Positions 1 through 36,916 of a stretch of DNA of 36,916 bases are shown piece after piece; positions within the stretch are counted from its first letter, which is position 1; each line of letters begins with the position of its first letter. The notes under the pieces were generated by a model that saw only the letters and a list, made by a program, of their open reading frames with translations, was not told where the DNA came from and ran no database searches. This DNA is from a virus. Position numbers and translations under genes: made by a program. The stretch lies in IMG/VR virus record IMGVR_UViG_3300025070_000103, positions 1 to 36,916 of that record, one strand, 5' to 3'.

Positions 1-740
1 ATATCACCCTGCTCAAACACCAAGTCCAAGAACCTATCCTCTAGGTCAACCATCTCACGACATGCCTGATAGATCTCAGCCTTGAAGTCATCAGTCCACA
101 GGTCAATGTTCTCCTGCATAAACTCCCTGAAGAGCTTTGTCATTGCTTCTACGTGCATGGATTCATCACGTATGCTGTACGTAATGATCTGCCCCATACC
201 CTTCATCTTACCAAACCTTGGGAAGTTCAACAGGATGATGAAGCTACTAAAGAGTTGTAAGCCTTCAGTAAAACCTGAGTAGATAGCCAATGCCTTAGCA
301 ATGCTCTTCTTGTCGCCTTTAGTAACCTTCACAGCGTTGATGTACTCATGCTTGTCAGCCATAGCCTCATACTCTGAGAACGCCTTATACTCCACCTCCG
401 GCATCCCTACGGTGTCCAGTAGCAGGCTGTAGGCATGTTGGTGTATGGACTCCATGTTAGCAAAGCTAGACATCATCATACGTGCTTCAGGTTTCTTAAA
501 GATACGCATGTAACGGTCTACGTATCCTGCACCTACGTCTACATCAGACTGTGTAAACAGACGGAAGATCTGAGTCAGTAGATTCTTCTCTTCATCAGTC
601 ATTGTCTGCCAATCTTTGACATCATTGTGTAGAGGTACATCCTCTGGGAACCAGTGCATCTGATTCTGTTGTGAGTAGTAGTCAAACATCCAAGGATGGT
701 CAAACGGTTTGTAGTAATCTCTAGTATCTAATAAGCTCAT
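1..740 (-). CDS. nrdB: Ribonucleotide reductase small subunit, partial copy (C-terminus cut by window edge)
   Basis: This is the first 246 or so codons of the same gene found complete at 34112-35083; the 3' part is missing only because the window starts here. It contains the iron ligands and radical tyrosine described for the complete copy. Its ATG lies inside an ATGA overlap with the stop codon of the upstream 104-residue gene, so translation of the two is probably coupled. It should not be counted as a second gene if the genome is circular. Confidence 0.93.
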   Translation of the reverse strand, partial: MSLLDTRDYYKPFDHPWMFDYYSQQNQMHWFPEDVPLHNDVKDWQTMTDEEKNLLTQIFRLFTQSDVDVGAGYVDRYMRIFKKPEARMMMSSFANMESIHQHAYSLLLDTVGMPEVEYKAFSEYEAMADKHEYINAVKVTKGDKKSIAKALAIYSGFTEGLQLFSSFIILLNFPRFGKMKGMGQIITYSIRDESMHVEAMTKLFREFMQENIDLWTDDFKAEIYQACREMVDLEDRFLDLVFEQGD

Positions 741-1051
741 TTTGCAATCACCCCGTATTTAATCATTTCTTTTTCAGTTAAGTAGTGTATGTTAAAGTCT
801 AAGGGAAACAGAGAAATAATAAACCTGCCTCGCTCATCCTCTAACCCACCATTAGCAAAACCTATCCTGAAACCTTCTGCTAAGTTTTGTAGTCTAATTT
901 CTAAACCTAAGTTTGGCCCTGTCCAAAACTCTAAAGACCAATCATACCAAGAATACTTAACATTAAGTATTTCTGTCCCTTCAGGAAAGCCTGTAGTTTC
1001 CATTTCAGTTACAAACCTTACTTTAGGTGCCCAGTATTTTAGCAAGCTCAA
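737..1051 (-). CDS. Hypothetical protein, 104 aa, between mazG-like gene and nrdB
   Basis: I do not recognise this protein. It is 104 residues, rich in aromatic residues (several W, Y and F), with alternating short hydrophobic stretches that suggest a small mostly beta fold; there is no signal peptide, membrane segment or cysteine pair. It overlaps the upstream MazG-like gene and the downstream nrdB gene by ATGA at both ends, so it is translated as part of the nucleotide-metabolism operon. A role linked to dNTP supply is inferred from position only. A second copy lies at 35080-35394. Confidence 0.75.
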   Translation of the reverse strand: MSLLKYWAPKVRFVTEMETTGFPEGTEILNVKYSWYDWSLEFWTGPNLGLEIRLQNLAEGFRIGFANGGLEDERGRFIISLFPLDFNIHYLTEKEMIKYGVIAK

Positions 1052-1353
1052 GCTGCATCTCCCTCTTTGATAAAGACACCATGACTGTTCATATGTCCCT
1101 TACGATCTTTAATATCATCATACGCTACCTTCAGGCATTCCTCTAGGGTAGTGTCATTCATAATGGCTAAGGTGTTTAACACCACCAAGCAGTCACCAAT
1201 GTCATCAGTAACATCACGCTGCTTGGCTATGTTGTCCCCTAGCTCTCCTACCTCAGACACAAGTTTAGCAAACTGTGCAAGAGGTGTGCTATTGTTAATT
1301 ATACCACGCTTCATAGCCCACAGGCTAATCAGATGTATCAGTTCATCACTCAT
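1048..1353 (-). CDS. MazG-like nucleotide pyrophosphohydrolase
   Basis: A 101-residue single-domain protein with the metal-binding pattern of the all-alpha NTP pyrophosphohydrolase (MazG) superfamily: E34 and E37 in the EVGEL stretch, and D51 and D54 in DDIGD. Members cleave (d)NTPs to monophosphate and pyrophosphate. In phages they are thought to clean the nucleotide pool or lower host (p)ppGpp, but the substrate here is unknown. The length is that of a single MazG domain. It sits between two small genes with ATGA overlaps and close to both ribonucleotide reductase subunits, which supports a nucleotide role. A second copy is at 35391-35696. Confidence 0.82.
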   Translation of the reverse strand: MSDELIHLISLWAMKRGIINNSTPLAQFAKLVSEVGELGDNIAKQRDVTDDIGDCLVVLNTLAIMNDTTLEECLKVAYDDIKDRKGHMNSHGVFIKEGDAA

Positions 1354-1565
1354 CCTACTTCATGTCCTGCCATAATTACTGCTTGCTTGAATACTTCCAC
1401 CAAGTAGATGGTTTCCTTCAAGTCCATAGACTCTGTAGCCTTAGCTGTCAGAGCGTCATCTTCAGTCCACCCTAGTACCAGTACGTGATTAAACTCACCC
1501 TTACAGTCCTCTAGTACCTCGTCAGCGGTTGCCTGGGTAGGCATTAGGTTAATTACGTTACTCAC
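1350..1565 (-). CDS. Hypothetical protein, 71 aa, GTG start
   Basis: I do not recognise this protein. The chosen GTG start at 1565 lies in a GTGAGTAA context that overlaps the stop of the preceding gene (8 bp overlap) with a GGAG about 10 bases upstream; an ATG at 1586 would extend the overlap without a clear ribosome site. The product begins VSNVINLMPTQ and is acidic with a central hydrophobic VLVLGW strand, suggesting a small alpha/beta fold. Its stop overlaps the MazG-like start by ATGA. Function is unknown. A second copy is at 35693-35908. Confidence 0.65.
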   Translation of the reverse strand: MSNVINLMPTQATADEVLEDCKGEFNHVLVLGWTEDDALTAKATESMDLKETIYLVEVFKQAVIMAGHEVG

Positions 1566-1761
1566 TAAAATGTGTCTCCAATACAATCAGTTTATCTTCT
1601 GCTTCAGCAATCTTCTGCACCAGCTTGTCCATAGTCTCAATCAAGTTACCATGCTCACCTACAGCCACAGGATTTTCTAGGTAGTTCTGCACCTCTGCCT
1701 TGTACACGTCTATCTCAGCGTTGTACAGGCGCTTCATGGCGCTAATCTTTGGATCTATCAT
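1558..1761 (-). CDS. Hypothetical helical protein, 67 aa
   Basis: A 67-residue charged protein of unknown function. The spacing of hydrophobic residues through the whole chain (Ile, Leu and Val every three to four positions, many Glu and Lys) predicts one or two long helices, perhaps a short coiled coil. It has no cysteines, membrane segment or signal peptide. It starts inside the end of the 46-codon gene upstream and overlaps the following GTG-start gene, so it belongs to the nrdA-to-nrdB operon. A second copy is at 35901-36104. Confidence 0.68.
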   Translation of the reverse strand: MIDPKISAMKRLYNAEIDVYKAEVQNYLENPVAVGEHGNLIETMDKLVQKIAEAEDKLIVLETHFSE

Positions 1762-1882
1762 TAAATTGTTTCTCCAGTAGTTTCTTGTTTATCTTCAGAT
1801 ATTCTTTGTAGCTTAGACTTCCCTTCTGCTCCACATAAGCTGCCCACTGTTGTAGGCAGTATGTGTTGAACTTATCCTTCAC
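1742..1882 (-). CDS. Small hypothetical protein, 46 aa, GTG start, directly after nrdA
   Basis: This short reading frame fills the 110-base gap between nrdA and the next gene. A GTG at 1882 lies inside the last codons of nrdA, and the stop TAG lies at 1742-1744 inside the next gene, giving the tight overlaps seen all along this operon. The product is 46 residues, basic and aromatic (VKDKFNTYCLQQWAAYVEQK at the start), probably helical. A purine-rich AAGGGG lies about 12 bases upstream. The codons look ordinary, but there is no family evidence, so the call rests on packing and context. A second copy is at 36085-36225. Confidence 0.5.
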   Translation of the reverse strand: MKDKFNTYCLQQWAAYVEQKGSLSYKEYLKINKKLLEKQFNDRSKD

Positions 1883-3755
1883 AACTTAAACATTCCCCTT
1901 CCTCAAGGTTGATCCTTGGGATCTTGATGTTAACATTCTCTGTATTTCTAGCCGCTGTAGTTCGCAGGTAATACATAGATTTGAGTTTGTTAGCTCCTGT
2001 CCAATGTACGCTATTAACATACTCCAGATACTCATCGTGTACCTCCTGTGGCGCTGTAGCTGGTGGTGGTTCAAAGAACAGATTTACTGACTGTGCTTGG
2101 CAGACGTACTTCTGTCTTTGGTAGGCGTGTTCAATGACCCAAATTTGGTTAAGTTCAGGCGCTGTCTTAAATACGGCCTTCTCTTCTTCCGTGAGTTCCG
2201 GTATTTCTTTAACAGAGCCTTCAGCAGCAGCAATATCTTTCCACGTTTTCTCGGTGTTGGCACCTTTCTCTTCAAGTAGTTTCTCCAAGTATTTGTTTTT
2301 AACTTTGTACGAGCCTGTTAAAGTCTTGTGCGTAAATACGTTAGCCCTTGTAGGCTCAATAGAAGGACTTGTTCCACCACATATAATACTGCTACTAGCA
2401 TTAGGGGCAATAGCAAGCAGATGGGAATTACGACGGCCACTACCAGCCATGTCAGGAGCCTCCCCACGGTCTCTAGCCAGACTTCTGGAAGCCACCTCAG
2501 ATCTTTCTTTGATTGTCTTAAACGCTCTATTGTTGAAGCTGGAGGCGTACATTCCTTCAAAAGGGATTCCATTACGTTGAAGGTAACTATGAAAACCCAT
2601 CGCTCCAAGACCAACCGCACGTTCTCTATATGCGCTATAAGCGGCTTTTGCAAAGCCTTTCTTATCTTCTCTAACATAAGACATAAACTCCTCTATGCTG
2701 TCTGCTGACACGTTCATGCCTGTGTCTAGCATAGCGTTGTCAATGAAGTGTTCAATGATGTTATCCAACATGTTAATCATGTCAAAGATAAACTGTTCAT
2801 CGTCTTTCCACTCATCAAAGTATTCTAGGTTAACACTGGACAAGCAGCACACTGCTGTGCGGTCTTCACTGGTTGGTAAGGTAATCTCAGAGCATAGGTT
2901 ACTCTGACGTACCTCCAGCCCCATGTCCTTCTGTGACTGTGGCAGAGCCTCGTTACAGCGGTCTAGGTTAACAATGTATGGCTCACCTGTCTCTGCCCTA
3001 GTGTGTACTAGCTGCCACCACAAGTCCCTAGCGGATACAGTCTTGATAGCCTGCTTGGACTTAGGGTCAATCAGCCTCCACTGATCATCAGACATGACGG
3101 CGGCCAAGAATTCGTCTGTGATTGTAATTCCATTGTGTAAGTTAAGACACTTACGGTTAAGATCACCACCAGTAGTCTTCCGCATAGCGATGAACTCTTC
3201 CACTTCTGGGTGACTGATGTCCATATACGCTGCATAAGATCCTCTCCGTGTTACGCCTTGGTTGAAGGCGAGCATCTGACTGTCTACGACATGCATGAAA
3301 GGTATGCTGCCAGTAGACTGACTACCGTTAGCAGTTGAAACGCCATTACTTCTAACAGCACCCCAATATCCACCCAAGCCTCCACCTCCACTTGCAAGCC
3401 ATATGTTCTCATCATAGTGATCAGATAGCCCACGCCTTGAATCAGGAACATAATTGAGAAAGCAGCTAATAGGTAAGCCACGTGTGGTTCCCCCGTTGCT
3501 AAGAATAGGAGTGCTAAAACCGAACCAGCCCTTGCTTGCGTAGTCATAAAGCCGCTGTGCAAGATTGTAGTCAGTATGTCCTTGATACGTTGCACCATAG
3601 ACGGACGCTCTGGCGAAGGCTTCTTGTGCATGTGTCTCATCTCCCCAGAAATACCTGTCCTTCAGTGTCTCTAGTGAGAACACGTTAAGACTTTCTTCTC
3701 TGTCATAATCAATCTGGATACCTAAGTAATCCTGTACGCCTACCTTACTTGTCAC
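1872..3755 (-). CDS. nrdA: Class I ribonucleoside-diphosphate reductase, alpha (large) subunit
   Basis: NrdA reduces ribonucleotides to deoxyribonucleotides using a radical supplied by NrdB. In this 627-residue protein the catalytic residues are visible: C98 (PISCF), the N286-C288-E290 triad in NLCSE, C303 in AVCCLSS, the YY pair in LKSMYYLR that passes the radical, and the C-terminal CLSC pair that is re-reduced by a small redox protein. It is shorter than the E. coli enzyme (about 760) and lacks the N-terminal ATP-cone, so the usual dATP shut-off is probably absent. The start is GTG at 3755, seven bases after GGAG; the gene overlaps the DUF3310 gene by 11 bp. No phage glutaredoxin or thioredoxin gene was recognised. 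Confidence 0.95.
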   Translation of the reverse strand: MTSKVGVQDYLGIQIDYDREESLNVFSLETLKDRYFWGDETHAQEAFARASVYGATYQGHTDYNLAQRLYDYASKGWFGFSTPILSNGGTTRGLPISCFLNYVPDSRRGLSDHYDENIWLASGGGGLGGYWGAVRSNGVSTANGSQSTGSIPFMHVVDSQMLAFNQGVTRRGSYAAYMDISHPEVEEFIAMRKTTGGDLNRKCLNLHNGITITDEFLAAVMSDDQWRLIDPKSKQAIKTVSARDLWWQLVHTRAETGEPYIVNLDRCNEALPQSQKDMGLEVRQSNLCSEITLPTSEDRTAVCCLSSVNLEYFDEWKDDEQFIFDMINMLDNIIEHFIDNAMLDTGMNVSADSIEEFMSYVREDKKGFAKAAYSAYRERAVGLGAMGFHSYLQRNGIPFEGMYASSFNNRAFKTIKERSEVASRSLARDRGEAPDMAGSGRRNSHLLAIAPNASSSIICGGTSPSIEPTRANVFTHKTLTGSYKVKNKYLEKLLEEKGANTEKTWKDIAAAEGSVKEIPELTEEEKAVFKTAPELNQIWVIEHAYQRQKYVCQAQSVNLFFEPPPATAPQEVHDEYLEYVNSVHWTGANKLKSMYYLRTTAARNTENVNIKIPRINLEEGECLSCEG

Positions 3756-4110
3756 TAGGGTTCTCCAACATATACTGCATTAAGCGTTCTTCATACCAAC
3801 GTGCTTTACGTAGGTCTTCAATAGGCTTCTTCTTGTATCTAAAGCGCCACATGTACTTCATGGCATTACCACGCAAGTAACCAATGTACTCGTCATGTGT
3901 AAGCATCCCACGGATAGCATCAATACATTCAAGGCCACCAGTATTGTAATGCTCCGGCTTGTCAACAGGGTCGTAGCTTTGTAACATGGCTTCTTCAGAG
4001 AACCTTGGGTGGTGGTTAGGTTCGTTGTCAAGCTCATTAGTGTCTCTGTCTTTAATAGTTTTAAAACCCATCTTGTTCCACTCTTGTACTGTTATGTTGT
4101 CAATACTCAT
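3745..4110 (-). CDS. DUF3310 protein, T7 gp1.7-like (possible nucleotide kinase)
   Basis: Residues 48-115 match the DUF3310 pattern: DPVDKPEHY, then GGLECIDAIRGML, then a GNAMKYMWRF helix, then KKPIEDLRKARWYEERL. T7 gp1.7 belongs to this family and is reported to phosphorylate dTMP and dGMP; whether this homologue has that activity is inference. The first 45 residues are a low-complexity polar extension. At 121 residues the length fits phage members. It lies directly upstream of nrdA with an 11-bp overlap, consistent with a dNTP supply role. Confidence 0.85.
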   Translation of the reverse strand: MSIDNITVQEWNKMGFKTIKDRDTNELDNEPNHHPRFSEEAMLQSYDPVDKPEHYNTGGLECIDAIRGMLTHDEYIGYLRGNAMKYMWRFRYKKKPIEDLRKARWYEERLMQYMLENPSDK

Positions 4111-4291
4111 CTTGTTCTAACTCTACTTCATCTTCATCTACTTCGGCTTCAAACACCTGTAGACGGTTAATAAATTTATCTTCAAACCTATCCAGTAGCT
4201 CTTCAGAACTAATGTCCAGGGCTTCCAGTAAGTCTTCAGCGTCATAGCGTTTAAGGATACGCTCTATTATTTCATCCATTGTTAGTGACAT
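4100..4291 (-). CDS. Small acidic hypothetical protein, 63 aa
   Basis: A 63-residue strongly acidic protein, with the last 15 residues almost all Asp, Glu and hydrophobics. The N-terminal MDEIIERIL followed by LLEALDISSEELLDRF predicts two or three short helices. Similar short acidic proteins occur next to endonuclease I genes in T7-like phages, but their function is not known to me. Two starts are possible: ATG at 4291 or a second ATG at 4279, both inside the end of the endonuclease I gene. The stop overlaps the next gene by 11 bp. Confidence 0.7.
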   Translation of the reverse strand: MSLTMDEIIERILKRYDAEDLLEALDISSEELLDRFEDKFINRLQVFEAEVDEDEVELEQDEY

Positions 4292-4661
4292 GATCTACAT
4301 ACTCATCAACTGTGTAAAACTCAAAACCTTCTTTGTGGCACCACTGTCCCATCGTAATCTTAGAACCTTTCCTGACCTTCTTGTTAGGGTCTGACAGGAC
4401 AAAGATTAACTTGATTGGTTTAATACTATCACGTATTGATGTATATTTCTGGGTGTCTCCTGCCCTAAAGAATCCTTTAGTCTCAATGTAGTCACCCGTC
4501 TTTTTGTCCACAAAGTCCGGCTTGTATTTCCTGTGCATCACGTATGGTACATCATATGGCTCGTACAGGTACCTCCGTTTAGGTACATTCTGTGCAAAGC
4601 GTTTCTCTAGTCCAGACCTATAGATGCTCTGCTTACGTGATCTCTTGGACTTTAGGCTCAT
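4272..4661 (-). CDS. Endonuclease I, Holliday-junction resolvase (T7 gp3-like)
   Basis: This 129-residue protein carries the full active-site pattern of T7 endonuclease I: E19 in YRSGLE, E34 in YEPYDVPY, D49 in KPDF and E60-T-K62 in YIETKGFF, with the same spacing as the T7 enzyme. The family is a dimeric PD-(D/E)XK nuclease that cuts branched DNA and resolves junctions during recombination and packaging; in T7 it also helps break down host DNA. The gene overlaps the exonuclease gene upstream and the small acidic gene downstream, as in T7-like replication clusters. Confidence 0.93.
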   Translation of the reverse strand: MSLKSKRSRKQSIYRSGLEKRFAQNVPKRRYLYEPYDVPYVMHRKYKPDFVDKKTGDYIETKGFFRAGDTQKYTSIRDSIKPIKLIFVLSDPNKKVRKGSKITMGQWCHKEGFEFYTVDEYVDHVTNNG

Positions 4662-5508
4662 TCACCACCTCCGTTAAGTACCGTGGCCCTGTAGAGTACA
4701 GGAATGTACGTAGGTCAGGGTAACAAGCATGTTTGAAGTGACAGTAAGAGCAGCCCATAGCCAGCTTCTTGTTACCGGACTTGCCGTCAGGAACTGTGTC
4801 ATGGCACAAAGGCGGTGGTTCTTGCTGCTTTACCATCTCCTTGACATGGATGATGCGCTCCTCAATGTCATCCTTCAGCACTTCATAGACAGGAGCCTGC
4901 TCATCCTCAAGGTCATACTTCAGGTAAGTCAAGTGACCATTGGCTTTGTCCATAGCCAGCCAGCCTACCTGTGTCTCACCTTCAGACCTGGCATAGCCTT
5001 TGATCTGATCTATGTAGCCAAAGGGATCATCAAAAGCAAGTGTACGTTCCTTGAACTTCTTGAATCCATAGGAACTGGCAGACTTAACGTCAGTCACTAT
5101 GCCGTCAATCTTGCAGTCCATACTACCTGAGATACCTTGGACAGTAGCTTGTGCCTGCTCATGTGTCACTGTGTGTCCTGCTAGACGTACAAACAGTAGC
5201 AGCATCTCCTCAATGAGATGTCCATACATGAACTTCACAAGGGTATGTGGCTGCATCTTCTCCTTTGGCCCTACATTATTGTAGTGATTCCATAGGAACC
5301 TATCAGTCTTGCCTATGTTAGACATGCGTAGCTTACGTGAATCAAAGTTACCACGGCTGGTAAACTCCTTACGCATAAGATCCTTACATGCTTCACCAAA
5401 GTCATCAATGATCTGTTCAGCGTCCACTGACCTATCAGGAGACTTGAACTTCACAAGATTGTATATGTCATCTATCAGGGTGTTAGTTGTTTTCATCAAA
5501 ATATCCAT
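4633..5508 (-). CDS. PD-(D/E)XK exonuclease with a four-cysteine, Cas4-like C-terminus
   Basis: A 291-residue nuclease likely to fill the role of T7 gp6 (5'-3' exonuclease for recombination and host DNA recycling), although from a different family. The RecB-type motifs are visible: GHLIE (97-100), D135 in KIDGIVTDVKS with D140 and K142, and YIDQIKGYA (Q168). Cysteines C235, C253, C256 and C262 are arranged as in Cas4/AddB-type nucleases and may bind an iron-sulfur cluster; that is inference. It overlaps the GIY-YIG gene by 26 bp. ATG at 5508 or 5496 could be the start, and neither has a strong ribosome site. Confidence 0.85.
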   Translation of the reverse strand: MDILMKTTNTLIDDIYNLVKFKSPDRSVDAEQIIDDFGEACKDLMRKEFTSRGNFDSRKLRMSNIGKTDRFLWNHYNNVGPKEKMQPHTLVKFMYGHLIEEMLLLFVRLAGHTVTHEQAQATVQGISGSMDCKIDGIVTDVKSASSYGFKKFKERTLAFDDPFGYIDQIKGYARSEGETQVGWLAMDKANGHLTYLKYDLEDEQAPVYEVLKDDIEERIIHVKEMVKQQEPPPLCHDTVPDGKSGNKKLAMGCSYCHFKHACYPDLRTFLYSTGPRYLTEVVNEPKVQEIT

Positions 5509-6043
5509 CTAGTATTTCTTTAGCCACTGGAGCCGCTATTACAAACCACTCATTCTTGTTACCATGTGTCTTCCTTAGTAACTCATGTATCTCACTCTCT
5601 GCTCTACGCCTGTCCTTAGTGTCATAGGCCTTGACTAGCACATAGTCTCTGTATGGACTACCTGTCTGGAACTGCTTTAGTCTGTCTTCTGCGTCCACTG
5701 CCATGCCTATCTTAACCCAGCTAGGGTAGGCTGGACTGTACAAGATGTACACTTGACCTTCCTTTGCGGTTTTGTAGTTACTCAGTGACTCAAATGCTGC
5801 ATCACCGAAGGACTTGTAACGTCCGGGTTTATGTAAGGGATGTTTGTTTGAGATGTACTTACCGTTTACCCACATTCTTTCTGGGTTAGATTTAGGGCCA
5901 TTACGATTATTGTGTACAGTGTTAAAACAACCTCTACATATTTTAATGTTGTTTTTTATAAAAGATTTATTTTGATTATGCTCAGTTAGTTCAACTCCAC
6001 ACTTAATACACTCCTTAGTGTGTGTCTGCCCAACTACTTCCAA
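5483..6043 (-). CDS. Zinc-ribbon plus GIY-YIG endonuclease (possible free-standing homing endonuclease)
   Basis: With the chosen TTG start at 6043 this is a 186-residue protein. An AGGAG nine bases before the TTG and overlap with the last 29 bases of the polymerase gene support it; the longer ATG frame would run 170 bases into polymerase. C12-x2-C15 and C36-x2-C39 form a zinc-ribbon-like domain, then residues 98-160 give a T5orf172-type GIY-YIG core: VYILYSP, VKIGM, R121 in EDRLKQF and E149 in RRRAESEIH. Such proteins cut DNA and are often mobile in phages. The first part is AT-richer than its neighbours. Target and role are unknown. Confidence 0.78.
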   Translation of the reverse strand: MEVVGQTHTKECIKCGVELTEHNQNKSFIKNNIKICRGCFNTVHNNRNGPKSNPERMWVNGKYISNKHPLHKPGRYKSFGDAAFESLSNYKTAKEGQVYILYSPAYPSWVKIGMAVDAEDRLKQFQTGSPYRDYVLVKAYDTKDRRRAESEIHELLRKTHGNKNEWFVIAAPVAKEILDGYFDENN

Positions 6044-7745
6044 CTTGGTACTCTCCTGTGAGCTTACAGTTGAGTCCCAGTTCAATTCCTGCTGCTTCCA
6101 AGCAGGAGACTGCAAGTCTTCCGTACTTGTCTGCTTGGTCTTCTCTGACTTCTGCTTGTACTTCATCATGGATGTTCCCCACAAAGTAATAGTCTAGTTT
6201 CCACATTGTAGCATATTCTTCCAGCAAACACATTGCTTTCTTCATAACAATTGCACCGGCACTTTGCAGTAAAGTATTGAGTGCAGAGTGTTCTGATCTG
6301 ACATGCAACAGTCTTCCGTCTAAGCCGCTAATGGTTCCTAGCTTTGCTGCTCTAACAGTGTTTTCTTTAAGATCTGCATATGCTGTGAGATTAGACATAA
6401 ATCGTTTTCTAAGTGTTTGACCAGCAGCTCTGCCTGCTGAAGCCACGCTTCCAAGTTTTTCATCTCCTGCCCCGTAGAGAAGTGCGTAGATGAAAGTCTT
6501 TGCCTGATCTCTTGATTCAAGTCCTGCAAGTTTTTGGTTAGCAGTGTGGATGTCTCCGTTAATGACTTCATTTGTGTACTCCTTGTCATCCATGTAGTGA
6601 GCCAACATACGTAGCTCAAGGCCACTAGCGTCAAAGCCCACAAGTTTGTAGCCTTCTCTGGCAACCCAACACTGTCGGCATTCCTTGCCATACGGTGAGT
6701 AGCCTGCCGGAACCTGGGCTAGGTTAGGTTTAGAGTGTGTCATACGACCAGTAACAGCACCATTAGTGTTTACATAGCCATGCACTCTGTCTGTGTCTGG
6801 GTTAGCTTCATCTACCCATGACTGCACTTGAGCAACACGCTTTTGTAACATCAGGTACTCAGCAATCAACGCTGCCTGTGGTATGTCCTTGACAGTAGAT
6901 AATACTGCTTCATCTACTATTGGCTGACCTGTTGGTGTTAGCTTTTCAGGCTTCCATCCAAAGTCCTTCAGGTACTCACCTATCTGCTGTCTTGAGCCAA
7001 GGTTGAATGGCTTGAGCACCTGCCGCATGAAAGGTTCTCTATTGCCTGACTGCTCTACCTTCTGGTATTCATCGTCGGTGAGTCCCACCTTAGACAGGCT
7101 GCCGTCCTTCTTGGTCTTTGGCACTACCTGTTTAACATCAACCCACTTAGGTTTGAACACCTTGTGTACTTCATCCTCTACAACTAGCTTGCGCTCCTTC
7201 AGGGTGGCAAGTAAGTCCATAGCGTGTCTCATGTCCAGTAGCCAGCCATTGCGTATCTGCTTCTGTACAATCCACTGCGTCTCGTGCTCAAGGGCAATAG
7301 ACTCCTTGCTAAAATCACGTAGCTCTAGCTTTATCTTGTTGTATGCCTTAGCTGTCACACGGACATCTTGGATACAATAAGCAACCATCTCATCGGACAG
7401 GCAAGTCCAATCACTGTGATCTCCTTTAGGGAACCCCAGGATTTCACCCCAGTTAGACAGCCTGTGACCTCCTTCACGTTGTGGATTAGCGAGACGGGAG
7501 AGCACTAACGTGTCCTCTACTCTACTTTTGTCCACTGTGATGTTCCACAGCTTCTCCAGCACTGGTATGTCAAAGCCTATCAGGTTGTGTCCCACTACGG
7601 GGAAGTCACCTTCCAGCGCCTTGGCTAGGCTATCACGGTCATAGTGTTCCTGAACCACACCATCCTGCATAGTCACTGCTAACCATATGGTGTCAGGATC
7701 AAGACCGTTAGTCTCTATGTCAAGGAACATAGGCTTATAGCTCAT
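6015..7745 (-). CDS. Family A DNA polymerase with 3'-5' exonuclease (T7 gp5-like)
   Basis: The replicative polymerase, 576 residues against 704 in T7. Exonuclease motifs: D9 and E11 (FLDIETNGL), N54 and D59 (GHNLIGFD), Y123 and D127 (YCIQD). Polymerase motifs: A with D372 (FDASGLELR), B with R412, K416 and Y420 (RDQAKTFIYALLYG), C with H526-D527-E528. Y420 aligns with T7 Y526 and E. coli F762, a state associated with weak dideoxynucleotide discrimination and fast lytic phages. The region between the exonuclease and motif A is short, so an equivalent of the T7 thioredoxin-binding loop may be missing. It overlaps the helicase gene by 11 bp. Confidence 0.96.
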   Translation of the reverse strand: MSYKPMFLDIETNGLDPDTIWLAVTMQDGVVQEHYDRDSLAKALEGDFPVVGHNLIGFDIPVLEKLWNITVDKSRVEDTLVLSRLANPQREGGHRLSNWGEILGFPKGDHSDWTCLSDEMVAYCIQDVRVTAKAYNKIKLELRDFSKESIALEHETQWIVQKQIRNGWLLDMRHAMDLLATLKERKLVVEDEVHKVFKPKWVDVKQVVPKTKKDGSLSKVGLTDDEYQKVEQSGNREPFMRQVLKPFNLGSRQQIGEYLKDFGWKPEKLTPTGQPIVDEAVLSTVKDIPQAALIAEYLMLQKRVAQVQSWVDEANPDTDRVHGYVNTNGAVTGRMTHSKPNLAQVPAGYSPYGKECRQCWVAREGYKLVGFDASGLELRMLAHYMDDKEYTNEVINGDIHTANQKLAGLESRDQAKTFIYALLYGAGDEKLGSVASAGRAAGQTLRKRFMSNLTAYADLKENTVRAAKLGTISGLDGRLLHVRSEHSALNTLLQSAGAIVMKKAMCLLEEYATMWKLDYYFVGNIHDEVQAEVREDQADKYGRLAVSCLEAAGIELGLNCKLTGEYQVGSSWADTH

Positions 7746-9381
7746 TTACTGCGTCCTCCTTTGGCTTACTTGTCTCTGACATTCTACCAGTAAAGTTATC
7801 ATACTTCAGGTAGCAACATGCACCAGTAAGCCCAGAGTAGCGGTTCTTGAGCACACGCACTGTTGTCGTGTTACGGCGTTCAGGGTTGTCATCCTGCTGG
7901 TCACGCTCCAAACCAATCACCATGTCAGACAATTGTGCTATAGCCTGAGAACCACGCAGTTCACTTAGACTAATCTGCCCACCGTCCTCGTGTGCCTTGC
8001 CTTGGGTACGCTTCAGGTGTGACACAAGGAACAACCCTACGCCTAGCTCCTGCACCAGTGACCGTAGCTTGGTCATTATGGCATCAATGGCTTTACGCTC
8101 ATCACCGTTGTCCTGTGCTGACACAACGATGGACAGGTGATCTAGGATGATCCACTTGCAGTCCAGCGCCTTAGCCATGTATCTGACCCTAGCCAACAGG
8201 TTGTCCTCGCTGGTGCTGCCCCAGTGGTCAAACAGGTAGAACCTGCCGGTGCCTAGGGTGTCCTCCCAGTAAGGAAACGCTAACTCAGGGTCAAGGTCTT
8301 CCTCAAGGTGCAATGGACAGTCTGCCTCTACTGACATGATGCCCAGTGCAGTCCGAGCAACATCTTCTTCCAATGCTAGGATTCCAATGTTGTCCTCCGT
8401 TGCCCTTAACAGGTAGTGCTCTAACTCCCTGACCATTTGAGATTTACCCATGCCTGACCCTGACGTGATCGTCACTAGCTCATATGGTCTAAATCCTTTG
8501 GTGTAGGTGTTGAGTCCCTGCCAAGGATACGGTATTGACTTTACCTTGATCTTGTTGGTTAGGGCATCCCATGTGTCACTGCCTTGGATAATCCCATCAG
8601 GCTGATAGACCTTGGAATTCCACCACGCAGAAGTGAAGTCTCTCACCTTGTTGGCTACCAGCATCTCACTAGCGTCCTTCAAGGGTAGCTTGACTATCTT
8701 GAGCTTGCTTGGTGAGAACAAGTCCTTGATGTCATCTATGGCCTGCTGGCCTGCCTTGTCACCGTCAAAGCAAACAACCACGTTGTCGTAACCTTCAAGG
8801 AAATCCAGGTTTTCTTTGATCTCTTTAGCCGCTGACGCTGCTCCGTTACGCAGTGAGACTACGTCCCATTTGCGCTCAAACATCTCAGAGACACTTAGCG
8901 CATCTAACTCTCCTTCTGTGATTGTTATGTACTTACCACCACCACGGCACGTTTGCTGTCCGAACAGACCTACATTTGTGGTCATGTCACCTGTAGCATG
9001 GAAGTCCTTAGTCTTCACATGGCGTATCTTGGTGGCTTTCAGTTCGTCAGTGTCAGTGCTGTAGTACGGGTATATGTGTTTTGCAATCTCACCGGAGGCG
9101 TTGTACTCCACCATGACGTTGTACTTCCTACACGTCTCTTGGCTGATTCTCCTGTCCGGTATTGCTGCTATGACTCCCGATGATGTCATGTCTTCTAATG
9201 GCCTCCTTGGTTGGGGCTGTAGCTTAACTACGTTGCCATTTGAGTTTTCATGGTGATTGCACCCTGCTGCAAAACAATGAGCCGACCCGTTGCTATAACG
9301 GGCCAGCGCATCACTTGAGCCACACTTAGGGCATGGCTCATGTTTTACAAAGGTGCTCTTTTCTCCACTAAAGGTCGGCAT
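7735..9381 (-). CDS. Bifunctional DNA primase-helicase (T7 gp4-like)
   Basis: A 548-residue primase-helicase (T7: 566). An N-terminal zinc finger uses C17, C20, C36 and C41. A TOPRIM primase core has E157 in ITEGELDAL and D206/D208 in CFDGDKAG. The RecA/DnaB-type helicase has Walker A G308-S314 (GSGMGKS), Walker B ending in D414 (WIILDH), and a later arginine-rich NRYSG stretch. It would form a hexamer that unwinds DNA and lays primers for the adjacent polymerase. It overlaps the ssb and polymerase genes by 14 and 11 bp, indicating one transcript. Confidence 0.96.
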   Translation of the reverse strand: MPTFSGEKSTFVKHEPCPKCGSSDALARYSNGSAHCFAAGCNHHENSNGNVVKLQPQPRRPLEDMTSSGVIAAIPDRRISQETCRKYNVMVEYNASGEIAKHIYPYYSTDTDELKATKIRHVKTKDFHATGDMTTNVGLFGQQTCRGGGKYITITEGELDALSVSEMFERKWDVVSLRNGAASAAKEIKENLDFLEGYDNVVVCFDGDKAGQQAIDDIKDLFSPSKLKIVKLPLKDASEMLVANKVRDFTSAWWNSKVYQPDGIIQGSDTWDALTNKIKVKSIPYPWQGLNTYTKGFRPYELVTITSGSGMGKSQMVRELEHYLLRATEDNIGILALEEDVARTALGIMSVEADCPLHLEEDLDPELAFPYWEDTLGTGRFYLFDHWGSTSEDNLLARVRYMAKALDCKWIILDHLSIVVSAQDNGDERKAIDAIMTKLRSLVQELGVGLFLVSHLKRTQGKAHEDGGQISLSELRGSQAIAQLSDMVIGLERDQQDDNPERRNTTTVRVLKNRYSGLTGACCYLKYDNFTGRMSETSKPKEDAVNEL

Positions 9382-9739
9382 CTATGCCGTTGCTGTCTTC
9401 GGCTACCTCTAGCACCCGCACTGCGTTTAGGTACGTTGGTGTGCCGTGTACAGGATCTGGGGCTGCTGTTTTGTAACTTAGACGCACTGTAGAACCCCGA
9501 GTGATGCTACCAATAAAAGGTTGATCGTTTGCGTCAATGACTTTCACATTGAATTTACTACTGAACTTCCTTTGCTTGTTACCTTCATACTCCCGCAGCT
9601 TAACACCCTGTTTGGCTAACAGATCAGCATTTTCATCGTCCAAGGTGATAGTCAAGGTGTACTTGCCTGTGTCCTGTCCGTTGTATACTTCTGTGCTGTC
9701 CAAGTGAGCAAATGCTGCTTTACCACTAACTACTGCCAT
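9368..9739 (-). CDS. Single-stranded DNA-binding protein (T7 gp2.5 / DUF2815-like)
   Basis: A 123-residue protein with alternating beta strands compatible with an OB fold (KYTLTITLDD; KFSSKFNVKVID; STVRLSYKT) and an acidic C-terminal tail ending EDSNGIDADL, as in phage ssDNA-binding proteins that recruit polymerase and helicase through that tail. It is shorter than T7 gp2.5 (232). It directly precedes and overlaps primase-helicase, and an AGAGG eight bases before the ATG is a good ribosome site. The ACTAAAG inverted-repeat cluster lies just upstream. Confidence 0.8.
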   Translation of the reverse strand: MAVVSGKAAFAHLDSTEVYNGQDTGKYTLTITLDDENADLLAKQGVKLREYEGNKQRKFSSKFNVKVIDANDQPFIGSITRGSTVRLSYKTAAPDPVHGTPTYLNAVRVLEVAEDSNGIDADL

Positions 9740-9760
9740 ATCAATTACCTCTAAGGTTTA

Positions 9761-9831
9761 CTTTAGTTTACTAAAGAGAGCTAAAGAATAATCATTATGA
9801 TTAACAAAATGTATTCCTTGCTCTCTTTAGT
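9761..9831. promoter_or_regulatory. Nested inverted-repeat cluster upstream of ssb
   Basis: GCTCTCTTTAGT at 9820-9831 is the exact reverse complement of ACTAAAGAGAGC at 9770-9781 (12-bp arms, 38-base loop). CTTTAGT-TT-ACTAAAG at 9761-9776 is a second palindrome sharing one arm, and TAATCAT-T-ATGATTA at 9789-9803 is a third inside the loop. Competing arms suggest binding sites for a dimeric protein, a transcript structure, or an origin element in the leader of the replication operon. The repeats are seen directly; function is inferred. Confidence 0.7.
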
Positions 9832-9833
9832 CT

Positions 9834-9863
9834 ATTGTACATGAATTTGACTCTTGTTGTCCT
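9834..9863 (-). promoter_or_regulatory. Possible sigma70-type promoter for ssb-helicase-polymerase operon
   Basis: On the minus strand AGGACA (9858-9863) and TACAAT (9834-9839) are separated by 18 bases, matching consensus -35 and -10 at 4/6 and 5/6 positions. Transcription would start near the outer arm of the inverted-repeat cluster, which would then act as an operator or leader hairpin. The match is moderate and could be chance in AT-rich DNA. Confidence 0.35.
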
Positions 9864-9869
9864 AAATCA

Positions 9870-10058
9870 TCATGAAAATTTTTCATGTTGGGATGTTAAC
9901 CGTTTCACCTCCTCAAGTCTTTTGACTAAATCTTGCACCTCATTGTCGTCTACCTTTTGGTTTGGGAACCTCGCCTTCAGTGATTCCACGTTGCAAGGGT
10001 TGCACAAATCTATCTTGTCTTTGTCCTCAAGTAGCACGTTACAGGCTTTGCAGCGCAT
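9870..10058 (-). CDS. Small zinc-finger protein, 62 aa
   Basis: A 62-residue protein with a CxxC pair at positions 3-6 (RCKACN) and a second at 19-22 (LCNPC), giving a one-zinc ribbon, followed by a charged helix with heptad-like Val and Leu spacing (about residues 36-55). Small four-cysteine proteins of this sort are common in phages and may bind DNA, RNA or a host protein; no function is known here. The start codon shares one base with the stop of the preceding gene (TGATG). The stop lies inside a 17-bp palindrome at 9871-9887. Confidence 0.75.
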   Translation of the reverse strand: MRCKACNVLLEDKDKIDLCNPCNVESLKARFPNQKVDDNEVQDLVKRLEEVKRLTSQHEKFS

Positions 10059-10297
10059 CAGTGTATCTCCTGTGACTCTGGGCCTATCAATTGCGCGTAT
10101 AAGCCCTCTAAATCCTCCGTAGAGCGGTTTTCCAAGTCATCATGTAGGTAGGCACTGCACATGGCTATCATCTCGCTAACGGACATTACGTTAAGCCTGT
10201 ACTCACTCAAGGTGTTAACTATCATGTCGCGCCTGTTTTGCTCTGGGTCAGGTTCTCGGTCATCCGTTACGTCTTCATCAAAATATGTTGTACTCAT
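10058..10297 (-). CDS. Hypothetical acidic protein, 79 aa
   Basis: An unrecognised 79-residue acidic protein. The first 20 residues are polar and probably disordered (many Asp, Glu, Pro); residues 21-75 look helical, including MIVNTLSEYRLNVMSVSEMI and a conserved-looking SAYLHDDLENRSTEDLEGLY. There are no membrane segments. It overlaps the upstream 54-codon gene by ATGA and the downstream zinc-finger gene by TGATG, so it is part of a coupled early gene chain. Confidence 0.7.
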   Translation of the reverse strand: MSTTYFDEDVTDDREPDPEQNRRDMIVNTLSEYRLNVMSVSEMIAMCSAYLHDDLENRSTEDLEGLYAQLIGPESQEIH

Positions 10298-10458
10298 TTG
10301 CTAGACACCTCCTGAAGCCCGTGCCAATCGTTTATGGCAAAAGTGATTTTCTTGTCGTGTGGGATATACAGGCTACGCTTGCCAAGATGGTACCCAATGT
10401 AACATCTACCAAATGACATTCCCCATCTTCTCTTTACTTTTCTTAAACGGTAAATCAT
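10294..10458 (-). CDS. Small basic protein, 54 aa
   Basis: An ATG-start frame of 54 codons with AAGGA five to six bases upstream and a stop overlapping the next gene by ATGA, so it is well supported despite its size. The product is basic and aromatic; MIYRLRKVKRRWGMSF is followed by beta-like segments RCYIGYHLGKRSLYIP and KKITFAIN. The second half resembles the end of its 77-residue neighbour (RYSLYMHPSKKDVYVFKIN), hinting at a shared fold or an old duplication. Function is unknown; a nucleic-acid or host-target binder is possible from charge and position. Confidence 0.72.
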   Translation of the reverse strand: MIYRLRKVKRRWGMSFGRCYIGYHLGKRSLYIPHDKKITFAINDWHGLQEVSSK

Positions 10459-10470
10459 GTTCCTTGCTTC

Positions 10471-10704
10471 CTAATTTTTGTTGATCTTGAATACATACAC
10501 ATCCTTTTTGCTTGGGTGCATATACAGACTGTAACGTCCTTTGCAGTATGCAAAAGCGGCGGATTGAACGTTAGCTCTTTTGGACTTCTCTACTAAAAAC
10601 CACTCGCCTTGGCGCATTCCTTGCATTAACGGTTTCCACGTTCCTTGATTGCGTCGGTATAGTTGCTTTGGTGCTGGCGTGTTTGCTATTTTGTAAAATC
10701 TCAT
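10471..10704 (-). CDS. Hypothetical protein, 77 aa, small phage-type alpha/beta protein
   Basis: A 77-residue basic protein whose layout (W-x-PL, then a MRQGEWFLV strand, an ANVQSAAFAYCK helix, and a final YVFKIN strand) resembles a widespread class of short phage proteins of unknown function that I cannot name with certainty. A good AAGGA ribosome site lies nine bases before the ATG. It sits in the first-transcribed part of the minus arm, where takeover and anti-defence factors are often found, but no specific role can be assigned. Confidence 0.7.
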   Translation of the reverse strand: MRFYKIANTPAPKQLYRRNQGTWKPLMQGMRQGEWFLVEKSKRANVQSAAFAYCKGRYSLYMHPSKKDVYVFKINKN

Positions 10705-10729
10705 TGGTTAGTTTCCTTTTGGTTTTGGT

Positions 10730-10951
10730 TTAGTTTAACTCTTCTTGCCACTGGTTGCACTTGGCGCAATAGTGACCGTCGGGGTATTGTTCCACGGTTC
10801 CACGTCCCGACAGGCTTTCATATTCCGCCGGTACGTATTCCCATGAATGGTTGCAGTCTTTTACCGGCTCAGGTCGCCGTATTGAGTCCGCAAGTGCTTT
10901 AATTTCCTCCGCTAGTTCAAGTATTGATTTGTCGCTGTGGTTTCTTCTCAT
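10730..10951 (-). CDS. Hypothetical zinc-binding protein, 73 aa
   Basis: The start at 10951 is preferred: a GGGAG lies 11 bases upstream, just before the stop of the previous gene; ATGs at 10990 and 10969 would overlap that gene more. The 73-residue product has an N-terminal helix (SILELAEEIKALADSIRR) and then C-x-H (DCNHSWEYVP) and HYCAKCNQW motifs that could hold one zinc ion. The WEY-to-CxKC layout resembles short zinc-ribbon phage proteins of unknown function. Confidence 0.68.
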   Translation of the reverse strand: MRRNHSDKSILELAEEIKALADSIRRPEPVKDCNHSWEYVPAEYESLSGRGTVEQYPDGHYCAKCNQWQEELN

Positions 10952-10955
10952 GATG

Positions 10956-11135
10956 TTAAATTCTCCCATCGTTGTACATTTCAAACACAAGATCAGTCAA
11001 AACGTCGTATTGATCGTCGCTTAGGTTATCCGCTGACATTGTAACACCACCGCTTTTGTAATTGTACACAATGACGTTAAACGGTGTCGGGTTAGGTACA
11101 TCATCAACGTGGAATTCAATATCTGTTATTCTCAT
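10956..11135 (-). CDS. Hypothetical acidic protein, 59 aa
   Basis: An unrecognised protein of 59 residues from ATG 11135, chosen because TTGGAG sits seven bases upstream and the ATG overlaps the stop of the upstream membrane protein (ATGA). An ATG at 11162 would add nine residues but lacks that support. The chain starts with a beta strand (RITDIEFHVDD), a second strand (FNVIVYNYKSG) and a C-terminal helix with LSDDQYDVLTDLVFEMY, so it is probably a small alpha/beta fold. Confidence 0.65.
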   Translation of the reverse strand: MRITDIEFHVDDVPNPTPFNVIVYNYKSGGVTMSADNLSDDQYDVLTDLVFEMYNDGRI

Positions 11136-11287
11136 GATGATACTCCAAGTAATAGCGCCCACATTAGGTAGACGCCAAGAATGATTGTAATAGCCGCTGT
11201 TGTTTTGTTCAACACTGAAAACACCAATGCCTCGTTTTGCTGTTGTTCGCGCTCTTCACGCCTTGAGAGTGTATAATCTGTCTTCAT
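11132..11287 (-). CDS. Small single-pass membrane protein, 51 aa
   Basis: A 51-residue protein with a charged, glutamine-rich N-terminal half (RREEREQQQNE) and one clear transmembrane helix at about 29-49 (TTAAITIILGVYLMWALLLG). It overlaps its neighbours by ATGA on both sides, which supports real translation. Small early membrane proteins in phages may block superinfection, affect membrane potential or serve lysis; nothing here selects among these. There is no signal peptidase motif. Confidence 0.7.
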   Translation of the reverse strand: MKTDYTLSRREEREQQQNEALVFSVLNKTTAAITIILGVYLMWALLLGVSS

Positions 11288-11520
11288 CGGTTCAAGTCCT
11301 GTTTGGTAAATCCATATTCCGCAAGCCTACTAAACAACAAGTCATCAAGCAAGTCTTTTTCTGACTTGTTTTTCTGTCTGTTCATGCTGATAGTGTCAGC
11401 CCAAGCTATCTGCAGGCGCACTGGTGGCTCCGTGTCTATGCGGACGTTAAAGAATGCTTGCGCCGTGTGGCAAACCTCTATGCAAGCTAGGTCGCCTTGC
11501 CTGTTTGTTATTGTTCTCAT
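11284..11520 (-). CDS. Hypothetical protein, 78 aa
   Basis: An unrecognised 78-residue protein. The first half alternates strands (LACIEVCHTAQAFFNVRID, then PVRLQIAWADT), and the second half is a charged helix pair (SEKDLLDDLLFSRLAEYGF). Two cysteines in the first strand region are too close to be a standard zinc site. Overlaps of ATGA at both ends place it in the coupled early gene chain. No function can be given. Confidence 0.68.
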   Translation of the reverse strand: MRTITNRQGDLACIEVCHTAQAFFNVRIDTEPPVRLQIAWADTISMNRQKNKSEKDLLDDLLFSRLAEYGFTKQDLNR

Positions 11521-11870
11521 GCTAAAAGTTCTCCATCGGTTGTGTAGTAATCAGTAGAGCCAAATGCCTCGGCTATTTTTTGGAACTTGTCGGCGTAGTT
11601 GCCGATGATGTAACTGTAGGCTTTGGGACGATCCCAGAAGCCGGTGCCGTGACCATTGCGTGACAGGTAAAAGTCATGCGCCGCTTGTTGTCTGTTGTCA
11701 TCATTCAAGTAGCAGTCAATAAGCGACAGGAATGCTAGGCAATCAATTGTGGCCTCTCTGTGGCAATCTTCGTCAAGCTCTTGTGGTTCAATGTCAGCCA
11801 CCCAAAACGCTGTATCTAGGTATTGCTCTAAGAAGTTTACTTCTTTGTCTGTCAGTGTGATTGTGGTCAT
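11517..11870 (-). CDS. Conserved phage protein with RNGHGTGFWDR motif, 117 aa
   Basis: The start at 11870 has GGAG nine bases upstream; an ATG at 11930 would overlap the 57-codon gene upstream in another frame. The 117-residue product has an N-terminal helix pair (TDKEVNFLEQYLDTAFW) and a block around FYLSRNGHGTGFWDR followed by a helix and FGSTDYYTTDGEL. That block is characteristic of small phage proteins I have seen in many tailed phages, with no established function known to me. The conserved G, H, W, D and R could form a ligand or nucleic-acid site. Confidence 0.72.
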   Translation of the reverse strand: MTTITLTDKEVNFLEQYLDTAFWVADIEPQELDEDCHREATIDCLAFLSLIDCYLNDDNRQQAAHDFYLSRNGHGTGFWDRPKAYSYIIGNYADKFQKIAEAFGSTDYYTTDGELLA

Positions 11871-11874
11871 GCTG

Positions 11875-12048
11875 TTATGCTCCAAAGTAATAGCTACTAG
11901 TGTTGGTGTTAGTCTGCAATGCGCTGCCATTTTTGTTTGGTATGCCGTAGATCTTAACTAGGCGTTTTAGTTCTGTTTTATATTTCTCTTGGCTATAGGT
12001 TAGCAGTTGCTCGTTGCCGTCTAAGTAAATTTTGTAGGTAAAAATCAC
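11875..12048 (-). CDS. Small hypothetical protein, 57 aa, GTG start
   Basis: A GTG-start frame of 57 codons with GGAG eight bases upstream, ending five bases before the next start. The product starts with a strand (VIFTYKIYLDGNEQLLTYS), then a basic helix (EKYKTELKRLVKIYG), then a polar Asn/Thr/Ser tail ending SSYYFGA. Codon use is like the neighbours. The compact fit between genes and the ribosome site support it, but no family is recognised. Confidence 0.6.
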   Translation of the reverse strand: MIFTYKIYLDGNEQLLTYSQEKYKTELKRLVKIYGIPNKNGSALQTNTNTSSYYFGA

Positions 12049-12074
12049 GCTGTTTGCTCCGTTGTTTTTGCTTG

Positions 12075-12380
12075 TTAAAAGTCTCTAACCATCACGCCGC
12101 CATTATCCAAGAATAACAGCAAAGTGTGATCGTTTAAGTCTTCAGCCGTTTGTATCTCGTTGCTGTATTGGTCGCAGGCTTCCTCAACGCTGTCGTATTC
12201 TGACCACTCACAGCACAAAGCGATCACGTCGAGGTGGATGTCCTCCCCTATGTCCTCGGAAAACTCGTCAAAGTACTTAAACAGGGCATCAAAACCCCAG
12301 CGGCTGAATTGCTCGCCTCTACCGTAACTTTGGAACTCATGGCGCAACTCGTCGCCGTTGTACATTGGTGCTACTAACAT
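12075..12380 (-). CDS. Conserved phage hypothetical protein, 101 aa
   Basis: A 101-residue acidic protein with GFDALFKYFDEF, EDIGEDIHLDVIALCCEWSEYDSVEEA and a C-terminal TLLLFLDNGGVMVRDF strand pair. This layout, especially the LDVIALCCEW-SEY core, recurs in small phage and prophage proteins of unknown function. GAGG eight bases before ATG 12380 supports the start. It is the second gene of the minus arm. I would not assign a function; anti-restriction or host-takeover roles are only positional guesses. Confidence 0.72.
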   Translation of the reverse strand: MLVAPMYNGDELRHEFQSYGRGEQFSRWGFDALFKYFDEFSEDIGEDIHLDVIALCCEWSEYDSVEEACDQYSNEIQTAEDLNDHTLLLFLDNGGVMVRDF

Positions 12381-12467
12381 GTGTCTATCCTCTTCTTCTG
12401 TTGTTGTGTTTGGCTAAATGCTGCCACTGATGCGCTCTGATGTAAACCAAAGCGCATCTATGGAGCA

Positions 12468-12812
12468 CTAGGCGGTGGCTTCCGCTATCTTTTGCTCTTG
12501 GGTTTCTATTTGATCCTGTAGCAACTCAATAATTACTCTGAGATTTCTACCGTTTACTCTTGTCTTCATCGCTAAATCACGAAGGCAATCAGAGTAGTAG
12601 GAAGACCCAGCCCACCCATAAGCAAGGGACATCCCTGTCTTAACAACGCCTTCCTTCATTAGTTCATGTATACGGTCGTTGTTCTTAATACGGCGGCTTT
12701 CTAAGCCATTGGGGTTAAAGTAGTGAAACTGAGCCACTTGTTTGTTATTAGCCAATCCTTTGTCGCTTGTGGCTTCCTGAGTTACGTACATGTAGGTGCT
12801 GTAGTGGCCCAT
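12468..12812 (-). CDS. First gene of the minus-strand arm, hypothetical protein, 114 aa
   Basis: An unrecognised 114-residue protein, first to be transcribed leftwards from the divergent control region. GGAG nine bases before ATG 12812 is a good ribosome site. The middle has polar and glycine-aromatic segments (SLAYGWAGSSYYSDCLRDLA) and the C-terminus is a helix with coiled-coil character (LRVIIELLQDQIETQEQKIA). It has no membrane segment and one cysteine. As the promoter-proximal gene it is likely expressed early. Confidence 0.7.
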   Translation of the reverse strand: MGHYSTYMYVTQEATSDKGLANNKQVAQFHYFNPNGLESRRIKNNDRIHELMKEGVVKTGMSLAYGWAGSSYYSDCLRDLAMKTRVNGRNLRVIIELLQDQIETQEQKIAEATA

Positions 12813-12845
12813 CTTGTCGGTCTCCGTTGTTGTCTTGTTGTGGGT

Positions 12846-12877
12846 ATTATAATTATCCAGCCAGATCTCAAAGTCAA
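12846..12877 (-). promoter_or_regulatory. Possible leftward early promoter
   Basis: On the minus strand a perfect TATAAT (12846-12851) lies about 34 bases before the first gene of the left arm. The nearest good -35, TTGACT (12872-12877), is 20 bases away, longer than the ideal 17. An overlapping GATAAT at 12852-12857 gives 14 bases. The position is right for an early promoter, but the spacing makes it weak or activator-dependent. Confidence 0.4.
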
Positions 12878-12914
12878 TACCGATTAGGTATAAAAACCCA
12901 GGTTCTTATGACTA

Positions 12915-12979
12915 CTTGAGAATGCTTGAGTGTACCTATATAGGTACTACACTAGCTCACACTCTTCAGCATTCTCAAG
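12915..12979. promoter_or_regulatory. Inverted repeat enclosing a 16-bp perfect palindrome
   Basis: CTTGAGAATGCT (12915-12926) and its exact reverse complement AGCATTCTCAAG (12968-12979) flank GTACCTATATAGGTAC (12932-12947), which is self-complementary over 16 bp. Extra CTTGAG and CTCAAG hexamers at 12925 and 12985 extend the symmetry. This looks like an operator or origin structure; the arrangement is read directly and its role is inferred. Confidence 0.75.
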
Positions 12980-12990
12980 CTCCCCTCAAG

Positions 12991-13129
12991 CTAACCGTTA
13001 GGCTGAGACTCTCAGGTAGACTTAGGTTAACTGTTGTACTCTGTTGCGCCCCTAAGTCTAACTGTTAGCGCCAGGTGGTGCGCCTAAGTCTAACTGTTGT
13101 ACTCTGTGGTGCGCCTAAGTCTAACTGTT
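12991..13129 (+). repeat. TAACYGTT iterons at 31-32 bp spacing
   Basis: The octamer TAACTGTT begins at 13028, 13059, 13091 and 13122, spacing 31, 32 and 31 bp, about three helical turns, so all copies lie on one face of the DNA. A TAACCGTT variant begins at 12992. Three copies sit in the longer exact unit CCTAAGTCTAACTGTT (13051, 13083, 13114), and some form CTAAC-N-GTTAG half-site palindromes. Phased repeats are typical of sites for an initiator or regulator binding cooperatively. Confidence 0.85.
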
Positions 13130-13336
13130 GGGCTAAGGGGGCTAACAACAAGGGTACGGGGGGCCGCTGTGGCTGCGTATAATTATTGTAGTAGGCACTC
13201 AAGTTCTCAAAAGTAGAATTTAGAAAACAACAGTAAATTAATAAAAAAGTAAGCATTTACTAACCTATGTAACCTCTTGTTAACACAAGTAAACTTAAAA
13301 CTTTGACTGAGTCAAGAAAATAACAGTAAAAAGTAC

Positions 13337-13365
13337 TTGACAAATGCTAAAAAGTATGCTATAAT
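13337..13365 (+). promoter_or_regulatory. Perfect sigma70 promoter for the rightward structural arm
   Basis: TTGACA (13337-13342), a 17-base spacer and TATAAT (13360-13365) match the bacterial consensus fully, with TGC before the -10 (extended -10). Transcription would begin about 30 bases before the small terminase gene. The spacer is largely shared with the second promoter at 19087, so both are probably recognised in the same way by host RNA polymerase. Confidence 0.9.
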
Positions 13366-13401
13366 AAAGAGGTATCTTAAGAAACATTAAGGCAATACAT
13401 T

Positions 13402-13803
13402 ATGGATAATCAAAATGATCCTCCTAAGAGAAAGCGAGGTAGACCTAGGAAGGGTGAGATAGTTGAGAAGACTACTGGCTCTAGGGGAAAGGTAGGTCGG
13501 CCTAAAGGAGATGCTTCAATTATCAATGAGTACAAGGCTAGGATGTTAGCTTCTCCTAAGTCTCGTAAAGTATTAGATAGTATATTTGATGCAGCACTTA
13601 ATGATGACCATAAGAATCAAGCAGCAGCTTGGAAGCTGGTTATGGACAGGATGTTACCCTTAAGTTACTTTGAAAAGGATAGTGCTGGTGGTAGGCAGTC
13701 TGTACAAATTACTATCTCAGGTGTACCTAGTACCATCTCATCACAGAATAATGACAACTCCAATGACCCCATTGAAGGAGAGTACACCAACAATGACGTT
13801 TAA
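13402..13803 (+). CDS. Putative small terminase subunit with two AT-hook motifs
   Basis: The 133-residue first gene of the right arm. The basic N-terminus has two AT-hook-like GRP cores (KRGRPRKG and KVGRPKGD), suited to minor-groove DNA binding. A helical central domain (residues about 37-92) includes ASPKSRKVLDSIFDAALNDD and AAAWKLVMDRMLP, and the C-terminus is polar and disordered. Position just before the large terminase, DNA-binding character and size suggest the packaging recognition subunit; no catalytic motif is expected. The assignment is contextual. Confidence 0.62.
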   Translation: MDNQNDPPKRKRGRPRKGEIVEKTTGSRGKVGRPKGDASIINEYKARMLASPKSRKVLDSIFDAALNDDHKNQAAAWKLVMDRMLPLSYFEKDSAGGRQSVQITISGVPSTISSQNNDNSNDPIEGEYTNNDV

Positions 13804-14146
13804 GCACTTCAGTAGAGATGAGTTTGCTTGTCAAGCCACAGGTGAGAACGAGATAGAGGATGAGTTAATATATGCCTTGGATGAACTTAGAGAGCACTGT
13901 GGTTTTCCTTTTGTTATCACAAGTGGCTATAGATCACCTGACCATCCTATTGAGCTAGGTAAACAACGACCAGGTACACATGCACAAGGCATAGCAGCGG
14001 ACATAGCTGTGTCTTCAGGTCTACAAAGGTACACTATAGTAAAGAATGCTATTAAGTTAGGCTTTACTGGTATTGGTGTTGCTGGAGGTTTTGTGCATGT
14101 AGACATTAGAGCTACTGATACACCTGTAATGTGGACGTATAGTTAG
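13793..14146 (+). CDS. Endolysin: zinc D-Ala-D-Ala type peptidase, M15 family
   Basis: Using ATG 13793 (AAGGAG upstream, 11-bp overlap with the previous gene) the product is 117 residues, the usual size for a Peptidase_M15_3 domain. The SGYR motif (44-47), the H63 and D70 ligands in GTHAQGIAADI, and H102 in VHVDI are all visible, matching the zinc site that cleaves peptidoglycan cross-links. There is no signal peptide, so it would need a holin; one lies at 21515. Its place between the terminase genes is unusual for a lysis gene. Confidence 0.88.
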   Translation: MTFKHFSRDEFACQATGENEIEDELIYALDELREHCGFPFVITSGYRSPDHPIELGKQRPGTHAQGIAADIAVSSGLQRYTIVKNAIKLGFTGIGVAGGFVHVDIRATDTPVMWTYS

Positions 14147-14289
14147 TGCTTACTAACAGAGAGTACAAGAAGACCTTAGCACAACAAGAGGATCTAAACT
14201 GGGACGGAGATCCTGAGTTAGATGCTGAGTATGAGTGTGAAGAAGAAAAAGACTTAGATGAGTTAGTAGTTAAGTATTTCTATGACTGA
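14146..14289 (+). CDS. Small acidic protein, 47 aa, GTG start
   Basis: A 47-codon frame bridges the gap between endolysin and large terminase. Its GTG start shares one base with the endolysin stop (TAGTG), and its stop TGA lies inside the first codons of terminase (ATGACTGA), a layout typical of coupled translation. The product is very acidic (DGDPELDAEYECEEEKDLDE in the middle) with an N-terminal basic patch. No family is recognised. It may serve mainly to couple terminase translation. Confidence 0.58.
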   Translation: MLTNREYKKTLAQQEDLNWDGDPELDAEYECEEEKDLDELVVKYFYD

Positions 14290-15538
14290 TCTTAACATAC
14301 AACTACTGGATTGGCAGCAACAAGTATGGGAAGACCCTACTAGATTTAAGATTGTAGCTGCCGGTAGACGTACAGGTAAGTCCAGACTAGCAGCTTGGAT
14401 GTTAATTGTTAATGCTCTACAGGCAGACAGAGGCCATGTGTTCTATGTAGCTCCAACACAAGGACAGGCCAGAGACATCATGTGGCAAACACTATTGGAA
14501 CTGGCGCACCCTGTTGTATCTAACGCACACATAAACAACCTACAAATTAAGTTAGTCAACGGTGCAACCATCAGCCTCAAGGGTGCTGACAGACCAGAGA
14601 CTATGCGTGGTGTGTCACTAAAGTTCCTAGTGATGGACGAGTACGCTGACATGAAGCCTGAAGTCTTTGAGCAGATCCTTAGACCTGCCTTGGCTGACCA
14701 GAAGGGTGCTGCACTGTTCATTGGTACACCTATGGGGCGTAATCACTTCTATGACCTGTACAAGTACGCAGAGCTAGAGGACGATGAGTCCTATACTGCA
14801 TGGCACTTTACAAGTTATGACAATGAGTTGTTAGACCCAGATGAGATTGACCTAGCTAAGAAGTCTATGTCATCCTACGCATTCCGTCAAGAGTTTATGG
14901 CATCCTTTGAAGCTAGAGGCTCAGAGATGTTTAAGGAGGAGTGGGTTAAGTTTAGTGAGGATAAACCTGAAGTAGGTGATTATTATATTGCAGCAGACTT
15001 GGCAAACTACGTAGACCCTACAGCGTCTTCTAAAAAACAAAATAAAAATAGAGATACAGCTTCTATTGCAATTGTAAAAATAAATGAAGATGGCTGGTAT
15101 GTTGATAACATTATTTACGGAGTTTGGACAACTCCTGAAACAGCAGCTAAAATCTTTCAAGCTGTTAGAGACTATAAACCAATAGCAGTAGGTATTGAAA
15201 GAGGTATTTCTAGAAATGCTATAATGTCTCCTCTACTAGACTTACAAAAACGCTACGGTATGTTTTTTAGAGTAGAAGAACTAACACACGGAAACAAAAA
15301 GAAAACAGACAGAATTATGTGGGCCTTACAGGGTAGATTTGAGAATGGTTTTATAACACTAAATAAAGGTGAATGGAACAGTAAATTTTTAGATCAGTTA
15401 TTCCAGTTCCCTGACCCGTTAACACATGATGATTTAGTTGATTCTCTTGCATATATAGACCAATTAGCTAAAGTAGCTTATCATTATGACTTTGAGATTG
15501 ATGATCTTGAGGTCTTAGACGCAGTAACAGGATACTAA
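14282..15538 (+). CDS. Large terminase subunit (ATPase and nuclease)
   Basis: The packaging motor, 418 residues. ATPase domain: Walker A A27-S34 (AGRRTGKS), Walker B with D119 and E120 (FLVMDE), and a coupling-like IGTP motif (147-150). RNase H-like nuclease domain: D239 (YIAADLAN), E306 (VGIERG) and D387 (HDDLVDSLAY). It pumps DNA into the prohead through the portal and cuts concatemers. The DNA becomes clearly more A-rich from about 14980 to 15500, the nuclease half, while the first half resembles its neighbours. Confidence 0.96.
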   Translation: MTDLNIQLLDWQQQVWEDPTRFKIVAAGRRTGKSRLAAWMLIVNALQADRGHVFYVAPTQGQARDIMWQTLLELAHPVVSNAHINNLQIKLVNGATISLKGADRPETMRGVSLKFLVMDEYADMKPEVFEQILRPALADQKGAALFIGTPMGRNHFYDLYKYAELEDDESYTAWHFTSYDNELLDPDEIDLAKKSMSSYAFRQEFMASFEARGSEMFKEEWVKFSEDKPEVGDYYIAADLANYVDPTASSKKQNKNRDTASIAIVKINEDGWYVDNIIYGVWTTPETAAKIFQAVRDYKPIAVGIERGISRNAIMSPLLDLQKRYGMFFRVEELTHGNKKKTDRIMWALQGRFENGFITLNKGEWNSKFLDQLFQFPDPLTHDDLVDSLAYIDQLAKVAYHYDFEIDDLEVLDAVTGY

Positions 15539-15539
15539 C

Positions 15540-15749
15540 ATGACAACAAGAGCAGGCACTAGAGCTAAAGCACAAAAACCTAAGTCAAGAGTCAATGAAG
15601 CCGGTAACTACACCAAACCCACTATGCGTAAGAACCTATTTAATAAAATCAAAGCAGGTACAAAAGGTGGCAAGGCTGGACAATGGTCAGCGAGGAAAGC
15701 CCAGATGTTGGCAAAAGAATACAAAGCCAAGGGTGGAGGATACACATAA
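15540..15749 (+). CDS. Small basic protein, 69 aa
   Basis: A 69-residue, highly basic protein with the segment NEAGNYTKPTMRKNLFNKIK followed by KGGKAGQWSARKAQMLAKEYKAKGGGYT. This pattern is frequent in tailed phages next to packaging genes and has no assigned function known to me. The charge suggests nucleic-acid binding. Its first residues (RAGTRAKAQ) closely match those of the next gene, down to a shared DNA stretch. It starts two bases after the terminase stop, and its own stop overlaps the next start (TAATG). Confidence 0.75.
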   Translation: MTTRAGTRAKAQKPKSRVNEAGNYTKPTMRKNLFNKIKAGTKGGKAGQWSARKAQMLAKEYKAKGGGYT

Positions 15750-16069
15750 TGGCAAGAGCAGGCACTAGAGCTAGGGCTCAGGGAGCTAAACGTAGAAGTA
15801 AAAGTAGCTCGTCAGGCTTAAAAAAACCACAACAAGCGTTAAAAAACTGGACTAAGCAAAAGTGGCGCACAAAGTCAGGTAAACCTAGCACTCAAGGAGC
15901 TAAAGCTACTGGAGAACGCTACTTACCATCAAAAGCAATCAAGTCTTTGTCTCCACAAGAGTACGCAGCCACCACTAGAAAGAAAAGAAAAGACACTAAG
16001 GCTGGTAGACAGCACTCAGCGCAGCCTAAAAAGATAGCAAATAAAACTCGTAGCACAAGGACGGCTTAA
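15749..16069 (+). CDS. Basic protein, 106 aa (DUF5872-like)
   Basis: From ATG 15749, directly on the previous stop, this gives 106 very basic residues. The central and C-terminal parts (NWTKQKWRTKSGKP, GERYLPSKAIKSLSPQEYAA, TRKKRKDTKAGRQ) resemble the DUF5872 type of phage-encoded basic proteins, though the family name is from memory. Function is unknown; DNA packaging or compaction is an inference from charge and from the place between terminase and portal. Confidence 0.75.
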   Translation: MARAGTRARAQGAKRRSKSSSSGLKKPQQALKNWTKQKWRTKSGKPSTQGAKATGERYLPSKAIKSLSPQEYAATTRKKRKDTKAGRQHSAQPKKIANKTRSTRTA

Positions 16070-16074
16070 AAATT

Positions 16075-18117
16075 ATGGATTACAGTGACAATGACGTTCT
16101 GTCTAGCGACGAACACCTAGAAAACTGGGTAATGGCTAAGTGTGACTCGTGGCGAGATCACTATGAGTCCAATTATGCAGAAAGATTTGAAGAATTCTAC
16201 CGTTTATGGCGTGGAATCTGGGCAGCAGAGGACATGGAGCGCAAAAGTGAGCGTTCACGTATCATTTCACCCGCATTACAGCAGGCTGTAGAGTCCAGCG
16301 TAGCAGAAATTGAAGAAGCAACCTTTGGTCGTGGTAAGTATTTTGACATTACTGACGATCTAGGGGACGCAGAAGCACAAGATGTTGTGTATCTACGCAC
16401 TAAGCTGCATGAGGACTTTGAGAAGACTCAAGTACGCAAGCAAGTAGGCGAATGTCTCATCAACAGTGCTGTGTTTGGTACTGGTGTAGCTGAAGTAGTG
16501 CTAGAGGAAGTCAAAGAGATGGCTCCTGCTACACAGCCTATTATGGACGGACAGCTAGAAGCAGTAGGTGTTAATGTAACAGACCGTACAGTAGTTAAAC
16601 TACGCCCTGTACTGCCACAAAACTTCCTAATTGACCCAGTAGCAACCTCCATACAGGACGCTATAGGCGTTGCTGTGGATGAGTTTGTGCCACGACACAA
16701 GGTACAACAGCTACAGGAAGAAGGTGTCTACAGGAGCGTATACGTAGGTCAGGCGGCTAGTGACTACGACCTAGAGCCAGATCAAGACCTAACTAGCTAC
16801 GATGAAGACAAGGTACGCTTAACCAAATACTACGGTCTTGTTCCTCGTTACTTGCTAGAGATTGGTGAAAAAGAAGCACTGCTTGACGATGACGAAGACA
16901 TTGCTGATGTTGAACTAGAGGAACCAGAGAACGATGAAGATGCCAGCTATTACGTCGAAGCTATTGTGGTTGTGGCTAATGGAGGCATCCTACTAAAAGC
17001 AGAAGCTAACCCATACATGATGCAGGATCGTCCTGTAGTAGCCTTCCCTTGGGATGTAGTTCCCGGTAGGTTCTGGGGACGTGGTGTGTGTGAGAAGGGT
17101 TACAACAGTCAGAAGGCGCTTGACACGGAGCTTCGTGCCCGTATTGATGCTCTAGCACTGACTGTACACCCAATGATGGCTATGGACGCTACACGCCTTC
17201 CTAGAGGCTCTCGTCCAGAAGTACGCCCCGGTAAGATCTTGTTAACCAATGGCGACCCTAAGTCTGTCATCAACCCATTCAACTTTGGTCAAGTAAGCCA
17301 GATTACATTTGCACAGGCAGCAGAACTACAGAAGATGGTTCAGATGTCTACAGGTGCCATTGACTCCGCTGGTATTCCCGGCAGTATCAACGGTGACGCT
17401 ACGGCTGCTGGTATCAGTATGTCCCTTGGTGCAATCATCAAGCGTCACAAGCGTACCTTGATTAACTTCCAACAGTCCTTCTTGATTCCTTTTGTCAAAA
17501 TGGCTGCTTGTCGTTACATGCAGTTTGATCCAGAGAACTATCCTGTCAAGGACTACAAGTTTAACACTACGTCTACTCTAGGTATCATTGCTCGTGAGTA
17601 TGAAGTAACACAGCTTGTACAACTGTTGCAAACCATGCCAGCAGAATCTCCACTGTACAACACGTTGATTCAGTCAATCATTGACAATATGAACCTGTCT
17701 AACCGTGAAGAACTGATGGCTAAGTTGGCTCAGGCAGAGCAAGCATCACAACCTACTGAAGAACAGCAACAGATGCAACAAGCGGCTGCACAGGCACAGA
17801 TGGCCTTCCAGCAGTCACAGACAGCAGCACTTAACGGTCAAGCACAGGAGTCTAGTGCTAGAGCGCAAAAGATTGCTGTAGAGACACAGCTTGCACCACA
17901 GGAGCTACAGATTGACCAGATCAAGGCAGTCACAGCTAACCTGAAAGCAGGCGACCAAGAGGACAAGGAGTTTGAGCGTCGTATGAAGATTGCTCAGACA
18001 TTCTTGAAAGAGAAAGAGATTGACCTAAGAAACTCTCCTTCTGCTCCTGCTGCTCAACAACAGCAACCCATGCAACCCCAGCAACCCCAGCAACCCCTTA
18101 GACTGCAACAAGGATAA
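16075..18117 (+). CDS. Portal protein
   Basis: A 680-residue protein in the expected place after the terminase. It would form the dodecameric ring through which DNA enters and leaves the capsid. An N-terminal helical part (about 1-90, with WRDHYESNYAERFEEFYRLW) is followed by a mixed core with portal-like segments (VLPQNFLIDP, FPWDVVPGRFWGRGV, STGAIDSAGIPG) and a long helical, glutamine-rich C-terminal barrel-like region ending in a poly-Gln/Pro tail (about 640-680). Size and layout fit podovirus-type portals of the P22-like kind; no catalytic motif is expected. Confidence 0.9.
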   Translation: MDYSDNDVLSSDEHLENWVMAKCDSWRDHYESNYAERFEEFYRLWRGIWAAEDMERKSERSRIISPALQQAVESSVAEIEEATFGRGKYFDITDDLGDAEAQDVVYLRTKLHEDFEKTQVRKQVGECLINSAVFGTGVAEVVLEEVKEMAPATQPIMDGQLEAVGVNVTDRTVVKLRPVLPQNFLIDPVATSIQDAIGVAVDEFVPRHKVQQLQEEGVYRSVYVGQAASDYDLEPDQDLTSYDEDKVRLTKYYGLVPRYLLEIGEKEALLDDDEDIADVELEEPENDEDASYYVEAIVVVANGGILLKAEANPYMMQDRPVVAFPWDVVPGRFWGRGVCEKGYNSQKALDTELRARIDALALTVHPMMAMDATRLPRGSRPEVRPGKILLTNGDPKSVINPFNFGQVSQITFAQAAELQKMVQMSTGAIDSAGIPGSINGDATAAGISMSLGAIIKRHKRTLINFQQSFLIPFVKMAACRYMQFDPENYPVKDYKFNTTSTLGIIAREYEVTQLVQLLQTMPAESPLYNTLIQSIIDNMNLSNREELMAKLAQAEQASQPTEEQQQMQQAAAQAQMAFQQSQTAALNGQAQESSARAQKIAVETQLAPQELQIDQIKAVTANLKAGDQEDKEFERRMKIAQTFLKEKEIDLRNSPSAPAAQQQQPMQPQQPQQPLRLQQG

Positions 18118-18121
18118 ATTG

Positions 18122-18253
18122 ATGGTCGTAACACGTACAGAACTAACTCAGATAGTAGATCAAGTCAACAAAAAGTTTGATGAACTAGAAGCTAAAATTA
18201 AAGAGTTAGAGGCAAAGAATGTTAAGAAACTACCGAACAAGAAGGCGGCGTAA
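18122..18253 (+). CDS. Small coiled-coil protein, 43 aa
   Basis: A 43-codon frame just after the portal stop, with AGGA seven bases before the ATG and a stop overlapping the next start (TAATG). Residues 6-37 form one amphipathic helix with heptad spacing (LTQIVDQVNKKFDELEAKIK), followed by a basic tail (KKLPNKKAA). Such short helices can be assembly cofactors or portal-associated peptides, but the function is unknown. Spacing and the ribosome site make it a credible gene. Confidence 0.72.
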   Translation: MVVTRTELTQIVDQVNKKFDELEAKIKELEAKNVKKLPNKKAA

Positions 18254-18510
18254 TGCCTAGTCCACGTAAAGGTAAAGCAAGAGTAAAAGTGACTTCCAGT
18301 GGCAAAAAAGTCTCTTACGGTCAGGCAGGTCAAGCTAAAGGCGGTGGCCCTAGAGTAAAGCCGGGAACCAGTAAGGGTGACAGCTACTGTGCTAGGTCGC
18401 TAGGTATTAAGAAAAGACTTCCTAAAAAGAAGCAGAATGATCCTAACACACCTAACAACTTATCACGTAAGCGTTGGAAATGTTCTGGCGCAAAATCAAG
18501 GAGAAAGTAA
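18253..18510 (+). CDS. Basic phage protein with GDSYCARS motif, 85 aa
   Basis: An 85-residue basic protein, rich in Lys, Gly and Ser. Segments GKKVSYGQAGQAKGGGPRVK, GTSKGDSYCARSLGIKKR, PNTPNNLSRKRWKCSGAKS are arranged as in short phage proteins seen near portal and capsid genes in other phages. Its two cysteines are 31 residues apart. No activity is known; DNA binding within the head is an inference from charge. Confidence 0.72.
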   Translation: MPSPRKGKARVKVTSSGKKVSYGQAGQAKGGGPRVKPGTSKGDSYCARSLGIKKRLPKKKQNDPNTPNNLSRKRWKCSGAKSRRK

Positions 18511-18511
18511 A

Positions 18512-18631
18512 ATGCCAATGGTAGGCGGAAAGAAGTACAGTTACACCCCTAAAGGTAGAGCAGCAGCAGCTAAAGCTAAAAAGCGTCAAAACATGAAGCC
18601 TCGTGCAACAGGTGGACGTAGGGGCCGCTGA
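18512..18631 (+). CDS. Very small basic protein, 39 aa
   Basis: From ATG 18512, with AAGGAG eight bases upstream, this is a 39-residue peptide (MPMVGGKKYSYTPKGRAAAA then KAKKRQNMKPRATGGRRGR). It is one of four basic small proteins interleaved with the packaging genes. No domain is expected at this size. The strong ribosome site and tight spacing support expression. Function is unknown; nucleic-acid binding is likely from composition. Confidence 0.75.
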   Translation: MPMVGGKKYSYTPKGRAAAAKAKKRQNMKPRATGGRRGR

Positions 18632-18633
18632 CG

Positions 18634-19083
18634 GTGATTGCAGAGATAAGTGCAATTGTTGCTGGTGTCAATGCTGCTACGTCTGCTATTAAGCGTGTAG
18701 CTGAGACTACCAACGACATCTCAAGTATCTCTGCTTTCTTATCTACTCTTGGAGGTGCAGAGGTAGAGTTAGCTAGAGCGCAGAATGAAGGCGGACTATC
18801 TGAAGGAGATGCTGTCAAAGCTGCACTAGCTAAAAAACAAATACAAGAGACTATGAAGGAGATTAAAGATCTCTTCACAGTCAGCGGTAACGGACAACTT
18901 TATCAAGAGGCCATGCTTGCAATGGCTGAAGCTAGGAAGGCTAAACAACTAGAGTTAGCTAGAGCAGCAGCAGCTAAGAAGAAGTTTTGGAAAGACGTTA
19001 AAGAGATAGGCGCTGTCATTTGTGTGCTGGTGTTTTTAATACCTATGTGCTTAGCTCTTTTAATTTCATATTTAACAAAATAA
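18634..19083 (+). CDS. Alanine-rich helical protein with C-terminal membrane anchor, 149 aa
   Basis: The frame starts with GTG at 18634, three bases after the previous stop, with AGGGG nine bases upstream. An Ala-rich helical N-terminal part (residues 1-110) is followed by a basic stretch (AAAAKKKFWKDVK) and one strong membrane helix at about 123-147 (IGAVICVLVFLIPMCLALLI). The layout could suit a minor virion protein or a lysis accessory; I cannot decide. It ends just before the second consensus promoter. Confidence 0.72.
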   Translation: MIAEISAIVAGVNAATSAIKRVAETTNDISSISAFLSTLGGAEVELARAQNEGGLSEGDAVKAALAKKQIQETMKEIKDLFTVSGNGQLYQEAMLAMAEARKAKQLELARAAAAKKKFWKDVKEIGAVICVLVFLIPMCLALLISYLTK

Positions 19084-19086
19084 CAC

Positions 19087-19115
19087 TTGACAAATGAGTC
19101 AAAGTATGCTATAAT
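19087..19115 (+). promoter_or_regulatory. Second perfect sigma70 promoter, ahead of scaffold and capsid genes
   Basis: TTGACA (19087-19092), 17-base spacer, TATAAT (19110-19115) with TGC before the -10. It shares AATG and AAAGTATGC of the spacer with the promoter at 13337 (13 of 17 spacer bases). It lies in a real intergenic gap and should boost the downstream zinc-ribbon, scaffold and major capsid genes. The transcription start would be about 19122, leaving a leader of roughly 45 bases. Confidence 0.9.
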
Positions 19116-19165
19116 GTATAGGTACATAAGTGTACACAAGTATTCTTTAACAAAGGTAAAATACT

Positions 19166-19420
19166 ATGACTCAAGAGTTAGAAACATACTTTAACAATTA
19201 CTTTGCTATGTTTAGATCAGAAGGCTGGAAACAGTTAATCTCTGACCTACAGAGTAATGTTATACAGATCAACTCAGTAGAAATGACTACGGATAATGAT
19301 AACTTGAACTTCCGTAAGGGACAGTTAGCTATCCTAGCAACCATATTAAATCTTGAAACACAGATTGATAACGGCTATCAACAAGCAGAATCAGAAGAGT
19401 CTGTAGATGAGGCTGTTTGA
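19166..19420 (+). CDS. Conserved podovirus protein of unknown function, 84 aa
   Basis: An 84-residue acidic helical protein, first after the second promoter. Segments YFNNYFAMFRSEGWKQLISD and NLNFRKGQLAILATILNLE recall small proteins found just ahead of capsid genes in marine podoviruses; the role is unknown to me. The C-terminus is an acidic tail. It overlaps the zinc-ribbon gene by 14 bp. Position suggests a capsid-assembly accessory. Confidence 0.75.
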   Translation: MTQELETYFNNYFAMFRSEGWKQLISDLQSNVIQINSVEMTTDNDNLNFRKGQLAILATILNLETQIDNGYQQAESEESVDEAV

Positions 19421-19631
19421 TTTTAGATGTCCTTGTGGCAAACTGTTTGAAGATTTAGTTAAGTCTGATGTTACAACTTCTAGGTGCAGTTGTGGCTTGG
19501 ACGCTAAACGTGTTATCTCTCCAGTGAGATCTAACCTTGAAGGCATTAGTGGAGACTTCCCTGATGCACATGATAGGTGGGTTAAACGACGAGAGCAACA
19601 CATGGCACATGAACGAAGGCAAACCTCATAG
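19407..19631 (+). CDS. FmdB-like zinc-ribbon protein, 74 aa
   Basis: A 74-residue protein beginning FDFRCPCGKLFEDLVKSD and then SRCSCGLDAKRVIS: two CxCG knuckles separated by about 17 residues, the pattern of FmdB-type zinc ribbons, followed by ISGDFPDAHDRWVKRREQH. Phage proteins of this type are common near capsid genes and have no proven function. It lies between the second promoter and the scaffold gene and may help regulate or assemble heads. Confidence 0.8.
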   Translation: MRLFDFRCPCGKLFEDLVKSDVTTSRCSCGLDAKRVISPVRSNLEGISGDFPDAHDRWVKRREQHMAHERRQTS

Positions 19632-19680
19632 AGAACCTTCATACTAAACATCTCCACAATACTAAGGTACGGAGTTAATA

Positions 19681-20469
19681 ATGGCTAAGATTATTGAACC
19701 TGAGCGTCAGGATACTCAAGAAGAGAACGAACAGCAACTAGATATGTTTGCACAAGTAGAGGAACAACAGGAAACTCCTGAACCACAGGAACCTGAGATC
19801 CCAGACAAGTACAAAGGTAAGTCCGCTGAAGAACTTGTACAGATGCACCAAGAAGCTGAGAAGCTATTGGGCCGACAGAGTTCTGAAGTAGGTGAGCTAC
19901 GTAAGGTTGTTGATACGTATATCCAGACACAACTCACAGAAGATACTAAAGAAGCACCCCAACAAGACGAAGAAGTAGATTGGTTTACAGACCCTGATAA
20001 GGCTGTAGATAGGGCTATTCAAAACCACCCTAAGATTAAGGAAGCTGAAGCCGTAACGCAACAGTACAAAGCAAGTGCTGCATTATCAGAGCTACAACGT
20101 AAGCACCCTGATATGCAACAAATCTTGCAAGATACTAACTTTGCTGAATGGATTAAAGCATCTAATGTTAGGACTAAGCTGTTTGTGGCAGCAGACCAGC
20201 AGTATGATAGTGAAGCCGCTGATGAGCTATTTAGCTTATGGAAAGAGCGACAGAACATTGTACAGCAGACTGCCGCTGTAGAGGAGCAATCCCGTAAGCA
20301 AGCAGTTAAGGCAGCTTCCACAGGCAATGCTCGTGGTAGCACAGAATCAGCACCTAAGAAGATCTACCGACGCGCAGACATTATTAACCTTATGAGAACC
20401 GACCCTGATCGCTATGCTGCTCTACAACCAGAGATTATGAAGGCATACGAAGAAAAACGGGTCAGATAG
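19681..20469 (+). CDS. Capsid scaffolding (head assembly) protein
   Basis: A 262-residue acidic, glutamine- and glutamate-rich protein directly before the major capsid gene, the usual place and composition of scaffolds. The N-terminal 60 residues are disordered; then come IPDKYKGKSAEELVQMHQEA, a central helical region, and a basic C-terminal domain (KKIYRRADIINLMRTDPDRY), as expected for the coat-binding end of scaffolds. GGAG six bases before ATG 19681 supports the start. It would be expelled or degraded on head maturation. Confidence 0.88.
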   Translation: MAKIIEPERQDTQEENEQQLDMFAQVEEQQETPEPQEPEIPDKYKGKSAEELVQMHQEAEKLLGRQSSEVGELRKVVDTYIQTQLTEDTKEAPQQDEEVDWFTDPDKAVDRAIQNHPKIKEAEAVTQQYKASAALSELQRKHPDMQQILQDTNFAEWIKASNVRTKLFVAADQQYDSEAADELFSLWKERQNIVQQTAAVEEQSRKQAVKAASTGNARGSTESAPKKIYRRADIINLMRTDPDRYAALQPEIMKAYEEKRVR

Positions 20470-20491
20470 TATATCTTAGGAGATATTTATT

Positions 20492-21457
20492 ATGACTGAT
20501 TCCACATATCCCGCAACTGGCGGGTTCGTTGACAACACTAGCGCAGCTACTTTTATTCCAGAAATCTGGAGTGACGAGATTGTTGCAGCCTACCAGAAGA
20601 ACCTCGTATTGGCAAACCTTGTCAAGAAGATGTCTATGGCTGGCAAGAAGGGTGATACCATCCATGTACCTAAGCCTGTCCGTGGTGACGCTCACGCTAA
20701 AGCTGAGAACACTGCTGTAACGGTTCAGAACGCTACGGAAGGTGAAGTGCAGATCTCTATTGACAAGCACTTTGAATACTCACGTTTGATTGAAGACATT
20801 ACGGACGTACAAGCTCTTAGCTCACTGCGTCAGTTCTACACGGAAGATGCTGGCTACGCTTTGGCGAAGCAAGTTGACACCGACCTGCACAGCTTGGCTA
20901 CTGGCCTTGGTGCTTCCGGTACGTCTTCTACGACTTACCTGAACAACGGCGGTACGTTCTTTGTAGACGCTACTAACGGCTTGTCTACTTACACGGCTGA
21001 CACGGTTGTTCCTGCTGACGTATTCACTGACGCTGGTTTCCGTGGCCTGATCCAGAAGCTAGACGATGCTGATGTACCAATGGAAAACCGTTGCTTCATC
21101 ATTCCTCCTTCAGTTCGCAACACCATCATGGGTATTGATCGTTACGTAAGTTCTGACTTCGTAAACAACGGTCAAGTCACCAATGGTCAGATTGGTCAAC
21201 TGTACGGCATTGACGTATTTGTTAGCACCAACTGCCCTGTTGTTGAAGCTGCTGGTGATAACTCTGCTTCTTCTGTAGACTCTCTGGGCGCTTTGCTGAT
21301 CCAGAAGGATGCAATTGTAATGGCTGAACAACTGGGCGTTCGCTCTCAGACTCAGTACAAGCAAGAGTTCTTGGCTAACCTGTTTACTTCAGATACTCTG
21401 TACGGCTGCAACGTACTGCGTCCTGAGTCAGGTGTAACTTTGGTTGTTCCTAAGTAA
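20492..21457 (+). CDS. Major capsid protein
   Basis: A 321-residue protein expected to form the icosahedral shell (HK97 fold inferred). Typical segments are FIPEIWSDEIVAAYQKNLVL near the N-terminus, GDTIHVPKPVRG, SIDKHFEYSRLIEDI and RCFIIPPSVRN. TAGGAG nine bases before the ATG is the strongest ribosome site in the window. The gene's codons are richer in C-ending forms (aac, ttc, tac) than most neighbours, as in highly expressed genes. A hairpin terminator follows at 21468. Confidence 0.93.
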   Translation: MTDSTYPATGGFVDNTSAATFIPEIWSDEIVAAYQKNLVLANLVKKMSMAGKKGDTIHVPKPVRGDAHAKAENTAVTVQNATEGEVQISIDKHFEYSRLIEDITDVQALSSLRQFYTEDAGYALAKQVDTDLHSLATGLGASGTSSTTYLNNGGTFFVDATNGLSTYTADTVVPADVFTDAGFRGLIQKLDDADVPMENRCFIIPPSVRNTIMGIDRYVSSDFVNNGQVTNGQIGQLYGIDVFVSTNCPVVEAAGDNSASSVDSLGALLIQKDAIVMAEQLGVRSQTQYKQEFLANLFTSDTLYGCNVLRPESGVTLVVPK

Positions 21458-21467
21458 TAACCATCTA

Positions 21468-21500
21468 ACTGGGGGCTGCTACGGTGGCCCCTAGTTTTAT
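21468..21500 (+). terminator. Rho-independent terminator after the major capsid gene
   Basis: ACTGGGGGC (21468-21476) pairs with GCCCCTAGT (21487-21495), one G-T pair included, with a 10-base loop and a following TTTTATT. It sits 11 bases after the capsid stop and before the holin gene. Partial termination would keep capsid mRNA above tail mRNA, since no new promoter is seen downstream. Confidence 0.8.
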
Positions 21501-21514
21501 TGAGGTAGCTAAGT

Positions 21515-21904
21515 ATGAGCATAGTAGCTAGTTTGGTCGGCCCGGTAACAGGGTTACTTGATAAGTTTATTGAGGACAAAGACCAGAAGAATGCTTTGGC
21601 TCACGAGATTGCTACCATGTCTGAGCGTCATGCTCAAGAGTTAGCTAAAGGTCAAATAGAAGTAAACAAAGTAGAGGCAGGAAGCTCTAGTTTATTTGTT
21701 TCTGGTTGGCGACCCTTCATTGGCTGGACATGTGGACTAGGCATGTTTGGTAACTTTATCACAATTCCATTCTCTAACTTTGTGTTGGCTTTAGCGGGTA
21801 TAGACATTGTTATACCTTTAGTGCCACTAGAGACTATGATGCCTGTACTTATGGGCATGTTAGGTTTAGGTGCAATGCGTTCATTTGAGAAGACAAGGAA
21901 ATAA
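21515..21904 (+). CDS. Holin, GTA_holin_3TM-like
   Basis: A 129-residue membrane protein. A charged N-terminal helix ([20 protein letters not shown]) leads to [20 protein letters not shown], a second hydrophobic stretch ([20 protein letters not shown]) and [20 protein letters not shown]: two to three membrane helices with the SGWRPFIGW hallmark of the GTA-holin 3TM family. It would make the membrane lesion that frees the M15 endolysin. It lies after the capsid terminator, about 7 kb from the endolysin gene. Confidence 0.87.
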
Positions 21905-21908
21905 GTAC

Positions 21909-24779
21909 ATGCAGACTGCTAATCTGTCTGGCTACTACAACGCATTACGCAAAGGAACTACAGTATCTGACATAGATACAGTAGGGGATTACTATGACCA
22001 GTTCATTAACGAACTGTTAGCAGGCCAGGGTATTGTAGACACAGACTATGCAGAAGGCGGTAGTGTCTCAGTATCTAAGCCAACTATTAGCGGATACACT
22101 ACACCTGACTATGCTCCTAGAGAACTAGGGAAGTTCCAAGGTAATCTTTCAGCACATACGTCAAGTTCTTTAGGGGAGATCAAAGAGTTCCAATCTCGTC
22201 TTGAGCCTTTAATGGCTGAAGAGATGGCACGTTTGCAGTTTATAAATAAGCTAGACTATGAAGATGCTATTGAGCAAGCGTACCTACAGAACCCTGAGAT
22301 CCAAGCACTGTACAATCAGTATGATGTAGATCCTTTTAGAGCAAGTGCTGACGGCTCTATTTACCTGTATGACCCATTTACTTTTGGTGAGATTAGAACA
22401 CTAGAAGTAAAAGATAATGATCTAAAGAATGTAATGAAAACACTTCATTCTTTAGTTATTAGCGGGGCTACTAGTGGGTTTGGCGCTAGTTTAGGATTAG
22501 GCACTTTAGGAACTGCTGCAGCAGACGCAGGCATGTCTGCTTTTACAACAGCAGCTATGGGAGGAGATTCAGACGATGCTTTAATGGCTGGACTCCAAGC
22601 TGGCGGAAGTTCTTTTTTACAAGGTGTCTTAAACAAAGCGCCAGAGATTAAACAAACTGCTGCTTCTGACACAGTAGTAGACGTTAGTGCTGACCCTACA
22701 AGTATATACGGTCAAACAGCAGACGGCCTAACAAAAGATCCTGAAAGGTATCTGAGCAACCAACAGTTTCAAACACAAGTAGCAGGTTTCGACCCTACAC
22801 TTCCTGATCTTAATGACTATTCTCAATACAACCTTACAGCACCCCAAGTTAATTTAGGGGGAGTAAATTTAAATCCAGACTATAATTTAGCAAATTTTGG
22901 CTTATCTTCTAGAGCACTTACATCTTTACCTACAGAACAATTTACAACATATGGCTTAGGTAATTCTCTTGTATATAGACCTTCAGGTACAGAAGGGTTG
23001 TTAACAAGTAACAAATATATACAGCAGCCTAGTGTTTTAGATTTAACAGAAGATACAGATGTTTTTAATACTGTTGGAGATTATTCTGATTTATATCCAG
23101 ACTTAGTAACTCCTGTTGACAGGATAGACGTTCCTCAAACTCCTCCTACTTTTACACCTGACTTTGACTATACAGATGTAGTAGATCCTAATGTAGTTAA
23201 GCCAATTGTACCAGATTTTACTTTAGATATAGCTAATCCTTTTGTTACACAGTCTGATATTTCTGACATGTTGTCACAAAGTGGAGGTGGAGGCGGTGGT
23301 GGTTCTTTTTCAAACTTATTCTCTCCTAGCAGCATAGCTAATGCTTTACTAAGTGGAAACTTTAGTAATTTAAATGTAGATCCTGACTTATTTGGAAATG
23401 TAGACGCTCAAGCCGCTGCAGATGCTCAAGCCGCTGCAGACGCTCAAGCTGCTGCTGATGCTCAAGCCGCTGCAGACGCTAAAGCTGCTGCAGATGCTAA
23501 AGCTGCTGCAGACGCTAAAGCTGCTGCAGATGCTAAATCTGCTGCAGACGCTAAAGCTGCTGCTGATGCTAAAGCTGCTGCTGATGCTAAAGCTGCTGCT
23601 GATGCTAAAGCTGCTGCTGATGCTAAAGCTGCTGCTGATGCTAAAGCTGCTGCTGATGCTAAAGCTGCTGCAGACGCTAAAGCTGCTGCTGATGCTAAAG
23701 CTGCTGCTGATGCTAAAGCTGCTGCTGATGCTCAAGCTGCTGCAGAGGCAGCTAGACTTGCTGCAGAAGCAGAATCAGCTAGATTAGCTCAAGAAGCTGC
23801 TGCGGCTGCAGAAGCAGCTAGATTAGCTCAAGAAGCTAATAATGCTGCAGAAGCAGCTAGATTAGCTGCAGAATCCCAAGCCGCTGCAGAAGCAGCTAGA
23901 TTAGCTAAGGAAGCTGCGGATGCTAAAGCTGCTTCAGAAGCTGCTGCGGCTGCAGAAGCAGCTAGATTAGCTAAGGAAGCTGCGGATGCTAAAGCGGCTG
24001 CAGAGGCTGCTAGATTAGCTAAGGAAGCTGCAGATGCTGCTGCGGCTGCGGCTGCAGAAGCTTCCAGAGTAGCTGGGTTAAACAGCACTAGCCCTACAGG
24101 CCCTTCAGGCCCTACAGGCCCTACAGGTACTGGAGGCCCTACAGGTACTGGAGGCCCTACAGGTACTGGAGGCCCTACAGGCCCTACAGGTACTGGAGGC
24201 CCTACTGGCCCTACAGGTACTGGAGGCCCTACAGGCCCTACTGGCCCTACAGGTACTGGAGGCCCTACAGGCCCTACTGGCCCTACAGGTACTGGAGGCC
24301 CTACAGGCCCTACAGGCACTGGAGATCCTATGGGCCCTACAGGCCCTACTGGCCCTACAGGTACTGGAGGCCCTACTGGCCCTACAGGTACTGGAGGCCC
24401 TACAGGCCCTACAGGCACTACAGGCCCTACAGGCACTGGAGATCCTATAGGCCCTACAGGCACTGGAGATCCTTCAGGCACTGGCCCCGGTGATGGCTCT
24501 GGAGATGGGGATGGTTCTGGAGATGGAGATGGAGATGGAGATGGAGATGGTGATGGTGATGGTGATGGTGATGGTAGAGGCTCTGGTCTAGGCATAGGCT
24601 TACTTACTGGGCTGTTAGCAAACCAAGGAAGTGGAGTTGTACCATACACACCACAAGACTTTGAAGATTACAAGTTTAAGAAAACATATCAAGCACCTGA
24701 GTTAGTAGAAAGGTTACAGCAAAACAGAAGCTACCAACCTCCTTCAGTATTACAGGGTTTATTTAAAGGATTCATATGA
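21909..24779 (+). CDS. Large repeat protein with coiled-coil, collagen-like and Asp-Gly segments
   Basis: From ATG 21909 (AAGGA nine bases upstream) this is 956 residues. Residues 1-498 are unique; a Gly-run (GGGGGGS) occurs at about 470. About 19 copies of a six-residue AAADAK/Q unit follow (499-613), then an Ala/Arg/Glu-rich TolA-like helix (to about 724), a collagen-like Gly-X-Y stretch of GPT and GTG triplets (about 728-861), an Asp-Gly run, and a C-terminal domain of about 65 residues with a hydrophobic [13 protein letters not shown]. It may be a virion fibre or a rod-like spacer; it is not clearly homologous to anything I can name. It overlaps tail tube A by ATGA. Confidence 0.82.
23403..23744 (+). 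repeat. 18-bp tandem repeats coding AAADA(K/Q), about 19 units
   Basis: A near-perfect 18-bp unit (GCTGCTGATGCTAAAGCT type) repeats about 19 times in frame inside the 956-residue protein. Unit variants differ at third positions (gat/gac, gct/gca) and at Lys/Gln or one Ser. Copy number could change by slippage without frameshift. This array is coding, not a CRISPR. Confidence 0.95.
24088..24580 (+). repeat. Collagen-like GPT/GTG repeats followed by GATGGT Asp-Gly repeats
   Basis: In-frame repeats of GGCCCTACAGGC type encode Gly-Pro-Thr and Gly-Thr-Gly triplets to about 24490, then GGAGATGGT-like units encode alternating Asp-Gly. The triplet register is kept almost throughout, as in phage collagen-like fibres that form triple helices. 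Confidence 0.93.
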
Positions 24780-25429
24780 GTACCACATATTTGAACATAG
24801 TCAACGAGGTACTACGTAGGCTACGAGAGGATGAAGTAACTAGTGTAGCACAGAACACTTACAGCAAGATGGTAGGTGACTTTGTTAACGACGCAAAACG
24901 TACTGTAGAAGATGCACATCAGTGGTCTACACTACGCACAACTATTGTAGTGACTACTGAAGCAGATACTGTAGATTATGCCTTGACAAACGCTGGAGAA
25001 CGTGTTAGAGTGTATAGTGCTATTAATGACACTTCTAATTTTTTTATGCGCTATGAGTCACCTAACTGGTTTAACAATGCTTATTATATTTCTGGTGAAG
25101 TAACTGGCAGTCCTGACTCATATACGTTTAATGGTATTAATACTAATGGGGATACTAAAGTAAAAGTTTACCCTAAGCCATCAGGCGTATTTAGTCTTCG
25201 TTTTGACTTAATTGCTAGGGAAGCTGAATTGTCTGGTGATACAGAGACTACAGTTCTACCTAAGAACGCTATTGTACACAACGCTGTAGCTTTGTTAGCT
25301 AGAGAGCGTGGTGAAACTGGGGGTACTACAGCACAGGATTACTTCCTGATTGCAGACAGACACTTATCTGATGCTATTGCTTTAGATGCCTACAAGAATC
25401 CTGAAGAATTTATCTATACGGTACCCTAA
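24776..25429 (+). CDS. Tail tubular protein A (T7 gp11-like head-tail connector)
   Basis: A 217-residue protein. The N-terminus ([20 protein letters not shown]) and central helix pair, then a beta region ([20 protein letters not shown]) and C-terminal helix ([10 protein letters not shown]), match the pattern of tail tubular A/gp6-like adaptor proteins of podoviruses. It would attach below the portal and hold the tail tube. It overlaps the large repeat protein by four bases and the next gene by one base. Confidence 0.85.
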
Positions 25430-26952
25430 TGGCTCAACAAAGACAGAACATTTATATTGCTGCTCCAGGGTTCAAGGGACTTAACACACAAGACTCTCCT
25501 GTAACTCAAGACCCAGCCTTTGCCTCTGTAGCTGAGAATGCTGTTATTGACAAGTTTGGTCGTATTGCAGCACGTAAAGGCATAAAGAAGATTACTAGCT
25601 CTGCTACACCTCTAGGGTCTAGTAGTGGTATTGAAGCAGTGTTTGAGTTCTGTGCTAGAGACGGAACTAAAACTGTATTCTCTGCTGGTAACAACAAGAT
25701 ATTTACAGGGACATCTACGCTGTCTGAAGTAACGCTTCCCGGTGGTTACTCTATCACAGCAAACAACTGGAAGATTGTCAGCTTTAACAATGACGTTTAC
25801 TTCTTCCAGAGTGGACATGCAGCACTTATGAGCGTTGCAGGCAGCACTACTCTTACAGCAGTTGTTGACGGTGCACACGCTGCACCAGCAGCCAATGAAG
25901 TGTTAGCTTCCTTTGGTAGACTTTGGGCAGCAGATGTAGCAAACAATTCCTACACAGTCTACTGGTCTGACTTACTGGACGGTGATGATTGGCATGGTGG
26001 GTCATCAGGTTCATTGGACATAACTACTGTATGGCCTACAGGATACGATGAGATTGTAGCTCTACAAGAGTTTAACAACTTTTTAGTTATCTTTGGTAAG
26101 CGTAGTATCCTAATATACAGTGGTGCTTCAACGCCTGCTAGTATGACTCTATCAGACACTATTACTGGTATTGGCTGTATTGCTAGAGACAGTATACAGG
26201 CCATAGGTACAGACTTGATCTTCCTGTCTGACTCTGGTTTGCGTAGCTTAGGCAGAGTTATACAAGAGAAGTCTAACCCTATTGGCAATGTGTCCAAGAA
26301 TGTTAGAGACAACTTAATGGCGGCAGTAAGCTCAGAAATAACAAGTGTCATTAAGTCTGTCTATAGTCCTGAGAATTCTTTTTACTTGCTGTTGCTGCCA
26401 CAGTCATCAGAAGTCTATGTGTTTGACATGAGAGGTACGCTAGAGGACGGTAGTTATAGAGCCACTACATGGAAAGACGTATCTTTACTTTGTGGTACTA
26501 GAACTGCTGATGGCTTACTTTACTTGGGTAGTTCTAAAGGCATCAATCAATACGATGGATTTCTTGATGACACTGCTTCATACACAATAAAGTATTTTAC
26601 AAACCCTATGTCTTTTGGTGATCCTTCAAAGATTAAAATGCTAAAGGAAATATCTTTTACGGTCATAGGTGGTTCAGAGAGTCAAGTAATTGGCAACTGG
26701 GCTTATGACTACAAAGAAGACTATAGCACACAGTCATTTACTATAGCCAAAAGTAATCAGGCTGAGTACGGAATTTCTGAATACAATGTAGCTACTTCTC
26801 AATATGGCGTAACTAATGTAATTGATATTGCTAGTATAAAAGCTACAGGCTCAGGTAAAGTAGCTACAATAGGTATTGAAGCAACAATTGATGGAGGCTC
26901 TTTGTCAATACAAGAGTTAAACACTGAAGCACTTTTAGGTAGATTAATTTAA
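25429..26952 (+). CDS. Tail tubular protein B-like / tail stabilisation protein
   Basis: A 507-residue mostly beta protein following tail tube A. The N-terminus (IAAPGFKGLNTQDSPV) and the repeated short strands with RLWAADV, NFLVIFGKRSILIYSGAS and DLIFLSDSGLRSLG match the tail nozzle/stabilisation proteins of short-tailed phages (T7 gp12, P22 gp10 roles), which plug the tail until the cell is reached. Stop and start overlap (TAATG) with both neighbours, indicating coupled translation. Confidence 0.85.
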   Translation: MAQQRQNIYIAAPGFKGLNTQDSPVTQDPAFASVAENAVIDKFGRIAARKGIKKITSSATPLGSSSGIEAVFEFCARDGTKTVFSAGNNKIFTGTSTLSEVTLPGGYSITANNWKIVSFNNDVYFFQSGHAALMSVAGSTTLTAVVDGAHAAPAANEVLASFGRLWAADVANNSYTVYWSDLLDGDDWHGGSSGSLDITTVWPTGYDEIVALQEFNNFLVIFGKRSILIYSGASTPASMTLSDTITGIGCIARDSIQAIGTDLIFLSDSGLRSLGRVIQEKSNPIGNVSKNVRDNLMAAVSSEITSVIKSVYSPENSFYLLLLPQSSEVYVFDMRGTLEDGSYRATTWKDVSLLCGTRTADGLLYLGSSKGINQYDGFLDDTASYTIKYFTNPMSFGDPSKIKMLKEISFTVIGGSESQVIGNWAYDYKEDYSTQSFTIAKSNQAEYGISEYNVATSQYGVTNVIDIASIKATGSGKVATIGIEATIDGGSLSIQELNTEALLGRLI

Positions 26953-27791
26953 TGAGTAACTATACAAAGACAGTAAACTTTGCAGCAAAGGATAGCCTGC
27001 CTTCAGGCGATGCTGCTAAGATTGTTAAAGGCACAGAGATTGACACAGAGTTCAATAACATTGCAACTGCATCAGCAACTAAAGCAGACGCTGCTGGTGC
27101 TGCACTAACAGGAACTACTACATTTGAGACTATCTCAGATGGCACTATTTCCATTACTGCATTTGTTGATGAAGACAATATGGCATCTAACAGTGCCACG
27201 TTGCTGCCTACACAGCAGTCAGTTAAAGCGTATGTTGACGCAAGTGTTTTTACCGGCGTAGCTGACGGTTCAATTACTACAGCTAAACTTGCTGACGATG
27301 CAGTAACGGCTGCTAAACTAGCCTCTAATGCCGTAGTGACTGCTTCTATTGTTGATGATAACGTGACTCAAGCCAAGATTGCTGATGATGCAGTAACAGC
27401 AGCTAAGATTGCCGACAATGCAGTAGATATTGCTCGCCTAAACGTAAGTGACGGTACAGCAGGCCAGAGCTTAACTACTAACGGTAGTGGTACACTAGCT
27501 TTTGCAACTATTGGTGGTGCTTATAATGACTTTGTTGTCAAGACAGGAAACTATACCGCTGTTAGTAAAGACCAACTCATTGTTAACTCAGGCAGTGCAG
27601 TAACAATTACGCTACCCGCTAGTCCTAGTGCTGGTGATGTAGTATTCATTAAGAACGCTGGAACCAGCACAGTCACTGTAGCTCGTAACGGCTCAAACAT
27701 AAATTCAACGGCAGACGATGGAGAGCTTGCAGCAGATGCTGGAGCGTCTTTGGTTTACGTTGATGCAACAATTGGATGGGAGGAGCTTTAG
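26952..27791 (+). CDS. Tail fibre protein
   Basis: A 279-residue protein. The N-terminal 50 residues (NYTKTVNFAAKDSLPSGDAA) would attach to the tail. Residues about 95-170 hold repeated DDAVTAAKLA / DNAVTAAKIA units typical of trimeric phage fibres, and the C-terminal domain (about 190-279) is beta-rich. Specificity for the host surface is probably shared with the next gene. The short length points to a shaft and adapter rather than a long fibre. Confidence 0.85.
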   Translation: MSNYTKTVNFAAKDSLPSGDAAKIVKGTEIDTEFNNIATASATKADAAGAALTGTTTFETISDGTISITAFVDEDNMASNSATLLPTQQSVKAYVDASVFTGVADGSITTAKLADDAVTAAKLASNAVVTASIVDDNVTQAKIADDAVTAAKIADNAVDIARLNVSDGTAGQSLTTNGSGTLAFATIGGAYNDFVVKTGNYTAVSKDQLIVNSGSAVTITLPASPSAGDVVFIKNAGTSTVTVARNGSNINSTADDGELAADAGASLVYVDATIGWEEL

Positions 27792-28676
27792 ATGGCTATT
27801 ACTTTAGGCGGTGGCGGTAGCGCATCACAGGTAAATGAAGTTGTTATATTAAACAACAGTGCCAATGTTGTTACGTTGGCTGACGGCAGGGTGTACTTAA
27901 AGGCGGGTGTTTTTGAGGATGATTTATCCGTTTACCCAGATGCCTCTACTTCTAAGGCTTTGGTTTCAACCTTTTCAACAGCTGCGTCTGCCGTTGATCC
28001 TACAGGAATTACGTGGGACGGCACTTCTTTTTGGGTAGTTGGAGGAACTTACGGTAATAAGAATGTGGTTGAGTACAACACCGCAGGGGTGGAACAAAGT
28101 AGCTTTGACGTGTCCTCCACACACAACGACCCTGAGGATATCGTTTGGGACGGGAGCTACCTTTGGGTTCTTGGAGATGGTCAAAACAAGGTAACCAAGT
28201 GGAGTACAGGCGGCGTTTATCAGAACGTAGAATTTAGCGTGGGTGGCCAAGAAACAAGTGCTAAAGCTTTAACTTGGGACGGAACTCATTTTTGGGTTAT
28301 TGGTTACCAAAATCGCAAAGCTTTTAAATACAACTCATCAGGCGTTTATCAAAACGTATCTTTTTCAGTAAGTGTTAGAGACAGTCAGCCCACAGGGATT
28401 ACGTGGGACGGAACTTATTTCTGGGTCACTGGAGTGGTTAGTGACGCTGTACACAAATACAGTTCAGCAGGCGTTTATCAAGGAGAGTCTTTTTCTACGG
28501 TGCCATACACCTCGCCACAGGGTTTAACTTGGGACGGTTCTGATTTTTGGATGGTTGACGCTGGCGATGACTCTGGAGGGAAATTTGGGTTAGCGAATGG
28601 TATTCATGAGATTACATCAAACCAATCAGCCAATGGCGTAGAGCTAGGCGGAACTGTTTATACGAGGGTTAAATAA
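27792..28676 (+). CDS. TWDG-repeat protein, likely beta-propeller receptor-binding adhesin
   Basis: A 294-residue protein starting on the fibre stop codon. Five repeats of 42-45 residues share (I/L)TWDGT-x-FWV-x-G, then a strand with (K/E)YN-x-GVYQ-x-x-FSV; their TGGGA cores recur at about 28012, 28146, 28278, 28404 and 28533. The pattern suggests a small propeller, which often binds sugars or proteins; a five-blade closure or added strands is unproven. A short N-terminal segment with an isolated repeat-free strand set precedes. Position suggests a host-recognition tip. Confidence 0.72.
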   Translation: MAITLGGGGSASQVNEVVILNNSANVVTLADGRVYLKAGVFEDDLSVYPDASTSKALVSTFSTAASAVDPTGITWDGTSFWVVGGTYGNKNVVEYNTAGVEQSSFDVSSTHNDPEDIVWDGSYLWVLGDGQNKVTKWSTGGVYQNVEFSVGGQETSAKALTWDGTHFWVIGYQNRKAFKYNSSGVYQNVSFSVSVRDSQPTGITWDGTYFWVTGVVSDAVHKYSSAGVYQGESFSTVPYTSPQGLTWDGSDFWMVDAGDDSGGKFGLANGIHEITSNQSANGVELGGTVYTRVK

Positions 28677-28879
28677 TGGCTTTAATAGTAGTAGAAAATA
28701 ATATTTCAGTTGAGACAAAAGCCCGTAGATGGCGTGACGAAGAATTACAACGCACAGACATAGCCGCTACAGTTTCTGATTACCCTAATGCTTCAGCAGT
28801 GTTGGCTTACCGTCAGGCACTACGCGATTGGCCTAGCACAGAAGACTTCCCAGACACTCGTCCAACTTTAGGATCTTAA
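28676..28879 (+). CDS. Tail fibre assembly-like small protein, 67 aa
   Basis: A 67-residue protein with RRWRDEELQRTD, then a gap, then VLAYRQALRDWPSTEDFPDT. The W-R-D-x-E-L-x-x-TD plus YRQ-LRDWP pairing is typical of short proteins encoded behind tail-fibre genes, some of which act as fibre chaperones. It overlaps the adhesin gene by one base, consistent with a chaperone for that protein; this is inference. Confidence 0.75.
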   Translation: MALIVVENNISVETKARRWRDEELQRTDIAATVSDYPNASAVLAYRQALRDWPSTEDFPDTRPTLGS

Positions 28880-28881
28880 CA

Positions 28882-29043
28882 ATGGGATACTTGATTGACA
28901 TATTTAACGTAGTAACTGCTGCTGTAGCTATAGCATCTCTTGTAACTGCTGTAACATCAGCACCACAGGACAAGCCTTGGGCAGTTAAGGTATACAACGT
29001 CTTAAACATTATTGCACTAAACGTAGGTAAGGCTAAAGACTAA
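28882..29043 (+). CDS. Small membrane protein, 53 aa
   Basis: A 53-codon frame with AGGA eight bases before the ATG; its stop overlaps the next start (TAATG). Residues 3-26 form a membrane helix (YLIDIFNVVTAAVAIASLVT), followed by a short polar loop and a second, more amphipathic helix (VYNVLNIIALNVG). It may be a second holin-like or lysis-timing protein given the following coiled-coil membrane gene. No family is named. Confidence 0.72.
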   Translation: MGYLIDIFNVVTAAVAIASLVTAVTSAPQDKPWAVKVYNVLNIIALNVGKAKD

Positions 29044-29270
29044 TGAAGCAGGAGCAGACGCCAACACTTGAATTAGCTTTAGAAGCACTAGAGAAGATAG
29101 CTCAACACGAGAAAGAATGTGGTGAACGCTGGGGTGAAGCAACTGCTGAACTCCGTCAGCTTAAAGAACTAGCATCTTCTCATGCTCGTAAGTGGGAGCG
29201 TCTGGCTTGGCTTGTTGTTACTGTTGTGGTAACAGGTGCAGCCTCCGTGATAACAACAGTATTGACATAG
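29043..29270 (+). CDS. Coiled-coil protein with C-terminal membrane anchor, XhlA/spanin-like, 75 aa
   Basis: A 75-residue protein: residues 8-48 form a charged helix (LELALEALEKIAQHEKECGE and onward) and residues about 54-73 a membrane helix (LAWLVVTVVVTGAASVITTV). This layout matches haemolysin XhlA-like proteins or the inner-membrane part of a spanin. No lipobox partner was seen, so spanin is less certain. It likely works with the 53-residue protein before it. Confidence 0.68.
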   Translation: MKQEQTPTLELALEALEKIAQHEKECGERWGEATAELRQLKELASSHARKWERLAWLVVTVVVTGAASVITTVLT

Positions 29271-29281
29271 AGAGAATATAA

Positions 29282-30436
29282 ATGAGTAACGGTACTTTAA
29301 CTGATAGTCAGTTGAGAGCAATCTTAGGGGATCAATTACTTGGTGATCTAAGTGGGACTATGGGAGGCACTGGCAGCACTGGGGGATTCTTCAATAACCT
29401 AGGCAACCTTGGCACTGCTCTAGGTGGATTCTTAGGTGGTCAAGGTGGTCAGTTGATTGGTGCTGGTTTAAGCATTGATGAGCTTAACAAGATCACTGAC
29501 ATTGCACAAGAGTCAGCAGCAGAGCAGGCTAGAATAGGCCAAGAAGCTCAAACAGCTAGTGCTTTTAAGCCATTTACAGTATCCACAGGGTTTGGTGGTG
29601 TTACTACCACACCTGAAGGTGGGTTTGCTACTACGTTAGCTCCTTCTCAAGCTGCACAACAACAGCAGCTACAAGCCATCACAGGCGGCTTACTGGGGGA
29701 TATGGGTGCAGTAGCACCAGATGTATCAGGTATCCAGCAACAGGCTCTAGGGGGCGTTGGTGGCTTTCTAACGGGTGCTATGGCTCCTATGGGTGCTAGA
29801 GAAGCTGATGTCTATGAGCGCATTAGAGCCACTCAACGACCTGAAGAGCAACGTCAACAGCTTGCACTAGAGGAGCGTTTAGCTTCTCAAGGACGCACAG
29901 GACTGCGTACAGCTATGTTTGGTGGCTCTCCTGAGCAACTAGCGTTGGCACAAGCCCAGGAAGAAGCTAAGGCTAGAGCATCCTTGAGTGCAATACAGCA
30001 AGCACAAGCAGAACAAATGCAACAAGCAGGACTTGCTGAAAGCATGTTTGGTCTTGGTGGTAGAGCAGCAGGATTACCTCAAGCACTACAGCAAGCACAG
30101 CTACAAAACATTGTTGCTTCACAAGCTGCACAGTTCCAGCCAGAGCAACAGCTACTGTCTTCATTGACTCCTGCTATTAGTATTGCTGATCTAGCACGTA
30201 CAGGACAGCAGTTAGGTGCTAAGACTATGGCTGAAGCAAACATTAGTGGCCTAGAAGATTTACTACAGGCAGAAACTGTACGTAGTCAGAACCTACGTGA
30301 TATATACTCTAGTATCTTAGGCGCTCAAGCTACTCAGGCAGCAGCAGCGGCTGGTGGTGGTGGAGGCTTAGGGGGCAGCGGAGGCATGGTTAATGATATA
30401 CTTGCAATAGGCAGCGCCCTCGCTGACTTCTTTTAA
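29282..30436 (+). CDS. Putative internal virion / DNA ejection protein 1
   Basis: A 384-residue protein. The N-terminus (1-70) is Gly-rich and hydrophobic; the middle has Gln/Ala-rich helices (about 120-320) and the C-terminus a Gly run followed by NDILAIGSALADFF. Its composition, size and place before two more large proteins match T7 gp14-gp15-gp16 style ejection proteins, which leave the virion and form a channel across the cell envelope. The assignment is by position and composition. Confidence 0.68.
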   Translation: MSNGTLTDSQLRAILGDQLLGDLSGTMGGTGSTGGFFNNLGNLGTALGGFLGGQGGQLIGAGLSIDELNKITDIAQESAAEQARIGQEAQTASAFKPFTVSTGFGGVTTTPEGGFATTLAPSQAAQQQQLQAITGGLLGDMGAVAPDVSGIQQQALGGVGGFLTGAMAPMGAREADVYERIRATQRPEEQRQQLALEERLASQGRTGLRTAMFGGSPEQLALAQAQEEAKARASLSAIQQAQAEQMQQAGLAESMFGLGGRAAGLPQALQQAQLQNIVASQAAQFQPEQQLLSSLTPAISIADLARTGQQLGAKTMAEANISGLEDLLQAETVRSQNLRDIYSSILGAQATQAAAAAGGGGGLGGSGGMVNDILAIGSALADFF

Positions 30437-30449
30437 CTAAGGAATACTT

Positions 30450-31817
30450 ATGGGACTTTTAGATAGAATAGGCGCGTTTGACCGCTACAAGGTATCACCT
30501 ACTCAAGGTACTTCAGGATTGCTGACAGGCACTGGTCAACCTATGAGTCCATTTGCTCAACAGGCTGCTAGGCAGATTGGTGGTGCGCTTGGGATGGACA
30601 TGAGAACAGGGCAAGAGAAACTAACTCAAGCGTTAGCTCAGGTAGACCCTAACAGCCCAGACGCTGAAGCACAACAGTTAGCTTCTTTAATTAAGTTTGG
30701 TACACCTGCACAGAAAGTACAGGCTACGCAACGCTTGACTGCTCTTAGAAAAGAGAAAAAGAAAGAAAGAGAAGAAGCTACTGAAAAAGAAGACAAAACA
30801 GACTTAGTAGTTAACATGGTTGCTCAGAAGTACGGCGAAAGAGAAGATGTTGATGAGCTAATACAGTTAGCTTCTAAAGGTGCTGGTATCTCAGATATAG
30901 ACGCTTTAGTTAAGACTGACGCTATTAGTGGTGCAGAAAGATATACATCTGTTGGTAAAAACATATTTGACAGGCAGCTAGGAAAGTTTTTAGTTGGCCC
31001 AGATAACGCTAAAAAAGAGTACGAAGAAGTTACATTTACTGATCCTGAAACTGGAGAAGAAGTAATTCAGTTTGTTAACAAAGCAGACCCTACTGATATT
31101 GTTAGAGAAATACGTAGTATTACTCCTGCTGGTGATTTAAGCCAACAAGCTGAGATTCAATTAAGGGAAGCTAATAAAGAGTACAAAAGTGCCTCTAGTA
31201 GAGCAGGCAGTGCTAATAGGCTAGCTACTAATTTAGAGCAGCTTACTAAGAATATACCTTCAGGTTTTAGGTCGCAAGTTGAAGAAAGTATTAAAGGCTT
31301 TCTAGGCAAACAAGACCTAGTGACTCTTTTAAGAACAGAAGCACAAGCTCTTAGGATTGGTACGGCAGTAGCTAACTTACCACCTGGGCCTGCTAGTGAT
31401 AAAGACGTTGCATTAGTTTTATCAGGGACTTTGGATGCAAACGCAGACCCCAAAACTTTAGCAGAATATGCTAGAGGTATTGCTAAACTTGCTCAGATGG
31501 AAAGTAGGTTTCATTCAGACCAAGCTGCTTGGATAAATAAGTACAGAGATGTAGGTGGCTATCTTGACCATGTTACATTACGTAACTACAATGATAAGAT
31601 TGCCTACATAAACGATGAGTTTAAGCAAGTCCCTGCTGGGTTTAACACTTTTACTGACTATGCTCTAGCTTTATCTGAGAAACAGAACTTAACTCCAGAA
31701 GAACAAGTAGAGTTAGTTGACCTAGAGGCATTTTTAGGGGAGTCTGTTGCTGATATATTTAAGCGTAGAGATGCAGCAGAGCGTAGACTTAAAGAAAGCA
31801 AAAGGGATAAATTTTAA
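30450..31817 (+). CDS. Putative internal virion / DNA ejection protein 2
   Basis: A 455-residue, mostly helical, charged protein (many Lys/Glu/Gln runs such as RKEKKKEREEATEKEDKTD). It overlaps the next gene by one base (TAATG). Parts of the C-terminal half (SRFHSDQAAWINKYRDVGGY) are tryptophan- and tyrosine-containing helices typical of the middle ejection protein. It has no catalytic motif. Function is inferred from neighbours. Confidence 0.66.
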   Translation: MGLLDRIGAFDRYKVSPTQGTSGLLTGTGQPMSPFAQQAARQIGGALGMDMRTGQEKLTQALAQVDPNSPDAEAQQLASLIKFGTPAQKVQATQRLTALRKEKKKEREEATEKEDKTDLVVNMVAQKYGEREDVDELIQLASKGAGISDIDALVKTDAISGAERYTSVGKNIFDRQLGKFLVGPDNAKKEYEEVTFTDPETGEEVIQFVNKADPTDIVREIRSITPAGDLSQQAEIQLREANKEYKSASSRAGSANRLATNLEQLTKNIPSGFRSQVEESIKGFLGKQDLVTLLRTEAQALRIGTAVANLPPGPASDKDVALVLSGTLDANADPKTLAEYARGIAKLAQMESRFHSDQAAWINKYRDVGGYLDHVTLRNYNDKIAYINDEFKQVPAGFNTFTDYALALSEKQNLTPEEQVELVDLEAFLGESVADIFKRRDAAERRLKESKRDKF

Positions 31818-34078
31818 TGGCTAGTTCATTAGATAAGTACAGAGCAGTTCCTGAAGAAACTGTTACGCCTATGCAAGGTAGTTCTTTAGACAAGTATAGA
31901 AAACGCCCTGTCAATAACGAAATAGAAGCAGAAGTATCTTCCGGTGAGTGGACATCTGAAGACAGTCTAGCAGGAGCTTTAATATTTCTTGAAGGGGCTA
32001 CTTTAGGATGGTCTGATGAAGTAGGTATAAGTTTGGCTGCTATGGCTCAAGCTGCAACTACTGATGAGACAAGAGAAGAAGTTTATGATCGCTTAAAAAG
32101 AGACTATGACGCTATGCAAGCAGGTTTTGCTGAACGTCAACCTGTAGCTGCTACTGGTCTTGAGATTGCCGGTGCAATAGCTAGTCCTTTATCTAAGATA
32201 GGTGCTGCTGCTAAAGGAGCAAGCTCTATAACTAGAATGATAGGCAGAGCAGGAGTAGAAGGAGCTATATACGGCGCTGGTAAATCAGAAACAGGAGCAG
32301 GTGCTGGAGAAGTATTAGTAGACGCTGGGTACGGCAGCTTAACAGGACTTGCAGGTGGTGCTGTCTTTGGGTTACCTGCATGGTTACTCAAAAGAAAGAT
32401 AGAGGCTCCTTTAGACACTCCTGAAGGTTTTAAGCCTATTACTTTAGCAGCAGATAAAGATAAGTCATCAGAAGCAATACTACAGTCTTTCTATAGAGAT
32501 GTTGTAGGGCCATCTTTTGGTGGTGGTGGAGTAATACGGGCACAGGAAGAAAGAATTGTAGCTCCTTTAGTGCAACAACAGAAAGCTAGAGAAGCGGCAG
32601 TAGAAGCCTTTGATAAGAAAATTAAGCAAGAATCAAAAGAAGCCACTACTGCGTTAAATAATGCAATAGATGACTTAGGGCTTCAAGCAAGCCGTAAGAT
32701 TGCTGATGCCAAGGAAGAAGCTGCGGTAGTTAAAGGTGTTCTTGAAGGTAATTACTCTGGTTTAATAAAAATAAAAACAGGACAAGTTATTGCTCGCCAA
32801 ACAGCACAGTTAAAAAATAATTTAGACTCTAATTCTGATATGTTTAGGTTAGAAGCTTTTAGTAAGGCTTTGCCTGCTAGTATTAAGAAAACAGACGTTG
32901 CTGATATTATGGCATCACCTAACCCCAATGCAGCTATGCAAAGATTAGAAGAGCAATGGTCTAAAGTAGGCTTTGAGTCTATTAAAACACGTTCGTATCA
33001 AGTAAATCCTAGTAAAGTAGCTAGGGAGATGGAGAAACGTCTTAGTGCAGACACTACTGTAAGACTAATGCTAGAAAGCTCTGGTCAATTGAGCAACACT
33101 ATCAAGAATACTGTATCCTTACTAGCGGACAAGACTGTCAAAGGCAGAATATCAGGAGAAGATTTAGCATCACTTAGAAGCTCATTTGGTACGGCAGCAG
33201 CAGCTAAGTCAGATGCTGGTGGAGTGCCTGCTATACAGCAATACATACTAAGAGATATGCAGTCTGTTTTAGATAAGGTTGTAACTAAAACTTTGAGTAA
33301 AGACAGACTTGCTAAGTTTGAAGCTGACAGAGCAGCATGGGCTACTCATTCTGTTCTTAGGGATGCTGTATCCAAAGCCTCAACCAAGGCAGGTAGAGAA
33401 GGTAGATTTACTCCTGACCAGTGGTTGCAGGCAGCGCAAACTAACTCCCCTAGACAAGCTAGGCAAGGTAAAGCTCCTTTACAAGCTAGAGCTAATAAAG
33501 TAGGAAACACTATAGCTGCACAAGAAGAAACAATAAAGGCTGCGGCAATAAAACTATCTGAGAAACTTGAAGCTAGACGTAATAGAGAGTTAACTAGGGT
33601 ACGTAACAAAGCTACCTTAAAGGAAGCTAAAATAAAAGAAGAACAAGTAGCTCTTAAAAAGAGCCTAAGAAACAACCCTGAGAATGCTGAACGTATAGCC
33701 GCTAATGAATTAGAACTAAAGAATCTACAACAAGTTGCTGATGACTCTGCTGCTGAATTAAAAAGAATACAACAGCTACGTACCCCAGAGAACCCTTCTT
33801 GGTTCCACAGATTTGCTGCTACAGGTTTTATAGGGGGCTTGACAGGCTTACAAGCAGCAGCTACAGGAGGCTCTGGAATAGGGGCTACAGTAGGAGGAGC
33901 AGTGGGCACTGTAGGGGCAGCTAAAGGATTAGCTGGTGAAGGTATGCAAAGGTTCTTAGCTGGTCAGACACCTGTACAACAGGCTGCACAGCAAGCTCAG
34001 TTTATGGGTTCTAGTGCTTTAGGTACTGTTCCACTAGCAGGAGCTAGAGCAGTCACAGGAATGTTAACAGGGCAGTAG
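31817..34078 (+). CDS. Putative internal virion / DNA ejection protein 3, 753 aa
   Basis: The largest of the three. An N-terminal SSLDKYR motif is repeated at residues 3-9 and 22-28. An Ala/Gly-rich, membrane-active stretch occupies about 105-190, a long coiled-coil-prone middle (about 230-680) follows, and the C-terminus is again Gly/Ala-rich and hydrophobic (FAATGFIGGLTGLQAAATGG). This fits the largest ejection protein of podoviruses. No lysozyme or transglycosylase motif, as in T7 gp16, was found. It ends just before the shared terminator at 34086. Confidence 0.68.
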   Translation: MASSLDKYRAVPEETVTPMQGSSLDKYRKRPVNNEIEAEVSSGEWTSEDSLAGALIFLEGATLGWSDEVGISLAAMAQAATTDETREEVYDRLKRDYDAMQAGFAERQPVAATGLEIAGAIASPLSKIGAAAKGASSITRMIGRAGVEGAIYGAGKSETGAGAGEVLVDAGYGSLTGLAGGAVFGLPAWLLKRKIEAPLDTPEGFKPITLAADKDKSSEAILQSFYRDVVGPSFGGGGVIRAQEERIVAPLVQQQKAREAAVEAFDKKIKQESKEATTALNNAIDDLGLQASRKIADAKEEAAVVKGVLEGNYSGLIKIKTGQVIARQTAQLKNNLDSNSDMFRLEAFSKALPASIKKTDVADIMASPNPNAAMQRLEEQWSKVGFESIKTRSYQVNPSKVAREMEKRLSADTTVRLMLESSGQLSNTIKNTVSLLADKTVKGRISGEDLASLRSSFGTAAAAKSDAGGVPAIQQYILRDMQSVLDKVVTKTLSKDRLAKFEADRAAWATHSVLRDAVSKASTKAGREGRFTPDQWLQAAQTNSPRQARQGKAPLQARANKVGNTIAAQEETIKAAAIKLSEKLEARRNRELTRVRNKATLKEAKIKEEQVALKKSLRNNPENAERIAANELELKNLQQVADDSAAELKRIQQLRTPENPSWFHRFAATGFIGGLTGLQAAATGGSGIGATVGGAVGTVGAAKGLAGEGMQRFLAGQTPVQQAAQQAQFMGSSALGTVPLAGARAVTGMLTGQ

Positions 34079-34085
34079 AGACAAA

Positions 34086-34103
34086 GGGGGCATTGCGCCC
34101 CCC
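34086..34103. terminator. Bidirectional terminator hairpin between convergent arms
   Basis: GGGGGC (34086-34091) pairs with GCCCCC (34097-34102) around the loop ATTGC. It is followed by only short T stretches on the plus strand, and on the minus strand TTTGTCTC follows. It is the only hairpin between the ejection gene and nrdB, which converge here, so it likely stops both arms. Confidence 0.72.
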
Positions 34104-34111
34104 AAGTCTTC

Positions 34112-35083
34112 TTAAGCTACATTAGAAAACTTAACCTTCCCAACGTCACCACGTAGTCCAGCCTTCATGTAGGTGGTAGCTCTGCCTTCAAAGAAGTTCT
34201 GATGCTCTACACCTAACACATCATCAAGCCAGTTTAGTGGATTCTCTTTGACATTGTAGTTAGTCTTGAGTCCCAACTGTAGAAGCCTACGGTCAGCAAT
34301 GTACCTGATGTACTGTTGCATCTCCTTCTTGGTCAATCCTGGGATATCACCCTGCTCAAACACCAAGTCCAAGAACCTATCCTCTAGGTCAACCATCTCA
34401 CGACATGCCTGATAGATCTCAGCCTTGAAGTCATCAGTCCACAGGTCAATGTTCTCCTGCATAAACTCCCTGAAGAGCTTTGTCATTGCTTCTACGTGCA
34501 TGGATTCATCACGTATGCTGTACGTAATGATCTGCCCCATACCCTTCATCTTACCAAACCTTGGGAAGTTCAACAGGATGATGAAGCTACTAAAGAGTTG
34601 TAAGCCTTCAGTAAAACCTGAGTAGATAGCCAATGCCTTAGCAATGCTCTTCTTGTCGCCTTTAGTAACCTTCACAGCGTTGATGTACTCATGCTTGTCA
34701 GCCATAGCCTCATACTCTGAGAACGCCTTATACTCCACCTCCGGCATCCCTACGGTGTCCAGTAGCAGGCTGTAGGCATGTTGGTGTATGGACTCCATGT
34801 TAGCAAAGCTAGACATCATCATACGTGCTTCAGGTTTCTTAAAGATACGCATGTAACGGTCTACGTATCCTGCACCTACGTCTACATCAGACTGTGTAAA
34901 CAGACGGAAGATCTGAGTCAGTAGATTCTTCTCTTCATCAGTCATTGTCTGCCAATCTTTGACATCATTGTGTAGAGGTACATCCTCTGGGAACCAGTGC
35001 ATCTGATTCTGTTGTGAGTAGTAGTCAAACATCCAAGGATGGTCAAACGGTTTGTAGTAATCTCTAGTATCTAATAAGCTCAT
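34112..35083 (-). CDS. nrdB: Ribonucleotide reductase small (beta) subunit, complete
   Basis: A 323-residue radical-forming subunit. Iron ligands fit class I: D66, E97, H100, E159, E193 and H196, with the radical tyrosine Y104 four residues after H100 (MESIHQHAY). The C-terminus (KAGLRGDVGKVKFSNVA) would dock to NrdA. It is the last gene of the leftward operon, next to the terminator, with an ATGA overlap to its upstream neighbour. A conventional iron-tyrosyl enzyme is inferred; manganese use cannot be excluded. The left end of the window repeats its first part. Confidence 0.95.
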   Translation of the reverse strand: MSLLDTRDYYKPFDHPWMFDYYSQQNQMHWFPEDVPLHNDVKDWQTMTDEEKNLLTQIFRLFTQSDVDVGAGYVDRYMRIFKKPEARMMMSSFANMESIHQHAYSLLLDTVGMPEVEYKAFSEYEAMADKHEYINAVKVTKGDKKSIAKALAIYSGFTEGLQLFSSFIILLNFPRFGKMKGMGQIITYSIRDESMHVEAMTKLFREFMQENIDLWTDDFKAEIYQACREMVDLEDRFLDLVFEQGDIPGLTKKEMQQYIRYIADRRLLQLGLKTNYNVKENPLNWLDDVLGVEHQNFFEGRATTYMKAGLRGDVGKVKFSNVA

Positions 35084-35394
35084 TTTGCAATCACCCCGTA
35101 TTTAATCATTTCTTTTTCAGTTAAGTAGTGTATGTTAAAGTCTAAGGGAAACAGAGAAATAATAAACCTGCCTCGCTCATCCTCTAACCCACCATTAGCA
35201 AAACCTATCCTGAAACCTTCTGCTAAGTTTTGTAGTCTAATTTCTAAACCTAAGTTTGGCCCTGTCCAAAACTCTAAAGACCAATCATACCAAGAATACT
35301 TAACATTAAGTATTTCTGTCCCTTCAGGAAAGCCTGTAGTTTCCATTTCAGTTACAAACCTTACTTTAGGTGCCCAGTATTTTAGCAAGCTCAA
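35080..35394 (-). CDS. Hypothetical protein, 104 aa, second copy
   Basis: The same coding sequence as 737-1051 (aromatic-rich, unknown function). Here its position just upstream of complete nrdB is visible without the window edge, with the stop and nrdB start overlapping by ATGA. It counts as one gene with the first copy. Confidence 0.75.
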   Translation of the reverse strand: MSLLKYWAPKVRFVTEMETTGFPEGTEILNVKYSWYDWSLEFWTGPNLGLEIRLQNLAEGFRIGFANGGLEDERGRFIISLFPLDFNIHYLTEKEMIKYGVIAK

Positions 35395-35696
35395 GCTGCA
35401 TCTCCCTCTTTGATAAAGACACCATGACTGTTCATATGTCCCTTACGATCTTTAATATCATCATACGCTACCTTCAGGCATTCCTCTAGGGTAGTGTCAT
35501 TCATAATGGCTAAGGTGTTTAACACCACCAAGCAGTCACCAATGTCATCAGTAACATCACGCTGCTTGGCTATGTTGTCCCCTAGCTCTCCTACCTCAGA
35601 CACAAGTTTAGCAAACTGTGCAAGAGGTGTGCTATTGTTAATTATACCACGCTTCATAGCCCACAGGCTAATCAGATGTATCAGTTCATCACTCAT
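35391..35696 (-). CDS. MazG-like pyrophosphohydrolase, second copy
   Basis: The same as 1048-1353. The E34/E37 and D51/D54 metal residues are unchanged. One gene with the first copy if the genome is circular. Confidence 0.82.
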   Translation of the reverse strand: MSDELIHLISLWAMKRGIINNSTPLAQFAKLVSEVGELGDNIAKQRDVTDDIGDCLVVLNTLAIMNDTTLEECLKVAYDDIKDRKGHMNSHGVFIKEGDAA

Positions 35697-35908
35697 CCTA
35701 CTTCATGTCCTGCCATAATTACTGCTTGCTTGAATACTTCCACCAAGTAGATGGTTTCCTTCAAGTCCATAGACTCTGTAGCCTTAGCTGTCAGAGCGTC
35801 ATCTTCAGTCCACCCTAGTACCAGTACGTGATTAAACTCACCCTTACAGTCCTCTAGTACCTCGTCAGCGGTTGCCTGGGTAGGCATTAGGTTAATTACG
35901 TTACTCAC
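35693..35908 (-). CDS. Hypothetical protein, 71 aa, GTG start, second copy
   Basis: The same as 1350-1565, again with the GTG start overlapping the preceding stop. Confidence 0.65.
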   Translation of the reverse strand: MSNVINLMPTQATADEVLEDCKGEFNHVLVLGWTEDDALTAKATESMDLKETIYLVEVFKQAVIMAGHEVG

Positions 35909-36104
35909 TAAAATGTGTCTCCAATACAATCAGTTTATCTTCTGCTTCAGCAATCTTCTGCACCAGCTTGTCCATAGTCTCAATCAAGTTACCATGCTCA
36001 CCTACAGCCACAGGATTTTCTAGGTAGTTCTGCACCTCTGCCTTGTACACGTCTATCTCAGCGTTGTACAGGCGCTTCATGGCGCTAATCTTTGGATCTA
36101 TCAT
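35901..36104 (-). CDS. Hypothetical helical protein, 67 aa, second copy
   Basis: The same as 1558-1761. Confidence 0.68.
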   Translation of the reverse strand: MIDPKISAMKRLYNAEIDVYKAEVQNYLENPVAVGEHGNLIETMDKLVQKIAEAEDKLIVLETHFSE

Positions 36105-36225
36105 TAAATTGTTTCTCCAGTAGTTTCTTGTTTATCTTCAGATATTCTTTGTAGCTTAGACTTCCCTTCTGCTCCACATAAGCTGCCCACTGTTGTAGGC
36201 AGTATGTGTTGAACTTATCCTTCAC
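36085..36225 (-). CDS. Small hypothetical protein, 46 aa, GTG start, second copy
   Basis: The same as 1742-1882; its start again lies inside the end of nrdA. Confidence 0.5.
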   Translation of the reverse strand: MKDKFNTYCLQQWAAYVEQKGSLSYKEYLKINKKLLEKQFNDRSKD

Positions 36226-36916
36226 AACTTAAACATTCCCCTTCCTCAAGGTTGATCCTTGGGATCTTGATGTTAACATTCTCTGTATTTCTAGCCGCTG
36301 TAGTTCGCAGGTAATACATAGATTTGAGTTTGTTAGCTCCTGTCCAATGTACGCTATTAACATACTCCAGATACTCATCGTGTACCTCCTGTGGCGCTGT
36401 AGCTGGTGGTGGTTCAAAGAACAGATTTACTGACTGTGCTTGGCAGACGTACTTCTGTCTTTGGTAGGCGTGTTCAATGACCCAAATTTGGTTAAGTTCA
36501 GGCGCTGTCTTAAATACGGCCTTCTCTTCTTCCGTGAGTTCCGGTATTTCTTTAACAGAGCCTTCAGCAGCAGCAATATCTTTCCACGTTTTCTCGGTGT
36601 TGGCACCTTTCTCTTCAAGTAGTTTCTCCAAGTATTTGTTTTTAACTTTGTACGAGCCTGTTAAAGTCTTGTGCGTAAATACGTTAGCCCTTGTAGGCTC
36701 AATAGAAGGACTTGTTCCACCACATATAATACTGCTACTAGCATTAGGGGCAATAGCAAGCAGATGGGAATTACGACGGCCACTACCAGCCATGTCAGGA
36801 GCCTCCCCACGGTCTCTAGCCAGACTTCTGGAAGCCACCTCAGATCTTTCTTTGATTGTCTTAAACGCTCTATTGTTGAAGCTGGAGGCGTACATTCCTT
36901 CAAAAGGGATTCCATT
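36215..36916 (-). CDS. nrdA: Ribonucleotide reductase large subunit, partial copy (N-terminus beyond the window)
   Basis: The C-terminal 233 or so residues of the same nrdA found complete at 1872-3755, cut by the right window edge. It includes the YY radical-transfer pair and the CLSC tail. It is not a pseudogene: the truncation is only the end of the given sequence. Confidence 0.93.
   Translation of the reverse strand, partial: NGIPFEGMYASSFNNRAFKTIKERSEVASRSLARDRGEAPDMAGSGRRNSHLLAIAPNASSSIICGGTSPSIEPTRANVFTHKTLTGSYKVKNKYLEKLLEEKGANTEKTWKDIAAAEGSVKEIPELTEEEKAVFKTAPELNQIWVIEHAYQRQKYVCQAQSVNLFFEPPPATAPQEVHDEYLEYVNSVHWTGANKLKSMYYLRTTAARNTENVNIKIPRINLEEGECLSCEG

What the first reader, a model, noticed from the sequence alone, without database searches (positions are those of the whole stretch)
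12991..13129. Helically phased TAACTGTT iterons in the divergent region
Four TAACTGTT copies spaced 31, 32 and 31 bp, plus a TAACCGTT 36 bp upstream, lie on one DNA face beside an AT-rich tract between the two transcription arms. T7-like phages usually start replication from phage RNA polymerase promoters, but this phage shows no such polymerase, so it may use a different initiation or control system based on iterons. The binding protein would be one of the unknown early genes.
Basis: partly seen in the sequence, partly recalled or inferred. Interest (0 to 1): 0.72.

Follow-up and report, generated by a model that had tools for sequence, protein, structure and literature searches.

The report
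Swappable iteron array at phage origin
Between the two gene arms of an uncultured marine phage lies a row of evenly spaced protein-binding sites beside easily melted DNA; related phages keep the melting element but replace the row with other sites, often those of the host initiator DnaA, so this is probably a replication start (or early-gene switch) with an exchangeable landing pad.

Summary
The repeats are real, and part of something larger. The octamer is the core of a ~16-bp site, CTWAGNNTAACYGTTG, found exactly four times in the genome, all in this array, on one strand, 31/32/31 bp apart. The TAACCGTT 36 bp upstream is degenerate and about half a turn out of phase. To the right lie a G-rich block, the least stable 200 bp of the genome, and a perfect sigma70 promoter. 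There is no phage RNA polymerase and no DnaA gene.

Searches of IMG/VR gave about 40 contigs of this locus with this array (spacing mostly 31). Related phages keep the G-rich and AT-rich module but carry other arrays in the same slot: up to ten perfect DnaA boxes, two to four sigma54-like elements, mixtures, or other repeats. Phages with identical TerL can have different arrays, yet the TAACTGTT array is one clade on the primase-helicase and SSB trees. It travels with the replication arm.

Best explanation: an iteron-type replication origin (possibly also early-promoter control) whose initiator array has been exchanged; here the binder is probably a left-arm protein, not yet identified. Origin function is inferred, not shown. 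New variant of a known kind.

The parts
12992..12999 (+). degenerate/variant iteron core TAACCGTT, 36 bp upstream of the main array and out of helical phase with it
   Evidence: several relatives carry a fuller copy here (CCTAAGTCTAACCGTTAG in L003, L009)
13021..13035 (+). iteron 1, CTTAGGTTAACTGTT
13052..13066 (+). iteron 2, CTAAGTCTAACTGTT
13084..13098 (+). iteron 3, CTAAGTCTAACTGTT
13115..13129 (+). iteron 4, CTAAGTCTAACTGTT
13130..13165 (+). G-rich block next to the array; present in nearly all array types (GGGGCGGGGGAGGGG or similar)
13176..13365 (.). AT-rich element (27% GC), the candidate unwinding element; overlaps the least stable 200 bp of the genome (13210-13409); conserved across array types
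13182..13210 (-). weak candidate leftward sigma70 promoter (TTGAGA-17-AATAAT); its transcript would run through the array; not well conserved (TTAAGT in L035)
13337..13365 (+). consensus sigma70 promoter TTGACA-17-TATAAT with extended -10, for the right arm
   Evidence: conserved in relatives
13402..13803 (+). first right-arm gene, 133 aa with two AT-hook-like motifs (RGRPRK, GRPKG); candidate small terminase
   Evidence: sequence read; no Pfam, PHROGs or phage-collection match
14282..15538 (+). terminase large subunit
11284..11520 (-). 78-aa protein found in 20 of 21 left arms with this array and 0 of 21 without: candidate partner, function unknown
11132..11287 (-). 51-aa protein with a hydrophobic C-terminal half, same distribution (20/21 vs 0/21)
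10294..10458 (-). 54-aa basic protein in 19 of 21 A arms and 1 of 21 others (L027, no TAACTGTT array)
9368..9739 (-). gp2.5-like ssDNA-binding protein; array type A is one clade on its tree
7735..9381 (-). T7-type DNA primase/helicase; array type A is one clade on its tree
6015..7745 (-). family A DNA polymerase

Best explanation
The divergent region is the phage's replication origin, built like an iteron origin. SHOWN: four direct ~16-bp sites at three-turn spacing, a G-rich block, a very unstable AT-rich element, and the same layout in relatives with the array exchanged for DnaA boxes, sigma54-like elements or other repeats. INFERRED: a sequence-specific protein, most likely encoded in the left (replication) arm and inherited with it, loads cooperatively on the phased iterons. 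It wraps or strains the DNA and opens the adjacent AT-rich element, where the phage primase-helicase and family A polymerase are loaded, so no phage RNA polymerase is needed. Forks would leave in both directions, co-directional with the two gene arms. In sister phages with DnaA boxes, host DnaA would do the opening at the same element. The same protein may also control leftward early transcription.
For: Cluster far beyond chance. Conserved in about 40 viral contigs of this locus, spacing 31 (69 times), 32 (19), 29 (8); the two-site pattern is in none of 84,980 bacterial and archaeal genomes. Invariant AAC.GTT core plus CTWAG half. Least stable 200 bp of the genome next to it. The same slot holds 5-10 perfect TTATCCACA boxes in sister phages against 0.03-0.05 expected, and such boxes are nearly confined to the array in the two type-B contigs checked. 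G-rich and AT-rich elements are conserved across array types. Array A is one clade on the primase-helicase (98*) and SSB trees but needs at least 6 changes on TerL, with identical TerL carrying different arrays. No phage RNA polymerase and no DnaA gene. GC- and AT-skew minima at 12,996 and 13,134. Lambda's origin is likewise four iterons plus an AT-rich tract (PMC7466680), and plasmid iterons are generally in helical phase (PMC5043065).
Against: No replication mapping exists. The skew minima coincide with the change of gene orientation. No Rep-like initiator or helicase loader was recognised. Sigma54-like elements in the same slot of other relatives look like transcription signals, not origin parts. 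Array A could track the replication arm simply because it is that arm's promoter region, or because A is a single clade. The strict DnaA-box/spacer/DnaA-trio layout (spacer at most 16 bp, PMC8287927) is not met even in DnaA-box relatives, where about 45 bp separate the last box from the conserved TAG motif.
Confidence: 0.5

Rival explanations
1. Transcription control hub: the iterons are operators of a phage or host regulator that represses or activates the leftward early operon (and possibly the strong rightward promoter). Other lineages use DnaA, sigma54 or other regulators in the same slot.
For: The array sits between divergent transcription units; a candidate leftward promoter lies just right of it. 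In 16 or so relatives the slot holds 2-4 near-consensus sigma54 elements, mostly on the leftward strand, TGGCAYR-N4-TTGCW, against 0.00-0.01 expected. The array is inherited with the left arm.
Against: Arrays of up to ten DnaA boxes and a conserved unstable element are more than an ordinary promoter needs. The iterons are over 200 bp from the rightward -35 box. The leftward promoter candidate is not well conserved.
Confidence: 0.3
2. Packaging start (pac) or terminase-related site: the AT-rich element upstream of the first right-arm gene is recognised by an AT-hook small terminase, and the iterons position it.
For: The first right-arm gene encodes AT-hook-like motifs next to the AT-rich element and lies 0.5 kb before TerL. 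Contig ends of relatives fall at many places, as expected for circularly permuted headful genomes.
Against: The array does not travel with TerL: identical TerL proteins go with different arrays. DnaA boxes make no sense as a pac signal.
Confidence: 0.08
3. Titration sites: a sink that withdraws a host DNA-binding protein (DnaA in sister phages, sigma54 in others, an unknown factor here) to disturb host replication or regulation.
For: Some arrays are perfect host-protein sites, and closely related phages switch between them (L041 vs L036).
Against: A sink need not sit at one fixed place beside a conserved G-rich/AT-rich element, nor keep 31-bp spacing. The exact two-site pattern of the A array was not found in host genomes.
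Confidence: 0.07

Closest known systems
Bacteriophage lambda origin (O-protein iterons plus AT-rich tract)
   Same: Four initiator-type repeats beside an AT-rich, easily melted tract (PMC7466680, PMC5043065); number of repeats varies among relatives.
   Different: Lambda iterons are inverted-repeat ~19-bp sites inside the O gene; here they are direct ~16-bp sites 31 bp apart in an intergenic region, separated from the AT tract by a G-rich block. No O-like gene found; replisome is T7-like.
Iteron plasmid origins (P1, R6K, RK2 type)
   Same: Direct repeats in helical phase beside an AT-rich region (PMC5043065); DnaA sites occur in such origins and in sister phages here.
   Different: No Rep gene recognised, no plasmid match. 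DnaA boxes replace the iterons rather than accompany them in the TAACTGTT lineage.
DnaA-dependent oriC / basal unwinding system
   Same: Sister phages have arrays of perfect DnaA boxes, a G/C-rich spacer and an AT-rich element at the same locus.
   Different: The window has no perfect TTATCCACA anywhere, and in the sister phages the spacing to any DnaA-trio exceeds the published limit.
T7-type primary origin (phage RNA polymerase promoter plus AT-rich region)
   Same: T7-like polymerase, primase-helicase and SSB; AT-rich element beside promoters.
   Different: No phage RNA polymerase gene; a phased iteron array instead.
HMO-2011-type marine podoviruses
   Same: Distantly related portal protein (21-25% identity); marine.
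   Different: 52-56 kb genomes against 34.3 kb; no named relative of this lineage was found in the phage collection.

Membership tests
Iteron-type replication origin | several direct repeats of a specific site | tested here: met
   Four CTWAGNNWAACYGTT sites, absent elsewhere in the genome; conserved in relatives
Iteron-type replication origin | repeats in phase with the DNA helix | tested here: met
   31/32/31 bp here; 31 in 69 and 32 in 19 of about 107 intervals in relatives. The fifth copy at 36 bp is out of phase
Iteron-type replication origin | adjacent AT-rich unwinding element | tested here: met
   13210-13409 is the least stable 200 bp of the genome; conserved. That it unwinds is not tested
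Iteron-type replication origin | cognate initiator protein encoded by the replicon | tested here: inconclusive
   No Rep/O-like domain. 78-aa and 51-aa proteins co-occur with the array but binding is unknown
Iteron-type replication origin | replication starts there | not testable with these tools
   needs reads or a living phage; skew minimum is confounded by gene orientation
DnaA-dependent origin (oriC/BUS) | DnaA boxes TTATCCACA | tested here: not met
   None in the window; met in sister phages such as L054, L024, L015
DnaA-dependent origin (oriC/BUS) | DnaA box within 16 bp of at least three DnaA-trios | tested here: not met
   In the sister phages about 45 bp separate the last box from the conserved TAG motif (read by eye; criterion from PMC8287927)
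T7-type origin | phage-encoded single-subunit RNA polymerase | tested here: not met
   PF00940 absent, positive control rings
Lambda-type origin | iterons inside the initiator gene (O) | tested here: not met
   Array is intergenic; the only overlapping long ORFs (63 aa, 13065-13256 -; 50 aa, 12916-13068 +) look spurious

The most novel reading that the evidence does not exclude
A plug-in origin: a lineage of T7-replisome phages without RNA polymerase keeps one conserved melting module and swaps the initiator landing pad beside it, between host DnaA boxes, sigma54-type sites and dedicated phage iterons. The origin opener is thus replaced by recombination while the rest of the genome stays the same.
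Probability: 0.3. Interest if true: 0.8.

Novelty: new variant of a known kind. Interest (0 to 1): 0.58.

Why it matters
How phages with a T7-like replisome but no phage RNA polymerase start replication is rarely known. This locus, abundant in marine viromes, offers a natural experiment: the same melting module paired with different initiator arrays, including host DnaA boxes. It makes the question testable by exchanging arrays, and it shows control or origin parts being swapped by recombination independently of the structural genes.

Tried and rejected
(1) RNA element: Rfam gave only chance matches. Folding energies of the region are low against mononucleotide shuffles, but the hairpin 12915-12979 left of the array loses its left arm in most relatives, and much of the remaining pairing comes from the repeats and the inverted copy of CCTAAGTCT. 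Not pursued. (2) Host copies of the array: the two-site pattern is absent from genome contigs. (3) Host identity: TerL relatives in genomes are four stray contigs in unrelated MAGs, uninformative. (4) Plasmid relatives: none; phage hits with the 501-bp region cover only the promoter stretch at marginal E-values. (5) 78-aa candidate binder: AlphaFold pLDDT 86, no PDB or viral fold match at E<=0.001. 54-aa candidate: poor model. (6) GC skew as proof of an origin: rejected because gene orientation changes at the same place. (7) Four pattern hits (L110, L119, L121, L135) are not this locus: L119, L121 and L135 share a coding-like repeat, L110 has a different context.

Full report
THE OBSERVATION. 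The four TAACTGTT copies are at 13028, 13059, 13091 and 13122, with TAACCGTT at 12992. The octamer alone is no commoner than chance genome-wide, but no shuffled genome in 200 held any 8-mer four times within 102 bp. The site is longer than eight bases: 156 units from 34 arrays give CCTWAGTCTAACYGTTG, with AAC.GTT nearly invariant. CTWAGNNWAACYGTT occurs exactly four times in the genome, all in this array and on one strand. The 36-bp step to the fifth copy is about half a turn off, so only four copies share a DNA face.

THE GENOME. The record has an exact 2,573-bp terminal repeat, giving a 34,343-bp unit. Contig ends of relatives fall at scattered map positions, as expected for circular maps or permuted genomes. 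The left arm encodes family A polymerase, T7-type primase-helicase, gp2.5-like SSB, endonuclease, Cas4-like exonuclease and ribonucleotide reductase; the right arm encodes TerL, portal, head and tail proteins. No single-subunit RNA polymerase is present, with a working positive control, and no DnaA domain. The portal is distantly HMO-2011-like. No named phage is close.

SURROUNDINGS. From left to right: array (12991-13129), G-rich block (13130-13165), AT-rich element (13176-13365, 27% GC; 13210-13409 is the least stable 200 bp of the genome), and a consensus sigma70 promoter TTGACA-17-TATAAT at 13337-13365. The first right-arm gene then encodes two AT-hook-like motifs. Skew minima fall at 12,996 (GC) and 13,134 (AT) with maxima at about 34.1 kb, but gene orientation changes at the same points, so this is only compatible with an origin, not proof.

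RELATIVES. A TerL search returned at least 600 related stretches in IMG/VR, of which 80 were kept. Twelve of these carry TAACTGTT arrays at the same place, and aligned arrays are strongly conserved. A two-site DNA pattern found 41 stretches in IMG/VR, 37 of them this locus, with spacing 31 (69), 32 (19), 29 (8), and none in 84,980 bacterial and archaeal genomes. Other relatives hold different arrays in the same slot. Type B has DnaA boxes, up to ten perfect TTATCCACA against 0.03-0.05 expected, often 11 bp apart. Type C has two to four TGGCAYR-N4-TTGCW elements, the sigma54 -24/-12 consensus as known to me, mostly on the leftward strand, against 0.00-0.01 expected. L011, L057 and L065 mix both, and L041 has type C flanks with DnaA boxes. 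Others carry TTGCATTCTGC-like or AAACAATC repeats. The G-rich block and AT-rich element to the right are conserved across these types.

INHERITANCE. On the TerL tree the TAACTGTT array needs at least 6 changes (4 if only strongly supported branches are counted), and identical TerL proteins carry different arrays: L027 (C) and L114 (A); L015 (B) and L016/L018 (C). On the primase-helicase tree the array is one clade (1 change, support 98*), and also one change on the SSB tree. Pairwise scans put the switch in similarity between the array and terS/TerL, with unrelated sequence to the left and 95-100% identity to the right. The array is only ~1.1 kb from TerL and ~3.6 kb from the primase gene, so this linkage is not explained by distance. 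Types B and C switch between phages with near-identical primase (L041 and L036, 97%), as expected if their partners are host proteins. Type A does not, as expected if its partner is phage-encoded; but type A may also be a single event, so this is suggestive only.

CANDIDATE BINDER. Two small left-arm proteins occur in 20 of 21 A arms and in none of 21 others: 78 aa (11284-11520) and 51 aa with a hydrophobic C-terminal half (11132-11287). The 78-aa protein folds confidently (four strands, three helices, pLDDT 86) but matches nothing. None has a recognisable DNA-binding domain. The binder is therefore not identified, and a host protein is not excluded.

MECHANISM. The most economical reading is an iteron origin: phased array, strained DNA, opening of the AT-rich element, loading of the phage primase-helicase and polymerase in both directions. 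The array anatomy, the conserved melting element and the DnaA-box replacement are shown by sequence. The protein, the opening and the start of replication are inferred. Transcriptional control of the left arm is the main rival, and both may be true together.

COMPARISON. Lambda's origin is four iterons plus an AT-rich tract (PMC7466680), and plasmid iterons are generally in helical phase and disturbed by changed phasing (PMC5043065). The window's array works like these if the reading is right, but membership is left open because the defining initiator gene was not found. The strict basal unwinding system is not met even in DnaA-box relatives (PMC8287927). Literature searches of the held library found no description of such a phage locus, which covers only open-licence papers.

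Noticed in passing
L004, L005, L007, L010, L012, L016, L018, L027, L030, L036, L073 (upstream of TerL): Two to four near-consensus sigma54 (-24/-12) elements, mostly pointing into the left arm, in the slot that holds the iterons in the window. Sigma54-type sites in tandem in phages of this kind look unusual and deserve their own study.
   Followed up: partly
L014, L015, L019, L023, L024, L026, L038, L039, L045, L048, L054: Arrays of perfect DnaA boxes, often 11 bp apart, in phages with a T7-like replisome; no DnaA gene in the type-B records searched.
   Followed up: partly
L011, L041, L057, L065: Hybrid arrays with both DnaA boxes and sigma54-like elements or their remnants.
   Followed up: partly
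1-2573 and 34344-36916: Exact 2,573-bp repeat of the two ends of the record; the unit genome is 34,343 bp.
   Followed up: yes
12915-12979: A strong imperfect hairpin left of the array; most relatives keep only its right arm, so it seems peculiar to this phage and near kin such as L008.
   Followed up: partly
13402-13803: First right-arm gene encodes AT-hook-like motifs and starts right after the AT-rich element; possible small terminase without database match.
   Followed up: partly
5483-6184 (-): 233-aa ORF overlapping the 3' end of the polymerase gene; C-terminal part reads like a GIY-YIG/T5orf172-type domain (from memory, not tested).
   Followed up: no
23400-24450: Clustered short repeats inside the 969-aa tail-fibre gene.
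   Followed up: no
L099:6921-7796: A gene that reads like a DNA cytosine methyltransferase sits between the 79-aa and 54-aa early genes in a close relative and is missing from the window.
   Followed up: no
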